A stretch of DNA of 64,000 nucleotides from the NCBI RefSeq assembly GCF_024298965.1, contig NZ_CP085193.1, positions 2,294,001 through 2,358,000 on the forward strand, read 5' to 3'. A program made the position numbers and the translations under genes. The notes under the pieces are model-generated. The model had not been told where the DNA came from. It made no database searches and saw only the letters and a program-made list of their open reading frames with translations. Shown piece by piece: positions 1 through 64,000 of the stretch (the first letter of the stretch is position 1; every line of letters begins with the position of its first letter). The DNA is from Streptomyces rapamycinicus NRRL 5491 (lineage in GTDB: Bacteria; Actinomycetota; Actinomycetes; Streptomycetales; Streptomycetaceae).

Positions 1-972
1 GGCTCCATCGTCACCCGCAACGAGGTGATGATCGTGACCGGCCAGTTCGCCGCGTTCGTCATCAACGCGGTCATCTTCAACCTCTGGGGCGAGACGGACG
101 GCATCTGGCGGCTCATGCTCCTGGTTGCCCTCCTTCCGGCGATCGGGCTGTTCCTCGGCATGCTGCGGCTGCCGGAGAGCCCGCGCTGGCTGGTCTCCCA
201 GGGCCGTGACGAGGAGGCGCTCGCGGTGCTGTCCCAGGTCCGCACCCCCGAACGGGCCCAGGCGGAGATGGCCGAGGTCCACCGGCTGGCCGAGGAGGAG
301 CGGGTCGCCAAGACCGCGGGCCGGGTGGACCTCGGGGTGCGATGGGTGCGCCTGCTCATCGTGATCGGGGCCGGCCTCGGCATCTGCCAGCAGTTCACCG
401 GCATCAACTCCGTGATGTACTACGGTACGCAGCTGCTCGGCGACGCCGGGTTCTCGGGCGACTCCGCCATCATCGCGAACACCCTCAACGGCGCCTTCAG
501 CGTCATCGGCATCGCGGTGGGGGTGTCGGTCATCAACAAGATCAAGCGCCGCACCATGCTGCTCGGCGGGTTCGCCCTGACCACCACGTTCCACCTGCTC
601 GTCGGGCTCTCCGCGCTGCTGATGCCCGAGGGCACCGCGAAGGCGTGGTTCATCCTCGTGTTCGTCGTGCTCTTCGTCTTCTCCATGCAGGCCACCATCG
701 GCCCGCTGGTCTGGCTGATCCTCTCCGAGATGTTCCCACTGAAGATCCGCAGCCTGGCCATCGGTATCAGCATCTTCGTGCTGTGGTTCGCGAACGCCCT
801 GGTCGCCCTCGGCTTCCCGCCCGTCGTGAAGGCCATGGGAATCTCGAACACCTTCTTCGCCTTCGCCGCCTTCGGTGTGCTGGCCATCGTCTTCATCGCG
901 ACCTGTGTTCCCGAGACCAAGGGCCACTCGCTGGAAGAGCTGGAAGACGACTTCCGCGCCCGCTACTCCTGA
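1..972 (+). CDS. Sugar-porter MFS transporter, 3' part (5' end outside window)
   Basis: The reading frame is open from base 1, so only the last 323 residues are present. It is an integral membrane sugar:proton symporter of the major facilitator superfamily. The sugar-porter signatures are clear: RLPESPRWL at about residue 57 of the visible part (end of TM6), the QQFTGIN motif of TM7 that contacts sugar, and VPETKGHSLEELE near the C-terminus. Several further hydrophobic helices are visible. The substrate cannot be read from the sequence; its neighbours suggest a carbohydrate role but do not prove rhamnose. It lies 33 bp upstream of a universal stress protein gene on the same strand, so the two are probably cotranscribed. 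Confidence 0.9.
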   Translation, partial: GSIVTRNEVMIVTGQFAAFVINAVIFNLWGETDGIWRLMLLVALLPAIGLFLGMLRLPESPRWLVSQGRDEEALAVLSQVRTPERAQAEMAEVHRLAEEERVAKTAGRVDLGVRWVRLLIVIGAGLGICQQFTGINSVMYYGTQLLGDAGFSGDSAIIANTLNGAFSVIGIAVGVSVINKIKRRTMLLGGFALTTTFHLLVGLSALLMPEGTAKAWFILVFVVLFVFSMQATIGPLVWLILSEMFPLKIRSLAIGISIFVLWFANALVALGFPPVVKAMGISNTFFAFAAFGVLAIVFIATCVPETKGHSLEELEDDFRARYS

Positions 973-1005
973 CCCGCCCTGCCCCGAGAGAAGGGCCCAC
1001 CCACC

Positions 1006-1365
1006 ATGACCGTCATCACCGCCATCGCCGAGGGCCGCGAGGGAGACCACGCGCTGACCGCGGGAATCGCCGAGGCCCGGCTGCTCGGCACCGATCTGGT
1101 GCTGGTCAATCTGCGTCTGTCGGCGCTGGACCGCTCCGGGGTGCCCGAGGACCTGCGGACCACGGTCGTCGAGCGCAGCGGTCCCGGTGACCGCGACCCG
1201 GTCGACGCCGTACTGGACGAGATCGAGGCCCGGCCCGGCGTCGACCGGCTGGTCATCGGCCTCCGCCGGCGATCGCCGGTGGGCAAGGCGCTGCTGGGCA
1301 GTGTGAGCCAGCGGCTGCTGCTGGAGAGCCCCGTCCCCGTCGTCGCGGTCAAGCCCCCGGCCTGA
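1006..1365 (+). CDS. Universal stress protein (UspA) family protein
   Basis: A 119-residue single-domain protein, shorter than the usual 140-150 residues. The start MTVITAIAEG gives the first beta strand, and the C-terminal GLRRRSPVGKALLGSVSQRL followed by PVPVVAVKP fits the G-x2-G-x9-G-S/T nucleotide-binding pattern of ATP-binding UspA proteins. The middle is compressed compared with typical members. The ATG lies 33 bp after the MFS transporter stop, so it probably shares that transcript; a link to transporter regulation or stress is only inferred. It converges with the LacI gene at 1426. Confidence 0.8.
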   Translation: MTVITAIAEGREGDHALTAGIAEARLLGTDLVLVNLRLSALDRSGVPEDLRTTVVERSGPGDRDPVDAVLDEIEARPGVDRLVIGLRRRSPVGKALLGSVSQRLLLESPVPVVAVKPPA

Positions 1366-1425
1366 CCGTGGCCACGTAACCGGCCGACGCCTTCACCCGG
1401 GCCGCCCGGATCGGCGAACCCCCGG

Positions 1426-2454
1426 TCAGGCGCCCGGTCTGGACGCGAACGTCGAGTCCCGCACCACCAGCTCCGGCTGCAGCACGATCCGCCGGTGCTG
1501 GTGGGTGGCGGCCTCGTCGCCGGTCTCCTCGATCAGCAACTCGGCCGCCGTACGCCCCATCCGGAACGCGGGCTGGCGCACCGACGTCAGCGGCACCGCG
1601 GCCGCCGCCGCGAACTCGATGTCGTCGTAGCCCACCAGCGCCACCTCCCCCGGCACCGACACCCCGGCCGCGAAGAGGGCTTGCAGCACCCCCAGCGCCA
1701 GCAGGTCGTTGGCGCAGAACACCGCCGTCGGCCGGGGTGAGATCCCCAGCAGCCGGGCGCCCGCGTCGCGGCCCGAGGCCACGTCCAGCCGCTCGGCCTC
1801 GATGTGCACCATCGCCTCCTCCGGCAGCCCCTCCTCCGCGAACGCGCCCCGCAGTCCGGTGCGCCGGTCCTGGCACTGCGGGAGCAGCATCGGGCCGCTG
1901 ACGTAGACCGCGGAGCGGTGGCCCTGGGCGATGAGATGGCGCCCGGCCAGCGCGCCGCCCTCGATGTCGTCGACCGACACCGAGCAGCCGTCGGCGCTGG
2001 GCACCTCGCGGTCCACGAAGACGAACGGGATGTCATGGCGCCGGAACCCCTCCAGGTTGGCGCCGGTGACATCGGCCGGGGTGACGAGCACTCCGCGCAC
2101 CCGGTGCTCGGCGAAGAGCCCGAGGTAGTCGGCCTCCTCCTCGGGGCTCTGCGCGCTGTTGCACACCATCACCCCAAGACCCGCCTCCCGCGCCGCGCGC
2201 TCCGCACCGCTCGCCACGTCCACGAAGAACGGGTTCGCCATGTCCAGCACCAGCAGCGAGATGATGCGGCTGCGCCCGGCGCGCAGCTGGCGCGCGGACT
2301 CCTGGCGTACGTAGCCCAGGCGCTCGATCACGGCCTGCACCCGGTCGCGCGTGGCCTCGGCGACCATCTCGGGCCGGTTGATCACGTTCGAGACGGTGCC
2401 GACCGACACTCCCGCCTGCCGCGCGACGTCCTTGATCCCCACCATGCGTCCCAC
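1426..2454 (-). CDS. LacI-family transcriptional regulator (copy 1)
   Basis: A DNA-binding repressor of the LacI/GalR family, about 342 residues. The N-terminal helix-turn-helix reads VGIKDVARQAGVSVGTVSN with the hinge-helix region after it, followed by a periplasmic-binding-protein-like sugar-sensing domain. I chose the GTG at 2454 because a GGAGG lies 8 nt upstream; an ATG at 2445 and a GTG at 2484 are alternatives. It is a close paralogue of the next gene: a 100-nt tract (2106-2205) is identical to 3239-3338, and the C-terminal halves are almost the same. Given the rhamnose cluster next door, one of the two is the likely rhamnose repressor, but the sequence does not say which. Confidence 0.88.
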   Translation of the reverse strand: MGRMVGIKDVARQAGVSVGTVSNVINRPEMVAEATRDRVQAVIERLGYVRQESARQLRAGRSRIISLLVLDMANPFFVDVASGAERAAREAGLGVMVCNSAQSPEEEADYLGLFAEHRVRGVLVTPADVTGANLEGFRRHDIPFVFVDREVPSADGCSVSVDDIEGGALAGRHLIAQGHRSAVYVSGPMLLPQCQDRRTGLRGAFAEEGLPEEAMVHIEAERLDVASGRDAGARLLGISPRPTAVFCANDLLALGVLQALFAAGVSVPGEVALVGYDDIEFAAAAAVPLTSVRQPAFRMGRTAAELLIEETGDEAATHQHRRIVLQPELVVRDSTFASRPGA

Positions 2455-2561
2455 GACCCGGGCCTCCGCCTTCCCGCGACCCACCGCGGTCGCGGGAACA
2501 TGGTAATGCGCTGTTCGACCGGTCGGGCAGGACCGGGCCGCCGCGGACCCCGGGCATCCGC

Positions 2562-3587
2562 TCAGCCCCGGGAGCGCACCAGGCTCGATCCGCGGACGAC
2601 CAGCTCGGGCTGGAGGACGATCCGCTGGTGGCGGTGGTCCCCGGCCCGCTCCCCCGTCTCCTCGATCAGCAGCTCGGCCGCCGTACGCCCCATCCGGAAC
2701 GCCGGCTGGCGCACCGACGTCAACGGCACCGCGGCCGCCGCCGCGAACTCGATGTCGTCATACCCCACCAGCGCCACCTCCCCCGGCACCGACACCCCGG
2801 CCCCGTACAGCGACTGAAGCACCCCCAGCGCCAGCAGGTCGTTGGCGCAGAACACCGCCGTCGGCCGCGGGGACATGCCCAGCAGCCGGGCCCCCGCGTC
2901 CCGACCGCAGGTCACATCCAGTCGGTCCACCTCGACATGGCGCAGCGCGGACTCGCCGAGCCCCCGCTCGCGCAGGGCGCGCAGCGCGCCCTCGCGGCGG
3001 TCGCGGCACTGGGCCAGCCGCATCGGCCCGCTCACATAGGCGAGGCTGGGGTGGCCGAGGCCCAGCAGGTGGCGGGCGGCGAGCTCGCCGCCGGTGACGT
3101 CGTCGACCGACACCGAACACCCCTCGGCGCTGGGCAGCACCCGGTCCACGAGGACGAAGGGGATGGGCTGCCGCCGGAAGGAGGCGAGGTTGCGCCCGGT
3201 CATATCGGCCGGGGTCATCAGCACTCCGCGCACCCGCTGCTCGGCGAAGAGCCCGAGGTAGTCGGCCTCCTCCTCGGGGCTCTGCGCGCTGTTGCACACC
3301 ATCACCCCAAGACCCGCCTCCCGCGCCGCGCGCTCCGCGCCCCGTGCGACGTCCACGAAGAACGGGTTCGCCATGTCCAGCACCAGCAGCGCGATGATGC
3401 GGCTGTGGCCGGCCCGCAACTGGCGTGCGGACTCCTGGCGTACGTAGCCAAGGCGCTCGATGGTGGACAGCACCCGGGCCCGGGTCTCCTCGGACACCGA
3501 GTCCGGGCGGTTGATGACGTTGGAGACCGTGCCGACCGAGACCCCGGCCTCGCGCGCCACCTCCTTGATGCCCACGCCTGGTGCCAT
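2562..3587 (-). CDS. LacI-family transcriptional regulator (copy 2)
   Basis: A 341-residue LacI-family repressor. The start MAPGVGIKEVAREAGVSVG leads into the helix-turn-helix, then a sugar-binding core. The ATG at 3587 is 2 nt after the stop of the BNR_4 gene and has no good Shine-Dalgarno of its own, so it is probably translationally coupled to that gene; the continuous open frame through both is a coincidence of two reading frames. Divergence from copy 1 is concentrated in the middle of the ligand-binding domain (for example the segment after RDRREGALRALRERG), which suggests a different effector, while the DNA-reading helix is nearly the same (SVGTVSNVINRP in both). It is a good candidate repressor of the TGAA..TTCA operators at 10.4-13.8 kb. 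Confidence 0.9.
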   Translation of the reverse strand: MAPGVGIKEVAREAGVSVGTVSNVINRPDSVSEETRARVLSTIERLGYVRQESARQLRAGHSRIIALLVLDMANPFFVDVARGAERAAREAGLGVMVCNSAQSPEEEADYLGLFAEQRVRGVLMTPADMTGRNLASFRRQPIPFVLVDRVLPSAEGCSVSVDDVTGGELAARHLLGLGHPSLAYVSGPMRLAQCRDRREGALRALRERGLGESALRHVEVDRLDVTCGRDAGARLLGMSPRPTAVFCANDLLALGVLQSLYGAGVSVPGEVALVGYDDIEFAAAAAVPLTSVRQPAFRMGRTAAELLIEETGERAGDHRHQRIVLQPELVVRGSSLVRSRG

Positions 3588-3589
3588 CG

Positions 3590-5017
3590 TCAGGAGGGGA
3601 GGGCGAAGTCGACGACGCGGAGGGCGGAGGGTGTGGTGCCGCTGGACTTCCGCTGGTACATGAACGACAGGACGCCGTCCTGGGCGAGCCGGGTGTCGTC
3701 CACGACGACCTCGCCGAAGGCGTTCAGCCCGCTGCCGTCGTAGAGGGTCTTCCAGTCCGTCCAGCCGGAGGACTTGGACGCGGCCACGATCCGGCCGTAC
3801 GGCATCACGGCGTAGGCGTTGTCGTGAGCGTCGAAGACCAGGTGGCTGCGCTGGGTGGAGCCGGGGGCCACCGGGATCTCGGTCTTCTTCCAGGTGCCCG
3901 CCGTGTCCCTGAAGACGTGGAAGGTGCGGCCGTTCTTCGTCCGGTCGGCCACGTAGTCGGTGGTGCACTGCCCGAAGCGGCCGGGGACATAGCTGATCAG
4001 GGCGTGGGGCGCGCCGGTGGAGTCGGTGGCCTGGCTCTCCTGGTTCATCAGCGAGTGGTCGGGGTTCAGGGGGTCGACGACGGTTCCGGCGTCGCCGACC
4101 GCCACCGTGTCCGGGCCACCGGTGGTACCGACGACGGCGCCCGCCGCGGTGCGCCAGGTGCGGCCCCGGTCGGAGCTGTAGACATAGCCGGTGTCGTGGT
4201 TGGTGAGACCGCCGCTCGCGCACATCACCGCGTTGCTCTGCTCGCGCCAGGTGTAGAAGGCGTGCAGCCGCCCGTCGGGCCCGTAGTCGATGCCGTGCAG
4301 ATACATGTTGCGGGCGGTGCTGGAGCCGTGCTCGCTGCTGTAGGTGCCGGTGGCGGAGGACCACTCGCCGAGGGCCCGCCACTTGGTGCCGTCGTACTCG
4401 GCGAGCGCGTTGCGGCCGTTGCCGGAGACGCCGACGCGGTAGCTGAGCTGGAGCCTGCCCTCGGGGGTGGCGATGAACTGCGGGTAGGTGAACTGGGAGG
4501 TGAGGGCGAGGCCGTCGAGGGTGGTCCGGACGGCGCCGAACTGGCCGCTGGTCCAGGGATGTCCGGCGGGGTCGTCCACCAGCCCGGCCACCGACTTCAC
4601 GTAGAAGAAGCCGCTGCTGTGGGAGTCCATGTTCAGGTGCAGCCGGCCGTCGGTCCGCGAGATCCCCATGGAGATGACGTTGTGGGAGTCGTCGGCGGTG
4701 AGCCGGTGCGGCAGGGTGACGGTCTGCCAGCTCTGCTGGGTGAGGGCGCGGCGTCCGATGACCGCGCTGCGGTCGGCGGTGTACCAGACGGCGTACTGAT
4801 AGCCCTTGTAGGTGAGCAGGCCGTTCTTCTGGAAGGCGTTGTTGTTGACCAGGCCGTCGTACGACACGAAGTAGACGGCCTTCGCGTCGAGCTGGGTGTC
4901 GGCGAGCTTGCTGACGGCCGGGGCGGGAGCGGCGACGGAACCCGGGGTCGCGTCCGCGCCCGGGGTCGCGGCGCCGAGCAGGGCGGTGGCCAGGAGGGCG
5001 CTGGCGAGTGGTCTCAT
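3590..5017 (-). CDS. Secreted BNR_4 beta-propeller protein, probable polysaccharide lyase (PL24/25/42-like)
   Basis: A 475-residue protein with an N-terminal Sec signal peptide (MRPLASALLATALLGAATPG, then an Ala/Pro-rich cleavage region) and a single BNR_4-type seven-bladed propeller with Asp-box-like turns such as SSDRGRTW. Four residues occupy the spacing I recall for the PL25 ulvan lyase and the PL42 L-rhamnosyl-alpha-1,4-glucuronate lyase: His112 (in DDSHN), His133 (in MDSH), Tyr178 (in TYPQF) and Arg194 (in YRVG). That makes a beta-eliminating enzyme on a rhamnose/uronic-acid glycan likely, which suits its place beside the rhamnose genes. A sialidase-type or purely binding role is less likely. 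It is followed after 2 bp by the LacI gene. Confidence 0.75.
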   Translation of the reverse strand: MRPLASALLATALLGAATPGADATPGSVAAPAPAVSKLADTQLDAKAVYFVSYDGLVNNNAFQKNGLLTYKGYQYAVWYTADRSAVIGRRALTQQSWQTVTLPHRLTADDSHNVISMGISRTDGRLHLNMDSHSSGFFYVKSVAGLVDDPAGHPWTSGQFGAVRTTLDGLALTSQFTYPQFIATPEGRLQLSYRVGVSGNGRNALAEYDGTKWRALGEWSSATGTYSSEHGSSTARNMYLHGIDYGPDGRLHAFYTWREQSNAVMCASGGLTNHDTGYVYSSDRGRTWRTAAGAVVGTTGGPDTVAVGDAGTVVDPLNPDHSLMNQESQATDSTGAPHALISYVPGRFGQCTTDYVADRTKNGRTFHVFRDTAGTWKKTEIPVAPGSTQRSHLVFDAHDNAYAVMPYGRIVAASKSSGWTDWKTLYDGSGLNAFGEVVVDDTRLAQDGVLSFMYQRKSSGTTPSALRVVDFALPS

Positions 5018-5149
5018 GTCCGTTCCTTTCCTGGTGCGCTTGTGGGGGGCGGGCGTCTTTCCCCACCCCGCCCCTTCCCACAGCATCGATATGCGGCTCC
5101 GCCGCGTGGATGGGCTCCGCCCCTGGACCCCGGGACGAGGCCGGAGGTC

Positions 5150-5193
5150 GAGCGCCCCGCAGGGGCGCGGGGAACTGCGCGACCAGCCACGAC
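5150..5193 (+). repeat. Dispersed palindromic repeat unit, also found inside the MMPL gene
   Basis: A 44-bp unit that opens with a perfect small hairpin, GCGCCCC-GCA-GGGGCGC, and continues GGGGAACTGCGCGACCAGCC. A copy with 39 of 44 identical bases lies at 42455-42498 inside a coding sequence. I recall units like this as frequent intergenic sequences in Streptomyces genomes. Here it lies 130 bp upstream of the BNR_4 gene and after the rhaM stop, where the hairpin could act as a terminator for the rhaTPQSM operon. The rest of 5018-5241 shows no clear promoter. Confidence 0.6.
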
Positions 5194-5241
5194 GGCGCCG
5201 CAGATGGCTGACGACGGATCGTGGCAACCTCCGCGGAGCGT

Positions 5242-5562
5242 TTACGCGAGGTGGAAGACCTCCGTCAGCGGCCTCATCGCCTCATCCGGTTTCGCGCCGT
5301 CGAGTGCCTCGAAGAACGGCGCCATCCCGGCCTGCCAGCGGGCGTTGACCTCGGTGGCGGCCATCGCGGCCTGGGCCGCCTCGAAGTCCTCGGTCTCCAG
5401 ATAGCCGACGAGCAGCCCGTCCTCGCGCAGGAAGAGCGAGTAGTTGTGCCAGCCGGTCTCCGAGAGCGCCGCCCGCATCTCGGGCCACACGGCCGCGTGC
5501 CGCTCGCGGTACTCCTCGATCCGGTCCTGGCGGACCTTCAGCAGAAAACACACCCGCCGCAT
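5242..5562 (-). CDS. rhaM: L-rhamnose mutarotase
   Basis: A 106-residue protein of the RhaM/YiiL family, which interconverts the alpha and beta anomers of L-rhamnose so that the isomerase receives its preferred form. The family pattern is complete: MRRVCFLLKV, EEYRERHAAVWPEM with His22 at the position of the catalytic His22 of E. coli YiiL, WHNYSLFLREDGLLVGY, and a C-terminal LTEVFHLA. It is the last gene of the rhaT-P-Q-S-M operon and starts 11 bp after rhaS. A cytoplasmic location fits the lack of any signal sequence. Confidence 0.95.
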   Translation of the reverse strand: MRRVCFLLKVRQDRIEEYRERHAAVWPEMRAALSETGWHNYSLFLREDGLLVGYLETEDFEAAQAAMAATEVNARWQAGMAPFFEALDGAKPDEAMRPLTEVFHLA

Positions 5563-5573
5563 GGCCGACCGCC

Positions 5574-6656
5574 TCAGAAGTGGTACTTGTCGATGTTGGA
5601 CTTCTCGAAGACGGTGGGCGGGCCGAGGATGACCTCGCCGTTCTTGCCGACCGTGTACTCGCCCAGCTTCCCAGCCTTGAACTTCTCCCCCTCGGCCCCG
5701 GTGATCTGCCCGGAGGCGAGCGCGGCCGCGGCGTACGAACCGAGGTAGCCGAGCTTCTTGGGGTCCCAGAGCGCGAACTGCTCGACGGTGCCGTCCTTGA
5801 CGTACTTGCGCATCTGGTTGGGCGTGCCGAGGCCGTTCAGCACCACCTTGCCCTCGTATGAGGAGCCGCTGATGTAGCGGGCGGCCGCGGCGATGCCCAC
5901 CGTGGTGGGCGCGATGATGCCCTTGAGCTCGGGGTACGCCTTGAGCAGGCCCTGGGTCTCCTGGAAGGACTTCTGGTCGTCGTCGTCCCCGTACACCGTC
6001 TTGACCAGCTTCATGTTCTTGTAGGCGGGCTTGCTCAGCTCGTCCTTCATGAAGCGGATCCAGGTGTTCTGGTTGGTGGCGTTCTGGGTGGCGGAGAGGA
6101 TCGCGATCTGGCCCTTGTAGCCGAGTTGCCTGGCGAGGTGCTGGACCTGGCTGCGGCCGATCTCCTCGGAGCTGGCCTGGTTGATGAAGAGCTGGCGGCA
6201 GGCCGGGGCGGTGTCGGAGTCGTACGCCACCACCTTGATGTCCTTCTTCATGGCCTGCTTGAGCGGGCCGCACACCGCGTTGGGGTCGTTGGCCGCGATC
6301 AGGATGGCGTCCTGGCGCTGCTGGACCAGGGTGTTGATGTACGACACCTGGGAGGAGGCGCTGGCGTCGGACGGGCCGACCTCCTTGCCCTTGCCGCCGA
6401 ACTCCCCGGCGGCCGTGATCCCCGCCTCGTCGATGAGCTTCTCGTAGGGGTTGTTGATCTGCTTGGGCAGGAAGGCCAGCTTGAGGCCCTTCTTCAGGGG
6501 GGCGCCGGGGTCGGCTTTGGCGTCGCTCTTGGCGGCGCCACCGTTGTCGTTGTCCTTCTTGGTGGTGCCGCCGCAGCCGGCCAGGGCCACGGCCAGGGCA
6601 CAGACCGCGGCGGCGGTGGCGGCGGCGCGGCGGCGCGCGGGAGAGCTGCTCATCAT
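5574..6656 (-). CDS. rhaS: Rhamnose ABC transporter substrate-binding lipoprotein
   Basis: A 360-residue periplasmic-binding-protein type I (LacI-like fold) lipoprotein. The signal peptide has an RRR n-region, a hydrophobic stretch and the lipobox LAGC with Cys28 as the lipidated residue, followed by a charged linker. The mature domain starts LKKGLKLAFLPKQINNPY and contains the sugar-binding segments LIAANDPNAVCGPL and VVAYDSDTAP typical of RhaS and AI-2-binding relatives. It captures rhamnose outside the membrane for RhaP/RhaQ. It follows rhaQ in the operon and precedes rhaM; this set assigns the substrate more firmly than the protein alone would. Confidence 0.93.
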   Translation of the reverse strand: MMSSSPARRRAAATAAAVCALAVALAGCGGTTKKDNDNGGAAKSDAKADPGAPLKKGLKLAFLPKQINNPYEKLIDEAGITAAGEFGGKGKEVGPSDASASSQVSYINTLVQQRQDAILIAANDPNAVCGPLKQAMKKDIKVVAYDSDTAPACRQLFINQASSEEIGRSQVQHLARQLGYKGQIAILSATQNATNQNTWIRFMKDELSKPAYKNMKLVKTVYGDDDDQKSFQETQGLLKAYPELKGIIAPTTVGIAAAARYISGSSYEGKVVLNGLGTPNQMRKYVKDGTVEQFALWDPKKLGYLGSYAAAALASGQITGAEGEKFKAGKLGEYTVGKNGEVILGPPTVFEKSNIDKYHF

Positions 6657-6685
6657 CAGAGGACCTTTCGCGATGCGTGGGTGGA

Positions 6686-7657
6686 TCAGCTGGTCGAGGC
6701 GGCGGCGCGCCGGTGACGCCAGGCGCTCACGGTGGTGATCAGACGGGGGGTGAGGACGGAGGCCACCAGCAGCAGCCCGGTGACGATCACCTGGACCTCG
6801 TTGGCCACGTCATTGAGGGTCAGCAGGTTCTTCAGGACGCCGATGAGCAGCACCCCGGCGACGGCGCCGAACAGCGTGCCCTTGCCGCCGTCGAAGTCGA
6901 CGCCGCCCAGCAGGACGGAGGCGATGACGAGCATTTCGAAGCCCTGCCCGTTGTCGGCCCGCGCGCTGCCGTACCGCAGGGTGAACACGACCCCGGCGAA
7001 GGCCGAGATCAGCCCGCTGACCACGAACAACAGCAGCTTGACGCGTTTGACGCGGATGCCCGCGAAGTACGCGGCGTCCTCCTGGGCACCGATGGCGAAC
7101 AGCGACCGGCCCACGCCCGTGGCGTGCAGCACCACGGCGGCGATGGCGGCCAGCACGATGAACAGCGCCACCGGATAGGTGAGGAAGGTGCCGGGCACGG
7201 TGGTGGTGTCCACGGCCCACTTGGCGTACGTCTCGGGGAAGTCGGTGATGGCGTTGGAGCCGAGCACCACCGACGCCAGCCCCCGGTAGAGCGCGAGCGT
7301 GCCGATGGTGACGGCGAGCGACGGCAGCCCGACCCGGGTGACCAGCCAGCCGTTGAGCAGCCCACCGACCACCCCGACCAGCAGCACGATCGGCACGATG
7401 GTCTCGAACGCCCAGCCCGCGTCCCACAGTTGGCCGGTGAGCGCGCTGGACAGGCCGAGCATCGAGGCCACCGACAGATCCACCTGCCCGGCCACCACCA
7501 GCAGTGTCATCGGCAGCGCCATCAGCGCCACTTCGGCGATGTCGTTGAAGGCGAAGGCGAGGTTGTCGCGGCCGGCGAAGCCGTCCGTGGTGCCGAGGCC
7601 GGTGAGGAAGACGGCCACCAGCAGCACCCCGACGGCGGTGTCCCACCTGAGCTTCAT
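6686..7657 (-). CDS. rhaQ: Rhamnose ABC transporter permease
   Basis: A 323-residue inner-membrane permease of the BPD_transp_2 family (ribose/xylose type), with about eight to ten hydrophobic helices. Diagnostic segments are VAGQVDLSVASMLGLSS, where this family often has GGIDLSVG, and the cytoplasmic EAA-like loop GIRVKRVKLLLFVVSGLISAF. It pairs with RhaP and is energised by RhaT. The ATG overlaps the rhaP stop by 4 bp, which indicates translational coupling and equal stoichiometry. Which of the two permeases is called P or Q is by convention and operon order. Confidence 0.92.
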   Translation of the reverse strand: MKLRWDTAVGVLLVAVFLTGLGTTDGFAGRDNLAFAFNDIAEVALMALPMTLLVVAGQVDLSVASMLGLSSALTGQLWDAGWAFETIVPIVLLVGVVGGLLNGWLVTRVGLPSLAVTIGTLALYRGLASVVLGSNAITDFPETYAKWAVDTTTVPGTFLTYPVALFIVLAAIAAVVLHATGVGRSLFAIGAQEDAAYFAGIRVKRVKLLLFVVSGLISAFAGVVFTLRYGSARADNGQGFEMLVIASVLLGGVDFDGGKGTLFGAVAGVLLIGVLKNLLTLNDVANEVQVIVTGLLLVASVLTPRLITTVSAWRHRRAAASTS

Positions 7658-8693
7658 CGTGCGCTCCTCTTCGTCAGCGCGCGGGTCATGCGCACCCGTA
7701 CGATCCGGTCCACGCTGATGGCCGCCAGCAGCAGCGCACCGGCGATGGCGTCCTGCCAGAAGGAGTCGACCTTCAGCACGGCCAGGGCGCTGCCGATCGT
7801 GGTGAGCAGCAGCGCGCCCAGCGCCGCGCCCCACACCGTGCCGGTGCCGCCGACGATGGCGACGCCTCCGACCACCACCGCGCTGACCACGGTGAGTTCC
7901 CAGCCGTGGGCGTTGTCGGCGACGACGGTGCCGAAGCGGGCCAGCCACAGCGCGCCCGCGAAGCCCGAGACGGCGCCGGAGAACACATACGCGGCCAGCA
8001 CCCGCCGCCGGATCGGCACCCCGGCCAGCCGGGCGGCCTCCGGGCTGGAGCCGATGGCGTACAGCTCACGGCCGCCGCGGTAGGTGCGCAGGACGTACGC
8101 GGTCCCGGCGAGCACTACGAAGGCGATCAGCGGGAGATACGGGATGCCCAGCACGCTGCCGCTGCCGAGGTCCAGCACTGACTGCGGCACATCGGCGGCG
8201 TTGATCTGCTCGCCTTGCGCCCACCAGTAGTCGACGCCCTGGATGATGTAGAGCATCCCGAGGGTCACCACCAGTGCGGGCACCCGTCCGAAGCTCACCA
8301 GCGCACCGCTGACGATGCCGCAGCCCGCGCCGACGAGGAGGCCGAGAGCCAGGACCGTCAGCGCCCCGTGGTCGGTGCCGGAGACGAACTTCCCGCAGGC
8401 GAAGGCGGACAGGCCCACCACGGAGCCGACCGACAGATCGATGTTGCGGGTGATGACCACGACCGACTGCCCGACCGCGAGCAGCACCAGGATGGCGGCG
8501 TTGAGCAGCAGGTCCTTGATGCCCTGGTCGTCGAGGAAGCGCGGTTCGGCGATCCAGGTGAACAGCACCAGCAGCACGAGGGCCCCGGCGATGCTGATCT
8601 CCCGCGCGCGGAAGACGGCGTCGACGAGCGAGCGCGCCGAGCGGGCCGTCTCCGGCGCGGCGGCGGATTTATCGGGTTTCTCGATGGTCACGC

Positions 8694-8697
<4 letters not shown>
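7654..8697 (-). CDS. rhaP: Rhamnose ABC transporter permease
   Basis: A 347-residue permease, paralogous to RhaQ, with a longer cytoplasmic N-terminus (about 40 residues before the first helix). It shows [19 protein letters not shown] in the DLSVG region and [23 protein letters not shown] as the cytoplasmic coupling loop. The start is a GTG that overlaps the rhaT stop (GTGA), and its own stop overlaps the rhaQ start, so T-P-Q form one coupled block. It forms the membrane channel with RhaQ for rhamnose import. Confidence 0.92.
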
Positions 8698-10391
<1,694 letters not shown>

Positions 10392-10424
10392 GGAGTCTCC
10401 TGACGCGTACGCAGGGGCAATAAA

Positions 10425-10436
10425 TGAAATGTTTCA
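10425..10436. promoter_or_regulatory. LacI-type operator for the rhaTPQSM operon
   Basis: An interrupted palindrome, TGAAA-TG-TTTCA, 15 bp downstream of the rhaT -10 hexamer and 33 bp before the rhaT start codon, where bound repressor would block the polymerase. It matches the sites in front of the GH78 gene and rhaI, except that the centre is TG instead of CG. Confidence 0.7.
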
Positions 10437-10451
10437 ATGCCGGATTCCGGG

Positions 10452-10480
10452 AAGCTAGCCGTGCCCCATGCGGCCGTCAA
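10452..10480 (-). promoter_or_regulatory. Promoter of rhaTPQSM
   Basis: On the minus strand, -35 TTGACG (10480-10475), a 17-bp spacer and -10 TAGCTT (10457-10452). The hexamers fit the vegetative sigma-HrdB pattern. The operator lies just downstream. It is divergent from the GH78 promoter in the same intergenic region. Confidence 0.65.
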
Positions 10481-10520
10481 GGGGGTGTGCACGGGATATA
10501 GGTACATCGTTCGAGCCCTC

Positions 10521-10550
10521 TTGACGCACCCCGAGCCCCGGCCCTACGGT
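10521..10550 (+). promoter_or_regulatory. Promoter of the GH78 rhamnosidase gene
   Basis: -35 TTGACG (10521-10526), an 18-bp spacer and -10 TACGGT (10545-10550). The -35 is identical to those of rhaT and rhaI. The operator repeats start 15 bp downstream. Confidence 0.6.
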
Positions 10551-10564
10551 CCAGGCGCCTTGGG

Positions 10565-10593
10565 TTGAATCGTTTTCATCGATCGTTTTCATC
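10565..10593. promoter_or_regulatory. Operator region of the GH78 gene (tandem half-site repeat)
   Basis: TTGAATCGTTTTCATC followed directly by GATCGTTTTCATC: the word ATCGTTTTCATC is repeated 14 bp apart. The first copy resembles the TGAATCGTTTCA site of rhaI with one extra T, which breaks the exact dyad. It lies between the promoter and the ribosome-binding site of the GH78 gene. Confidence 0.55.
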
Positions 10594-10621
10594 CAGCCGT
10601 CCCCGGCCCTGGAGGAAGCTC

Positions 10622-13600
10622 GTGATCAGCAGACGCCACCTGCTCGCCACCACCGCTGCCACCGGTACGGCCCTCACGGGTCTGCCCGCCCTCACCCCGT
10701 CCGCCGCCGCCGAGGACCGCCCCGGCGCGGGGCTGTGGGTCCGGAGCACCACGGTGGAGTACGCGTCCCACCCGCTCGGCCTCGACACCGCCCGCCCCCG
10801 GCTGAGCTGGATCCTCGACTCGGACGCCCGCGACCAGTTCCAGAGCGCGTACCACATCCGGGTCGCCACCTCCCCCGACCGGCTCGGCGAGCCGGACGTC
10901 TGGGACAGCGGCAAGACGACATCGCGCCAGTCGGTCCTGGTCCCCTACGACGGCCCGGCCCCGCGCCCGCGCACCCGCTACCACTGGTCGGTGCGGGTCT
11001 GGGACGGCCACGGCCGCCCCTCCCCGTGGTCCGCCCCCGCCTGGTGGGAGACCGGGCTGCTGAACTCCGGTCAGTGGCAGGCCCGTTGGATCGCCGCGCC
11101 CGCCGCGCTGACCGCGCCCCCGGCCCTGGAGGGCGCCTCCTGGATCTGGTTCCCCGAGGGGGATCCGGCCACCGAGGCCCCGGCGGCCACCCGGTGGTTC
11201 CGTGCCTCCGTCCGCGCCCCGGGCAGCGTCCGCCGCGCCCGGCTGGTGGTGGCGGCCGACGACGGTTTCACCGCCCATGTGAACGGCACCGAGGTCGCCG
11301 CCCGCGAGGCAGTGGGCGCCCTCAAGGCGTGGAGCCATCCGGCCACCGTCGACGTGACCGAATTCCTCGACGAGGGCGCCGCCACCCTCGCCATCGCGGC
11401 CACCAACGCCGAGAAGGGCCCGGCGGGGCTGCTCGCCACCCTGGAGCTCACCACCGAGGACGGCACCACCCACCACCACACGGACGCCACCTGGCGCACG
11501 ACCGACACCGACCCCCCCGCCGCCTGGGCGGACCCGGACTACGACGACAGCGGATGGACCACCGCCAAGAAGCTGGCGGCCTGGGGCGGCGGCCCCTGGG
11601 GCAAGGTGCTTCCCCTCCAGTCCCCCGCCCAGCTGCGCCGCACCTTCCGGCTCACCAAGCCCGTGGCGCGCGCCCGGCTCCACTCCACGGCCCTGGGCCT
11701 CTACGAAGCCCACCTCAACGGCGTCCGCGTCGGCCGCGACCAGCTCGCCCCCGGCTGGACCGACTACCGCAAGCGCGTGGCGTACCAGACCTACGACGTC
11801 ACCGACGCCCTCCGCCGGGGGACGAACGCCCTCGGCATGACCCTCGCACCCGGCTGGTACGCCGGGAACATCGCCTGGTTCGGCCAGACCCAGTACGGCG
11901 ACCACCCCGCCCTGCTCGCCCAGCTGGAGGTCACGTACACCGACGGCAGCACCGAGCGCATCACCACCGACCAGCAGTGGCGCGCGGCCACCGGTCCGCT
12001 GCTCACCGCCGACCTGCTGATGGGCGAGGAGTACGACGCCCGCGCGGAGACCCCCGGCTGGACCTCACCGGGCTTCGACGACACCGGCTGGCAGCCCGCC
12101 GTCACGGCCTCGGACATCACGGCCGAGGTGGTGGCCCAGACCGACGCCCCGACCCGGGTGGAACGCGAGATCAAGCCCGTCAAGGTCACCGAACCCGCCC
12201 CCGGTGTCCACCTCTTCGACCTGGGCCAGAACATGGTCGGCAGCGTCCGCCTCACCGTCTCCGGCCCGGCAGGCCATAAGATCCGGATCCGCCACGCCGA
12301 GGTACTCAACCCGGACGGCACCGCCTATACGGCCAATCTGCGCACCGCCCGCCCGGTCGACACCTACACCCTCAAGGGCGGCGGCCGGGAGACCTACGAG
12401 CCGCGCTTCACCTTCCACGGCTTCCGCTACGTCGAGGTCACGGGCTACCCCGGAACGCCCTCCCCCGACGCGATCACCGGCCGGGTGATGCACACCGCCG
12501 CCCCGTTCACCCTGTCCTTCCACACCGACTCGGCGATGCTCAACCAGCTGCACTCCAACATCACCTGGGGGCTGCGCGGCAACTTCCTCTCCATCCCCAC
12601 CGACACCCCGGCGCGGGACGAGCGGCTCGGCTGGACCGGCGACATCAACGTGTTCTCCAGCACCGCCGCGTACACCATGGAGTCCGCCCGCTTCCTCACC
12701 AAGTGGCTCCAGGACCTGCGCGACGGCCAGACCGACGAGGGCTCCTTCCCCGATGTGGCGCCCCACCTCGGCGACGTCGGCAACGGCGTGGCGGGCTGGG
12801 GCGACGCCGGGGTGACCGTGCCCTGGAACCTCTACCAGGCGTACGGCGACACCCGGGTACTGCGCGAGAACTGGCCGGCCATGCGGCGCTGGATCACCTA
12901 CCTGGAACAGCACAGCACCGATCTGCTGCGGCCCGCCGAGGGCTACGGCGACTGGCTCAGCGTCGAGGCGGACACCCCCAAGGACGTCATCGCCACCGCG
13001 TACTTCGCCCACGCCACCGACCTCGTCGCCCGCACCGCACACGTCCTGGGCGAGGACCCGGCCCCGTACGAAGACCTCCTGACCCGTATCAAGGCGGCCT
13101 TCAACCGCGCGTACGTCTCCGCCGACGGCCGGATCAAGGGCGACACCCAGACCGCGTACGTCCTGGCGCTCTCCATGGACCTGCTCCCGGCCGGCCTCCG
13201 CACACCCGCGGCCGATCGCCTCGTCGCCCTCGTCAAGGACCGCGACTGGCATCTGTCCACCGGATTCCTCGGCACCCCGCGGCTGCTCCCGACCCTCACC
13301 GAGACCGGCCACACCGACGTCGCGTACCGCCTGCTCCACCAGCGCACGTTCCCGTCCTGGGGCTACCAGATCGACCGGGGCGCGACCACGATGTGGGAGC
13401 GCTGGGACTCGATCAAACCGGACGGGAGCTTCCAGGACGTCGGGATGAACTCGTTCAACCACTACGCCTACGGCTCGGTCGGCGAGTGGATGTACCAGAA
13501 CATCACCGGGATCGCCCCCGCCGCCCCCGGCTTCCGCGAGATCCTCATCCGGCCCCGCCCCGGTGGCGAGGTGCGCTCCGCCGAGGGCCGCTACGACTCC

Positions 13601-13822
13601 CTATACGGCCCGGTCACCACCCGCTGGTCGCAGGGCGAGGACTTCACCCTCACGGTGTCCATCCCCGTCAACACCACGGCCCAGATCTGGGTCCCGGCAC
13701 ACCGCGCGGCGGACGTCACCGCTCGCGGCGCCCGCCCGCTGCGCATGGCGGACGGCTGCGCGGTGTTCGCCGTGGGGTCGGGGACCCACCACTTCTTGAC
13801 GCGTGGCCGACCGCGCGGCTAG
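10622..13822 (+). CDS. Secreted alpha-L-rhamnosidase, GH78 with CBM67
   Basis: A 1066-residue enzyme that releases terminal alpha-L-rhamnose from glycans. The GTG at 10622 is preceded by GGAGGAA and starts a twin-arginine type signal (SRRHLLATT, then an alanine-rich stretch); an upstream ATG at 10565 falls inside the operator and is rejected. Order of domains: fibronectin-like N-domain (VEYASHPLGLDTARPRLSW), an inserted CBM67 (about residues 160-295, ADDGFTAHVNG), jelly-roll domains, (alpha/alpha)6 barrel, C-terminal beta domain. Glu667 in DERLGW and Glu926 in MWERWD match the acid and base; their spacing of 259 equals Glu636/Glu895 of S. avermitilis SaRha78A. Its stop lies inside the rhaI promoter. 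Confidence 0.95.
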   Translation: MISRRHLLATTAATGTALTGLPALTPSAAAEDRPGAGLWVRSTTVEYASHPLGLDTARPRLSWILDSDARDQFQSAYHIRVATSPDRLGEPDVWDSGKTTSRQSVLVPYDGPAPRPRTRYHWSVRVWDGHGRPSPWSAPAWWETGLLNSGQWQARWIAAPAALTAPPALEGASWIWFPEGDPATEAPAATRWFRASVRAPGSVRRARLVVAADDGFTAHVNGTEVAAREAVGALKAWSHPATVDVTEFLDEGAATLAIAATNAEKGPAGLLATLELTTEDGTTHHHTDATWRTTDTDPPAAWADPDYDDSGWTTAKKLAAWGGGPWGKVLPLQSPAQLRRTFRLTKPVARARLHSTALGLYEAHLNGVRVGRDQLAPGWTDYRKRVAYQTYDVTDALRRGTNALGMTLAPGWYAGNIAWFGQTQYGDHPALLAQLEVTYTDGSTERITTDQQWRAATGPLLTADLLMGEEYDARAETPGWTSPGFDDTGWQPAVTASDITAEVVAQTDAPTRVEREIKPVKVTEPAPGVHLFDLGQNMVGSVRLTVSGPAGHKIRIRHAEVLNPDGTAYTANLRTARPVDTYTLKGGGRETYEPRFTFHGFRYVEVTGYPGTPSPDAITGRVMHTAAPFTLSFHTDSAMLNQLHSNITWGLRGNFLSIPTDTPARDERLGWTGDINVFSSTAAYTMESARFLTKWLQDLRDGQTDEGSFPDVAPHLGDVGNGVAGWGDAGVTVPWNLYQAYGDTRVLRENWPAMRRWITYLEQHSTDLLRPAEGYGDWLSVEADTPKDVIATAYFAHATDLVARTAHVLGEDPAPYEDLLTRIKAAFNRAYVSADGRIKGDTQTAYVLALSMDLLPAGLRTPAADRLVALVKDRDWHLSTGFLGTPRLLPTLTETGHTDVAYRLLHQRTFPSWGYQIDRGATTMWERWDSIKPDGSFQDVGMNSFNHYAYGSVGEWMYQNITGIAPAAPGFREILIRPRPGGEVRSAEGRYDSLYGPVTTRWSQGEDFTLTVSIPVNTTAQIWVPAHRAADVTARGARPLRMADGCAVFAVGSGTHHFLTRGRPRG

Positions 13823-13825
13823 GTT
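13796..13825 (+). promoter_or_regulatory. Promoter of rhaI, overlapping the end of the GH78 gene
   Basis: -35 TTGACG (13796-13801), an 18-bp spacer and -10 TAGGTT (13820-13825). The stop codon TAG of the GH78 gene is the first half of the -10 hexamer. rhaI can therefore be expressed without reading through the 3.2-kb rhamnosidase gene. Confidence 0.6.
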
Positions 13826-13828
13826 TCT

Positions 13829-13840
13829 TGAATCGTTTCA
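13829..13840. promoter_or_regulatory. LacI-type operator of rhaI
   Basis: TGAATCGTTTCA, an imperfect 12-bp palindrome with the central CG usual for LacI-family sites. It lies 3 bp after the -10 hexamer and just before the GAAGGAG ribosome-binding site of rhaI. Confidence 0.7.
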
Positions 13841-13852
13841 TGAAGGAGATTC

Positions 13853-15013
13853 ATGTCTGACGTTCCAGCCGTGAAGGCGGCCCTCAAGAGCCAGGCGGTC
13901 GAGACGCCGTCATGGGCGTACGGCAACTCCGGAACCCGCTTCAAGGTCTTCGCCCAGCCCGGTGTCCCGCGCACCCCCCAGGAGAAGCTGGACGACGCCG
14001 CCCAGGTGCACGCCGCCACCGGGGTCGCCCCCACGGTCGCCCTGCACATCCCCTGGGACAGGGTCGAGGACTACGGGGCGCTCGCCAAGTACGCGGGGGA
14101 ACGCGGCCTGAAGCTGGGCGCCATCAACTCCAACGTCTTCCAGGACGACGACTACAAGCTGGGCTCGGTCACCCACCCCGACCCGGCGGTCCGCCGCAAG
14201 GCGCTGGGCCACCTCCTGGAGTGCGTCGACATCATGGACGCCACGGGCTCCCGCGACCTCAAGCTCTGGTTCTCCGACGGCACCAACTACCCCGGCCAGG
14301 ACGACATCGCGGCCCGCCAGGACCGCCTCGCCGAGGCGCTGAGCGCGGTCTACGAGCGCCTCGGCGAGGACCAGCGGATGCTGCTGGAGTACAAGTTCTT
14401 CGAGCCCGCCTTCTACACCACGGACGTCCCGGACTGGGGCACCGCCTACGCCCACTGCCTCAAGCTGGGCCCCAGGGCCCAGGTCTGCGTGGACACCGGC
14501 CACCACGCGCCCGGCACCAACATCGAGTTCATCGTCGCCCTCCTGCTGCGCGAGAGGAAGCTCGGCGCCTTCGACTTCAACTCCCGCTTCTACGCGGACG
14601 ACGACCTCATGGTCGGCGCCGCCGACCCCTTCCAGCTCTTCCGGATCATGTACGAGGTGGTCCGGGGCGGCGGGCTGACCTCGGGGGTCGCCTTCATGCT
14701 CGACCAGTGCCACAACATCGAGCCCAAGATCCCGGCGATCATCCGCTCCGTGATGAACGTCCAGGAGGCCACGGCCAAGGCCCTCCTGGTCGACCGCGAC
14801 GCCCTCGCCACGGCCCAGCGCGAGGGCGACGTACTCGGCGCCAACGCGGTGCTGATGGACGCGTACAACACCGACGTACGGCCGCTGCTGGCCGAGGTCC
14901 GGGAGGAGTCGGGCATCGCCCCGGACCCGATGGCGGCGTACCGGGCCTCGGGGTGGGCGGAGCGGATCGTCGCGGAGCGGGTGGGGGGAGAGCAGGCGGG
15001 GTGGGGTGCGTAA
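13853..15013 (+). CDS. rhaI: L-rhamnose isomerase (RhaI type)
   Basis: A 386-residue cytoplasmic isomerase that converts L-rhamnose to L-rhamnulose. It belongs to the xylose-isomerase-like TIM barrel RhaI type (as in Pseudomonas stutzeri and Rhizobium), not the E. coli RhaA type. Metal and substrate segments are present: ESN-like [57 protein letters not shown] and [16 protein letters not shown], supplying the Glu, Asp, His, Asp ligands. The ATG has a strong GAAGGAG. It has its own promoter and operator. It was probably once followed directly by rhaEW; two mobile elements now separate them by 3.5 kb. Confidence 0.95.
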
Positions 15014-15044
15014 CGCCTGCGGCGTGGCACCCCCGCCGCTTCCC

Positions 15045-15075
15045 GGCCCGGGGGCAAGTCCCCTGCCCCGGGGCC
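15045..15075 (+). terminator. Hairpin after rhaI
   Basis: GGCCCGGGGGCA, a 7-nt loop, TGCCCCGGGGCC: twelve-base arms with a single mismatch, 31 bp after the rhaI stop. There is no U tract, as is usual in Streptomyces. If it works, rhaEW-rhaB-lutABC need another promoter. Confidence 0.5.
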
Positions 15076-15272
15076 CGGCGGCCCTCGCGCGGAAGTGCCG
15101 GGCGAACCGACACCGGTCAGCTCTGTGCCAACCCACGGCGGCAGCCGTCGGGAGCCCCGCATGCGGAACGAGTGGACGACTCCGGCCGCGGAAACCCACT
15201 GAAACAGGTCCGCGCGACACGCAGAGGACGACTATCGGGTAGGCGGGCCGGTTCTCCCGGCCCGCCCCCCAC

Positions 15273-15304
15273 ACCACCGGACATGCGGGCCCGCATCCGG
15301 CGGT
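15273..15304 (-). ncRNA. Group II intron domain V
   Basis: Reads ACCGCCGGATGCGGGCCCGC and onward on the minus strand. It folds as a 9-bp lower stem (one G-U pair), a 2-nt TG bulge on the 3' side and an upper stem TGCG/CGCA. That is the standard domain V shape, with CGC at the catalytic triad position. The loop GGCC differs from the common GNRA loop. Confidence 0.75.
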
Positions 15305-15318
15305 TCGTCCAGTTGATC

Positions 15319-16743
15319 TCAGGAGGTGATGTGATGACGCGAGCGGGACCACGAGTCGGTGAACGATCTGTAGCCTCTGCTCGCCCAGTAGGTGCTGTTC
15401 ATGGCGATCGAGACCGAGTGCGAGCGGGACTGGCGCCAGTATCGCTTGCGCGAGATGACGACCTCTCCCCGATCGACGGTCCGTTCTGGGTCGTAGCCCA
15501 GCTTCCGGAGCATGTGGCGTTTACGTTCGTACGTCTTCCACTGCACCATCTGCGCCTGCCGCAACCTGCGGCGCGTCCATTCGTCGATCTCGCGGAAGAC
15601 CCTTCCGGACTCCGCGAGGCCGAAGTAGGCCACCCACCCGGTCGTAAACCGGTTGAGCTTGTCCAGCCTGTGATCCATGGACACACCCCACGTCCGGGAG
15701 GTGTAGCGCCGGACCGTGCTCTTCAGGCGTTTGACCGCCTTCCCAGCGACCCGGATCTTCACCTGTCCCTTGGTGAGGTAGTAGCCGAACCCGAGGAGAG
15801 ACGTCCACCAGATGGGGCACGCCTTGGACTTCTCCTTGTTCACCTTCAGCTTCAGGGTCTTCTCGATGAAGCCCGTGACCGAGGCGAGGGTCCGTTCCGC
15901 CGCTCGCTTGGAGCGGACGAAGATCATTGCATCGTCCGCGTACCGCACGAACCGGTGTCCACGCTTGAAGAGTTCACGGTCGAGGTCATCCAACATGATG
16001 TTGGAAAGCAGCGGGGAAAGAGGCGAACCCTGAGGTGTTCCTTCCCCGGAGCTAATGACCACCCCTTCGGCCATGATTCCGGCCTCCAGGTATCGGCGAA
16101 TCAGCTTCAGGACCTTCTTGTCCTTCACCCGGCGGGCCACCCGCGCCATGAGCGCATCGTGGTTCACCCGGTCGAAGAACTTGTCAAGATCCAGATCCAC
16201 AGCCCATCGGTTTCCATCCTGAACAGCTCGGCGGCCAGCCCTCACGGCCTGGTGAGCCGAGCGCCCCGGACGGAACCCGAACGACGACCCCGAGAAATGG
16301 GGGTCGAATACGGGCACCAGAACCTGGGCAATAGCCTGCTGGATCAGCCGATCCAGCACACCCGGAACACCCAGCATCCGCTCCCCGCCATTCGGCTTAG
16401 GGATAGTCACCCGACGCACGGGAGCGGGCCTGTATGTTCCCACGTCGAGCTCAGCCCATACCCTGGGCCAGTTCTGGGCGATCCACGGCCGCAATTGCTC
16501 CGTGGTCATCCCATCGACGCCGGGGGCTCCCCGGTTCGTCTCGACGCGCCTGAGCGCCGCGAGCAAGTTCTCCTTCGAGAACAGCACTTCCCAGAGGGAC
16601 GGCTCGCGGTGATCTTCGGTCCGGTGCCGCGCCGCCAAGTCGCTGCGCTCCACAGGCGGGACGGCCGTATGCACCGGCGCCATCACCTGTGGATCTGCCG
16701 TAGCAGGCTTGCAGCGGTCATTGCGGCCTGGGCGAGCAGACAC
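15319..16743 (-). CDS. ltrA: Group II intron reverse transcriptase/maturase
   Basis: A 474-residue intron-encoded protein. The GTG start is preceded by GGGGGAAGG. Reverse transcriptase blocks run from about residue 50 to 330: RGAPGVDGM (block 0/1), FGFRPGRSAHQAV (RT2a/3), DLDLDKFFDRVNHD (RT3), GTPQGSPLSPLLSNI (RT4) and YADD at 268-271 (RT5 active site). A maturase/thumb (X) region follows, FTTGWVAYFGLAES and later. There is no HNH endonuclease domain, as in class C introns, which insert mainly into single-stranded or hairpin-adjacent sites. The ORF appears intact, so splicing and mobility are plausible. Confidence 0.93.
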   Translation of the reverse strand: MSARPGRNDRCKPATADPQVMAPVHTAVPPVERSDLAARHRTEDHREPSLWEVLFSKENLLAALRRVETNRGAPGVDGMTTEQLRPWIAQNWPRVWAELDVGTYRPAPVRRVTIPKPNGGERMLGVPGVLDRLIQQAIAQVLVPVFDPHFSGSSFGFRPGRSAHQAVRAGRRAVQDGNRWAVDLDLDKFFDRVNHDALMARVARRVKDKKVLKLIRRYLEAGIMAEGVVISSGEGTPQGSPLSPLLSNIMLDDLDRELFKRGHRFVRYADDAMIFVRSKRAAERTLASVTGFIEKTLKLKVNKEKSKACPIWWTSLLGFGYYLTKGQVKIRVAGKAVKRLKSTVRRYTSRTWGVSMDHRLDKLNRFTTGWVAYFGLAESGRVFREIDEWTRRRLRQAQMVQWKTYERKRHMLRKLGYDPERTVDRGEVVISRKRYWRQSRSHSVSIAMNSTYWASRGYRSFTDSWSRSRHHITS

Positions 16744-17183
16744 CCTTCCCCCGATCCACTAAACGTTCAGTCCTTCCCGAGCCCTTGTCGGCCTGCTGCC
16801 TACCCGCTCGGTACTATGACCTCTGCTGACTTCTGCCCGGCAAATCAGCGGGATTGCTCCCGACGATCGTCACGATCTCCGCCATCACACGGTTACAGGT
16901 GACACCCGGACAGATCTCCCCGAATAAAGACGACAACTTTCCCCGGATGCCCGCCGCATATACCCCGCGCCATTCTTGGTGAGAACGGGCATCGACGTCA
17001 TCAGCCGCCTTACCCTGGACACGTGGCCTCCAATGCGATTCTTGTACATCGGTACCCGGTTTTGCCTTCGGCTTCCTTCCCACCCCTCCTCACGGAGACG
17101 CAGTTGCCGTTCGGCTATCGAGTTAGTCTCACCTCTGCTCGTAGGGACTTTCACCCATAAGCTGCCGCCCGCGTCGGGCGTAC

Positions 17184-17330
17184 TGACTTCCTCCCCCGCC
17201 TAACGGCGGAGGATTCCAGCGGTCGCCCGCTGGGTTTCCTGCTTCACCGACGACCGCCCCGTCCGGGAGGACTCCCGTTGAGGTCTTACACCGTCTCCAC
17301 AGGCAGACGCCGCCAGCCCGGCGGCCAGGA
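17184..17330 (-). ncRNA. Predicted omega/reRNA scaffold of the TnpB element
   Basis: In active TnpB systems a guide RNA covers the 3' end of tnpB and the right element end, with the guide taken from the flanking sequence. The matching region here is the last ~130 bp of tnpB plus the right-end hairpin. Transcription and ends cannot be seen in sequence; the call rests on position only. Confidence 0.35.
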
Positions 17331-18327
17331 TGTTGCGTGCCGCGTTCACGTCGCGGTCATGCACGGCGCCGCAGTCGCACGTCCACTCGCGGACGTTCAA
17401 CGGCAGCTTCTCGCGGACCGTGCCGCAGTTCCCGCACAGCTTGCTGGACGGGAACCAGCGGTCGATCACGACGAGCTCGCGCCCGTACCAGGCGCACTTG
17501 TACTCCAGCATCATGCGCAGGTTCGCCCATGCCGCGTCCGAGATGGCGCGCGCGAGGCGGCTGTTCTTCAGCAGGTTGCGGACAGTCAGGTCCTCAATCA
17601 CGACCGTTTGGTTCTCACGGACGAGACGAGTGGTCAGCTTGTGAAGGGAGTCCCGGCGCCGGTCGGCGATGCGGGCGTGGACGCGGGCCACCTTCACCCG
17701 GGCCCTGGCCCGGTTGGCGATCTTCTCCCCGGTGGACAGGGTCACCAGAGAGGTGATCCCGGCGTCCAGGCCGACCGCCGCACTCGTGGCGGGGGCAGGG
17801 GCGATGGTGTCCTCGACGAGCAGGGAGACGAACCAGCGGCCTGCCCTGTCGCGGGACACGGTCACCGTCGTCGGCTCCGCACCCTCCGGCAGGGGGCGCG
17901 ACCAGCGAATGTCCAGCGACCCGGCCATCTTCGCCAGAGTCAGTGTTCCGTCGCGCCATGTGAAGGCGCTGCGGGTGTACTCGGCCGACGCCCGGGACTG
18001 CTTCCGGCTCTTGTACCGGGGGTACCTGGCCCGCTTGGCGAAGAAGTTCCCGAACGCCGTCTGAAGATGGCGCAGCGCCTGCTGGAGCGGGACGGAGGAC
18101 ACCTCGCACAGGAAGGCGAGTTCCTCGGTCTTCTTCCACTCCGTCAGCGCGGCGGAGGACTGCACGTAGGAGATGCGGCGCTGCTCGCCGTACCAGGCTC
18201 GCGTGCGCTCCTCCAGCGCCTTGTTGTACACGAGGCGGACGCAGCCGAACGTGCGGGACAGCTCCGCTGCCTGCTCGTCCGTGGGGTAAAAGCGGTACTT
18301 GAACGCCCGCTTGACCTGCCGCGCCAC
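17200..18327 (-). CDS. tnpB: TnpB RNA-guided nuclease homologue, shortened
   Basis: A 375-residue OrfB/TnpB protein with a GTG start. It has the N-terminal helix-turn-helix-like KRAFKYRFYPT and WED/REC regions. RuvC residues are present: Asp188 (GLDAGITSL), Glu245 (VIEDLTV) and the Asp pair at 324/326 (HDRDVNAARN). The zinc ribbon has Cys298/Cys301 and Cys317/Cys319. The interval from the first Asp to Glu is 57 residues, against 87 in ISDra2 TnpB as I recall it. The frame passes straight from GEKIAN to RARARVKVARVHARIA, so about 30 residues of the helical segment seem missing. The catalytic set is complete, but activity is doubtful. Confidence 0.88.
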   Translation of the reverse strand: MARQVKRAFKYRFYPTDEQAAELSRTFGCVRLVYNKALEERTRAWYGEQRRISYVQSSAALTEWKKTEELAFLCEVSSVPLQQALRHLQTAFGNFFAKRARYPRYKSRKQSRASAEYTRSAFTWRDGTLTLAKMAGSLDIRWSRPLPEGAEPTTVTVSRDRAGRWFVSLLVEDTIAPAPATSAAVGLDAGITSLVTLSTGEKIANRARARVKVARVHARIADRRRDSLHKLTTRLVRENQTVVIEDLTVRNLLKNSRLARAISDAAWANLRMMLEYKCAWYGRELVVIDRWFPSSKLCGNCGTVREKLPLNVREWTCDCGAVHDRDVNAARNILAAGLAASACGDGVRPQRESSRTGRSSVKQETQRATAGILRR

Positions 18328-18473
18328 ACCTCACATTTTATCATCTCCAGTGTGAGCGGCAGCTGTCGACCGGTGGCTGGTCTACGTCGGATCGCTCTGA
18401 CGCCCCTTCGGCTTTTCCCGCCCCGCTCCGTAGGAGTCCGTTTCCTCCCCGGCCTGAAGGCCGGGGTAACCAC

Positions 18474-18480
18474 GGAGGAA
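18474..18480 (+). promoter_or_regulatory. rhaEW: Ribosome-binding site of rhaEW at the edge of the TnpB element
   Basis: GGAGGAA, with 5 nt before the ATG at 18486. It directly adjoins the left-end hairpin of the TnpB element (18447-18466), so the element either stopped just short of the site or supplied it. Confidence 0.6.
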
Positions 18481-18485
18481 TCCTG

Positions 18486-20525
18486 ATGACCGCAGAACCA
18501 CATCCCGAGGCGGGCGCGCTGTTGGGGCGCTCGCACCGGTTGGGCGCTGATCCGCGTAATACCAACTACGCGGGGGGAAACACCTCCGCCAAGGGCACCG
18601 CGACCGATCCCGTCACCGGCCAGGACGTCGAGCTGATGTGGGTCAAGGGCTCCGGTGGCGATCTGGGCACCCTCACCCGCTCCGGGCTCGCCGCGCTCCG
18701 GCTGGACCGCCTTCGTGCGCTCACCGGTGTCTATCCCGGGGTGGACCGCGAGGACGAGATGGTCGCGGCGTTCGACTACTGCCTGCACGGCAAGGGCGGG
18801 GCCGCGCCGTCCATCGACACCGCCATGCACGGCCTGGTGGACGCCGCCCATGTCGACCACCTCCACCCCGACTCCGGTATCGCCCTCGCGTGCGCCGCCG
18901 ACGGCGAGGCGCTCACCAAGGAGTGTTTCGGCAACCAGGTCGTCTGGGCGCCCTGGCGCCGCCCCGGCTTCCAGCTGGGCCTGGACATCGCCGCCATCAA
19001 GAAGGCCAATCCGCAGGCCATCGGCTGCGTCCTCGGCGGCCACGGCATCACCGCCTGGGGCGACACCTCCGACGCGTGCGAGGCGAACTCGCTCCGCATC
19101 ATCCGCACCGCCGAGGAGTTCCTCACCGCACGCGGCAAGGCGGACCCGTTCGGCCCCGTCGTCCACCCCACCCTCCCCGAAGCCGAGCGCCGCGCCCGTG
19201 CGGCCGCCCTGGCCCCGGTGATCCGGGGCCTGGCCTCCACCGACCGCCCCCAGGTCGGTCACTTCACGGACAGCGACACCGTCCTGGACTTCGTCTCCCG
19301 CGCCGAACACCCCCGACTGGCGGCCCTCGGCACCTCCTGCCCGGACCACTTCCTGCGCACCAAGGTCCGCCCCCTGGTCCTGGACCTCCCCCCGGACTCG
19401 CCCCTCGACACGACGATCGACCGCCTCAGGGAACTCCACACCGCGTACCGCACCGGCTACGCGGCCTACTACGACCGCCACGCCACCCCCGACTCTCCGC
19501 CCATGCGTGGCGCGGATCCCGCCATCGTGCTGATCCCCGGCATCGGGATGTTCAGCTACGGCAAGGACAAGCAAACGGCCCGCGTGGCAGGCGAGTTCTA
19601 CGTCAACGCGATCAACGTCATGCGCGGCGCCGAAGCGGTTTCCACCTACTCCCCCATCGAGGAGTCGGAGAAGTTCCGCATCGAGTACTGGGCGCTCGAG
19701 GAAGCCAAGCTCCAGCGCATGCCCAAGCCCAAGCCCCTCGCCACCCGCATCGCCCTGGTGACCGGCGCGGGCTCCGGTATCGGCAAGGCGATCGCCCACC
19801 GCCTCGTGGCCGAGGGCGCATGCGTCGTAGTCGCGGACGTCAACCCGGAGTCGGCGCAAGCCGTGGCCCAAGAGCTCGGCGGCCCGGACAAGGCCACGGC
19901 GGTCACCGCCGACGTCACCTCCGAAGAGCAGATCAAGGCGGCGTTCGAACAAGCGGCGCTGGCCTTCGGCGGCGTGGACATCCTCGTCAACAACGCCGGG
20001 ATCAGCATCTCCAAACCGCTCCTCGACACCACCACCGCCGACTGGGACCTCCAGCACAACATCATGGCGCGAGGCAGCTTCCTGGCCTCCCGCGAAGCGG
20101 CAAGGACCTTCATCGCCCAGAACATGGGCGGTGACATCGTGTACATCACGTCCAAGAACGCCGTGTTCGCGGGCCCGAACAACATCGCCTACTCCGCGAC
20201 CAAGGCCGACCAGGCCCATCAAGTCCGACTCCTGGCAGCCGAATTGGGCGGGCACGGCATCCGCGTCAACGGCGTGAACCCCGACGGCGTAGTCCAGGGC
20301 TCCGGCATCTTCGCAGGCGGCTGGGGCGCACAGCGCGCGGCCGTGTACGGCGTCCCCGAGGAGAAGCTGGGCGAGTTCTACGCCCAACGCACCCTGCTCA
20401 AGCGCGAAGTGCTCCCCTCCCATGTGGCGAACGCAGTCTTCGCCCTCGTCGGCGGCGACCTGAGCCACACCACGGGTCTGCACGTCCCGGTCGACGCCGG
20501 TGTCGCGGCGGCGTTCCTGCGCTGA
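18486..20525 (+). CDS. rhaEW: Bifunctional rhamnulose-1-phosphate aldolase / lactaldehyde dehydrogenase
   Basis: A 679-residue two-domain enzyme. The N-terminal class II aldolase domain (to about residue 410) cleaves L-rhamnulose 1-phosphate to DHAP and L-lactaldehyde; zinc ligands are His125 and His127 in DHLHPD and the His of GGHGITAWG. The C-terminal short-chain dehydrogenase domain has TGAGSGIG (from residue 426), NNAG, a Ser in ITSKN and Tyr569-x3-Lys573 (YSATK), and oxidises lactaldehyde to L-lactate. This matches the RhaEW architecture known from Bacillus and Chloroflexus. Lactate is then handled by lutABC downstream. The gene is cut off from rhaI by two mobile elements, and no clear promoter is visible in the 158 bp before it. 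Confidence 0.95.
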   Translation: MTAEPHPEAGALLGRSHRLGADPRNTNYAGGNTSAKGTATDPVTGQDVELMWVKGSGGDLGTLTRSGLAALRLDRLRALTGVYPGVDREDEMVAAFDYCLHGKGGAAPSIDTAMHGLVDAAHVDHLHPDSGIALACAADGEALTKECFGNQVVWAPWRRPGFQLGLDIAAIKKANPQAIGCVLGGHGITAWGDTSDACEANSLRIIRTAEEFLTARGKADPFGPVVHPTLPEAERRARAAALAPVIRGLASTDRPQVGHFTDSDTVLDFVSRAEHPRLAALGTSCPDHFLRTKVRPLVLDLPPDSPLDTTIDRLRELHTAYRTGYAAYYDRHATPDSPPMRGADPAIVLIPGIGMFSYGKDKQTARVAGEFYVNAINVMRGAEAVSTYSPIEESEKFRIEYWALEEAKLQRMPKPKPLATRIALVTGAGSGIGKAIAHRLVAEGACVVVADVNPESAQAVAQELGGPDKATAVTADVTSEEQIKAAFEQAALAFGGVDILVNNAGISISKPLLDTTTADWDLQHNIMARGSFLASREAARTFIAQNMGGDIVYITSKNAVFAGPNNIAYSATKADQAHQVRLLAAELGGHGIRVNGVNPDGVVQGSGIFAGGWGAQRAAVYGVPEEKLGEFYAQRTLLKREVLPSHVANAVFALVGGDLSHTTGLHVPVDAGVAAAFLR

Positions 20526-20626
20526 CACGCGCGTGAGGGGGACGGGGTCGGAGGGGTGGGGTCCTGGACGCTTACGTGTATTTGTGGCGCCGATCTCCGG
20601 CCCACGCAAGTCCCCGGTCAATGGCG

Positions 20627-20640
20627 CCGTAAATATACGG
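20627..20640. promoter_or_regulatory. Palindrome CCGTA-AATA-TACGG between rhaEW and rhaB
   Basis: A perfect 5-bp dyad with an AT-only centre, striking in this GC-rich context, in the 211-bp gap between rhaEW and rhaB. It could be an operator or a processing hairpin. No convincing -35/-10 pair goes with it. Confidence 0.4.
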
Positions 20641-20736
20641 TCCAGGGCCCCGCCCCGGAGGCCCCGGCCCCCGCCCCGTACGAACCACAGCAACCACCAA
20701 GCACCCCACCACCCACGCACCCACCACGAGGTCCAC

Positions 20737-22305
20737 GTGCCCGCCACAGAACACCGCTTCGCCGCCGTAGACCTCGGTGCGTCCAGCGGCCGCGTCATCG
20801 TCGGGGAGGTCGCCCCCGAACGGCTGACCCTCCACGAGGCGCACCGCTTCCCCAACCAGCCAACCCGCGTCCTGGGCACCCTGCACTGGGACATCCTGTC
20901 GCTCCACCAGGGCGTCCTGAACGGCCTCAAGGCAGCTTCCGCGCATACGGGCGACGGCCTGACCAGCATCGGCATCGACACCTGGGCCGTGGACTACGGC
21001 CTGCTCGCCGGCGACGGCACCCTGCTCGCCAACCCCGTCCACTACCGCGACGCCCGCACCACCGGCGCCGCCGAAAGGGTCGCGGCCGCGCTCCCGCCCC
21101 GAGCCCTCTACGCCGCCACCGGCATCCAACACCTCCCCTTCAACACCATCTACCAGCTCATGGCGGCGCAGGGCACCCCCGCCCTCACCGCCGCCCACCG
21201 CCTCCTCCTCATCCCCGACCTCATCTCGTACTGGCTGACCGGCGAGCTGGGCACCGAGCTGACCAACGCCTCCACCACCCAGCTGATCGACCCCCGCACC
21301 CGCGACTGGGCCGCCCCGGTGGCGGAGGCCCTGGGCATCGACCTCTCGCTCTTCCCTCCCCTGCGCCGCCCCGGCGACCCCGCCGGAACCCTGCGCCAGG
21401 ACGTTCTCACCGAGACGGGCATAACGCACCCCCTCCCCGTCACCGCCGTCGGCTCGCACGACACCGCGTCCGCCGTAGTCGGGGTCCCGGCCACCACACC
21501 CGACTTCGCGTACATCGCCACCGGCACCTGGTCGCTCGCCGGGCTCGAGCTGGACGCGCCGGTGCTCACGGAGGAGAGCCGCGCGGCCAACTTCACCAAT
21601 GAGCTGGGCGTGGACGGCACGGTCCGCTATCTGCGCAACATCATGGGCCTGTGGATGCTCCAGGAGTGCATCCGCACCTGGACCGCGGAAAAAACGCAAA
21701 CCCCCCAAACCACCGCCACAGACCTCACCGCCCTACTACAAGCCGCGGCCCAAGCCACCCCCCTCCGCTCAGTCGTCGACGCCGGCGACCCCGCCTTCAT
21801 CGCCCCCCACCACATGCCCGACCGCATCGCCGACGCCTGCCGCCGCACCGGTCAGCCCGTCCCCCGCACCCCGGCCGAGACCACCCGCTGCGTCCTTGAC
21901 TCCCTCGCCCTGGCCCACCGCCGCGCGATCGAGGACGCCACCCGGCTGTCCGGCCGCAGGGTCAGCGCCGTGCACATCGTGGGCGGCGGTGTGCACAACA
22001 CGCTGTTGTGCCAGCTCACCGCCGATGCCTGCGGCCTCCCCGTGATCGCGGGCCCGGCCGAGGCGGCGGCCCTTGGAAACGTACTGGTCCAGGCCCGGAC
22101 GGCGGGAGCGATCACCGGCGGCCTGCCCGAGTTGCGCGCCCTGCTTCACAGCACCCAGCCACTGAGGCAGTATGAGCCCACAGGTGATCATTCGGCGTGG
22201 GACCGGGCAGCCGCCCGGCTCGGAGACGCACAGGTCACAAGGGCCGCCACCGGCCAGGCTAGGGCCGCCACCGGCCAGGGCGACGAGGAGGAACCGTGCG
22301 CGTAG
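20737..22305 (+). CDS. rhaB: Rhamnulokinase
   Basis: A 522-residue FGGY-family sugar kinase that phosphorylates L-rhamnulose at C1. It starts at GTG with GAGG upstream; no ATG fits. Signature regions: FAAVDLGASSGRVIVG (phosphate 1), GIDTWAVDYGLL (rhamnulokinase-type substrate loop), GSHDTASAVVGVP and YIATGTWSLAGLE (phosphate 2), VHIVGGGVHNTLLCQLTADA (adenosine motif). The C-terminus ends in a short repeat, RAATGQARAATGQG, beyond the conserved fold. The last 10 nt overlap lutA. The product feeds the aldolase encoded upstream. Confidence 0.94.
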   Translation: MPATEHRFAAVDLGASSGRVIVGEVAPERLTLHEAHRFPNQPTRVLGTLHWDILSLHQGVLNGLKAASAHTGDGLTSIGIDTWAVDYGLLAGDGTLLANPVHYRDARTTGAAERVAAALPPRALYAATGIQHLPFNTIYQLMAAQGTPALTAAHRLLLIPDLISYWLTGELGTELTNASTTQLIDPRTRDWAAPVAEALGIDLSLFPPLRRPGDPAGTLRQDVLTETGITHPLPVTAVGSHDTASAVVGVPATTPDFAYIATGTWSLAGLELDAPVLTEESRAANFTNELGVDGTVRYLRNIMGLWMLQECIRTWTAEKTQTPQTTATDLTALLQAAAQATPLRSVVDAGDPAFIAPHHMPDRIADACRRTGQPVPRTPAETTRCVLDSLALAHRRAIEDATRLSGRRVSAVHIVGGGVHNTLLCQLTADACGLPVIAGPAEAAALGNVLVQARTAGAITGGLPELRALLHSTQPLRQYEPTGDHSAWDRAAARLGDAQVTRAATGQARAATGQGDEEEPCA

Positions 22306-23048
22306 CGCTCTTCATCACCTGCGTCAACGACACCCTCTATCCGCGCACCGGCCAAGCCGTGGTCACGCTCCTCGAGCGGCTCGGCGTGGAAGTCGGCTTC
22401 CCGGAGGCGCAGAGCTGTTGCGGGCAGCCGCAGTTCAACACCGGTTACCGCCACGAGACCGAACCGCTGTTGCGCCGCTACGCCATGGCGTTCCGCGACT
22501 ACGAATACGTGGTGACCCCCTCGGGGTCGTGCGCGGCGATGGTGCGGGACAACTACCCCCGGATGGGCGCGAAGGCCGCCGCCGAGGGGCGGGGCCAGGA
22601 GCTCGCGGACGCGGCGGCCGAGGCGGTCCCCAAGACGTACGAGCTCACCGAATTCCTCACGGACGTCCTGAAGGTCACGGATGTCGGTGCGTACTATCCG
22701 CACACCGTGACCTACCACCCCACCTGCCACGGCCTGCGGATGCTGAAGCTCGGCGACCGCCCGCGCTCGCTCCTCGCCGCCGTGAAGGGGCTGAACCTGG
22801 TGGAGCTGCCGGGTGCCGAGGAGTGCTGTGGCTTCGGCGGTACGTTCGCCGTCAAGAACGCGGCCGTATCGGCGGCCATGGGGGCGGACAAGGCGCGCAA
22901 CATCACGGCGACCGGCGCCGAGGCGGTGTGCACGCTCGACAACTCCTGCCAGCTGCACATCGGCGGCACACTGGCCCGCCAGGGCTCCACGGTCCGCCCC
23001 GTCCACCTCGCCGAGATCCTGGCCAGCACGGAAGGAGACGTCTGGTGA
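22296..23048 (+). CDS. lutA: L-lactate utilisation protein LutA (CCG-domain subunit)
   Basis: A 250-residue cytoplasmic protein with two CCG (DUF224) domains: CCGQPQFNTGYR near residue 40, and the segment around CCGFGGTFAVK near residue 175. These cysteine-rich motifs bind non-cubane iron-sulphur clusters in heterodisulphide-reductase-like subunits. The GTG start lies inside the end of rhaB (10-nt overlap). With LutB and LutC it oxidises L-lactate to pyruvate, so here it consumes the lactate made by RhaEW. Confidence 0.94.
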   Translation: MRVALFITCVNDTLYPRTGQAVVTLLERLGVEVGFPEAQSCCGQPQFNTGYRHETEPLLRRYAMAFRDYEYVVTPSGSCAAMVRDNYPRMGAKAAAEGRGQELADAAAEAVPKTYELTEFLTDVLKVTDVGAYYPHTVTYHPTCHGLRMLKLGDRPRSLLAAVKGLNLVELPGAEECCGFGGTFAVKNAAVSAAMGADKARNITATGAEAVCTLDNSCQLHIGGTLARQGSTVRPVHLAEILASTEGDVW

Positions 23049-24646
23049 GCGGAACCCACCAGGTGCACGGAGACCAGCAGGCGAGCGGAACCCAAAGCGG
23101 AACCCAAAGCGGAGCCCCAAGCGGAGCCCAGCGCGGAACCCACCAGGCCACCTACCTGGGAATGCCCGCCTTCCCGCAGGCGGCCGACGCCTCGACCCGG
23201 AACACCCAGCTGCGCGCCAACCTCCGCCACGCCACCCACACCATCCGCGCCAAGCGCGCCGCGGCCGTGGCCGAGCTGGACGACTGGTCGCGGCTGCGCG
23301 CCGCGGGCGCGGCCATCAAGGACCGTACGCTGCGCCATCTCGACCAGTATCTGGAGCAGCTGGAGAGCGCGGTCACGGCGGCCGGCGGCCAGGTCCACTG
23401 GGCGGCGGACGCGGACGAGGCGAACCGGATCGTCACCGAGCTGGTGCGGGCCACGGGCGAGCGCGAGGTCGTCAAGGTCAAGTCGATGGCCACGCAGGAG
23501 ATCGGCCTGAACGGGGCCCTCGCCACCGCCGGGATCACGGCGTACGAGACCGATCTCGCCGAGCTGATCGTGCAGCTCGGCGACGACCTCCCGTCGCACA
23601 TCCTGGTCCCGGCGATCCACCGCAACCGGGGCGAGATCCGGGACATCTTCACGGAGAAGATGTCCCAGTGGGGCCGCCCGGCCCCGGAGGGGCTGACCGA
23701 CGCGCCCGCCGACCTCGCCGAGGCCGCACGGCTCCACCTTCGCGAGAAGTTCCTGAACGCCAAGGTGGGGATCTCCGGCGCCAACTTCATGGTCGCGGAG
23801 ACCGGCACCCTCGTGGTCGTGGAGTCCGAGGGCAACGGCCGGATGTGCCTGACCCTCCCCGAGACGCTGATCTCCGTCGTCGGCATCGAGAAGGTGGTCC
23901 CCACCTTCCAGGACCTGGAGGTCTTCCTACAGCTCCTGCCGCGCTCCTCGACCGCCGAGCGGATGAACCCGTACACGTCCACCTGGACCGGCACCACGGA
24001 CGCCGACGGCCCGCGCGCCTTCCACCTCGTCCTGCTCGACAACGGCCGCACCGACACCCTCGCGGACACCGTGGGACGGCAGGCGCTGCGCTGCATCCGC
24101 TGCTCGGCGTGTCTCAATGTGTGCCCGGTGTACGAGCGGGCGGGCGGCCATGCGTACGGATCGGCGTACCCGGGCCCCATCGGCGCGATCCTCACCCCCC
24201 AACTGCGGGGCACCCAGAGCGAACTGGACGCCTCGCTCCCGTACGCCTCGTCCCTGTGCGGGGCGTGCTACGAGGTGTGCCCGGTCGCCATCGACATCCC
24301 GGAGATCCTGGTCCACCTGCGCGAGCGGGTGGTCGAGGGCGGCCCCGCCTCCGTCCGTGGCACCCGTACGGTCATCAAGCCCGCCAAGGGCCACGCCGCC
24401 GAGCGCGCCGCGATGCGCGCCGCCCGCTGGGCCCTGGACCACCCCCGGCTGCTGCGCACCGGCCAGCGGCTGGCCTCCCGCACCCGCCGCTTCCATCCGC
24501 GCCGGCTGCCCGGTCCGGGGCGGGCGTGGAGCGATACGCGGGAGCTGCCGAAGGTGCCGGAGGAGTCGTTCCGCGACTGGTGGCAGCGCACCCGGGGCGG
24601 GAGCGGCACCGGGAGCGGCACGGAGGGAAGGAAGAAGACCACATGA
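23045..24646 (+). CDS. lutB: L-lactate utilisation iron-sulphur protein LutB
   Basis: About 533 residues. The core (from about residue 40) is an LUD domain, followed by two 4Fe-4S motifs: CIRCSACLNVCPVYE and CGACYEVCP. The LutB-type FMVAETGTLVVVESEGNGR is present. The GTG at 23045 overlaps the lutA stop. The first ~40 residues are low complexity (SGTQSGTQSGAPSGAQ) and come from four 12-bp tandem repeats; translation could instead begin at an ATG at 23162 (MPAFP), but the GTG overlap and the unbroken frame favour the longer form. Confidence 0.92.
   Translation: MSGTHQVHGDQQASGTQSGTQSGAPSGAQRGTHQATYLGMPAFPQAADASTRNTQLRANLRHATHTIRAKRAAAVAELDDWSRLRAAGAAIKDRTLRHLDQYLEQLESAVTAAGGQVHWAADADEANRIVTELVRATGEREVVKVKSMATQEIGLNGALATAGITAYETDLAELIVQLGDDLPSHILVPAIHRNRGEIRDIFTEKMSQWGRPAPEGLTDAPADLAEAARLHLREKFLNAKVGISGANFMVAETGTLVVVESEGNGRMCLTLPETLISVVGIEKVVPTFQDLEVFLQLLPRSSTAERMNPYTSTWTGTTDADGPRAFHLVLLDNGRTDTLADTVGRQALRCIRCSACLNVCPVYERAGGHAYGSAYPGPIGAILTPQLRGTQSELDASLPYASSLCGACYEVCPVAIDIPEILVHLRERVVEGGPASVRGTRTVIKPAKGHAAERAAMRAARWALDHPRLLRTGQRLASRTRRFHPRRLPGPGRAWSDTRELPKVPEESFRDWWQRTRGGSGTGSGTEGRKKTT
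23084..23131. repeat. 12-bp tandem repeat in the 5' end of lutB
   Basis: Four copies of AGCGGAACCCAA and close variants (the last two read AGCGGAGCCC plus CA or AG), coding for SGTQ/SGAP/SGAQ. The copies are in frame, so the number can change without a frameshift. Confidence 0.85.
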
Positions 24647-25449
24647 CCTCGCGAGACCCCGGCTCCCGGAACCCCGGCGCACACCGCCCCGGCTCCCAAA
24701 ACCGCGCCGCTCAAAATCCCGGCACCCAAAATCCCGGCACCCAAGACCCCGCCGCCCAACACCCCACCACCCAGGCCCTGGACTCGCGCGCCCTGGTCAT
24801 GGCCCGCATCCGCCGTGCCCTGACCGATGTGCCGCGTACCGAGACACCCGGGGAGGTGCCGGTCGAGCGCACCTACCACCGCGTTCACGGCGACCGCACC
24901 GCCGCCCGGACCGTGGACCTCCTTGCGGAGAACCTGGCCGACTACCGTGCGCTCGTCCACCGCGCCGACGCCCCGTCGTCCCTCCCGGCCCTGATCGCCC
25001 GCCTCCTCGCCGACCGCGGCGCGACCAGCGTGGCCGTGCCCCCGGGCCTCCCCGGCTCCTGGCTCTCCGACGTCCCCGACACGGTGCGCCGGGTTCCGGA
25101 CACGGCGGAGCTGACCCCGCACGACCTGGACGCGGTCTCCAGCGTGGTGACGGGCTGCGCGGTGGCCATCGCCGAGACGGGCACCGTGGTCCTGGACGCC
25201 GCCCCCGACCAGGGCCGTCGCCGCATCACCCTGGTGCCCGACCACCACATCTGCGTGATCCGCGTCACCGACCAGGTCGTGGACTCCGTCCCGGAGGCGC
25301 TCGAACGCCTGGACCCGGTCCGTCCGTTGACCTGGATCTCGGGACCGTCCGCGACCAGCGACATCGAACTGGACCGCGTGGAAGGCGTCCACGGCCCCCG
25401 CACCCTCGAAGTGATCCTCGCCGGGCCGGAATCCGCTGGTCAGAGCTGA
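24643..25449 (+). CDS. lutC: L-lactate utilisation protein LutC
   Basis: A 268-residue LUD-domain protein, third subunit of the lactate oxidation complex. The ATG overlaps the lutB stop (ATGA). The first ~45 residues are repetitive and polar (NPGTQNPGTQDPAAQ), then the conserved part begins with MARIRRAL. Later motifs are VVTGCAVAIAETGTVVLDA, LVPDHHICVIRVTDQVV and the C-terminal SATSDIELDRVEGVHGPR, all typical of LutC. It ends the rhaEW-rhaB-lutABC run. Confidence 0.93.
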   Translation: MTSRDPGSRNPGAHRPGSQNRAAQNPGTQNPGTQDPAAQHPTTQALDSRALVMARIRRALTDVPRTETPGEVPVERTYHRVHGDRTAARTVDLLAENLADYRALVHRADAPSSLPALIARLLADRGATSVAVPPGLPGSWLSDVPDTVRRVPDTAELTPHDLDAVSSVVTGCAVAIAETGTVVLDAAPDQGRRRITLVPDHHICVIRVTDQVVDSVPEALERLDPVRPLTWISGPSATSDIELDRVEGVHGPRTLEVILAGPESAGQS

Positions 25450-25469
25450 TGGAACGCCAGGGGAGCCCG

Positions 25470-25503
25470 GGAGGCATACCTCCACCATGGCGGGGCATAT
25501 GCC
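25470..25503. other. Hairpin and palindrome after lutC
   Basis: The gap 25450-25620 holds GGAGG-CATA-CCTCC (25470-25483) and a perfect 10-bp palindrome GGCATATGCC (25494-25503). The first may help end the lut transcript; the second may be a protein site. Nothing else is evident in the gap. Confidence 0.35.
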
Positions 25504-25620
25504 ATGGGGACATAGAGGGGAACACCTGCGCGGGGGATGCGGTCTTCCTCACATACCGCCGGTAACACCGCTGTTGGGCGGTTTACGCCGATGCCATTGT
25601 CGGTAGGGGCCTCTACTCTT

Positions 25621-25818
25621 ATGGTCATGCGTCCGACTCCTACTCACCAACCTGCCTTACTGACCACACCCGCCACCGACCAGGCCAACGAGGCGATACG
25701 CGTCTTCCTCCGGGCCCGGGCCGGCCGGGCACTGCGGCCTTCGGAGCGGGCCGAGTACAGCCGGTTGCTGAAGATCTACACACGGGCGTTGCGCGGCGAG
25801 GTGGAAAAGGCCGCCTGA
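25621..25818 (+). CDS. Small conserved-looking protein of unknown function
   Basis: 65 residues if started at the ATG 25621 (63 from the ATG at 25627). The sequence is basic and helical in the C-terminal part: NEAIRVFLRARAGRALRPSERAEYSRLLKIY, then TRALRGEVEKAA. I do not recognise a named domain, although its codon use is normal for the region and it resembles small uncharacterised proteins widespread in Streptomyces. There is no strong Shine-Dalgarno, and the transcript may be leaderless. It stands alone between lutC and the penicillin-binding protein gene. Confidence 0.6.
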   Translation: MVMRPTPTHQPALLTTPATDQANEAIRVFLRARAGRALRPSERAEYSRLLKIYTRALRGEVEKAA

Positions 25819-25904
25819 GCGGGCACGGGGGCGATGCGCGCAACGGCCCGCGCCACCCACGAAGGTGAAAGCGGCCGGCCACAGGTGAAAATCGGGGGGA
25901 CGCC

Positions 25905-27506
25905 ATGCGGGCGGTGGGGAAGGTCGTCTTAGGGGCACTGTCAGTGGGGCTCCTGGGGGTCGCCGGCTACGGCGGATACAACCTCTACACGGGCGTGACC
26001 GGCGGCGACACCACCGCGGCCCATGACGGTCCGGTGACCGGGGACGAGGCCCGGCGGACCGCGCGGGAGTTCCTGGACGCGTGGGCGGACGGCAACGACA
26101 TGCTCGCCGCCGGGCTCACCAACGACGCCGAGTCGGCCATCGGCGCCCTCAGCGGCTATCGCGACGACGGGCATGTGAAGAGGGTGACGGCCACCCCGGG
26201 CACGGCGCGGGGCACCACGGTCCCGTTCACCATCAAGGCGCAAGTGGTCTTCGGCAAGGCCCGATCCAGCTGGACCTACACATCACGGCTGACCGTGGTG
26301 CGCGGCCGGACGACCAAGAAGCCGCTGGTCGACTGGCGGCCCTCCGTCCTCCACCCCGAGCTGGGCGCCAATGAGTCCGTACGGACGGATCTGGCGGACA
26401 ATCCGCCGGTCCGGGTGCTGGACCGCGACGGCGAGGAGTTGCGGCAGGGCCGCTATCCCTCGCTCGACCCGGTGCTGATCGCGCTGCGTGCGAGATACGG
26501 GGCCGACGCGGGCGGCACGGCCCGGGTGGAGGTCTCGGCGGTCAAGCCCGACGGGACCGCCGGAGCCACGCTCCATGTGGTGACGAAGGGCACCCCGGGA
26601 ACGCTGCGCACGACTCTCGACGCCGGGACGCAGCAGCGCGCGGAGAAGGCGGTGGCCACGCGCGACGGTGCCTCCGTGGTGGCGCTCAAGCCCAGCACCG
26701 GGGAGATCCTGGCGGTGGCCAACTCCGACCAGGCCGAGTTCAACGCCGCGTTGCAGGGGCAGACGGCACCGGGGTCCACGTTCAAGATAGTGACCGCGGC
26801 CACCCTGCTGGAGGCGGGCAGGGTCAGCCCGAGCCGCCCGGTGCCGTGCCCGAAGACGGCGGCGTACGCACAGGGCATGATGTTCCACAACGTCGAGGAC
26901 AGCGAGAACCCGGCCGCCACCTTCGCCCAGGACTTCGCGGCGTCCTGCAACACCGCGTTCGTCTCGCTCGCCGGGGCCGTGCCCGATGGTGCGCTGGCCC
27001 AGGAGGCGCGGACCGTGTTCGGGCTCGGGCTGAACTGGCGGGTGGGGGTCACCACCTTCGACGGCGAGGTGCCGAACGGAAGCGGCGACGACAAGGCCGC
27101 GGCCATGATCGGCCAGGGCACGGTCCAGATGAACCCGCTCACCATCGCCTCGGTCGCGGCCACCGCCCGGACGGGCACCTTCAAACAGCCCGTCCTCGTG
27201 CCGCGCTCCGTCGACCACCGGGAGATCGCCACCAGCGACCGCAGCCTCAGCCCGGCCACCGTCTCGCAGCTGAAGGCCATGATGCGGCTGACCGCGACCA
27301 GCGGCACCGCCGCCCGGGCGATGTCCGGGCTCACCGGCGACATCGGCGCCAAGACGGGTTCGGCCGAGATCGACGGCCAGCCCAAGACCAACGCCTGGTT
27401 CACCGCCTACCGGAACGATGTGGCGGCCGCCGCCGTGGTCACCGGCGGTGGGCACGGCGGGGATGCCGCCGGGCCCGTCGTCCGCGCGGTGCTCAAGGCG
27501 GGCTGA
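25905..27506 (+). CDS. Class B penicillin-binding protein with MecA_N domain
   Basis: A 533-residue membrane-anchored D,D-transpeptidase for peptidoglycan cross-linking. It has one N-terminal membrane helix (about residues 7-28), an NTF2-like MecA_N domain (about 45-150), a short linker where the usual PBP dimerisation domain is largely reduced, and a transpeptidase domain. Active-site motifs are complete: Ser291 in STFK, Ser347-Cys-Asn349, and Lys483-Thr-Gly. This layout is known from actinobacterial PBPs of the PbpA/PBP2a-like group. There is no linked resistance or cell-division gene, so its role in growth or spore wall synthesis is open. Confidence 0.9.
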   Translation: MRAVGKVVLGALSVGLLGVAGYGGYNLYTGVTGGDTTAAHDGPVTGDEARRTAREFLDAWADGNDMLAAGLTNDAESAIGALSGYRDDGHVKRVTATPGTARGTTVPFTIKAQVVFGKARSSWTYTSRLTVVRGRTTKKPLVDWRPSVLHPELGANESVRTDLADNPPVRVLDRDGEELRQGRYPSLDPVLIALRARYGADAGGTARVEVSAVKPDGTAGATLHVVTKGTPGTLRTTLDAGTQQRAEKAVATRDGASVVALKPSTGEILAVANSDQAEFNAALQGQTAPGSTFKIVTAATLLEAGRVSPSRPVPCPKTAAYAQGMMFHNVEDSENPAATFAQDFAASCNTAFVSLAGAVPDGALAQEARTVFGLGLNWRVGVTTFDGEVPNGSGDDKAAAMIGQGTVQMNPLTIASVAATARTGTFKQPVLVPRSVDHREIATSDRSLSPATVSQLKAMMRLTATSGTAARAMSGLTGDIGAKTGSAEIDGQPKTNAWFTAYRNDVAAAAVVTGGGHGGDAAGPVVRAVLKAG

Positions 27507-27530
27507 GCCTTCCGTTCAGCCCTCAGCCCC

Positions 27531-27905
27531 TCAGCTCTTCAGCCGCTCCCGCAGTTCCTCGACATCCGCCAGGAACCACGTCTGCCGTCCCCGGTCGCAC
27601 TCACGGACGAAGTCCCGCAGCGCCGAACTGTCCTCCGTATGACGGGAGATGTCGCCGAGGACCACCAGCCCCATGGCGTACTGCACGAACTTCTGGATGA
27701 TGTCCCCGGCCACGCGCGTGCTCAGCCGGAAGAACGCCTCGTCGAACCGCTCGACCGGGATGACGACCCACTGGGCGCCCTGATATCCGGCGTTGCCGAT
27801 GAGATCCAGCGCGTCGCGTTCACCGCCGATGGTCTCGCCCTCGGCGGCACACATCAGGACGGGGACGCCATGGATCGTCTGCAGGTCGCTCGTGAGGTCG
27901 CTCAT
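27531..27905 (-). CDS. DUF4180 domain protein
   Basis: A 124-residue soluble protein resembling the DUF4180 family (GVPVLMCAAEGETIGGERDALDLIGNAGYQGAQWVVIPVERF, here quoted only to show the beta-rich start; the shorter signature is WVVIPVERFDEAFF). The C-terminal half is helical (GDIIQKFVQYAMGLVVLGDI). DUF4180 proteins have no assigned biochemical role that I know of. It converges with the PBP gene 24 bp away and is divergent from the ROK regulator at 28114. Confidence 0.75.
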   Translation of the reverse strand: MSDLTSDLQTIHGVPVLMCAAEGETIGGERDALDLIGNAGYQGAQWVVIPVERFDEAFFRLSTRVAGDIIQKFVQYAMGLVVLGDISRHTEDSSALRDFVRECDRGRQTWFLADVEELRERLKS

Positions 27906-28031
27906 GGCGGTCAGGCTAAGCGCCGCACGCGGGCGCGGTCGACGGCATTATGGGTCCCATCCGCCGGGCAGGTCCCGCTCCCCGGCTCCACCAGTTGTCC
28001 CGACGCTTCGTACAAGGGTTGGTCGAAGGGG

Positions 28032-28061
28032 TTGTCTATGGTCTGGCCCACACTCTAGCCT
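28032..28061 (+). promoter_or_regulatory. Candidate promoter of the ROK regulator gene
   Basis: TTGTCT (28032-28037), an 18-bp spacer and TAGCCT (28056-28061), 52 bp before the GTG at 28114. The word GTCTATGG at 28034-28041 recurs at 29496-29503 in the promoter of the ABC operon, and may be an operator half-site. Confidence 0.4.
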
Positions 28062-28113
28062 GGCGCGGCACCCGCGACACAGCAGCACCCGCCCGCGCAG
28101 AGGGGATTCCGGC

Positions 28114-29346
28114 GTGAAGCGCACGTCCCGCGATATACGCACCGCCAACCGCTACGGGGTGCTGCGCCATATCGTGGCCCGATCCACCGTCTCCCGGCAG
28201 GAAGTGGCCGCCGCCACCGAGCTGAGCCTGGCCACCGTGGCGAATCTCGTCGGTGAGCTGCTCGACCTCGGGATGCTGGTCGAGGTCGGCTACGAGGACT
28301 CCGACGGCGGCCGGCCGCGCGGACTGGTCGCGGTCAACTCCTCGGGCGGCGCGCTGATCGGCGTGGATGTGGCGGAGACGTATATCCATGTCGAGCTGTT
28401 CGACCTGGCACTGACCGTCCTGGCCCGCGCCGACGAGGAGTTGCGCCCGGCGGAGAACGACCCGGCCAGGGTGGTGGCGCATATCGCCGCCGCCGTGTCC
28501 TCGGTGGTCGAGCAGGCGGATGTGGCCGCGGACCGGGTGCTGGGCGTCGGCGTCAGCATGCCGGGCCAGGTGGACCGCGAGGGCGGGGTCTCGGTCTTCG
28601 CCCCCAACTGGGACTGGCATGACGTCCCGCTGCTGCGGCTGCTGGCCGAGCACATCCCCTACCCCCTCCACCTCGACAATCCGCTGCGCGCCTGCACGGT
28701 GGCCGAGCAGTGGTTCGGGGCGGCTCGCGGGCGGAACGACGCCGTGGTGGTCAACCTCGGTACGGGCGTGGGGGCCGGGCTGGCGCTCGGCGGCACCCTG
28801 CACCGCGGGGTCAGCAACAGCGCCGGGGAGTGGGGGCACACCACCCTCATCATGGACGGACGACAGTGCCACTGCGGCAACCAGGGCTGTGTGGAGACCT
28901 ATGTCGGCGCCCCCGGCATCATGCGGAACCTGCGCGAGCTGAGCCCGGACAGCCCGCTGCTGCACCCGGACGACCAGACGGCCACCATCGAGGCGCTCGG
29001 CCGGGGCCTGGCGGAGGGCGATCCGGTGGCCATGAAGGTCGTGCGGGCCACCGCGCGCTACCTCGGCGCCGCCCTCGCCGATCTGGTCAATCTGCTCAAC
29101 CCGGAAGTGATCGTGCTCAGCAGCTGGGTGGCGGCGGCCCTCGGTGAGCCGCTGCTCGCCGAGGTACGCGAGGCGGTGGCGGTGCGCGCGCTGCGCCGCC
29201 CGCTGGCGAACACCGAGATCGTGCTGTGCCCGATCCCGTCCAACCCCGTGAGTCTCGGCGCGGCGACCTTCGCCCTGGAAGGCTCGCTGGCGTCGGTGGG
29301 TCTGAAGAACCGCCGCACCACGCCGAGGAACCGCGGCACGGCCTGA
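28114..29346 (+). CDS. ROK-family transcriptional regulator
   Basis: About 410 residues. The N-terminal winged helix (VLRHIVARSTVSRQEVAAATELSLATVANLVGELL region, about residues 15-50) precedes a ROK sugar-kinase-like domain. Zinc-site pattern CHCGNQGC with the preceding GEWGHTTL is intact, and LGTGVGAGLALGG forms the phosphate loop. Whether it still binds or phosphorylates sugar is unknown; most ROK proteins with a winged helix are repressors. The GTG start is chosen because the helix-turn-helix begins directly after it. It lies just upstream of the ABC/GH2 sugar operon, which it probably controls. Confidence 0.9.
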   Translation: MKRTSRDIRTANRYGVLRHIVARSTVSRQEVAAATELSLATVANLVGELLDLGMLVEVGYEDSDGGRPRGLVAVNSSGGALIGVDVAETYIHVELFDLALTVLARADEELRPAENDPARVVAHIAAAVSSVVEQADVAADRVLGVGVSMPGQVDREGGVSVFAPNWDWHDVPLLRLLAEHIPYPLHLDNPLRACTVAEQWFGAARGRNDAVVVNLGTGVGAGLALGGTLHRGVSNSAGEWGHTTLIMDGRQCHCGNQGCVETYVGAPGIMRNLRELSPDSPLLHPDDQTATIEALGRGLAEGDPVAMKVVRATARYLGAALADLVNLLNPEVIVLSSWVAAALGEPLLAEVREAVAVRALRRPLANTEIVLCPIPSNPVSLGAATFALEGSLASVGLKNRRTTPRNRGTA

Positions 29347-29369
29347 GGAACGCTGTCCGAGGAACACCA

Positions 29370-29383
29370 TGGGAGCGTTCCCA
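29370..29383. promoter_or_regulatory. CebR-like LacI-family operator
   Basis: TGGGAGCGTTCCCA, one base off the CebR box TGGGAGCGCTCCCA, inside a longer dyad CATGGGA..TCCCATG. It lies 24 bp after the ROK gene stop and 197 bp before the ABC operon start codon. No CebR-type gene is in the window. Confidence 0.65.
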
Positions 29384-29481
29384 TGGCGGCTTCCGCACCC
29401 CTTTCGTTCGACGCCTCGAACCGCCCGACATCGCCCTGCCGCAACGTCACCACCCTTACCGCACCCACTTCGTCTAACCCC

Positions 29482-29510
29482 TTGCCGAAGTCTTCGTCTA
29501 TGGCTAACGT
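29482..29510 (+). promoter_or_regulatory. Promoter of the ABC transporter/GH2 operon
   Basis: TTGCCG (29482-29487), a 17-bp spacer and TAACGT (29505-29510). A 9-bp direct repeat CTTCGTCTA (29468-29476 and 29492-29500, 24 bp apart) straddles the -35, a likely regulator site. Confidence 0.5.
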
Positions 29511-29566
29511 CCCGCTGCACCAAGGAACGTGACGGAACCTGGCGGCGACGGAGACGAGGACGTCAT

Positions 29567-30823
29567 ATGTCGAACATCAGCAGAGGCAGGGACTGGGACC
29601 GCCGCGGCGTGCTGCGCGCGATGGGTGGAGTGGCGGCCCTCGGCGGACTCGCCGCCTGCGGTTCGAACACCGGCCGCTCGGGCGGCGGCGGTAAGTCGAT
29701 CAAGCAGATGTACCACGCCTATGGAGAGCAGGGCACCCAGCAGGCCGCGAAGAAGTTCGCCGACGCCTACGACAAGGCCAAGGTCACCATCGAATGGGTG
29801 CCGGGCGAATACGAGTCGAAACTGGCGACCACCCTGCTGGGATCCGGGGCTCCGGATGTCTTCGAGTACCACCCCGATCTCCAGCTGGTGCGCTCCCGGC
29901 AGATCGTTCCGCTCGACGACATCATCGCCGATGTCAAGGACGACTTCCTGCCGGAGGACATCGCGGCGAATTCCGTGGACGGGAAGGTCTACGGCATCCG
30001 CATGATCGACGATCCGCAGTTCTTCTTCTACCGCAAGTCCCTCTTCGAGAAGGCCGGGGTCAAGCCTCCGGCCACCTTCGACGAGCTGATCGACGCCGCG
30101 CACAAACTCACCAGCGGCAAGGTCAAGGGGCTCTACATCGGCCAGAACCTCAAGACCATCAGCAAGCCGCTGGTGTGGTCCACCGGCCCGCACTATCTGG
30201 ACGCGGACCACAGAATCGCCTACCACACCGACAATCTCGTGGAGACCCTCACCAAGGCGCGGGAGCTCTACAAGAGCAAGTCACTGCTGCTGGGCGCCCC
30301 GACCGAGGTCTGGGACCCGGCCAGTTTCCTCCAGGGCCTGTGTGCCATCCAATGGTGTGGCATCTGGGCGATACCGGCGATCCAGAAGGCGTTCGGCGAC
30401 GACTTCGGGATCTTCCCCTTCCCCAAGTCCGGCGCCGCGGGACGCCAGGTGGTCTACAACGGCGGCTGGTCCACCTATGTGTCCGCCAAGGCCAAGGACG
30501 TCGACGCGGCCAAGGCATTCGTCAAATGGCTGTGGATCGGCCAGAAGAAGTACCAGCAGGAGTGGGCGCTCGACTACGGGTTCCACATCCCCGCGCGCAA
30601 GAGCATCGCCGCAGGGGCGGACAAGCTCAAGAGCGGGGTGGCGGCCGAGGCGGTCGAGCTGTTCAACACCCACGGGGTCTTCGACGACCCGTACTGGACC
30701 GAGGGGATGTTCAACATCCTGCTCGACGCGGTGGTCAATTCGGTGCGCGACAGCAAGGATCCCGAAGCCGAACTCGACAGCGCCGACAAGAAGATCGAGC
30801 GCGCGCTGAAGAAGCTCGGATAG
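29567..30823 (+). CDS. ABC transporter extracellular sugar-binding lipoprotein
   Basis: A 418-residue family 1 solute-binding protein. The signal combines a twin-arginine-like DRRGVLRAM with the lipobox LAAC, so it is a probable Tat-exported lipoprotein. The mature part starts with a Gly/Ser linker and SIKQMYHAYGEQGTQQAAKKF, then VTIEWVPGEYESKLATTLL and VKDDFLPEDIAANSVDGKVYG, all typical of oligosaccharide binders. It is the first gene of the operon with two permeases and a GH2 enzyme, so the ligand is probably a galactoside. The ATPase is missing, as is common in Streptomyces, where MsiK serves many importers. Confidence 0.92.
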   Translation: MSNISRGRDWDRRGVLRAMGGVAALGGLAACGSNTGRSGGGGKSIKQMYHAYGEQGTQQAAKKFADAYDKAKVTIEWVPGEYESKLATTLLGSGAPDVFEYHPDLQLVRSRQIVPLDDIIADVKDDFLPEDIAANSVDGKVYGIRMIDDPQFFFYRKSLFEKAGVKPPATFDELIDAAHKLTSGKVKGLYIGQNLKTISKPLVWSTGPHYLDADHRIAYHTDNLVETLTKARELYKSKSLLLGAPTEVWDPASFLQGLCAIQWCGIWAIPAIQKAFGDDFGIFPFPKSGAAGRQVVYNGGWSTYVSAKAKDVDAAKAFVKWLWIGQKKYQQEWALDYGFHIPARKSIAAGADKLKSGVAAEAVELFNTHGVFDDPYWTEGMFNILLDAVVNSVRDSKDPEAELDSADKKIERALKKLG

Positions 30824-30842
30824 GCCGGCGACCGGAACCGTC

Positions 30843-31822
30843 ATGGCGACCACCACACCCACCCACAGCGCCGCCAAGGGCCGAACGGCCCGAGGAGCGG
30901 CCCCCGCCCGACGACGGCCGCGGGGTTTCGGCGGCTCCCGCGGCCGCACCCTCAACTTCTGGCTGTTCACCGGCCCGTTCCTGATCGGGCTGATCGTCTT
31001 CGTCTACGTGCCGATCGGCTGGAGCCTCTGGCTGAGCCTGCACAACGCCCAGGGCACCGTCGCCCCCACCGAGTTCGTCGGCCTCGACAACTACGCCGAT
31101 ATGCTCGGCGACGGCGATTTCGTGGACAGTCTCGTCAACTTCACGATCTTCGCCGCGATCATCGTGCCGATCACCTACGCCCTCTCCCTCACCCTCGCGC
31201 TGCTGGTCCACCGCATCCGCTTCATGAAGGCGTTCTTCCGGTCGGTCTTCTTCCTCCCCACCGCGTGCAGCTTCGTCGTGGCCTCGCTGGTGTGGAAGAT
31301 GTCGCTGTTCAACGGGTTGCGCTACGGGATGATGAACACCGTGCTGGGCTGGTTCGGCATCGACTCCGTCGCCTGGCTGGCCTCCCCGCACCCGCCCTGG
31401 TACTGGCTGGTGATCTGCTCCGCCCGGCTGTGGCTGCAGTGCGGCTTCTACATGATCCTCTTCCTGGCGGCGCTGCAGAACATCCCGCGTGAGCTGTACG
31501 AGGCGGCCGCCGTGGACGGCGCGAAACCCGGCTGGCAGACGTTCCGCCACATCACCCTGCCGCAGCTGCGCGCCACCTCGGTCGCGGTCGTCCTGCTGCT
31601 GCTCATCGCGGCGTACCAGGCGTTCGACGAGTTCTACAACATCCTCGACGAGGGCCGGGCCACCTGGGGCCGGCCGCCCCTGGTCGACCTCTATCTCCAG
31701 GCGCTCGGCGCCAACCAGGACTACGGCCACGCCAGCGCGGGCGCCCTGATCCTCGCCCTGCTGATCGCGCTGGTGACCCTGGCCCAGGGCAGGTTCCTCG
31801 GCTTCGGAAGGGGTGCTGAGAA

Positions 31823-31826
<4 letters not shown>
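30843..31826 (+). CDS. ABC sugar transporter permease (MalF type)
   Basis: A 327-residue permease with six predicted membrane helices after a basic, alanine-rich cytoplasmic N-terminus (about 35 residues). The EAA coupling loop reads ELYEAAAVDGAKPGWQTFRHITLPQL. It forms the channel with the next gene product. It starts 19 bp after the binding-protein gene, and its stop overlaps the following GTG. Confidence 0.93.
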
Positions 31827-35639
<3,813 letters not shown>

Positions 35640-35648
35640 CGGTCGTAC

Positions 35649-35683
35649 GGTCCGGGGCCGGTCCTGGCGACCGGCCCCGGACC
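35649..35683. terminator. Bidirectional terminator between the GH2 and DUF2264 genes
   Basis: A perfect 14-bp stem, GGTCCGGGGCCGGT / ACCGGCCCCGGACC, with a 7-nt loop, between convergent genes. The right arm belongs to a 19-bp direct repeat GGCCCCGGACCGGCGCGGC (35673-35691 and 35710-35728); the second copy reaches the first base of the DUF2264 stop codon. Confidence 0.7.
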
Positions 35684-35727
35684 GGCGCGGCCACTCGACC
35701 TGCACAGCAGGCCCCGGACCGGCGCGG

Positions 35728-37725
35728 CTACTCCACCCGCACCGCGCCCGCCGGTCCGAGCCGCGCCCGCCGCACCTCGCCGTCCCACCAGCTGACCGTC
35801 ACCAGATGGGTCCCGCCGTCCGCCGGGCCCGCGGCGGCGACGCGGACAAGGTCGGTCAGCGGGGGCGCGGCGGGGTCGGCCGTGAGCCGGGCGAGGCAAA
35901 GGAAGAGGTCGCCCCCGGCGCGGCCCGTCGTCTCACCGGCCAGCGCGGGTGAGACGGCGCGCCGGGCGAAGGCTGTGGGGGCGGCGGGCAGGACGCCGTC
36001 CCTCATCAGGCCGTGGAGCGGCAGCAGTTCGGACCGCGGCCCCTCCTCAGCCGCCGGGGGATCCGCGACCGCCCAGCCCGTCTGGCGGACCGCCCGGCCC
36101 GGCGCGGCGCCGGTCACCAGGTGGATCCGGACCTCCACGGCGCCGCGCACCAGCACCAGCGAGGTGACGCACACCTCCTCGCCCTCCGCCGGCTCCTCCC
36201 CCACCAGCCGCGCCCGATGGCGCGAGGCGGCCCAGCCGTCGCCCGCGCCCAGCGGCTCCAGCGCGGTGCGCAGGGAGATCCGGCCGCCGTGGACCAGGCC
36301 GAAGTGGTTGTCGGGGGCGACGCCGTAGGGGAAGGGGCCGGTGGCCGTGGAGTAGGCGAGGCGGGCGTAGTGGGGGTCGTCCTGGTCGGGGTCGCCGGGC
36401 GGCGGGAGGTGTTCGCTGCCGTGGTTGTGGAGCCGCACCAGACCGTCGTCCGCGGTGGACTGGAGCAGCCAGTTGGGGCCGGGGACGGCGCGCGTCACGT
36501 CCGCGCGCTCGGCGGGTCCCGGCTCCTCGCGCGCCGTCCACACCTCGTGGTCGGCCGGGAGCAGCAGTCCCAGGAAGCCCTTGGCGGCCCAGTACGGGGA
36601 GGCGGGGCCGGAGTACGGCTGGAGGACGCCGTCGTACGCGCCGTACCAGCCGGACGAGAGCAGCCCCCGGTCCGTCGTCGCGCCCCGGTCGAGGAAGTGG
36701 CGCAGGGCGCCGGAGGCGAGGCGGCGGGTGGTTCCGGGGCCGAGCGGGGTGTGGCCGGTGAGGGCGCCCAGCCACAGGGGCGCGGCGGCGGCGAAGCGGT
36801 ACGTCAGGGAGCGGCCCTGGTGCAACGGGGCGCCGTCGGCGCCGAAGAGGTGGGCGTAGTCGGCGAGATGGGTGGCCAGTCGGCCCCCGTAGCGGGTGAG
36901 CCGCTCGCCGTCCCGGGACAGCCATGCCTCGAGCGCCGGATACAGGTGCAGGGCCCAGCCGTTGTAGTAGTCGAAGGCGCGGCCCGCGCCGTCGCTGTAC
37001 CAGCCGTCGCCGGTGTACCAGGGCTCGATGCGCTCCAGCCCGCGCGCCACGGCGGCGCGGGCGGCCTCGGGCTCGATGCCCGCCTCGGCGAGGAAGCCGC
37101 CGACGGCGACGGGGAACAGCTCCCAGTTGCTGGGCACGGGTTCGGCGGTGAGCGCCTCCACCAGCCAGGCTCCCACCCGCTCCCGGACGCCGTCGTCGAG
37201 CCGGTCCCACAGCCAGGGGCGGGTGAGCCGCAGCCCGAGCGCGATGGAGGCGGACTCGACCAGCGGCTGGCTTCGGTCGGCGATCCGGGGCCAGTCCTCG
37301 GGTCCGTCGCCGCCGGGGTGTGCGGTGAGGGAGTGTGCGGTGCCGAGGTGTGCGGTGCCGGTGGCGAGCCCGTCCGCGTACCGCTCCAGCAGCCCGCCGG
37401 GATCGGCGCCGCGTGCGCCCGCGACGCGGAAGGCGGCCAGCAGAAACGTCCGGGCGAAGCCTTCCAGGCCGTCGGAGCGGGGGCCGGACCAGCTCGGCCG
37501 GTCGCCGGGGAGCGGGTAGAGGGCGCCGCCAGGGGTCGCGTACGGGGCGACGGCGGCGAGGAGTCCGTCGGCGGCGGCCTCCCAGTGGGCACGGGTCCAG
37601 CCGGTGCGGGGGCTGAGGTCGCGGTCCTCCGGGGGCAGCGCGAGACGCGGCGCGGGGCCTGGCGCGGGGCCTGGCGCGGGGCACGGCGCGGGGTGCGGCG
37701 TGGGGCGCGGGGCGCGGCCGGTCAT
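35728..37725 (-). CDS. DUF2264 domain protein, probable glycoside-degradation enzyme
   Basis: A 665-residue protein. After a Pro/Ala-rich start (PAPGPAPGPAPR repeats, coded by in-frame DNA repeats), the DUF2264 region begins at about residue 40 (GWTRAHWEAAADGLLAAV). It contains GFARTFLLAAFRVAG, VPSNWELFPVAVGGFLAEAG and DGAGRAFDYYNGWALHLYPALEAWLSR-type segments typical of an (alpha/alpha)6 barrel related to unsaturated glucuronyl hydrolases and heparinase-like folds. No signal peptide is seen. DUF2264 genes often sit in pectin and uronic-acid polysaccharide loci, which suits the esterase upstream. The ATG overlaps the stop of that esterase gene. A precise reaction cannot be given. Confidence 0.82.
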   Translation of the reverse strand: MTGRAPRPTPHPAPCPAPGPAPGPAPRLALPPEDRDLSPRTGWTRAHWEAAADGLLAAVAPYATPGGALYPLPGDRPSWSGPRSDGLEGFARTFLLAAFRVAGARGADPGGLLERYADGLATGTAHLGTAHSLTAHPGGDGPEDWPRIADRSQPLVESASIALGLRLTRPWLWDRLDDGVRERVGAWLVEALTAEPVPSNWELFPVAVGGFLAEAGIEPEAARAAVARGLERIEPWYTGDGWYSDGAGRAFDYYNGWALHLYPALEAWLSRDGERLTRYGGRLATHLADYAHLFGADGAPLHQGRSLTYRFAAAAPLWLGALTGHTPLGPGTTRRLASGALRHFLDRGATTDRGLLSSGWYGAYDGVLQPYSGPASPYWAAKGFLGLLLPADHEVWTAREEPGPAERADVTRAVPGPNWLLQSTADDGLVRLHNHGSEHLPPPGDPDQDDPHYARLAYSTATGPFPYGVAPDNHFGLVHGGRISLRTALEPLGAGDGWAASRHRARLVGEEPAEGEEVCVTSLVLVRGAVEVRIHLVTGAAPGRAVRQTGWAVADPPAAEEGPRSELLPLHGLMRDGVLPAAPTAFARRAVSPALAGETTGRAGGDLFLCLARLTADPAAPPLTDLVRVAAAGPADGGTHLVTVSWWDGEVRRARLGPAGAVRVE

Positions 37726-38852
37726 CGGAGCACCCCGGCGGGGACGATGCGCTGGGCCCGCAGTTCGCCGAGCACCAGCCGCGCGAACTCGGTGGCCCCG
37801 TGGGCGGAGGTGTGGGTGTTGTCGCGGGCCTCGTCGTAGAGGTACAGCCGCTTGGACCCCTCGGGGCCGAGCTCCTCCACGAGCCGCTTGGTGAGCGCGG
37901 TCAGATCGATGAGCGGTACGCCCCGCTCGGCGGCCAGCGCGCGCATCTCGGCGGGCAGGTTCACCCCGAGGCCGTTGATGTGCAGGGCGGTGGCGTTGTC
38001 GAGGGTGCCGTCGTCGTTGAACCAGCGGCGCACGATGGGGGTGACCAGTACGGGCTTGCCACCGCGCGCCCGTACGCCGTCGAGCAGCGCACCGAGGTTG
38101 GCGCGGTAGTCGGCGGCGGTCGTCTGCTTGTCGTTGTGGGCGAACTGGACGAGGACGGTGTCGCCCGGGCGGATCAGCGGGCGCATGGTGGCGAAGAGCC
38201 GGGGATCGGCGAGGAAGGAGCCCGAACTCTCGCCGGAGTCGGCGTAGTTGGCGACCGACAGCCCGCGCCGGAAGAACTGCGGCAGCTGCTGGCCCCAGCC
38301 GGTGTACGGGGCGGTGAGCTGGTCGCACACGGTGGAGTCCCCGGCGAGGAAGAGCTGGTGGCGGCGGCCGGGGGCGGCTTTGGTCATCTCGCTGACCTTG
38401 GCGGCCTCGCTGGACTTGGCGGCCTTGGATATCTCGGTGACCTTCAGACCGGTGAGGCGCGGCGCCCCACCGCCGAAGGTGAGGTCCAGCCCGGGGCTTC
38501 CACTCGGCCCGGTGGGCTCGCCCTCCGGTTCGCGTACGTTCACGGTGAAGGAGCGGATGAGCCGCTGCCCGGCGGCGGTCGGCGTGGCGGCGAGCATCGT
38601 CCGCCGCGACTCGGCGGTGACGCCGGTGGAGCCCGCCCGGGCGCCGCCGAGGACCGCCGTCACGTCGTACGTCCCCGGCGGGACATCGGCATGGCAGACG
38701 ATGGGCGCGGTGCCGGTGCACCGCGGGACGACCGCGGCCCTGGCCGCGGCCGGGCTTTCGCCGGGCCCGGAACCCCTGGCCCAGGCCGGGGCGCCCGGCA
38801 AGGCGGCGAGGCAGGCGGTGGCGGCCAGCAGTGCGGTACCGGCGCGTCTCAT
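37722..38852 (-). CDS. Secreted SGNH esterase, CE12 rhamnogalacturonan acetylesterase-like
   Basis: A 376-residue secreted protein with a Sec signal peptide (ATACLAALPGAPAWA). It has an N-terminal beta-sandwich of about 135 residues (TYDVTAVLGGARAGSTGV, LDLTFGG), a Lys/Ala/Ser-rich linker, then an SGNH hydrolase: Ser173 in AGDSTV, the Gly in YADSGESSGSF, Asn in FAHNDKQ, and Asp/His in DNTHTSAHGA. The N-terminal extension plus this catalytic part matches CE12 enzymes that remove acetyl groups from rhamnogalacturonan I. It leads the operon with DUF2264, under a palindrome at 38943. Confidence 0.88.
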   Translation of the reverse strand: MRRAGTALLAATACLAALPGAPAWARGSGPGESPAAARAAVVPRCTGTAPIVCHADVPPGTYDVTAVLGGARAGSTGVTAESRRTMLAATPTAAGQRLIRSFTVNVREPEGEPTGPSGSPGLDLTFGGGAPRLTGLKVTEISKAAKSSEAAKVSEMTKAAPGRRHQLFLAGDSTVCDQLTAPYTGWGQQLPQFFRRGLSVANYADSGESSGSFLADPRLFATMRPLIRPGDTVLVQFAHNDKQTTAADYRANLGALLDGVRARGGKPVLVTPIVRRWFNDDGTLDNATALHINGLGVNLPAEMRALAAERGVPLIDLTALTKRLVEELGPEGSKRLYLYDEARDNTHTSAHGATEFARLVLGELRAQRIVPAGVLR

Positions 38853-38942
38853 GGGGGCTCCTCGGCTCGGCTCAGTTCGGCGATGGAGGTTCGCCGATGG
38901 CGGGGGAAGCTACGGTCGGCCGCCTGACCATACGCCGTGTCG

Positions 38943-38954
38943 GCAAGCGCTTGC
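38943..38954. promoter_or_regulatory. Perfect LacI-type palindrome upstream of the CE12 gene
   Basis: GCAAGCGCTTGC, a perfect 12-bp dyad with the central CG typical of LacI-family operators, 90 bp upstream of the CE12 start. It differs from both the rhamnose-type and the CebR-like boxes, so a third repressor is implied. Confidence 0.6.
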
Positions 38955-39047
38955 TAGAGGGCACAAACGTCAGCGGGGGCCACCCGAGAGGCGGCCCCCG
39001 CAAGTGTTTTCCGCCGGACGCGGAGGACGCGGACGGTCGTACGCGGC

Positions 39048-39503
39048 TTACCCGTTCCTGCCCCGCAGGGCATCGAGCGCCCGGTCCGCGTGCACGCCCA
39101 TCCGGAACTCGCTCTTGACGATCTCCAGCACCTTGCGATCGGTATCGATCACAAAGGTGACCCGCTTGGTCGGCACCGCCGCGATCCCGCGCTTCACCCC
39201 GAACCGCTCCCGCACGGTCCCCTCCGGGTCCGACAGCAGCGGATAGCCGAAGGAGTACGCATGGGCGAACTCCGCCTGCTTCTCGACCGAATCGGCGCTG
39301 ACCCCGACCGGCTGGGCACCCAGCTCCTTGAACTCCGCCGCGATGTCCCGGAAGTGGCACGCCTGTTTGGTACAGCCGGGGGTGAAGGCCGCCGGATAGA
39401 AGAACAGCACCACCGGGCCGTCCGCCAGCAGCCCGCTGAGCGAACGGACGGTGCCGCTCTCATCCGGCAGTTCGAAGTCCTCGACCACATCACCGATGTC
39501 CAT
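39048..39503 (-). CDS. bcp: Thioredoxin-dependent peroxiredoxin (Bcp/PrxQ)
   Basis: A 151-residue cytosolic peroxidase that reduces hydroperoxides with thioredoxin. The peroxidatic Cys44 sits in FTPGCTKQAC and the resolving Cys49 five residues on, the two-Cys PrxQ pattern; FFYPAAFTPGC and GVSADSVEKQAEFA are standard family segments. It is convergent with nothing close and probably monocistronic. It is unrelated in function to the neighbouring sugar genes. Confidence 0.94.
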   Translation of the reverse strand: MDIGDVVEDFELPDESGTVRSLSGLLADGPVVLFFYPAAFTPGCTKQACHFRDIAAEFKELGAQPVGVSADSVEKQAEFAHAYSFGYPLLSDPEGTVRERFGVKRGIAAVPTKRVTFVIDTDRKVLEIVKSEFRMGVHADRALDALRGRNG

Positions 39504-39539
39504 GAGGGCACGCTACCGGCCGACGCGCCCGGCGGAGCG

Positions 39540-39848
39540 TCAGTAGCGCAACCGGGCGGTATGGCCGTCGATGCGCAGGATGCATTCGGTGAACAGCGCC
39601 ATCGACGGACTGTCGTCCGTGGGGACCAGCCGCAGCCCGAGGTCCATGATGGACCGGATGACCTGGGCGGTACGGCTTCCGTCGGGATCCTGTCCGCGCA
39701 GCGCGGACCACGCCTCGAACTGCGCCCGGACCGTCTCCCACGCCGGGCCCGGCGTGAAGTGACACAGAAAAACCGGCTGGTCGACCCCGTACTGGCGTAA
39801 CTCGCCGACTGCGGCCTCACCTTGCATAAGCCACCATGTGGCACTCAT
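39540..39848 (-). CDS. Small protein of unknown function
   Basis: 102 residues from the ATG at 39848 (a GTG at 39869 would add seven). The sequence starts MSATWWLMQGEAAVGELRQYG, continues with DQPVFLCHFTPGPAWETVRAQFEAW and ends ECILRIDGHTARLRY, a mixed alpha/beta profile without membrane segments. Conserved-looking aromatic and Gly residues and normal codon use argue that it is real. I do not recognise the family. It lies between the peroxiredoxin and amidase genes on the same strand. Confidence 0.7.
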   Translation of the reverse strand: MSATWWLMQGEAAVGELRQYGVDQPVFLCHFTPGPAWETVRAQFEAWSALRGQDPDGSRTAQVIRSIMDLGLRLVPTDDSPSMALFTECILRIDGHTARLRY

Positions 39849-39884
39849 CTCGTCCCTAACTCCGTACACGGGAGTGGATACCCA

Positions 39885-41180
39885 TCATACGGGTGCGGAC
39901 GTCCCAACGAGGACCGACTCCACATCAGGGGCCCATCCCAGCAGCCGCTCGTCCGCTCCCGGCCGGGCCACGCACTGCACGCCCAGCGGAAGGGAATTGG
40001 CCGCCCGGCCCGCGGGCAGCGCCAGAGCGGGGGTTCCCGCGTAGCTCCAGGGGAGGCTCATCACGGAGTTGCCGGTGCTCTGCAGGCCGTACGGCGCGGG
40101 GCCCGTCGCCGCCGGGGTGATCCACAGGTCGATGCCGTCCCGGTCCATGGCGGCCACCAGCCGCTCGCGGAACTCGGCGCGGGCGCGCAGGGCCGCGGCG
40201 TACGCGTCGTGGGTCATCCGCTGCCCCTCGCGGATCGCCGCGGCGGTCTGCTCGCGGTACCGCTCGCCATGTCGCGGGAACCATACGGCGTGCGTCCGCG
40301 CCAGCTCATAACGGTTGATCACCCGCTGCTCGGCCACGACCCGTTCGAAGTCGTCCGGGAAGGGCACGCGGCGGACCGTGAACCCGGCGGCCTCCAACTG
40401 CCCCGCCCGCTCCTCGAAGGAGTCCCTGGCCTCGGCGTCGGCGCGGTCGAGGTACGGCCCGAGCGGAACGCCGAGCACCGGCCGCCGCCCAACCGCCGTC
40501 TCCCCGCCCCCGCCGGACGTCTCGCCCCCGCCGGACGGCCGCCATCCGTCGCACAGCACGACCGCCGCCGGGGCCAGGGTCGCCACGTCGGGGGCGAAGA
40601 GGCCCACGGTGTCGAAGGTCGGGGCGTTGGGGATCACACCGTCGGAGGGGATGCGCCCGTGCGTCGGCTTGAAGCCGACGACCCCGCAGTAGGCCGCCGG
40701 GCGGATCATCGAACCGATTGTCTGGGTCCCGACCGCCAGCGGCACCATCCCCGCCGCCACGGCCGCCGCCGAACCACTGCTGGAGCCGCCCGGGGTGTGG
40801 CCGGGATGGCGCGGATTGCGGGTGGGCCCGGGAGCGGTCACGGCGAACTCGGCGGTGACGGTCTTGCCCGCCACCAACGCCCCCGCCTCCCGCAGCCGTC
40901 CGACAAGCGACGCCTCCGCCCCGGCCAGCACCTCGGCGGGAACGTCCGACCCGGCACGCGTGGGCAGCCCCTCGACACGCACGTTGTCCTTGACTCCCAC
41001 CATGACCCCGTACAGCGGCGGCCGCCCGTCCACCTCCCTCCAGCGCTCATCGGCCACCCGCGCCGCACGCGCCAGCCGCTCCCGCCGCCCGGGCTCGGGT
41101 ACGAAGGCCTGGATCTCCCCGTCCCCAGCCTCGATCCGGTCACAGGTCCACGCGGCCGCGGTGGCGCAAGAGGTGTCCAT
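39885..41180 (-). CDS. Amidase signature family hydrolase
   Basis: A 431-residue cytosolic amidase. The Ser-cisSer-Lys triad is visible: Lys64 in VGVKD, the cis-Ser in GGSSSGSAAAVAAG (residues 131-144) and the nucleophile Ser157 in QTIGSMIRPA. The C-terminal part, LWITPAATGPAPYGLQSTGNSVMSLPWSYAG, is the usual substrate-cleft segment. It is close to AtzF/allophanate-hydrolase-like or general amide hydrolases, not GatA, since no gatB/gatC is nearby. The substrate is unknown. Confidence 0.9.
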   Translation of the reverse strand: MDTSCATAAAWTCDRIEAGDGEIQAFVPEPGRRERLARAARVADERWREVDGRPPLYGVMVGVKDNVRVEGLPTRAGSDVPAEVLAGAEASLVGRLREAGALVAGKTVTAEFAVTAPGPTRNPRHPGHTPGGSSSGSAAAVAAGMVPLAVGTQTIGSMIRPAAYCGVVGFKPTHGRIPSDGVIPNAPTFDTVGLFAPDVATLAPAAVVLCDGWRPSGGGETSGGGGETAVGRRPVLGVPLGPYLDRADAEARDSFEERAGQLEAAGFTVRRVPFPDDFERVVAEQRVINRYELARTHAVWFPRHGERYREQTAAAIREGQRMTHDAYAAALRARAEFRERLVAAMDRDGIDLWITPAATGPAPYGLQSTGNSVMSLPWSYAGTPALALPAGRAANSLPLGVQCVARPGADERLLGWAPDVESVLVGTSAPV

Positions 41181-41263
41181 GAACCGAGGCTACGCGGCGC
41201 ACCGCGCTCCGGTACGGGCCGGCGAGCCGATCCAGCCGACGGAGCCCCGGGCCCGAGCCGGCA

Positions 41264-41387
41264 TGTAGTGCGTAGGCACCAGGACACGTACGTGGCTGGT
41301 CCGGGTGCACCAGGGGAAGACGGCGGCGGTGGACGATGCCCCGTCGGGGCGCCGGAGGGAAGTGTTGGAGGCGCGTGAATCCCGCGC
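41264..41387 (+). repeat. 124-bp repeat, left copy, upstream of the MMPL gene
   Basis: It matches the reverse complement of 48514-48636 with six mismatches and one 1-bp indel. It reads toward the MMPL gene, which starts 38 bp later. It contains the hairpin CTGGT..ACCAG. The 1-bp indel shifts every reading frame between the copies, so a conserved peptide is unlikely and a regulatory or mobile role more likely. Confidence 0.9.
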
Positions 41388-41424
41388 GTTCCCCTTGCCT
41401 AGCGGTGTCTGGAGTGATCAACAG

Positions 41425-43728
41425 GTGGCGACATTTCTTTACCGGATCGGACGGTGGGCCTTCCGGCGGCGCCGGCTCGTGGGCGGTCTGTGGCTGGGGG
41501 CCCTGGTGCTCGCCGTCGCCGCGGCCGCCATGGCGCCGGAGGGGAAGGAGGAGGACATCTCCATGCCCGGCACCGAGTCGCAGAAGGCGTTCGACCTGCT
41601 GGACGAGCGCTTCCCCCAGAGCAACTCCCAGGGTGCCGAGGCCCGTTTGGTGTTCCAGGCCCCGGACGGGCAGCGGGTGACGGCAAGGGAGAACAAGGCG
41701 GCCGTCCAGGACACGCTGGGCTCGCTGGACGGCGGCGCTCAGGTCGCGTCGACCACCGACCCCTATGAGACCGGCGCCGTCAGCGAGGACGGCACCATCG
41801 CCTACTCCACGATCACCTACAGCGCGGACGCCGTCGACCTGACCGGGCCGACGAAGAGCGCCCTCGAGGACGCCGCGAGCAAGGCCCGGGACGCGGGGCT
41901 GACCGTGGAGATCGGCGGCTCGGCCCTGGACTCGGAGGAGGAACCGGGCGGTACGACGGAGATCATCGGCGTGGCGGTGGCGGCCGTGGTGCTGGTCCTC
42001 GCCCTCGGGTCGCTGGTCGCGGCCGGATTGTCGCTGCTGACCGCTCTCGTGGGCGTGGCCATCGCGTTCGGCCTGGTCTCCGCGCTGGCCGTTCCGCTGG
42101 GCCTGACGTCCACCGTCGCCATCCTGGCGCTGATGCTGGGGCTGGCGGTCGGCATCGACTACGCGCTCTTCATCACCTCCCGCTTCCGCGACGAGCGCGC
42201 CCAGGGCCGCGAGCCGGAGGAGGCCGCCGGTCGGGCGGTGGGCACGGCCGGATCCGCCGTCGTCTTCGCCGGTGCGACCGTCTTCATCGCCCTGGTCGGG
42301 CTGGGCGTCGTCGGAATCCCCGAACTCACCAAGATGGGCATGGGCGGCGCGGGTGCCGTGGCCCTTGCCGTACTCGTCGCACTGACCCTGGTCCCGGCGC
42401 TGTTCGGCTTCTTCGGCCGGCGGGTACTGTCCCGCGCCGCCCGCAAGGCCGCGGGAGCGCCCCGAAGCGGCGCGGGGAACCACGCGCCCAGCCACGACAA
42501 TCCCACCGCCGGCCGGCAGCCCGTCGCGGCAGCCCCGGCGAAGCGCGTAGGCACCCGCTGGGCGCGGTTCGTGCTGCGCCGGCCGGTGGCCGTGCTGATG
42601 ATCGCCGGACTCGGTCTCGGCGCCGTCGCCCTACCGGCGCTGAGCCTCGAACTCGGGCTGCCCGGCGACGAGTCCAAGTCGGTGGAGACCACCCAGCGCC
42701 GTGCCTACGACCTGCTGTCAGAAGGCTTCGGCCCCGGTTTCAACGGCCCGTTGACCGTGGTCGTGGACACGTCGGGGTCCGGGGACACCCGGGCCACCAC
42801 GAACGCGGTCGTCAAGACCGTACGGGCAGTGGACGGGGTCGCGTCGGTCGGTGATCCGGTGCTCAGCCGGACCAAGGACACGGCCGTCCTCACCGCCGTC
42901 CCGCGGACCGCGCCGAACAGCGGCGAGACCAAGGACCTGGTGCACGCGATCCGGGGGGCGGTCTCCGGCGTCGAGGCCGACACGGGCGCCGTCATCCTGG
43001 TGACCGGCACCACCGCGATGAACATCGACATCTCCGAAGCCATGTCCGACGCCCTCATCCCCTATCTGACGGTGGTCATCGGCCTGGCGGTGCTCCTGCT
43101 GATGGTGGTCTTCCGCTCGGTCCTGGTCCCGGTCAAGGCCGCGCTCGGCTTCCTGCTGTCGGTGGGTGCCGCCTTCGGCGTCCTCGTCGCCGTCTTCCAG
43201 TGGGGCTGGGCGGCGGACCTGATCGGCATCGAGCAGACCGGACCGGTCATGTCGCTGATGCCGATTCTCATCATCGGGATCGTGTTCGGCCTCGCCATGG
43301 ATTACGAGGTCTTCCTCCTCACCCGGATGCGGGAGGCCTACGTCCATGGCGCGTCCCCCGGCGAGGCGATCGTGAGCGGATTCCGGCACAGCGGACGGGT
43401 GGTGGCCGCGGCGGCGATCATCATGATCAGCGTGTTCGCCGGATTCATCGGGATGAGCAGCCCGACCATCCAGACGATGGGCGTCGGCCTGGCCGCCGCC
43501 GTCGCCTTCGACGCCTTCGTGGTCCGGATGGCGATCGCACCCGCGGTCCTGGCACTGCTCGGCCACCGGGCCTGGTGGCTGCCCCCTATCCTGAACCGTG
43601 TGCTGCCGAATGTGGATATCGAGGGTGAGAAACTGAGCAGGCGTGTCCCGGCCTCCGCGGCCTTGCCGGACGCGACCGTACCGGACGCGGCGGCGCAGCG
43701 GCTCCCCGCCGGCCGGCACCGGCACTGA
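41425..43728 (+). CDS. MMPL-family (RND superfamily) exporter
   Basis: A 767-residue inner-membrane exporter with two MMPL repeats and about 12 helices: one helix at the start, a large extracellular domain, five helices, then the same again. Proton-relay motifs are GIDYALFITSRFRDE in the first half and GLAMDYEVFLLTRMREAY in the second. The GTG at 41425 (VATFLYRIGRWAFRRRR) is preferred to the upstream GTG at 41305, which lies inside the repeat. A 44-bp dispersed repeat unit is embedded in the cytoplasmic linker (42455-42498, coding GAPRSGAGNHAPSH). It precedes a two-component pair that may regulate it. Lipids or hydrophobic metabolites are usual substrates. Confidence 0.92.
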   Translation: MATFLYRIGRWAFRRRRLVGGLWLGALVLAVAAAAMAPEGKEEDISMPGTESQKAFDLLDERFPQSNSQGAEARLVFQAPDGQRVTARENKAAVQDTLGSLDGGAQVASTTDPYETGAVSEDGTIAYSTITYSADAVDLTGPTKSALEDAASKARDAGLTVEIGGSALDSEEEPGGTTEIIGVAVAAVVLVLALGSLVAAGLSLLTALVGVAIAFGLVSALAVPLGLTSTVAILALMLGLAVGIDYALFITSRFRDERAQGREPEEAAGRAVGTAGSAVVFAGATVFIALVGLGVVGIPELTKMGMGGAGAVALAVLVALTLVPALFGFFGRRVLSRAARKAAGAPRSGAGNHAPSHDNPTAGRQPVAAAPAKRVGTRWARFVLRRPVAVLMIAGLGLGAVALPALSLELGLPGDESKSVETTQRRAYDLLSEGFGPGFNGPLTVVVDTSGSGDTRATTNAVVKTVRAVDGVASVGDPVLSRTKDTAVLTAVPRTAPNSGETKDLVHAIRGAVSGVEADTGAVILVTGTTAMNIDISEAMSDALIPYLTVVIGLAVLLLMVVFRSVLVPVKAALGFLLSVGAAFGVLVAVFQWGWAADLIGIEQTGPVMSLMPILIIGIVFGLAMDYEVFLLTRMREAYVHGASPGEAIVSGFRHSGRVVAAAAIIMISVFAGFIGMSSPTIQTMGVGLAAAVAFDAFVVRMAIAPAVLALLGHRAWWLPPILNRVLPNVDIEGEKLSRRVPASAALPDATVPDAAAQRLPAGRHRH
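42455..42498 (+). repeat. Dispersed palindromic repeat unit inside the MMPL gene
   Basis: 39 of 44 bases match the intergenic copy at 5150-5193 in the same orientation. Here the unit is in frame and encodes part of the cytoplasmic linker between the two MMPL halves. Confidence 0.7.
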
Positions 43729-43735
43729 GCCGGCC

Positions 43736-45097
43736 ATGACGAACACAGGTGGCGGTGGCCCGCGACCACGCGGCACGTGGTGGCGGGAGGGGGCGATCAC
43801 GGCGACGGCGTTCGTGCTCTGTCTCCTCGGCGGCGTGGTGCGGGAGGACGGCAGCACGCTGTCGCCACCGCCCGCCGCCGCCTACTTCATCGCCGTGGTG
43901 TCCTGTGCCGTGCTGCCGGTGCGGCACCGGGCGCCCCTGACCGCCATGGCGGTCACGACCGCGAGCGGCATGCTGGTGCCGCCCTTGGGCCTCCTGCTGA
44001 GCCCGCTCATCGTGGCCCCCGCCGTGATCACCGCCTACTCGCTCACCGCGCGCACCGAACGGCACGCGGCGAGCGCGGTGTCGCTCACCTCCGCGGCGCT
44101 GCTGGTCGCCTCCACCCCCTTGTTCGGGGCCCTCTCGTGGAAGGACGCGAGCAGGGTGGGAGCGGTGGCGGCGTTCCCGCTGGTGGCCGCCGTACTCGGG
44201 CATTCGGTGCAGAACCGGCGGGCCTATCTGGCGGCCGTGGAGGAGCGGGCCCGGCGGGCCGAGAAGAGCCGGGAGAGCGAGGCGCGCCGGAGAGTGGCCG
44301 AGGAACGGGTGCGCATCGCCCGGGAACTGCACGACCTCGTGGCCCATCAGATCACCCTGGCCAACGCGCAGGCCTCGGTCGCCGCCCACCTCTTCGACGC
44401 CCGCCCGGAGCAGACCCGCAAGAGCCTGAAGGAGCTCATCGAGACCACCGGCCACGCGCTCGACGAACTGCGGGCCACGGTCGGTCTGCTGCGTCAGACC
44501 GGGGACGCGGCCGGGCCCGCCGAACCGGCGCCCGGCCTCTCCCGGCTCCCCACGCTCCTCGAATCCTTCCGCCGCGCGGGTCTGGAGGTGTCGGTGCACC
44601 AGGAGGGCACGGCCAGGCCGCTGCCGCCGGGGGTGGACCTCACCGCCTACCGCATCGTCCAGGAGGCCCTGACCAACGTGACCAAGCACGCCGGTACCCG
44701 TAGCGCCCGGGTGGGCCTCGTCTGGAACCGCGACCGCGTGACCATCACCGTCGCCGACGACGGAGGGGGCGCCCGTACCGCGCCGACCGCGGCCATGGGA
44801 CGGGGTGCGGCCACGGGCCCGAGTGCGGCCACACTGCCGGAGCGTCCGCCCGGTTACGGTCTGATCGGGATGCGTGAACGTGCCACCGCGGTCGGGGGAC
44901 ACCTCTCCGCGGGCAGGCTCCCGGAGGGTGGCTTCCTCGTCTCCACCCAGTTGCCCCTCCCGCCCGCCAAGGACACGACGCGGAGCGCTGACGGAGCGGC
45001 ATGGGCCGACGGAGCGACAGCCGTCGAGGGACCGATGTCCGACGGAGCGACGGACGACGGACGGACGGGCGCCGGAGAGGCCGGGGATGCGCCGTGA
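43736..45097 (+). CDS. Sensor histidine kinase (NarL/DesK type)
   Basis: A 453-residue membrane sensor with about four to five N-terminal helices (residues 18-150), a short coiled-coil (EERARRAEKSRESEARRRVAEER), the HisKA_3 dimerisation motif ARELHDLVAHQ with His199, and an HATPase_c domain (YRIVQEALTNVTKHA, then VADDGGGA and GYGLIGMRERA). No extracellular sensing domain is evident, so it probably senses within the membrane. The last ~40 residues are a repetitive DGA-rich tail with no known role. It starts 7 bp after the MMPL gene and overlaps the response regulator gene. Confidence 0.93.
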   Translation: MTNTGGGGPRPRGTWWREGAITATAFVLCLLGGVVREDGSTLSPPPAAAYFIAVVSCAVLPVRHRAPLTAMAVTTASGMLVPPLGLLLSPLIVAPAVITAYSLTARTERHAASAVSLTSAALLVASTPLFGALSWKDASRVGAVAAFPLVAAVLGHSVQNRRAYLAAVEERARRAEKSRESEARRRVAEERVRIARELHDLVAHQITLANAQASVAAHLFDARPEQTRKSLKELIETTGHALDELRATVGLLRQTGDAAGPAEPAPGLSRLPTLLESFRRAGLEVSVHQEGTARPLPPGVDLTAYRIVQEALTNVTKHAGTRSARVGLVWNRDRVTITVADDGGGARTAPTAAMGRGAATGPSAATLPERPPGYGLIGMRERATAVGGHLSAGRLPEGGFLVSTQLPLPPAKDTTRSADGAAWADGATAVEGPMSDGATDDGRTGAGEAGDAP

Positions 45098-45786
45098 CGC
45101 TACGGGTGCTGCTCGCCGACGATCAGGCCCTGCTGCGCGGTGCCTTCCGGATGCTTCTCGACAGCGCCGACGACATCACCGTGGTCGGCGAGGCCTCCGA
45201 CGGCAGAGAGGCGGTGAGACTCACCCGGGAGCTGCGCCCTGATGTGGTGATCATGGACATTCGCATGCCCGAGGTGGACGGTCTCACCGCCACGTCGGAG
45301 ATCTGCGCGGACCCGGAACTGCGTGCCAGCCGCATCCTGATCCTCACCACGTACGAGACCGACGAGTACGTGGCCCAGGCGCTGCGCGCGGGAGCCGGCG
45401 GCTTCATCGGCAAGGGCATCGGGGCCGAGGACCTGCTGGACGCCGTGCGTACGATCGCCGCGGGCGACACTCTGCTGTCCCCCGCCGCCACCCGCTCCCT
45501 GGTCGCCCGTTTCCTGGCCACTCCGGACCACACCCCGCAGCACCGCCCCGAACGGCTCGCCGTACTCACCCCGCGTGAACGCGAGATGGTGGCCCTGGTC
45601 GCGACCGGTCTGTCCAACCAGGAGATCGCCGAGCAGATGTTCCTCAGCCCCTTCACCGTCCGCGCCCACGTGCAGCGCGCCATGACGAAGCTGGAGGCCC
45701 GCGACCGGGCGCAACTCGTCGTCATCGCCTATCAGACGGGGTTGGCCCACGCCGCCCCCGACGGCGGTGCGGACCGCCTTTCCTGA
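45094..45786 (+). CDS. NarL/LuxR-type response regulator
   Basis: A 230-residue partner of the kinase. The receiver domain has Asp9/Asp10 in LADDQALL, phospho-acceptor Asp55 in VIMDIRMPEVDG, Thr in ILTTYETDEYV and Lys in FIGKG. The C-terminal LuxR helix-turn-helix reads LTPREREMVALVATGLSNQEI. The GTG overlaps the kinase stop (GTGA). It converges with the FAD monooxygenase gene. Targets may include the two exporter genes that share the 124-bp leader, but this is inference. Confidence 0.94.
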   Translation: MTLRVLLADDQALLRGAFRMLLDSADDITVVGEASDGREAVRLTRELRPDVVIMDIRMPEVDGLTATSEICADPELRASRILILTTYETDEYVAQALRAGAGGFIGKGIGAEDLLDAVRTIAAGDTLLSPAATRSLVARFLATPDHTPQHRPERLAVLTPREREMVALVATGLSNQEIAEQMFLSPFTVRAHVQRAMTKLEARDRAQLVVIAYQTGLAHAAPDGGADRLS

Positions 45787-45825
45787 CGTCCCGCCCGCAC
45801 CGCCGCGCCGCGACCGCCTATCAGG

Positions 45826-47049
45826 TCACGGCGTCGGGGCGAACTCGGGCAGCGTAAGGGCTGAGTGCGCCGGCCGTGGTGGCGCGGAGGGCATGGTGAC
45901 GAGGCCGCGCAGCATGGTGTTGCGTTGCTCCAGGGCCCGCGCCGTGGTGGGGAAGAGCGTGGCCGCACCGTTGTCGACCAGTGCCTGATTCATGGCGACG
46001 AACTCGCGGACGTCGCGTTCGTAGGCGGCGAAGGCCGCGGTGTGGTCCCGGTTCGCGGCCAGGGCGTCGGCGAGCATGTAGGCACCGGCCAGCGCGAGGC
46101 TCGAGCCTTGTCCGGTGAGGAACGAGGGTGCGTACGCGGCGTCGCCGACGAGCCCGACGCGGCCGCTGGACCAGTGGGGCATGCGGATCTGACCGGCCGT
46201 GTCGAAGAACAGGTCATCCGCGTCGCGCATGGCGTTGACCATGCCGGGGACCTCCCATCCCGCGCCCGCGAAGACCGTGGCGACCAGGTCCCGCTGGGCG
46301 TCGGTGTTCCGGAGGGCTTCGAACGGCGGTTCCGGTTGGTGAAACGTCAGGAAGGCGTGCAGTTCGTCGTGGTCCCCGACGGCGTAGAGGGCCGCGGCTT
46401 TCCCCGGGGTGTTCCACATCATGACCTCATGGGAGAGCCCGAAGGTGTTCGGCATGGTGAATATGGCGAAGCAGTAGCCGAGGTAGCGGTGGAACTGTTC
46501 CTCGGGGCCGAACAGGGACTCCCGGGTGTGTGAGTGCATACCGTCGGCGCCGACCACCAGGTCGAACGTGCGCCGCCGCCCACTGTGGAAAGTGACGTCG
46601 GCCTCCTGTCCGGACTGGTCGAGGGTGTCGATGGAGTCGTTGAACAGGAATTCCACGTCGTCGCGGACTTTTTCGTAGAGGATCGCGGCCAGATCCCCAC
46701 GGCGCACCTCGAGGTCCTGTCCCTCGACACTGCCGGCAACGGCGTGCGCGTTGACCGAGGCCACTTGACTGCCATCGGCGTCGAGGAAGGTGCAGCGGCG
46801 CGAGTCGATGTGGGCGTCCCGCAGTCGCGGCAGTATCCCCATCCGCCGGACCACCTCTATCGCGGTACCGCGGATGTCGATCGGGTAACCACCGTCGCGC
46901 GGTGTGCTCGCCTTCTCCACCACGGTGACCGCGCATCCGGCCCGGTGCAGCCAGTACGCCAGCGCGGGTCCGGAGATACTGGCCCCGGAGATCAGGACTC
47001 TGCGCCTCGCGGTAGTACTCACATCCGTCGACAGACCGGTGGGTGTCAT
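45826..47049 (-). CDS. FAD-dependent aromatic-type monooxygenase
   Basis: A 407-residue PHBH/TetX-like flavoprotein. The N-terminal GxGxxG-like nucleotide motif is ISGASISGPALAYWLHRAG, the second FAD motif is LVVGADGMHS, and the GD motif is GRVGLVGDAAYAPSFLTGQG. There is no signal peptide. It could hydroxylate an aromatic or inactivate a drug such as a tetracycline or rifamycin, as relatives do. Its ATG overlaps the stop of the MFS exporter gene, so the two form an oxidise-and-export operon. Confidence 0.92.
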   Translation of the reverse strand: MTPTGLSTDVSTTARRRVLISGASISGPALAYWLHRAGCAVTVVEKASTPRDGGYPIDIRGTAIEVVRRMGILPRLRDAHIDSRRCTFLDADGSQVASVNAHAVAGSVEGQDLEVRRGDLAAILYEKVRDDVEFLFNDSIDTLDQSGQEADVTFHSGRRRTFDLVVGADGMHSHTRESLFGPEEQFHRYLGYCFAIFTMPNTFGLSHEVMMWNTPGKAAALYAVGDHDELHAFLTFHQPEPPFEALRNTDAQRDLVATVFAGAGWEVPGMVNAMRDADDLFFDTAGQIRMPHWSSGRVGLVGDAAYAPSFLTGQGSSLALAGAYMLADALAANRDHTAAFAAYERDVREFVAMNQALVDNGAATLFPTTARALEQRNTMLRGLVTMPSAPPRPAHSALTLPEFAPTP

Positions 47050-48452
47050 GCGTGGGCTCCCTTTTTCTTCGTGATACGGACAACGAGCAGTGACAACGCG
47101 GCGACGAGACCGGCGGCGACGAAGCCTGTGACGAAGGCCGATTCGGCGGGCAGACCCGTCGTCGAGTCGGCTTCGGCGTCGAGGATCGCGGCGGCGGTCT
47201 GGGCGCCCAGGGCGATGCCTGTCACGCGTGTCACCACGAGCACGCTGGTGGCGATTCCGGTGTCCTTGGTCTCGACGGCGGCGGTGGCGCTGGTGAGCAA
47301 CGCCGTGGTGGCGACGCCCGCGGCCATCGCGGCCAGCGCCCTCGCGAGGACGAGCTGCCATTCCGCGGTGTGCAACGACACCAGGGCGAGCATCGTGGCC
47401 GCCGTGACGACGGCGCCCACGATGACCACGGCACGCAGACCGAAACGCCGCGCCACGATCCCGCCGACCGAATCGCTCACCGCCCCGGCGATGGCGCCGG
47501 GGAGCAGGAACAGTCCGATGTCGGTGGTGCTGGCCCCGAAGCCGTACCCGTCGCCCGGCACCCCGAACAGCTGTGGGAGCAGAAAGCTCACCATCCCGAA
47601 ACTGGTGGTTATGACGATGGTGAGCAGGCACGCATGCCACATCGCGGGCTTTGCCAGCATGCGTAGATCGATCATCGGCGAGGCTGCCCGGCGCTCGACG
47701 GCGACCCATCCGGTCGCGAGGGCGGCCACGGCCACCGCGATGGCCCCGACCGCGAGTGGCGGCAGGCCCTCGTCGCCCGTCACCCTCACGAGCCCGAACA
47801 TGAACGCGAGCAAGGTGCCGCTCAGCAGAAGCACGCCCGGCCAGTCGAACCTGTACTCCGATTCGATCGGCGGATCATGCGGCAGCAACCGGGCCACGAC
47901 CAACGACATCGCGATGATCGCGATCGTCGGCAGCGCGAACATCCAATGCCAGGAAAGTCCTTCCGCGATCGGCCCGGCGGTCAGCGTTCCCACCATGCTG
48001 CCGCCCGTGAACAGCGCCATGACCAGCCCGATCCCCAGCTGTGACTCCCCTGCCGGGAGGTGTTTGCGCACCAGGATGAAGGAAAGGGGCAGCGCACCCA
48101 CCATGGCGCCCTGCAATACCTGACCGAGCAACAACACCGGCAGGTTCGGCGCCAGGCCGGCCAGCAGACCACCGGCCGAGACCACGGCCATCAGCCGGAC
48201 CAGCACCCGCTTCCCGCCGTAGCGGTCGCCGAGTTTGCCCGCGACGGGTGCGACGGCGGCGCCGGTGATGAGCACCGCGTTGGAGACCAGTGCCGCTTCA
48301 CCGGAGCTGACCCCCAGCTCACGTTGCAGCAGCGGGAGCGCGGGATCCACCACTGTCTGCAGGGTGCCGAGGGCGAGTGCCAGGATGCCGAGGGCACCGA
48401 TCGACAGCCTCCCGATGCGGACCGGGGACGGGGAAATCACAGCTTGGGACAT
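47046..48452 (-). CDS. MFS multidrug exporter (EmrB/QacA, DHA2-like, 14 TM type)
   Basis: A 468-residue drug:proton antiporter. Family motifs are TLQTVVDPALPLLQRELG in TM1 (motif D1-like), GKLGDRYGGKRVL in loop 2-3 (motif A) and GGSMVGTLTAGPIAEGLSWHW in TM5 (motif C). About 13-14 helices can be counted. The start ATG at 48452 has GAAGAGGA upstream; an ATG at 48467 has weaker support. The 124-bp repeat lies 61 bp upstream. It is first in the operon with the FAD monooxygenase. Confidence 0.93.
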   Translation of the reverse strand: MSQAVISPSPVRIGRLSIGALGILALALGTLQTVVDPALPLLQRELGVSSGEAALVSNAVLITGAAVAPVAGKLGDRYGGKRVLVRLMAVVSAGGLLAGLAPNLPVLLLGQVLQGAMVGALPLSFILVRKHLPAGESQLGIGLVMALFTGGSMVGTLTAGPIAEGLSWHWMFALPTIAIIAMSLVVARLLPHDPPIESEYRFDWPGVLLLSGTLLAFMFGLVRVTGDEGLPPLAVGAIAVAVAALATGWVAVERRAASPMIDLRMLAKPAMWHACLLTIVITTSFGMVSFLLPQLFGVPGDGYGFGASTTDIGLFLLPGAIAGAVSDSVGGIVARRFGLRAVVIVGAVVTAATMLALVSLHTAEWQLVLARALAAMAAGVATTALLTSATAAVETKDTGIATSVLVVTRVTGIALGAQTAAAILDAEADSTTGLPAESAFVTGFVAAGLVAALSLLVVRITKKKGAHA

Positions 48453-48513
48453 AGACGTCCTCTTCATCGTTGGTTGCGAGCGAGTGCGTGAACCTGCCTG
48501 ATGTGTGCGCGAT

Positions 48514-48636
48514 GCGCGGGATTCACGCGCCTCCAACACTTCCTTCCGGCGCCCCGCCGGGCATCGTCCACCGCCGCCGTCTTCCCCTGGTGCACCCGGA
48601 CCAGCCACGCACCTGCCCTGGTGCCTCCGCACTACA
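48514..48636 (-). repeat. 124-bp repeat, right copy, upstream of the MFS exporter gene
   Basis: Inverted relative to the left copy at 41264-41387. It reads toward the MFS gene. A short frame through it ends just before the MFS start, but that frame is not kept in the other copy. The nearby serine hydrolase gene lies outside the repeat-bounded segment. Confidence 0.9.
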
Positions 48637-48691
48637 GGACGGACGGGAGGGTGTGTTGCCACGAGAGGGAGAGCCACTGGACGATGGGCCG

Positions 48692-49729
48692 GTGAGTGAT
48701 GCTTGGGCGGGGGTCGACTCCGGTGCGCTGGAGCGGGCCGTACGGGAGCGGGCGGGACGGCCCGTGGCCGGGGTCGAGGACATGGAGAGCTACCTCGCGG
48801 CGCAGGTGGCGGATGTCTCGCACCGCGAGGTGATCGGGCCGCTGCTGAACGGACACGGGCCCGGTGGTGTGGTCGTGCGACACGGCGAGGAGCTCGCCCG
48901 CTGGGGCGATCCGGGCCGGGTGGAGATGGCCTTCAGCGCGACCAAGAGCGTGCTGGCCCTCGTCGCGGGAGTCGCCTCCGACGACGGACTGCTCCGGCTG
49001 GACGAACCCGTTTACGGCTCAGTGGAGTTGCCCCAGTTCGCGGATGACCACGGGCGGCGGATCACCTGGCGGCAACTGCTGGACCAGACGAGCCAGTGGG
49101 AGGGCGAGCTGTGGGGGAAGCCGACGGGGGTGGACGCCCAGAGCGTCCGCGAGGGGACGGAGTCGGCGGGCGGGCCGCCCGGTGAGGGGTGGGCCTACAA
49201 CGATGTACGGGTGAATCTGACGGCGCTCGCGCTCACCGTCCTGGTGCGGCGGCCGCTGCCGGAGGTGCTGCGCACCCGTGTCATGGAGCCCATCGGGGCC
49301 TCCGGCTCATGGTCGTGGCACGGCTACGGCAACTCGTCCGTGGACGTCGGCGGCGTCCGCCTGCCCGTGGTGTCCGGCGGTGCCCACTGGGGCGGCGGGC
49401 TGTGGATCAGCGCCCTCGACCTGGCCCGTATCGGCCGACTCTGCCTGAACGGCGGGGAGTGGGCCGGGCGCCGGATCGTGTCACGGCGCTGGATCGAGGC
49501 TTTGTGGACGCCGTGTGCCGTCAAGCCGGAGTACGGGCTGTCGTGGTGGCTCAACGACGGCCGGGTGGTGTGGCCACAGGCCCCGTCGACCGGGCGCTGC
49601 GCCCGGGGCAACGGCGGCAATCACCTCTTGTGGGTGGACCCGGCCCGTGACCTCATCCTCGTCTCACGCTGGGGTGCCGATGTGGAAGCCCTCGTCGCGG
49701 CGGTCTCGGAGGCGGTCCGCCCCTGCTGA
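48692..49729 (+). CDS. Serine hydrolase, class C beta-lactamase fold
   Basis: About 345 residues from the GTG at 48692; longer starts at 48653 or 48656 are possible and the ribosome-binding site does not settle it. The active-site motif is FSATKSVLAL (Ser-x-x-Lys), followed by AYNDVRVN in place of the Tyr-x-Asn motif. YGLSWWLNDGR and GNGGNHLLWVDPARDLI form the third region. There is no signal peptide, so it is probably a cytosolic esterase or peptidase of the family and not a true beta-lactamase. It is not coupled to a neighbour. Confidence 0.85.
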   Translation: MSDAWAGVDSGALERAVRERAGRPVAGVEDMESYLAAQVADVSHREVIGPLLNGHGPGGVVVRHGEELARWGDPGRVEMAFSATKSVLALVAGVASDDGLLRLDEPVYGSVELPQFADDHGRRITWRQLLDQTSQWEGELWGKPTGVDAQSVREGTESAGGPPGEGWAYNDVRVNLTALALTVLVRRPLPEVLRTRVMEPIGASGSWSWHGYGNSSVDVGGVRLPVVSGGAHWGGGLWISALDLARIGRLCLNGGEWAGRRIVSRRWIEALWTPCAVKPEYGLSWWLNDGRVVWPQAPSTGRCARGNGGNHLLWVDPARDLILVSRWGADVEALVAAVSEAVRPC

Positions 49730-49779
49730 TGACACCAGCGAGAACACCGCTCGGCGGGCTTCCACATCGGCAGCAGGTG

Positions 49780-50640
49780 TCAGCTGCCGCCCGTCACCTT
49801 GACGTAGTCGACGACGAGCTGCTGCGGGAAGGAGGTGTTGCCGTCCGGGTCACCGGGCCAGTAACCGCCGACGGCCAGGTTGAGGATGATGTAGAAGGGG
49901 TGGTCGAAGACCCAGCGGTTGCCGTTGAGATCCGAGGGGGTGCGGGTCTGGTAGACGTTGCCGTCGACGGACCAGGTGATCTTGTTCGGCGACCAGTCGA
50001 TGGCGAAGGTGTGGAAGCCGTCGGAGAACTTGCCGCCATTGGGCAGGGTGTACCCGGCGCCGATGCCGCCCGAGCCGGAGTAGCCGGGGCCGTGGATGGT
50101 GCCGTGGACGGTGCTGGGCTCGAAGCCCACGTTCTCCATGATGTCTATCTCGCCGCAGTTGGGCCAGCCCGCGCTGCCGATGTCGTTGCCGAGCATCCAG
50201 AAGGCGGGCCACATGCCCTGGCCCTGCGGCAGCTTCATCCGGGCCTCGACATGGCCGGAGGCGGTGGTGAACTTCTGGGAGGTGTTCAGGCGGGCGGAGG
50301 TGTACTCACACCGGCCGTACCAGCAGTTGTAGTTGGCCGGGTTCTCCTTGCGGGCGGTGATGACGAGGTTGCCGTTGCCGTCCAGCGCCGCGTTCTTGTT
50401 GCCGTCGGTGTAGTACTGCCGCTCGTGGTTGTTGACGTTGTCGCCGGTCTCCAGGCCCCACTTGGAGCCGTCGACCGCGCTGCCCGCCGCACCGTCGAAG
50501 TTGTCGGTGAACTCGGCTGCGGCGGCCTTGGTTTGGGGGGTGTCCGTGGTGGCCGTGGCCGGAGCGGTGAGCCAGGGGGTGGCGGCGAGTGCGGTCGCGG
50601 AGAGCAGACCGATCACGGTGTTTCGCAACGTGCTTCTCAT
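49780..50640 (-). CDS. Secreted GH16 endo-beta-1,3-glucanase (laminarinase-like)
   Basis: A 286-residue enzyme with a Sec signal peptide ending near ATPWLTAPATA. It is a single GH16 beta-jelly-roll domain. The catalytic segment is GEIDIME with nucleophile Glu164, Asp166 and acid/base Glu169; the extra residue in E-I-D-I-M-E marks the laminarinase branch. FTTASGHVEARMKLPQGQGMWPAFWMLG and WSVDGNVYQT are standard family parts. It lies downstream of two ROK regulators, and the three share the strand. Confidence 0.94.
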   Translation of the reverse strand: MRSTLRNTVIGLLSATALAATPWLTAPATATTDTPQTKAAAAEFTDNFDGAAGSAVDGSKWGLETGDNVNNHERQYYTDGNKNAALDGNGNLVITARKENPANYNCWYGRCEYTSARLNTSQKFTTASGHVEARMKLPQGQGMWPAFWMLGNDIGSAGWPNCGEIDIMENVGFEPSTVHGTIHGPGYSGSGGIGAGYTLPNGGKFSDGFHTFAIDWSPNKITWSVDGNVYQTRTPSDLNGNRWVFDHPFYIILNLAVGGYWPGDPDGNTSFPQQLVVDYVKVTGGS

Positions 50641-50739
50641 GGAACGGTGGTGCCTTCCTGTGTGGGGGATGGGACCGGTGGGTGCCGGTCCGGTGGGGGA
50701 AGGTGTGTGTCCGGCGGTGGGGGCCGGGGCCCGGAGGCG

Positions 50740-52038
50740 CTACGGCACGGGCATACGGGTGGTGGGGGCCGCGCGCGTCAGCGCTCCGGGAGGAGGGCGC
50801 GTCAGCGCCCCTCGCGAGGTGGTGGTGGGGCGACGGGTGGGACGGTGCGCGCCCTCCGTCAGGAAGTGGCGGACGGGCAGGGCGGCGGCGCCGAGCGCCA
50901 CGGCGTGGGGGCCGAGCCCGCACAGCCCGATGTCGGTTCGCGCGTACGGCCTGCGCAGCGCCTGCGCGGCGACCGTCTCGCGGATCCGCGGCAGCATACG
51001 GGCGCCGAACATCAGCCCGGCCCAGCCGCCGAGGATGATCCGCTGGGGGTTGAAGAGGTTGACGAGGTTGGCGATCCCGGCGCCCAAGTACACCGCCGCC
51101 TCCTCCAGGACGCGCTGCGCGGCGGACGAGGTGTCGGCGGCCGTGAGCAGCGCGGCGAACGCGGACTCCTGGTCGGCGCCGGGGGTTACACGGCCGCGCC
51201 GGGCCTGGCGGTAGCGCTCCAGGACCGCCTCGGCCCCGACGTACGCCTCGAGGCAGCCGCGGGCGCCGCACCGGCAGCGGCGGCCCCCGGCCTGGACGGT
51301 GGTGTGGCCCCACTCGCCCGCGCTGTCGGTGGCGCCGCGGTAGGGGGAGCCGTGGGTGATGACACTCGCGGAGACACCGGAGCCGATGAGCGCGACGACG
51401 GCGTGCTGGACGCCGCGGCCCGCGCCGAACCACATCTCGGCCCGGCCCAGGGCCTCCGCGCCGTTGTCGATGTGCAGGGGCAGCGCGATGCCGGTGCGCA
51501 GCAGCCGCTCCAGCGGCACCGCGTCCCAGCCGCTGGCCGAAACGCCGATGCCGACACCGAGGATGTGCCCGTGGGGGATTCGGGCTTCCTCGATGACGGC
51601 GTCCAGGAAGGTCAGGATGTGGTGGACGGCGGTTTCGGCGCCGTGACGTCCGGAGGCTAACGGGTAGACGGCTCCGGCCCGTTGGGTGAGGGCGAGGTCG
51701 AACAGCCCGACGCGCACCCGGGTATCGGCGATCTCGGCGCCGATGACATACCGGTGCTCGGAGACCAGCCGCAACCGCGGCGATTCCGCATCCGTGACGC
51801 CGTCTTCCGTGACGAGGTCTTCCGTGACGACCTCTTCCGTGACGACGCCTTCGGCGATCAGTTCGCCGATGACCGCGCTCACGGTGGTGGCGCCGAGTCC
51901 CGTTCGGCGGACGAGCTCCTGGCGGCTGAGCGGAGCGTGCAGGTACAGCGTCCACAGCAGCGAGGAGCGGCTGCCGCGCCGTGGATCGCGCACGGTGGTG
52001 CGCAGCGAGGGCTGGGCTGCCTGCGCCTTGGCCGTCAT
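50740..52038 (-). CDS. ROK-family transcriptional regulator (copy 1 of a pair)
   Basis: A 432-residue winged-helix plus ROK protein. The helix-turn-helix is PLSRQELVRRTGLGATTVS; the ROK core has GEWGHTTV, the zinc pattern CRCGARGC and ILGGWAGLMFGARMLPRI. The wing carries a repeat VTEEVVTEDLVTED coded by three 15-bp DNA repeats. The C-terminal ~40 residues are Arg/Thr/Pro-rich and outside the family. It has a good GGAGGTGA. The promoter at 52060-52088 carries a DasR-type box. It may govern the GH16 gene 99 bp downstream. Confidence 0.9.
   Translation of the reverse strand: MTAKAQAAQPSLRTTVRDPRRGSRSSLLWTLYLHAPLSRQELVRRTGLGATTVSAVIGELIAEGVVTEEVVTEDLVTEDGVTDAESPRLRLVSEHRYVIGAEIADTRVRVGLFDLALTQRAGAVYPLASGRHGAETAVHHILTFLDAVIEEARIPHGHILGVGIGVSASGWDAVPLERLLRTGIALPLHIDNGAEALGRAEMWFGAGRGVQHAVVALIGSGVSASVITHGSPYRGATDSAGEWGHTTVQAGGRRCRCGARGCLEAYVGAEAVLERYRQARRGRVTPGADQESAFAALLTAADTSSAAQRVLEEAAVYLGAGIANLVNLFNPQRIILGGWAGLMFGARMLPRIRETVAAQALRRPYARTDIGLCGLGPHAVALGAAALPVRHFLTEGAHRPTRRPTTTSRGALTRPPPGALTRAAPTTRMPVP
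51803..51847. repeat. 15-bp tandem repeat within the ROK copy 1 gene
   Basis: Three copies of TCTTCCGTGACGA plus two variable bases, preceded by a degenerate fourth. On the coding strand they give the V-T-E-D-x pentapeptides in the wing of the winged helix. Confidence 0.85.
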
Positions 52039-52059
52039 CGGTCACCTCCGGGGAGACAC

Positions 52060-52088
52060 AATGTCCAGCCCTGTTCGATGCATGTCAA
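52060..52088 (-). promoter_or_regulatory. Promoter of ROK copy 1
   Basis: On the minus strand, a perfect -35 TTGACA (52088-52083), a 17-bp spacer and -10 GACATT (52065-52060). The GGAGG ribosome-binding site is just downstream. Confidence 0.65.
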
Positions 52089-52089
52089 T

Positions 52090-52101
52090 AGGTCTGGACC
52101 T
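52090..52101. promoter_or_regulatory. DasR/chitinase-type box
   Basis: AGGTCTGGACCT (reverse complement AGGTCCAGACCT), next to the -35 hexamer of ROK copy 1. It matches 11 of 12 bases of the TGGTCCAGACCT element in Streptomyces chitinase promoters and the core of DasR sites, as I recall them. Confidence 0.6.
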
Positions 52102-52167
52102 TCTTGCATCAAAGAATTTGAGGCGGGGTCCGACCCAACTCCCCCTGAACCGACAAAAGTCGAACCC

Positions 52168-53415
52168 TCAGCGCGCCCCACCGGTGGCGAGGAAGTGCGC
52201 CAGCGGAAGTGTGGCCGCGCCCAACGCCACCGCATCGGGCCCGAGTTCGGCCAGCCCGATCTCGGTCTGCGCGTACGGCCGGTGCAGTGCGTAGGAGGCG
52301 GTGGCGGCCCGGATCCGGGGGAGGACGCGGCCGCCGAGGAGCAGTCCGGCCCAGCCGCCGAGGATGATCCGCTCGGGGTTGAAGAGGTTGATCAGATCGG
52401 CGATGCCCGCGCCGAGGTAGGCGGCGGTCTCCTCCAGCACCTCGCGCGCCCGCGCCTCGCTCCCGGCGGCTCCCACGATCGCGGCGAACGCGGCCTGCTG
52501 GTCCTCACCGGCACCGTCCGCGCCGTCCTTACCGCCACCCCCCGCGCCGCCCGCACCCGCTCCGCGCGCCCCCTGCCCGTAGCGGTCGAGCACCGCCTGG
52601 GCCCCCACGTACGCCTCCAGACAGCCGACCGCACCGCATCGGCAGGCGCGCCCGCCGACCTGGACGACCGTATGCCCCCACTCCCCCGCGCTGCTGGTCG
52701 CGCCGCGGTACGGCACCCCCGCGGTCACGATGGCCGCGCCGACGCCGGAGCCGATCAGCGCGATCACCGCGTTGTCCGCGCCGCGGCCCGCCCCGAACCA
52801 CATCTCGGCCTGCCCCTGAGCGGTGGCGCCGTTGTCGATGAACAGCGGCAGATCGGTGCCGGTGCGCAGCAGCCGCTCCAGCGGCACCGCGTCCCGCCCG
52901 GCGGTCGGGCCGTGGACGAGGATCTCGTCGCCCTGTTCGACGACGCCGGGGACGCCGACCCCGACGCCGATGACCGCGTCCGGCGAGGCACCGCTCTTGT
53001 CGACGACCGCGCCGAGGCCGGTGAGGATGTGGCCGACGACCGGCTCCGGGTCCCGCTCCAGCCCTCCGGGCGTCAGCGGATGCTCCCAGCGGGCCAGTTC
53101 CGTCAGGGAGAGGTCGAACAGCTCCACGCGGACATGGGTCTCGCCGACGTCGACCCCGATGAGATGGCCACCGCCCGGCGCGACCCGCAGCAGCGTGCGG
53201 GGGCGGCCGCCGTCGGACTCGACGGACCCGGCCTCCTCCACCAGTTCGTCGGCGAGCAGTTCGCCGACGACATTGCTGACCGAACCGGAGCTGAGCCCGG
53301 TGAGCGCCCCCAGTTCCTGACGGCTCACCGGGCCCCGGAAGTACAGCTGGCGCAGCAGCGTCGAGCGGTTGCCGCGCCGCAGGTCGCGGACGGTCCGTCG
53401 GTTCATCTGACCCAT
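52168..53415 (-). CDS. ROK-family transcriptional regulator (copy 2 of a pair)
   Basis: A 415-residue paralogue of the previous gene. The helix-turn-helix is PVSRQELGALTGLSSGSVSN; the ROK core has GEWGHTVV, CRCGAVGC and ILGGWAGLLLGGRVLPRI. The zinc site is intact. A Gly/Ala-rich insert of about 25 residues (GAGAGGAGGGGKDGADG) sits after the zinc loop. The first ATG (MGQMNRR) is used; the second is three codons on. The 187 bp upstream contains TGAAG-N7-CTTCA (53499-53515) as a possible operator. Confidence 0.9.
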   Translation of the reverse strand: MGQMNRRTVRDLRRGNRSTLLRQLYFRGPVSRQELGALTGLSSGSVSNVVGELLADELVEEAGSVESDGGRPRTLLRVAPGGGHLIGVDVGETHVRVELFDLSLTELARWEHPLTPGGLERDPEPVVGHILTGLGAVVDKSGASPDAVIGVGVGVPGVVEQGDEILVHGPTAGRDAVPLERLLRTGTDLPLFIDNGATAQGQAEMWFGAGRGADNAVIALIGSGVGAAIVTAGVPYRGATSSAGEWGHTVVQVGGRACRCGAVGCLEAYVGAQAVLDRYGQGARGAGAGGAGGGGKDGADGAGEDQQAAFAAIVGAAGSEARAREVLEETAAYLGAGIADLINLFNPERIILGGWAGLLLGGRVLPRIRAATASYALHRPYAQTEIGLAELGPDAVALGAATLPLAHFLATGGAR

Positions 53416-53602
53416 CGGGCTCCTTCCCCCTGCCCGAACCTACCGGACGCGGCCGCTCTTGACGCCGACTGGTTTCATCGCTTAACTCACGGTCTGAATG
53501 AAGTCTCGTGCTTCACTTTTTGAACGGTCAAGGGTGGGTTGACGGCCCACGGCGGCTGAGTGGCGCTATCTCATGGCCGCCGTACGGCTCACTACTCCGC
53601 GC

Positions 53603-54028
53603 TCACTCCTCCGCACCCGGGGCCTGGAACAGTGCGAGCAGATCCTCCCGCCCGAACATCCGCGCCGTCTCGACGGCCGAGGGCGACCCGGCGCACGGGT
53701 CGGCGCCCTTGGCCAGCAGCACCCTCAGCACCTCCGCCTCGCCCTTGAACGTGGCCCCGGCGATGGGGGTCTGCCCCCGTTCGTTCACCCGATTGGGGTC
53801 GGCGCCGCGCTCCAGCAGGGCCGACACCGTGGCCGGATGGCCGTAGTAGGCCGCGAGCACGAGCAGGGAATCGCCCTTGTCGTTGGTGAGGTTGGGCGGG
53901 ACGCCCGCGTCCACATAGGCGGCGAGCGTATCGGTGTCACCCTGCCGGGCCAGGTCGAAGACCTTGGCCGCCAGCTGGAGCACCTCCGGGTCGTGGGCGG
54001 GCTCGCTCTCGGGGTTCGATTCGGTCAT
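53603..54028 (-). CDS. Ankyrin-repeat protein
   Basis: A 141-residue soluble protein made of about three to four ankyrin repeats: GDTDTLAAYVDAGVPPNLTNDKGDSLLVLAAYYGHPATVSALLERGADPNRVNERGQTPI lies at residues 35-95 (repeat hallmarks DKGDSLLVLAAYYGH and NERGQTPIAGA). These fold into stacked helix pairs for protein binding; the partner is unknown. There is no signal peptide or membrane segment. Confidence 0.9.
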   Translation of the reverse strand: MTESNPESEPAHDPEVLQLAAKVFDLARQGDTDTLAAYVDAGVPPNLTNDKGDSLLVLAAYYGHPATVSALLERGADPNRVNERGQTPIAGATFKGEAEVLRVLLAKGADPCAGSPSAVETARMFGREDLLALFQAPGAEE

Positions 54029-54268
54029 GGCCTGTCGCCTCCGGCTTCGCTACCTGGGTATGTGATCATCCACCCTAAGGACGGCGGCCGACCCACCCGG
54101 GCAGGCGGGCACCCCGCCCCGGCAGGCGGTCGGCCCGTAGCGCCACGCCTCCATGGTGATGATTACACCGATAATCCACCCAATTGCACCTTTCGCCCGA
54201 TGGGTACATGCTGTGATCCTGGAACCACTCATGGTGACTGACCGTCCCCCATCAGCCAGGAGACCGTG

Positions 54269-54463
54269 ATGATCCTGTCCATTTCCGGCGTCGTACTGCT
54301 CGGCATCATCGTCTTCATCTTCTTCCGCAAGGACGGCCTGAAGGGGTCGCACGCGGTCATCTGCGCGCTCTTCGGCTTCTATCTCGCGTCCACCGCGATC
54401 GCTCCGAGCATCAAGGCGGGCGGCGCGAGCCTCGCCAGCCTCTTGGGCGGGATCAAGATCTGA
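54269..54463 (+). CDS. smeA: Small membrane protein SmeA
   Basis: 64 residues: a first hydrophobic helix (ILSISGVVLLGIIVFIFF), a short RKDGLKGSH loop, and a second hydrophobic helix, ending GGIKI. The ATG at 54269 is 5 nt after AGGAGA; a GTG three bases earlier is too close. Size, helix-loop-helix layout and the following FtsK-like gene match S. coelicolor smeA (SCO1415), which acts in sporulation and targets SffA to septa. rbpA (SCO1421) at the expected distance supports this by synteny. Confidence 0.88.
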   Translation: MILSISGVVLLGIIVFIFFRKDGLKGSHAVICALFGFYLASTAIAPSIKAGGASLASLLGGIKI

Positions 54464-54464
54464 C

Positions 54465-56108
54465 GTGGCCCGGAGACCGCTCCCCCGCCTCCGTCCCGGC
54501 AGCGCCGGGGGCACCCCGCTCATCCCGCCCGGCCGCGGCCGGGCGTTCGCCCGCAGCACGGCCGACGGCGTCGTCGATGTGCTCCAGCCGCTGGTCGCGC
54601 TCTCGCGCGGGTTGCGCGTGCTCGCCGCCGCCGGGCGGCGCAAGTGGATGGAGCTGCCGGGCGACCGCCGCGGACCGGTGTTCACCCTCGTGGTCGCCTG
54701 CGGCTTCGTCCTCTTCCTGCTGCCGTACGGGCCACTGGCGGCGGCGATCAGCCTGATCGGCGCGGCGGGCTGGGCCGGGCGGGGGCGCGCCGGTGCCGCG
54801 TCGGAGACGCCCGTTGACGGGACGGAGCGGCTGCGCACGCTCTACGAGGCGCTGGTGCCGTACTTCTCCGCCGCCGAGGACCCCAGCCCGCTCTACAGCC
54901 ACGGCGGCGACTGGTCCGAGGCATTCGACTCCTTCGCCTTCGACGAGAGCGGACGGCTCACCCGGCTGCGCCTGCACTACCCCGCGTACTTCACCGATGG
55001 CGAGCCCGCGGCCCGCACCCGGATCGAGCAGTTGCTGTACGCGAAGTCGGGACGCGGCCGTGAATATCTGTTCGAGTGGGACGAGGAGGCCAACAACCTC
55101 ACCCTGACCGTGCTGCCCGCCCTGTCCACCGCGATCCACGCCCAGCGCTTCGTCACCGCGCCCGGTGAGACGGTGCTGGGCTTCACCGACCCGTCGTCGG
55201 TGCAGCGGACGCTGCCGGTACTGGCGGGGCCGGAGACGTGCGGGGAGGGCGAGGAAGACGAGGAGAGCACGGAGGGCACGAGGGAGGCCGGGCTCAAGAA
55301 GGCGGCGGAGGACGGGCCGGAGACCCATGACGTACCGCCGGTGGTCTGGCGCACCGGCCCGCGCTCGACCGAACCGCATCTGCTCGCGCTCGGCCAGCCC
55401 GGCAGCGGCACCACGACCCTGCTGCGCTCCATCGCGCTGCAGGTGCTGCCCCATGGCGAGGTGCTGGTGGTGGACGGCGGCGGCACCGGCGAGTACGCGT
55501 GCCTGAGCGGACGCACGGGGGTGCTGGCAGTGGAGTGCGGGCCGGCCGGGATGCTGGCCACGCTGGAGTGGGCCGGCCATGAGACCGAGCGCCGGCTGAT
55601 CGCCGCCAACCGCGCTCGCCAGTTGCGGCACGCGCCACCGGAGGACATCCAGCGCCCGCTGTGGATCCTGCTGGACCGGCCGTCGGTGATGAGCCATCTC
55701 GCGGCGGCGGACGGCCGTACCGATCCGCAGGAGCTGCTGGCCGTGCCGCTGCGGCACGGCCGGGCGGCGAACGTACGGGTGGTGGTGGCCGATCAGCTGG
55801 ACGCCGCGGAGGCGCTGAGCGAGGCCGTACGGAGCCAGACCCGGGCCCGGGTGGTGCTGGGCCCGGTCTCGTCCGAGCAGGTCACGGCCGTCCTCGGGGC
55901 GCCGCCGCACACCACGCCGACGCCCGAGGTGCCTCCGGGCCGCGGCTACGCCCGTCTCGGCGCGGGCCCGGTGCACCGCCTCCAGGTGCCGGCCACGCCC
56001 GATCCGTACGACGAGGCGGCCGGCGAGGCCGAGCGGCAGGCGGTGCTCCGGCTGCTCCCGGCCCCGGACCCGGCGGCGCCCCCGGCCCCGGCGCCGGTCG
56101 GCGGTTAG
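54465..56108 (+). CDS. sffA: SpoIIIE/FtsK-like protein SffA
   Basis: A 547-residue FtsK/SpoIIIE-like protein with two hydrophobic segments near residues 80-105 and a C-terminal P-loop domain (GQPGSGTTTLLRS for Walker A, LWILLDRPS for a Walker B-like strand). The Walker A has TT where the usual FtsK has KS/KT; Lys is replaced, so ATP hydrolysis may be weak or absent. It starts 2 bp after smeA. In S. coelicolor the pair acts at sporulation septa. It lacks the FtsK gamma domain. Confidence 0.88.
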   Translation: MARRPLPRLRPGSAGGTPLIPPGRGRAFARSTADGVVDVLQPLVALSRGLRVLAAAGRRKWMELPGDRRGPVFTLVVACGFVLFLLPYGPLAAAISLIGAAGWAGRGRAGAASETPVDGTERLRTLYEALVPYFSAAEDPSPLYSHGGDWSEAFDSFAFDESGRLTRLRLHYPAYFTDGEPAARTRIEQLLYAKSGRGREYLFEWDEEANNLTLTVLPALSTAIHAQRFVTAPGETVLGFTDPSSVQRTLPVLAGPETCGEGEEDEESTEGTREAGLKKAAEDGPETHDVPPVVWRTGPRSTEPHLLALGQPGSGTTTLLRSIALQVLPHGEVLVVDGGGTGEYACLSGRTGVLAVECGPAGMLATLEWAGHETERRLIAANRARQLRHAPPEDIQRPLWILLDRPSVMSHLAAADGRTDPQELLAVPLRHGRAANVRVVVADQLDAAEALSEAVRSQTRARVVLGPVSSEQVTAVLGAPPHTTPTPEVPPGRGYARLGAGPVHRLQVPATPDPYDEAAGEAERQAVLRLLPAPDPAAPPAPAPVGG

Positions 56109-56147
56109 CGGACGGGGACGGCCGCCGCCACGTCGCCTTACGGCGGG

Positions 56148-57671
56148 TCAGGCCACATACGTCCGCGGCGCCTCCGCCTCGATCGTGGCGCCCGTGGCCA
56201 CCAGGTCGGCGGCCGAGGCCAGCCGCGTGGCCGCCTTCTCGGCGACCGCTCCCCCGACCGTGAACGGCAGCCGTACGTACCCCTCGAACGCGCCGTCCAC
56301 CCCGAAGCGGGGCCCCGACGGCACCCGGACCCCCAGCCGGGCGCCCGCCTCGGCGATGCGCGAGCCGGAGAGGCCACCGGTGCGGGCCCAGAGGGTGAGC
56401 CCGCCGTGCGGGACGGTGAACTCCCAGTCGGGCAGATGGCGCCGCAGGGCGTCGACGAGCGCGTCCCGGTTGCCGCGCGCGAGCTCCCGGCGGATCTCGA
56501 TGGCCTCCTCCCAGCCGCCGGTGTTCAGCAGCCAGGCGACGGCGAGCTGTTCGATGACGGGGGTGCCCAGGTCCGCGTAGGCACGGGCGGCGACCAGGCT
56601 GCGGATGACATCGGGCGCGGCACGCACCCAGCCGATCCGCAGCCCCGCCCAGAAGGTCTTGCTCGCCGAGCCGACGGTGATCACGGTGCTGCCCGCCGGG
56701 TCGAAGGCGCAGACGGGCCGGGGCAGCTCCACCTCCTCGTCCAGGCGCAGCTCGGCCATGGTCTCGTCGGCGATCAGGACCGTTCCGGCGGAGCGGGCGG
56801 CGTCGACGAGCTGGCGGCGCTGGTCCTCGGTGGCGAGGGCGCCGGTGGGGTTGTGGAAGTCGGCGACGACGTAGGCCAGCCGGGGCGCGGCGGCGCTGAG
56901 CACCTGGCGCCAGGAGGGGATGTCCCAGCCCGCGAGCCGGTCGGCCATGGCGACGGGGACGAGCCGGGCGCCCGCTTCCCGCATCAGCTGGAGGATGTTG
57001 GCGTAGCTGGGCGATTCGACGGCGACCCGCTCCCCGGGCCGGACCATCAGCCGGCAGGCGGCGGCGACGGCCCCCATGGCGCCGGTGGTGACCATGATCT
57101 GCTCGGGCATGGTCGGTATGCCGCGGGCCGTGTAGCGGTCGGCGAGCGCCTGGCGCAGGGCGGGCAGCCCGGCGGGGTAGTCGCCATGGGTGTGGGCGTA
57201 GGGCGGCAGTTCGTCCAGGGCGCCGCGCATGGCGCGGGTGAGCCAGGGCTCGGGGGCGGGCAGCGCGGCACAGCCGAGGTCGATCACGGAGGCCGCGGCC
57301 TCGGGCGGCAGCGGATCGAGCCCCCGGGTGGGCAGCGGGCTTCCGGCGGGCATGGCGGTCCAGCTCCCGGCGCCGCGCCGGGACTCCAGGAACCCCTCGC
57401 CGCGCAACGCCTCGTAGGCGGCGGCGACGGTGGTGCGGCTGACCGCGAGCGCCGCGGCGAGCTCGCGCTCGGCGGGGAGGCGGGCCGCGACCGGAACCCG
57501 GCCCTCCAGGATGAGCAGCCGTACGCCGTCGGCGAGGGAGCGGTAGGCGGGGACGCGGCGGCCCCCGGTCAGTGAGGCCGCGGCCCCGGCGGCCACGCCG
57601 TCGCGGGTGTGCTGTGACCCGAGCAGCCGGGCCAGTTGGGATGCCCCGACAGCGGACGTCCATGGACTCAT
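56148..57671 (-). CDS. MocR-type regulator (GntR helix-turn-helix plus aminotransferase-like domain)
   Basis: A 507-residue fusion. The GntR winged helix (about residues 40-105) has LPAERELAAALAVSRTTVAAAYEAL; the fold-type I aminotransferase domain follows, with the PLP-binding Lys in VGSASKTFWAGLRIGW and PTGALATEDQR upstream. Such proteins are PLP-sensing regulators. It is divergent from the YczE-like gene at 57768, 96 bp away, the usual MocR/YczE pairing seen in Bacillus, so it probably controls that gene. Confidence 0.93.
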   Translation of the reverse strand: MSPWTSAVGASQLARLLGSQHTRDGVAAGAAASLTGGRRVPAYRSLADGVRLLILEGRVPVAARLPAERELAAALAVSRTTVAAAYEALRGEGFLESRRGAGSWTAMPAGSPLPTRGLDPLPPEAAASVIDLGCAALPAPEPWLTRAMRGALDELPPYAHTHGDYPAGLPALRQALADRYTARGIPTMPEQIMVTTGAMGAVAAACRLMVRPGERVAVESPSYANILQLMREAGARLVPVAMADRLAGWDIPSWRQVLSAAAPRLAYVVADFHNPTGALATEDQRRQLVDAARSAGTVLIADETMAELRLDEEVELPRPVCAFDPAGSTVITVGSASKTFWAGLRIGWVRAAPDVIRSLVAARAYADLGTPVIEQLAVAWLLNTGGWEEAIEIRRELARGNRDALVDALRRHLPDWEFTVPHGGLTLWARTGGLSGSRIAEAGARLGVRVPSGPRFGVDGAFEGYVRLPFTVGGAVAEKAATRLASAADLVATGATIEAEAPRTYVA

Positions 57672-57767
57672 CGAATGCGGTCCACCTTTCGGAGATTGGC
57701 CGTGGAACTGGACTGGTTCCGGGCCACAGAGTGACATGCCGCAGGCCACTCACACCAGGAGCACGCG

Positions 57768-58433
57768 TTGTCCGACCTTCCACGCCGCCGCCTTCCACGC
57801 CGTCTTGCCCAGCTCTACGTGGGGCTGGTGCTCTACGGCGTGTCCATGGGGCTCCAGTTGCGTGCCATGCTCGGTCTCGACCCGTGGGACGCCTTCCACC
57901 AGGGCGTCTCCGAGCACATCTCGCTGTCGATCGGCACGGTGACGGTCGTCGTCGGCGTCGCCACGCTGCTGCTGTGGCTCCCGCTGCGCCAGCGACCGGG
58001 TCTTGGCACGGTGTCGAACGTGCTGGTGATCGGGCCTGTGATGGACGGCACACTGTGGCTGATACCGGAGCCGGAGGCGCTGGCGGTGCGGATTCCGCTG
58101 CTGCTCTTCGCGATCGTGCTGTGCGGGGCGGCCACCGGGCTCTACATCTCGGCGAGGTTCGGGCCGGGCCCGCGGGACGGGCTGATGACGGGGCTGCACC
58201 GGCGCACCGGGTGGTCGATCCGGCTGGTGCGGACCGGGATCGAGCTGGCGGTGCTGGTCACCGGCTTCGTGCTGGGCGGCTCGGTGGGGGTGGGCACGGT
58301 GCTGTTCGCGCTGGCCATCGGGCCGCTGTCGCAGTTCTTCCTGCGTGTCTTCGCGATCCCCGCACCCGCCGGGACGGGCTCTGGGATCGTGGCGCGCGGC
58401 GGCGCCGAGACCCAGGTCCGGGACCTGATTTAG
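57768..58433 (+). CDS. YczE/YitT-like membrane protein
   Basis: A 221-residue integral membrane protein with about five helices. Family features are LYGVSMGLQLRAMLGLDPWDAFHQGVSE near the start and GLYISARFGPGPRDGLMTGLHRRTGW in the middle. The start is a rare TTG with AGGAG 8 nt upstream; no ATG or GTG fits. The function of YczE proteins is not settled, though they recur beside MocR regulators as here. Confidence 0.88.
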   Translation: MSDLPRRRLPRRLAQLYVGLVLYGVSMGLQLRAMLGLDPWDAFHQGVSEHISLSIGTVTVVVGVATLLLWLPLRQRPGLGTVSNVLVIGPVMDGTLWLIPEPEALAVRIPLLLFAIVLCGAATGLYISARFGPGPRDGLMTGLHRRTGWSIRLVRTGIELAVLVTGFVLGGSVGVGTVLFALAIGPLSQFFLRVFAIPAPAGTGSGIVARGGAETQVRDLI

Positions 58434-58602
58434 GGCTGGGGCCGTCGGGGCGGTAGTGTACGCCCTTGGCCTACCAGGCGGACCGTTACTGCGCGCTAAA
58501 GTACCAGAAACGCTGGGTGACATCTGCTGCCAGATGTGACAAACCGGGCGCCTGTGGGTAGAACAACGGGGCGGCACGACGGGCGACGCATGTCCCAATA
58601 CG

Positions 58603-58628
58603 GGAATCTTCACCGCCGACCGGACGTT
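58603..58628 (+). promoter_or_regulatory. rbpA: Sigma-R promoter of rbpA
   Basis: GGAAT (58603-58607), 18 bp, GTT (58626-58628), the exact consensus of the thiol-stress sigma factor SigR. rbpA is a known SigR target in S. coelicolor. It lies about 60 bp upstream of the start codon. Confidence 0.85.
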
Positions 58629-58689
58629 GACCGGATGACGACGACAGCGACACCTGTCCTGTGGGCGACAAGCCCGGGAGGCACGATTC

Positions 58690-59064
58690 ATGAGTGAGCG
58701 AGCTCTTCGCGGCACGCGACTCGTGGTGACCAGCTACGAGACCGACCGCGGCATCGATCTGGCACCGCGCCAGGCGGTGGAGTACGCATGCCAGAACGGC
58801 CATCGATTCGAGATGCCGTTCTCGGTAGAGGCGGAGATCCCGCCGGAGTGGGAGTGCAAGGCGTGCGGCGCCATGGCACTCCTTGTCGACGGCGATGGTC
58901 CAGAGGAGAAGAAGGGCAAGCCCGCGCGCACGCATTGGGACATGCTCATGGAGCGGCGCACCCGCGAGGAGCTGGAGGAGGTGCTGGCCGAGCGGCTGGC
59001 GGTTCTGCGCTCCGGTGCCATGAACATCGCCGTGCATCCGCGGGACACCCGTAAGTCTGCCTGA
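58690..59064 (+). CDS. rbpA: RNA polymerase-binding protein RbpA
   Basis: A 124-residue actinobacterial factor that binds RNA polymerase and the principal sigma factor and stabilises the open complex. The zinc-binding residues Cys34, His38, Cys56 and Cys59 lie in CQNGHRF and WECKACG, at the positions reported for S. coelicolor RbpA. The basic linker KKGKPARTHWDML and the C-terminal sigma-interaction helix REELEEVLAERLAVLR are complete. The gene stands alone between a SigR promoter and a strong terminator. Confidence 0.97.
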   Translation: MSERALRGTRLVVTSYETDRGIDLAPRQAVEYACQNGHRFEMPFSVEAEIPPEWECKACGAMALLVDGDGPEEKKGKPARTHWDMLMERRTREELEEVLAERLAVLRSGAMNIAVHPRDTRKSA

Positions 59065-59099
59065 ACCGAGCGGCAGACTTGAGATAACAACTGAAGTAC

Positions 59100-59138
59100 A
59101 AGGGCCGGGGCCACTGCCGAGCAGTGGCCCCGGCCCTT
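59100..59138. terminator. Terminator between rbpA and the FxsA-like gene
   Basis: A perfect 18-bp stem, AAGGGCCGGGGCCACTGC, with a 3-nt CGA loop. It lies between convergent genes and probably serves both strands. Confidence 0.85.
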
Positions 59139-59191
59139 GTGTGCCCTTCGGGCCAGCTGGGGTATGCCCTTCGCGCCCGCTGGGCCGTGTC

Positions 59192-59791
59192 TCAGCCCCG
59201 GTCGCGCGGCCGCAGCCCGGGGCCCGGCTCTCCGTCGCCGTCCCGGTCCCGGTCGTCCCCGTCCCGTATCACCTCGCCCCGGATGACGGTGCCCTGCTCC
59301 GGCCGCTCCTGCCCGTCCCGGCGCTCCCACTGCTCACGGGCCTGGCGGAAGGGGTCGGACGGCGATCCGGGGACGAAGCCCATCCGGCGCGACAGCGCGC
59401 TCTCCGCGCGGCGCCGCAGCAGTGCCCGGGTCGGCGGGAACAGGCATACCAGCGCGGCCACGTCCGAGATCAGCCCCGGCACCATGAGCAGCAGCCCGCC
59501 GAGCATCGTGAAGGAGCTTCCCGGCCGCGCGGCGGGCTCCTCGGCGCCCGGCCGCATCGACCCGGCCAGGCTCTGCCACGCCCGGCGGCCGCCCCGCTTG
59601 ACCACGGCCCCGCCCACCACCACGCCCGCGACCAGCAGCAGGAAGACGGTCAGCCCGCCGGCGACGTCCGCCACCAGGGTCAGCAGCCAGATCTCCAGCA
59701 CCAGCCAGGCGGCGATCCCCAGCGGTACGAAGGTGCGGGCGCGTGAGCGCTTCGGGCGGGTCGGGTCGCTCTGCTGCGATGCGCCGGTCAT
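59192..59791 (-). CDS. fxsA: FxsA-family membrane protein
   Basis: About 199 residues with the FxsA domain: two membrane helices (FVPLGIAAWLVLEIWLLTLVA and GGLTVFLLLVAGVVVGGAVV), then MLGGLLLMVPGLISDVAALVCLFPPTR. E. coli FxsA relieves phage T7 exclusion by F; its role in Streptomyces is unknown. Two adjacent ATG codons (59794 and 59791) are possible starts behind GGAGG. The acidic-polar tail (RDGDDRDRDGDGE) is repetitive. Confidence 0.88.
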   Translation of the reverse strand: MTGASQQSDPTRPKRSRARTFVPLGIAAWLVLEIWLLTLVADVAGGLTVFLLLVAGVVVGGAVVKRGGRRAWQSLAGSMRPGAEEPAARPGSSFTMLGGLLLMVPGLISDVAALVCLFPPTRALLRRRAESALSRRMGFVPGSPSDPFRQAREQWERRDGQERPEQGTVIRGEVIRDGDDRDRDGDGEPGPGLRPRDRG

Positions 59792-59992
59792 CATGCCTCC
59801 AAGTGTGCCGGGGCCCGTGACCGATGCGGAGCGCGGGTCGCATGGCCAAGGGGATCGAGGGGATCTCATCGGTTCCAACGCGCGAGGGGTCCCGATGGGT
59901 CCAGGAGTCCTCGAGGAGACCGGGCGGAATCCGCGAAGACGCGAGGTATCGGCGGCGGCGGGCCGGGTACCCGCCGCCGACGGAGGTGTCGA

Positions 59993-60157
59993 ATGACGGC
60001 TGTGCTGGAGGTCCTCGTGTGGTGGGCGGCGCTGACCGGGATCTGGCTGGTGCTGATCAGCACCGTGGACCCCCTGGAGCTCCTGGTCGGGTCGGCCTCC
60101 GCGCTGGCCGCCGCCGTGCTCGCGCGCGCCGGGCGCCGGGCGGTGACGGACCGGTGA
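59993..60157 (+). CDS. mrpE: Short MrpE-like subunit
   Basis: A 54-residue membrane protein with GGAGG 6 nt upstream of the ATG. Two hydrophobic stretches (VLVWWAALTGIWLVLIS and LLVGSASALAAAVLA) match the N-terminal hairpin of MnhE/MrpE proteins, where W..LVL...P.ELLVG..AA..A is typical. Full MrpE has about 150 residues, so the soluble half is absent. The stop overlaps the next GTG. It is the first gene of the antiporter operon. Confidence 0.7.
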   Translation: MTAVLEVLVWWAALTGIWLVLISTVDPLELLVGSASALAAAVLARAGRRAVTDR

Positions 60158-60588
60158 GCACTTCCGACGGCTGGCTGGCGGCGGCGCTGGTGCCGCTGCT
60201 CGCGCTCCTACCGGTGCTGTGGCGGATCGCCTACGGCTCGCCGAGGGACCGGCTGATCGGCCAGAACCTCACCTCGCTGCTGGCCGGTCTGGTGCTGCTG
60301 CTTGCCGCGCGGGGCTTCCACCGGACCTCGTACAACGATGTGGCGCTGGTGGTCAGCGTGCTCGGGCCCACCGGCACGCTGATCTACGCCCGCTTCCTGG
60401 ACGTCCTGCCCGACTCCCGGCTGGTGCGCTGGACGGCGCTGGTGGGGGTGCCCGCCACGGTGCTGCCGCTGTGCGCGGCGGCCGCGCCCGGCCGGGCCAT
60501 GGTGAAGCTGCTGCTGATCGGCGCGCTGCTGATCGCGGGCAGCGTGGTGACCAGCGGCCGCGGCGGTAAGGGGGGCGTCACGGCATGA
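60154..60588 (+). CDS. mrpF: MrpF-like subunit with a degenerate MrpG-like end
   Basis: 144 residues. The first ~85 match MnhF: helices with RIAYGSPRDRLIGQN and VALVVSVLGPTGTLIYARFL (family signature RGPT..DRI.A.N, D.AL..A..GF..T...AR). The rest adds two more helices, ending MVKLLLIGALLIAGSVVTS, close to the end of MrpG subunits. It looks like an F-G fusion in which most of G is missing. GTG start, coupled on both sides. Confidence 0.75.
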   Translation: MSTSDGWLAAALVPLLALLPVLWRIAYGSPRDRLIGQNLTSLLAGLVLLLAARGFHRTSYNDVALVVSVLGPTGTLIYARFLDVLPDSRLVRWTALVGVPATVLPLCAAAAPGRAMVKLLLIGALLIAGSVVTSGRGGKGGVTA

Positions 60589-60866
60589 CCGATGTGCTGA
60601 TCGTCGTGGCCCTGCTGCTGGTCGCGGGCGCCGCCACCGCCGCCGTGCTCAACCGGGACCCGGTGCGGCAGGCGCTGGTGCTGTCCTTCCTCGGGCTGGC
60701 GCTTGCCCTGCTGTTCACCTTCCTCCAGGCGCCGGACGTCGCGCTCTCGCAGCTCGCCGTCGGCTCCGCGGTGACGCCCCTGATGATCCTGCTGACCGTG
60801 CGCAAGGTGCGGCGCCGCCCGGGGAGCGACGACGGCGTGGACAAGCCGGCGGGCCGGGAGCGATGA
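60585..60866 (+). CDS. DUF4040 (MbhD/MrpA C-terminal-like) subunit
   Basis: A 93-residue protein with three helices. The DUF4040 signature is present: RDPVRQALVLSFLGLALALLFTFLQAPDVALSQLAVGSAVTP, here spanning residues 24-66, with the key APDVALSQLAVG. In full Mrp systems this domain is part of the MrpA C-terminus; in archaeal hydrogenase-linked complexes it is the separate subunit MbhD. The basic tail is cytoplasmic. Overlaps of 4 bp join it to both neighbours. Confidence 0.85.
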   Translation: MTDVLIVVALLLVAGAATAAVLNRDPVRQALVLSFLGLALALLFTFLQAPDVALSQLAVGSAVTPLMILLTVRKVRRRPGSDDGVDKPAGRER

Positions 60867-61672
60867 GTTCCCGGGTCCGGCTGTGGGTCTTCCTGGTGGG
60901 CGCCGCCGGGTTCGCCGCGCTGTTCGCCGCGGCCTGCTTCGACCTGCCGGCGTTCGGCACCGTCCCCCACCCGTACGGCGCCCGGGCCATGCACGCCGCC
61001 CTGAGCCATCACACGGCCAATGTGATCGCGTCCGTCAACTTCGATCTGCGCGCCTTCGACACGCTCGGCGAGGAGACCATCCTCTTCTCGGCCGTCATCG
61101 GCACCGTGGTGCTGCTCCGCCAGGCCCGGGACGAGCACCGTAAGGATCCCGAGCCCGCCACGATCCATCCCCCGGTGCGCCGGTTCGCGCTGCTGACGCT
61201 GCCGCTCGCGCTGCTGGTGGGCCTCTATGTGATCGCGCACGGCCAGATCAGCCCGGGCGGCGGCTTCCAGGGCGGGGTGGTCACGGCCACCGCGCTGCAT
61301 CTGCTCTACATCGCCGCCGACTACCGGGCCCTGGAGCGGGTCCGCCCGCTGACGCTCTACGAGATCGGGGAGGCCGCCGGGGAGGCGGCGTACGTGATCA
61401 CCGGGTTCGCGGCCGTCCTCGCGGGGTCGGCGTTCCTGACCAACGTCCTGCCCTTCGGCACCCTCGCGACCCTGTCCTCCGGCGGCACGGCGATGGTGCT
61501 CAACGCGGCCGTCGGCCTGGAGGTCACCAGCGGGATCGTGGTCCTGCTGGCCCGGTTCCTGGACCAGGCGGTGGAGATCGAGGAGCCCGGGGAAGACGAC
61601 GGGAACCCGCGGCACACGGGAGGCAGCGGGGGCAGCGGGGGCAGCGGGGGCAATGGAGACGACGAGAGGTAG
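60863..61672 (+). CDS. mrpB: MrpB-like subunit with MbhE-like N-terminus
   Basis: 269 residues. The first ~90 (helix, then HTANVIASVNFDLRAFDTLGEETILF) match MbhE/the extreme MrpA C-terminus with its conserved FDTLGE. The rest is the MnhB domain: LLTLPLALLVGLYVIAHGQISPGGGFQGGVV, with the invariant G...PGGGFQGG, then LYEIGEAAGEAAYVITG. A Gly/Ser-rich tail, GGSGGSGGSGGNG, ends it. It forms part of the membrane arm of the antiporter. Confidence 0.9.
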   Translation: MSSRVRLWVFLVGAAGFAALFAAACFDLPAFGTVPHPYGARAMHAALSHHTANVIASVNFDLRAFDTLGEETILFSAVIGTVVLLRQARDEHRKDPEPATIHPPVRRFALLTLPLALLVGLYVIAHGQISPGGGFQGGVVTATALHLLYIAADYRALERVRPLTLYEIGEAAGEAAYVITGFAAVLAGSAFLTNVLPFGTLATLSSGGTAMVLNAAVGLEVTSGIVVLLARFLDQAVEIEEPGEDDGNPRHTGGSGGSGGSGGNGDDER

Positions 61673-61677
61673 CGAGC

Positions 61678-62022
61678 GTGACGGTCCTGCCGTATCTGGT
61701 CGCCGGATGGATCTTTCTGATCGGTGTGTACGGGCTGGTGACCAGCCGGGACCTCATCCATGCCGTGGGATGCCTGGCCGTCACCCAGTCCTCCACCTAT
61801 GTACTGCTGCTCGCCGTGGGCTACCGGAACGGCGGCACCGCCCCGGTCTTCGCCGACGCGCCCACGAACAGCCGGGTGGTCGACCCGGTCGTCCAGGCGC
61901 TCACCCTCACCGACATCGTGGTGGGCGCGACCGTGACCGCGCTGCTGCTCGCGCTCGTCGTCCAGCTCCGCAAACGCCATGGCACGGTCGACCCGGACGC
62001 CCTGTCCGAGCTGAAGGGCTGA
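61678..62022 (+). CDS. mrpC: MrpC-like subunit (NuoK family)
   Basis: 114 residues with three helices. GVYGLVTSRDLIHAVGCLAVTQSSTYVLLLAVGY corresponds to MnhC/NuoK, and DPVVQALTLTDIVVGATVTALLLAL carries the invariant P..QAL.LT.IVIG. It starts at a GTG, 5 bp after the mrpB stop. It packs against the MrpD antiporter subunit. Confidence 0.93.
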   Translation: MTVLPYLVAGWIFLIGVYGLVTSRDLIHAVGCLAVTQSSTYVLLLAVGYRNGGTAPVFADAPTNSRVVDPVVQALTLTDIVVGATVTALLLALVVQLRKRHGTVDPDALSELKG

Positions 62023-62026
62023 CCGG

Positions 62027-63841
62027 GTGGACACCACGCGACTGCTGCCGCTGGTGGTGGCGCTGCCGCTGCTGGGCGCGGCGGTGCTGGTGGCCACCGG
62101 ACGGCGGCTGCCCCGGCTGGTCTCCGACATCGTCGGCTGCGCCTTCGCCGCCGCCACCGCCGCCACGGCGCTCCTGGTGCTGTTCCGGGCCGGCCGTCCC
62201 GGACCGGGGACGTATCCGGTGGAGTGGGTGGGCGGCTGGCGGCGGGTGGGCATCGTGCTGGTCGGCGATCCACTGGGGGCCGGGCTCGCGGCGCTGGTCT
62301 CGCTGCTCGTCGTCGCCGTCCTCGTCTACTCCTGGCGCTACTTCGAGGAGCCGCCGCGCCGTCACACCGGCTCCTTCCCCGCGCTGATCCTGGTGTTCCA
62401 GGCGGGCATGTGCGGTTTCGCGCTGACCGGCGACCTGTTCAACGCCTTCGTCTCCTTCGAGCTGATGGGCGTGGTCGCCTACGCGCTGACCGGCTTCCGC
62501 GTGGAGGACCCCAAACCGCTGCAGGGCGCGCTGGCCTTCGGGGTGGTGAACTCCCTCGGCGGCTACGTCACCTTGCTGGGCGTCACACTGCTCTACGCGC
62601 GCACCGGGGAACTGGGGTTCGCCCAGATCGGGCGGAGGCTGGACACGGACGGGCCGGACGGGCCGGTGCTCGCCGCGTTCGTCCTGGTGACCACCGGGCT
62701 GCTGGTGAAGGCGGCCGCCGTTCCGTTCCACTTCTGGCTGCCCGACGCACACGCGGTCGCCCCGACACCGGTGTGCATGCTGCTGTCCGGGGTGATGGTG
62801 GAGCTCGGTGTCTACGGGGTCGCCCGGGTCTACTGGACGGTCTTCTCCGGACCCGGAGGGCTCTCCCACCCCGACTTCACCCGCGCCCTGCTGGTGCTGG
62901 GCGTCCTCACGGCGCTCCTGGGCGCGGTGATGTGCTGGCAGCAGCGCCATCTCAAACGGCTGCTGGCGTTGTCGACCGTGGCCCACACCGGGCTGTTCCT
63001 GATCGGCGTCGCCGTGCTGACCCCCGAGGGGATCTCGGGCACCGCGCTGTACGTGCTGGGCCACGCGGGTGTGAAGGCGGCGCTCTTCGCCTGCGCCGGG
63101 GTGCTGCTGGACCGGTACGCGACCGTGGACGAGCACGAGCTGTTCGGCCGGGCCCGGGAACTGCCGGCGGTCGGCGTGCTGTTCGCGGTGGGCGGGCTGG
63201 GCCTGTGCGGGCTGCCGCCGTTCGGCTCCGGGCTCGGCAAGGCCGCCGCGGAGGAGGCCGCGGGGCACACCGCCGGATGGCTGCCCGCGCTCTACGTCCT
63301 GGTGTCGGCGGTGACCGGGGGCGCGGTGCTGCGCGCCGGGCTGCGGATCTTCGCCGGAGTGGGCCGGCGGCCCCGGGACGAGGAGGAGGGCGGCCCGGAG
63401 ACCACCGGCGAGGAGGAGCCCGAGACCCGCGGCCGCCTCGGGCGCATCCCGGTGCCACTGCTGGCGGTGCCCGCCGCGCTGCTGGCCGCGTCGCTGGCCC
63501 TCGGGGTGATCCCGGCCGTCGGGTCCGCGGTCGGCCGGGCCGGGGCGCTGTTCACTGACACCGGCGGCTACCGCCGGACGGTCCTCGACGGACACGCCGC
63601 GGCCGCCCCGGCGCATCCGCCACCGCACTGGCAGCTGACCGGGATCCTGCTCGGGCTGCTCTCCGCGGCCCTCGCCATCACCCTGGCCACACTGGCGGTG
63701 CGGCGGCCGGTCCACACCGGGACGGCCGCGCTACTCGCGCCCGTACGACGACTGCAGTCCGGGCATATCGGCGACTACGTCGCCTGGCTGATCGCCGGGA
63801 CGGCGCTGCTCACGGTGCTGACCGTCCCGGGGGTCCACTGA
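62027..63841 (+). CDS. mrpD: MrpD-like proton-translocating antiporter subunit (NuoN/M family)
   Basis: A 604-residue membrane protein with about 14 or more helices. Proton-path motifs are SFELMGVVAYALTGF (conserved Glu of TM5) and LLVKAAAVPFHFWLPDAHAVAPTPV (conserved Lys of TM7 with the WLPDAH signature). KRLLALSTVAHTGLFLIG carries the second key Lys region. A charged cytoplasmic loop (RPRDEEEGGPETTGEEEPE) lies before the last helices. It starts 4 bp after mrpC. It is the only large antiporter subunit in the cluster. Confidence 0.93.
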   Translation: MDTTRLLPLVVALPLLGAAVLVATGRRLPRLVSDIVGCAFAAATAATALLVLFRAGRPGPGTYPVEWVGGWRRVGIVLVGDPLGAGLAALVSLLVVAVLVYSWRYFEEPPRRHTGSFPALILVFQAGMCGFALTGDLFNAFVSFELMGVVAYALTGFRVEDPKPLQGALAFGVVNSLGGYVTLLGVTLLYARTGELGFAQIGRRLDTDGPDGPVLAAFVLVTTGLLVKAAAVPFHFWLPDAHAVAPTPVCMLLSGVMVELGVYGVARVYWTVFSGPGGLSHPDFTRALLVLGVLTALLGAVMCWQQRHLKRLLALSTVAHTGLFLIGVAVLTPEGISGTALYVLGHAGVKAALFACAGVLLDRYATVDEHELFGRARELPAVGVLFAVGGLGLCGLPPFGSGLGKAAAEEAAGHTAGWLPALYVLVSAVTGGAVLRAGLRIFAGVGRRPRDEEEGGPETTGEEEPETRGRLGRIPVPLLAVPAALLAASLALGVIPAVGSAVGRAGALFTDTGGYRRTVLDGHAAAAPAHPPPHWQLTGILLGLLSAALAITLATLAVRRPVHTGTAALLAPVRRLQSGHIGDYVAWLIAGTALLTVLTVPGVH

Positions 63842-63847
63842 GCCGCC

Positions 63848-63870
63848 GGGACCGGGGCGCGCCCGGTCCC
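63848..63870. terminator. Terminator between mrpD and the Rho_N-like gene
   Basis: GGGACCGGG, 5-nt GCGCG, CCCGGTCCC: a perfect 9-bp stem between convergent genes, 7 bp after the mrpD stop. Confidence 0.65.
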
Positions 63871-63875
63871 ATGGG

Positions 63876-64000
63876 TCAGCGGTGGCGCAGTGCCGAGATC
63901 AGCTGGCTCTTGGACATCTGGGATCTGCCCTCGATGCCCGCCTTCTGGGCCTCGCGGTACAGGTCCTCCTTGGTCCGCGTCTCCATGCCGCCCGACTTGG
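63876..64000 (-). CDS. C-terminal part of a Rho_N-like small protein (cut by window end)
   Basis: Only the last 41 codons are visible. They read KSGGMETRTKEDLYREAQKA and then GIEGRSQMSKSQLISALRHR before the stop. The pattern of two short helices with KEDLYREAQK and GRSQMSKSQLI resembles the Rho N-terminal/SAP-like fold found in small Streptomyces proteins often labelled plasmid stabilisation or Rho termination factor N-terminal domain. The start lies to the right of the window, although the internal ATG in GGMETRTK cannot be ruled out. Confidence 0.6.
   Translation of the reverse strand, partial: KSGGMETRTKEDLYREAQKAGIEGRSQMSKSQLISALRHR

Follow-up and report, generated by a model that had tools for sequence, protein, structure and literature searches.

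A class C group II intron in Streptomyces rapamycinicus NRRL 5491 interrupts the right end of a TnpB transposon, and it probably represents a lineage that uses the TnpB right ends of IS200/IS605 elements as its insertion site, with an effect that is likely near-neutral and that would hold the transposon in place. The features concerned lie as follows in the window, by which we mean the whole stretch of 64,000 nucleotides that was analysed.

18486..18489, plus strand: ATGA, with the start codon of the adjoining gene; on the opposite strand it reads TCAT, the inferred TAM.
17184..18485, minus strand: TnpB element (solo tnpB) up to GTCA, delimited by aligning it to copies c2, c3, c4 and to relatives on plasmids.
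18447..18466, minus strand: left-end hairpin of the TnpB element, from the sequence.
17200..18327, minus strand: tnpB, 375 aa, with D/E/D of RuvC and a zinc ribbon but lacking 28 residues after RuvC-I; from the ORF, Pfam and comparison with c2, c3, c4 and ISDra2.
17192..17213, minus strand: right-end hairpin, putative end of the omega-RNA scaffold and landing pad of the intron, from the fold.
17184..17187, minus strand: GTCA, which serves as IBS1 of the intron and opens the right-end motif GTCAA.
15234..17183, minus strand: class C group II intron, 1,950 nt, from Rfam matches and an identical second copy (G000:C1:488283-490232).
17168..17183, minus strand: 5' end of the intron, putative guide of an unspliced RNA, from the sequence.
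17000-16997, minus strand: EBS1 (UGAC) in a domain I loop, from pairing with GUCA and covariation across relatives.
15319..16743, minus strand: protein of 474 aa encoded by the intron, with a reverse transcriptase and a maturase domain (Pfam RVT_1 and GIIM).
15305-15234, minus strand: domain V and 3' end of the intron (Rfam RF00029, 43.5 bits, gathering score 40).
15233, minus strand: final base (A) of the element, past the intron, from A following GTCA in 11/11 members and from the joined-flank reading frame of the second copy.
15217..15232, minus strand: former guide, 16 nt, now 1,950 nt off the scaffold; reversed, it reads as a ribosome-binding region.

A group II ribozyme core and domain V are present, with three Rfam matches over their gathering scores, including group II domains on the minus strand at 17099-16929 (128.5 bits) and 16868-16770 (60.9 bits). 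Pfam searches of the 474-aa protein returned RVT_1 and GIIM alone and no endonuclease domain, and its closest solved structure is the GsI-IIC reverse transcriptase (E 1e-144). The intron has inserted 3' of a hairpin with a short EBS1–IBS1 pairing. The ribozyme core, the class C type of reverse transcriptase/maturase without an endonuclease domain and the hairpin-side insertion confirm, at the level of sequence, that it is a group IIC intron.

The boundaries are defined by a second copy elsewhere in this genome (G000, a single contig of 12.47 Mb), which is identical over all 1,950 nt, from base 1 to base 1950 of the intron (17183 to 15234), and diverges after the common AGT. Both copies are preceded by GGAGGAAGTCA, the second-copy junction being GGAGGAAGTCA followed by GTACG. 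The 5' end is fixed also by the UGAC loop (17000-16997), which is complementary to the exon-terminal GUCA (17187-17184). These data bear out the claim of the preliminary description that the intron directly abuts the right end of the TnpB element at 17183/17184; neither end departs from this boundary by more than a few bases. The second copy occupies the equivalent base of a different TnpB element, whose DNA is 72-77% alike to that of the window's element. Since the introns are identical and the TnpB elements have diverged, two separate intron arrivals are indicated. Two of the four TnpB elements compared in G000 carry the intron; c3 and c4 do not. A likeness of the two 3' flanks (AGTCGTCCTC and AGTGTCCTC) was considered as a common element end and rejected, because it is explained by one element base and two ribosome-binding regions read backwards. 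An empty-site comparison could not place the ends because the relatives examined lack a conserved sequence between the flanking genes: the spacer gave no usable match in 29 fetched loci, and a gene-start match was obtained in 46 of 61 genomes, some of these short and weak.

The one element base just mentioned is the A at 15233. An A follows GTCA in all 11 scored members of the TnpB family (two with the intron, nine without); 17 elements were examined for the right end, six of which had no usable right-end match and were left unscored, and two matches that fell within a neighbouring gene (L151, L153) were discounted. When the flanks of the second copy are joined without this A, the upstream gene ends in a stop codon overlapping the ATG that follows; keeping the A would fuse the two genes. 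The element thus ends in GTCAA, which the intron divides into GTCA^A, and 15232 is the first base of the old guide. That the former guide lies beyond the intron had been proposed before and stands; only its first base, previously put at 15233, has moved. The guide length of 16 nt is borrowed from ISDra2 (PMC8612924). At the other end the correction is larger, from 18475 to 18485, directly after TCAT, which is the antisense of the start codon of the gene at 18486. The earlier observation therefore holds as a whole, its coordinates shifting by one to ten bases. Of 16 members whose left end can be recognised, 15 have TCAT before it and one has TCAA, from which we infer that TCAT is the TAM. Hairpins at both ends and the fixed left-end motif are features of IS200/IS605 elements; the 117-nt right-end stretch is little more stable than its shuffles (z -1.77; 12 of 200 shuffles fold as well). 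The element and its intron lie on the minus strand between one gene that ends at 15013 and another that starts at 18486, which from their ORFs alone we take to be a rhamnose isomerase and an aldolase/dehydrogenase.

The TnpB proteins of G000 appear to be damaged. That of the window has HTH_OrfB_IS605, OrfB_IS605 and TNB domains above their cut-offs, and its missing 28 residues correspond to 84 nt in the alignment, a gap seen also against ISDra2 TnpB. In the second-copy TnpB a Gly replaces the RuvC-I Asp; the D191A mutation of ISDra2 TnpB is described as abolishing cutting (PMC8612924). The search of G000 for a Y1 transposase found no intact gene and just a partial Y1_Tnp match with a stop codon. 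The element of the window is therefore a solo tnpB that at present cannot move unless TnpA is provided. Its intron, like the second copy, may sit in a dying transposon, which does not appear to be the case in a second Streptomyces genome, G237 (see below).

The landing pad suggested in the preliminary description, the right-end hairpin of the TnpB element, agrees with both the hairpin at 17192..17213 and the GTCA pairing. The pairing covaries among relatives: when at least four Watson–Crick pairs were counted from the last exon base, 13 of 19 introns paired with their own exon, compared with 14 of 133 swapped pairs. This count covers 19 intron–exon pairs with eight different loops, the two G000 copies being two of the 19; it leaves out G359 (intron truncated), G030, G367 and G349 (5' end not aligned), two G022 contigs (3 nt of exon) and one G069 copy that has no clear start. 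The window contains, on both strands, 13 sites at which a hairpin of 8 bp or more precedes GTCA. One of these is the TnpB right end and the 12 others are free of introns. As the pairing spans four bases and those 12 sites are empty, a further specificity factor is needed, or chance contributes.

The same junction recurs in the genus. Among 392 Streptomyces genomes, a pattern of GTCA plus the intron start matched three (G237 twice, G168 and G101); the G168 and G101 matches were rejected as chance because neither intron nor TnpB is nearby. Both G237 junctions lie behind TnpB genes that are about 71% alike over the compared stretch. Each of the two IS605 elements of G237 carries a Y1 transposase (TnpA), and by eye their TnpBs keep D/E/D. 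All four mapped 5' junctions of the lineage, in four elements of two species, thus fall on the same base of a TnpB right end. A 40-base pattern with up to three mismatches found no further intron 5' end in G237 and none in G382, where the intron is 5'-truncated and followed by C. In G237 a C comes after each of four 3' ends of the lineage type (95% over 55-58 nt), and a T after two 3' ends of another type. Two of the four have no 5' end that was found; the 5' and 3' ends are unlinked because the body of the intron is missing from the assembly. The four intron-free elements of the G237-type TnpB family in G382 all read GTCAC. The base after the intron hence fits the transposon end (A in 2/2 in G000; C in the four G237 3' ends and the G382 remnant), and on this evidence the intron would lie one base before the transposon end in two element families, as GTCA^A and, in two other Streptomyces, as GTCA^C. 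Both the recurrence and the position one base inside the transposon are additions to what was first described.

GAAGTCA plus the intron start was found in one of 396 genomes of a phylum sample and the intron protein at E 1e-170 or better in one of 353 of an order sample, in each case G000. In a genus sample, seven of 384 genomes had the protein at E 1e-150, with identity above 80% in G000 and G382 alone; G237 was missed because its intron body is unassembled. The three samples share genomes, and just two or four candidates per genome were scored when DNA and protein were searched. Protein clusters that are 70-86% alike to the intron protein number 21. A scan of 84,980 species genomes gave 23 loci with the intron protein, whose sole member of the lineage is Streptomyces luteolifulvus (the G382 contig). 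Plasmid searches returned 152 records that match the intron in part, none covering 80% of it, and no junction was found among viral contigs.

Strong hairpins might by themselves have brought a terminator-seeking class C intron onto TnpB right ends by chance, in which case the cutting of the guide would be incidental and inconsequential. Relatives do insert behind terminator-like hairpins: of 17 compared insertions (DNA 67-72% alike; proteins 63-65% alike where measured), 16 are terminator-like by eye and one is the 3' end of another intron. The damaged look of the TnpB elements in G000 and the broken Y1 remnant also suit such an origin. We nevertheless consider it unlikely, since all four mapped junctions, across two species and two element families, are TnpB right ends entered at the same base with a matching EBS1, and just one of the 13 hairpin-plus-GTCA sites in 64 kb is such an end. 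Scaled to 12.47 Mb these sites would number about 2,500, and both intron copies of the genome are at TnpB right ends. None of the 17 relatives' insertions ends in GTCA.

For a lineage that uses TnpB right ends, the reading we prefer, we propose the following mechanism. The right-end hairpin would stand in for the terminator hairpin of the intron's relatives, and the EBS1 loop would read the GTCA that opens the right-end motif; the intron would enter after GTCA, one base short of the transposon end. In the DNA, the insertion breaks the presumed TnpA cleavage motif and puts the guide 1,950 nt from its scaffold, and the split right end should stop excision by TnpA. In ISDra2, the RNA bound by TnpB consists of the right end and about 16 nt of flank, and cutting requires the TAM and the guide (PMC8612924); TnpB is also reported to produce omega RNA from its own mRNA (PMC10278001). 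The tnpB transcript would accordingly serve as omega-RNA precursor too, in the order scaffold, intron, A, guide. Splicing would join GUCA to A and the old guide, restoring the guide exactly, whereas trimming ahead of splicing would leave the first bases of the intron as a guide that is presumably idle. Because splicing would restore the guide RNA, the intron is probably near-neutral for the host, with the transposon held in place. The interruption thus predicts a guide RNA that is whole solely after splicing. We speculate further, and tentatively, that the lineage has evolved for the scaffold–guide border, so that splicing gates the homing guide of TnpB and insertion locks the transposon, a retroelement thereby disarming and capturing an RNA-guided DNA element; this stronger proposal is possible but the less expected outcome. 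If it were true, splicing efficiency would set TnpB activity in G237, with its D/E/D TnpBs and a TnpA in each element.

The preliminary description had gone on to suggest a guide switch, in which unspliced RNA yields an intron-derived guide, spliced RNA the old guide, and both are used by the cell or the transposon. Its premise in the DNA is right, as the sequence beside the scaffold is now the 5' end of the intron. The geometry permits a switch, and with omega RNA made from the mRNA of TnpB (PMC10278001) trimming and splicing could compete. However, both genomic intron 5' ends follow GTCA and not TCAT (40-base pattern, up to three mismatches), so that the intron-derived guide has no evident target, and TnpB is damaged at both G000 loci. 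The switch is therefore unsupported; that one works at the window locus is doubtful, and active use of both guides is very improbable.

It is scarcely credible that TnpB element and intron travel as one IStron-like composite transposon, as their joint presence at two places in G000 might suggest, because identical introns sit in TnpB elements that are just 72-77% alike (a pattern that gene conversion limited to the intron could produce), the same TnpB family lacks the intron in c3, c4 and plasmid relatives, the right-end motif is split by the intron, and no case was seen of both parts recurring together at several sites within intact composite ends.

If the lineage does use TnpB right ends, these join terminators and attC sites among the places where class C introns land. 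Group IIC introns at terminators, and IIC-attC introns in integrons, are described as lying 3' of a hairpin with 3-4 bp of IBS1–EBS1 pairing (PMC7923331). The intron of the window resembles them in being short, in its reverse transcriptase/maturase without an endonuclease domain and in its insertion 3' of a hairpin. Unlike them, it uses the right-end hairpin of a TnpB transposon and is inserted between scaffold and guide, one base inside the element. With ISDra2 the system shares a guide RNA built from the right end and about 16 nt of flank, and a TAM that equals the left-end target motif (PMC8612924); it differs in that the intron separates guide from scaffold, and in having TCAT as its inferred TAM and GTCAA as the motif at its right end.

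The combination of a self-splicing intron with a TnpB-type element also recalls IStrons, for which competition between splicing and guide RNA was reportedly described in 2024. In IStrons, a group I intron and an IS200/IS605 or IS607 element are fused (PMC4227781) and move as one unit. The present intron belongs instead to group II, lies 3' of the scaffold and, with identical copies in diverged elements, would invade existing elements from outside rather than travel with them. It may thus be a group II counterpart to the group I IStrons, reached by another route, and its junctions offer natural settings in which to test whether splicing competes with omega-RNA processing. The literature searched (titles and abstract openings, with many subscription papers outside it) contained no report of an intron at a TnpB right end. 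A different arrangement, a group IIB intron in a cassette array beside an IS605 element, is described in PMC7923331.

The insertions of the TnpB family found in the window are directly preceded by TCAT; in many cases this TCAT is a gene's start codon read on the opposite strand. This observation draws on the left end in the window (18474-18489) and on those at the compared loci L070, L071, L149-L152 and L154-L161. Four plasmid loci (L149-L152) have a divergent gene annotated as starting at this position, and in all four the annotated start is exactly the antisense ATG of TCAT. An ORF of at least 60 aa begins at the left-end TCAT in 10 of 11 scripted cases versus 19 of 46 control TCAT sites (a closed ORF was required for the controls). 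The left end itself contains a Shine-Dalgarno-like GGAGG or AAGGAG, with the right spacing to replace the one that is lost. A literature search found no paper combining TnpB, the transposon-adjacent motif and the start codon. In three Streptomyces plasmids (L149, L151, L153) a TnpB element lies in the rfbB/glucose-1-phosphate thymidylyltransferase gene interval, oriented towards the rfbB start.

The right end of the TnpB element (window 17173-17279) is a weak match to the RNA family HgcC (20.8 bits, E 0.2; gathering threshold 50), and the closing GAGGAGGUCA is similar in both. We speculate, as a guess, that HgcC could itself be the right-end RNA of a TnpB element.

The only match to a Y1 transposase in the S. 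rapamycinicus genome (C1:8181295-8181486, L148) is partial (model positions 56-118) and contains a stop; the TnpB elements of this genome therefore look stranded. In the TnpB of the second intron-bearing element (L070, 6267-7469) the RuvC-I Asp is replaced by Gly in a 400-aa frame that is otherwise open, and judged from this substitution the protein is possibly nuclease-dead.

The protein cluster identical to the RT/maturase of the window's intron (P0001) has three member sequences on nine contigs, thus close strains probably carry further copies of this intron. In another genome (G290; L118, L121) a related class C intron has used the 3′ end of a second copy as its insertion site, and the two form a tandem pair.
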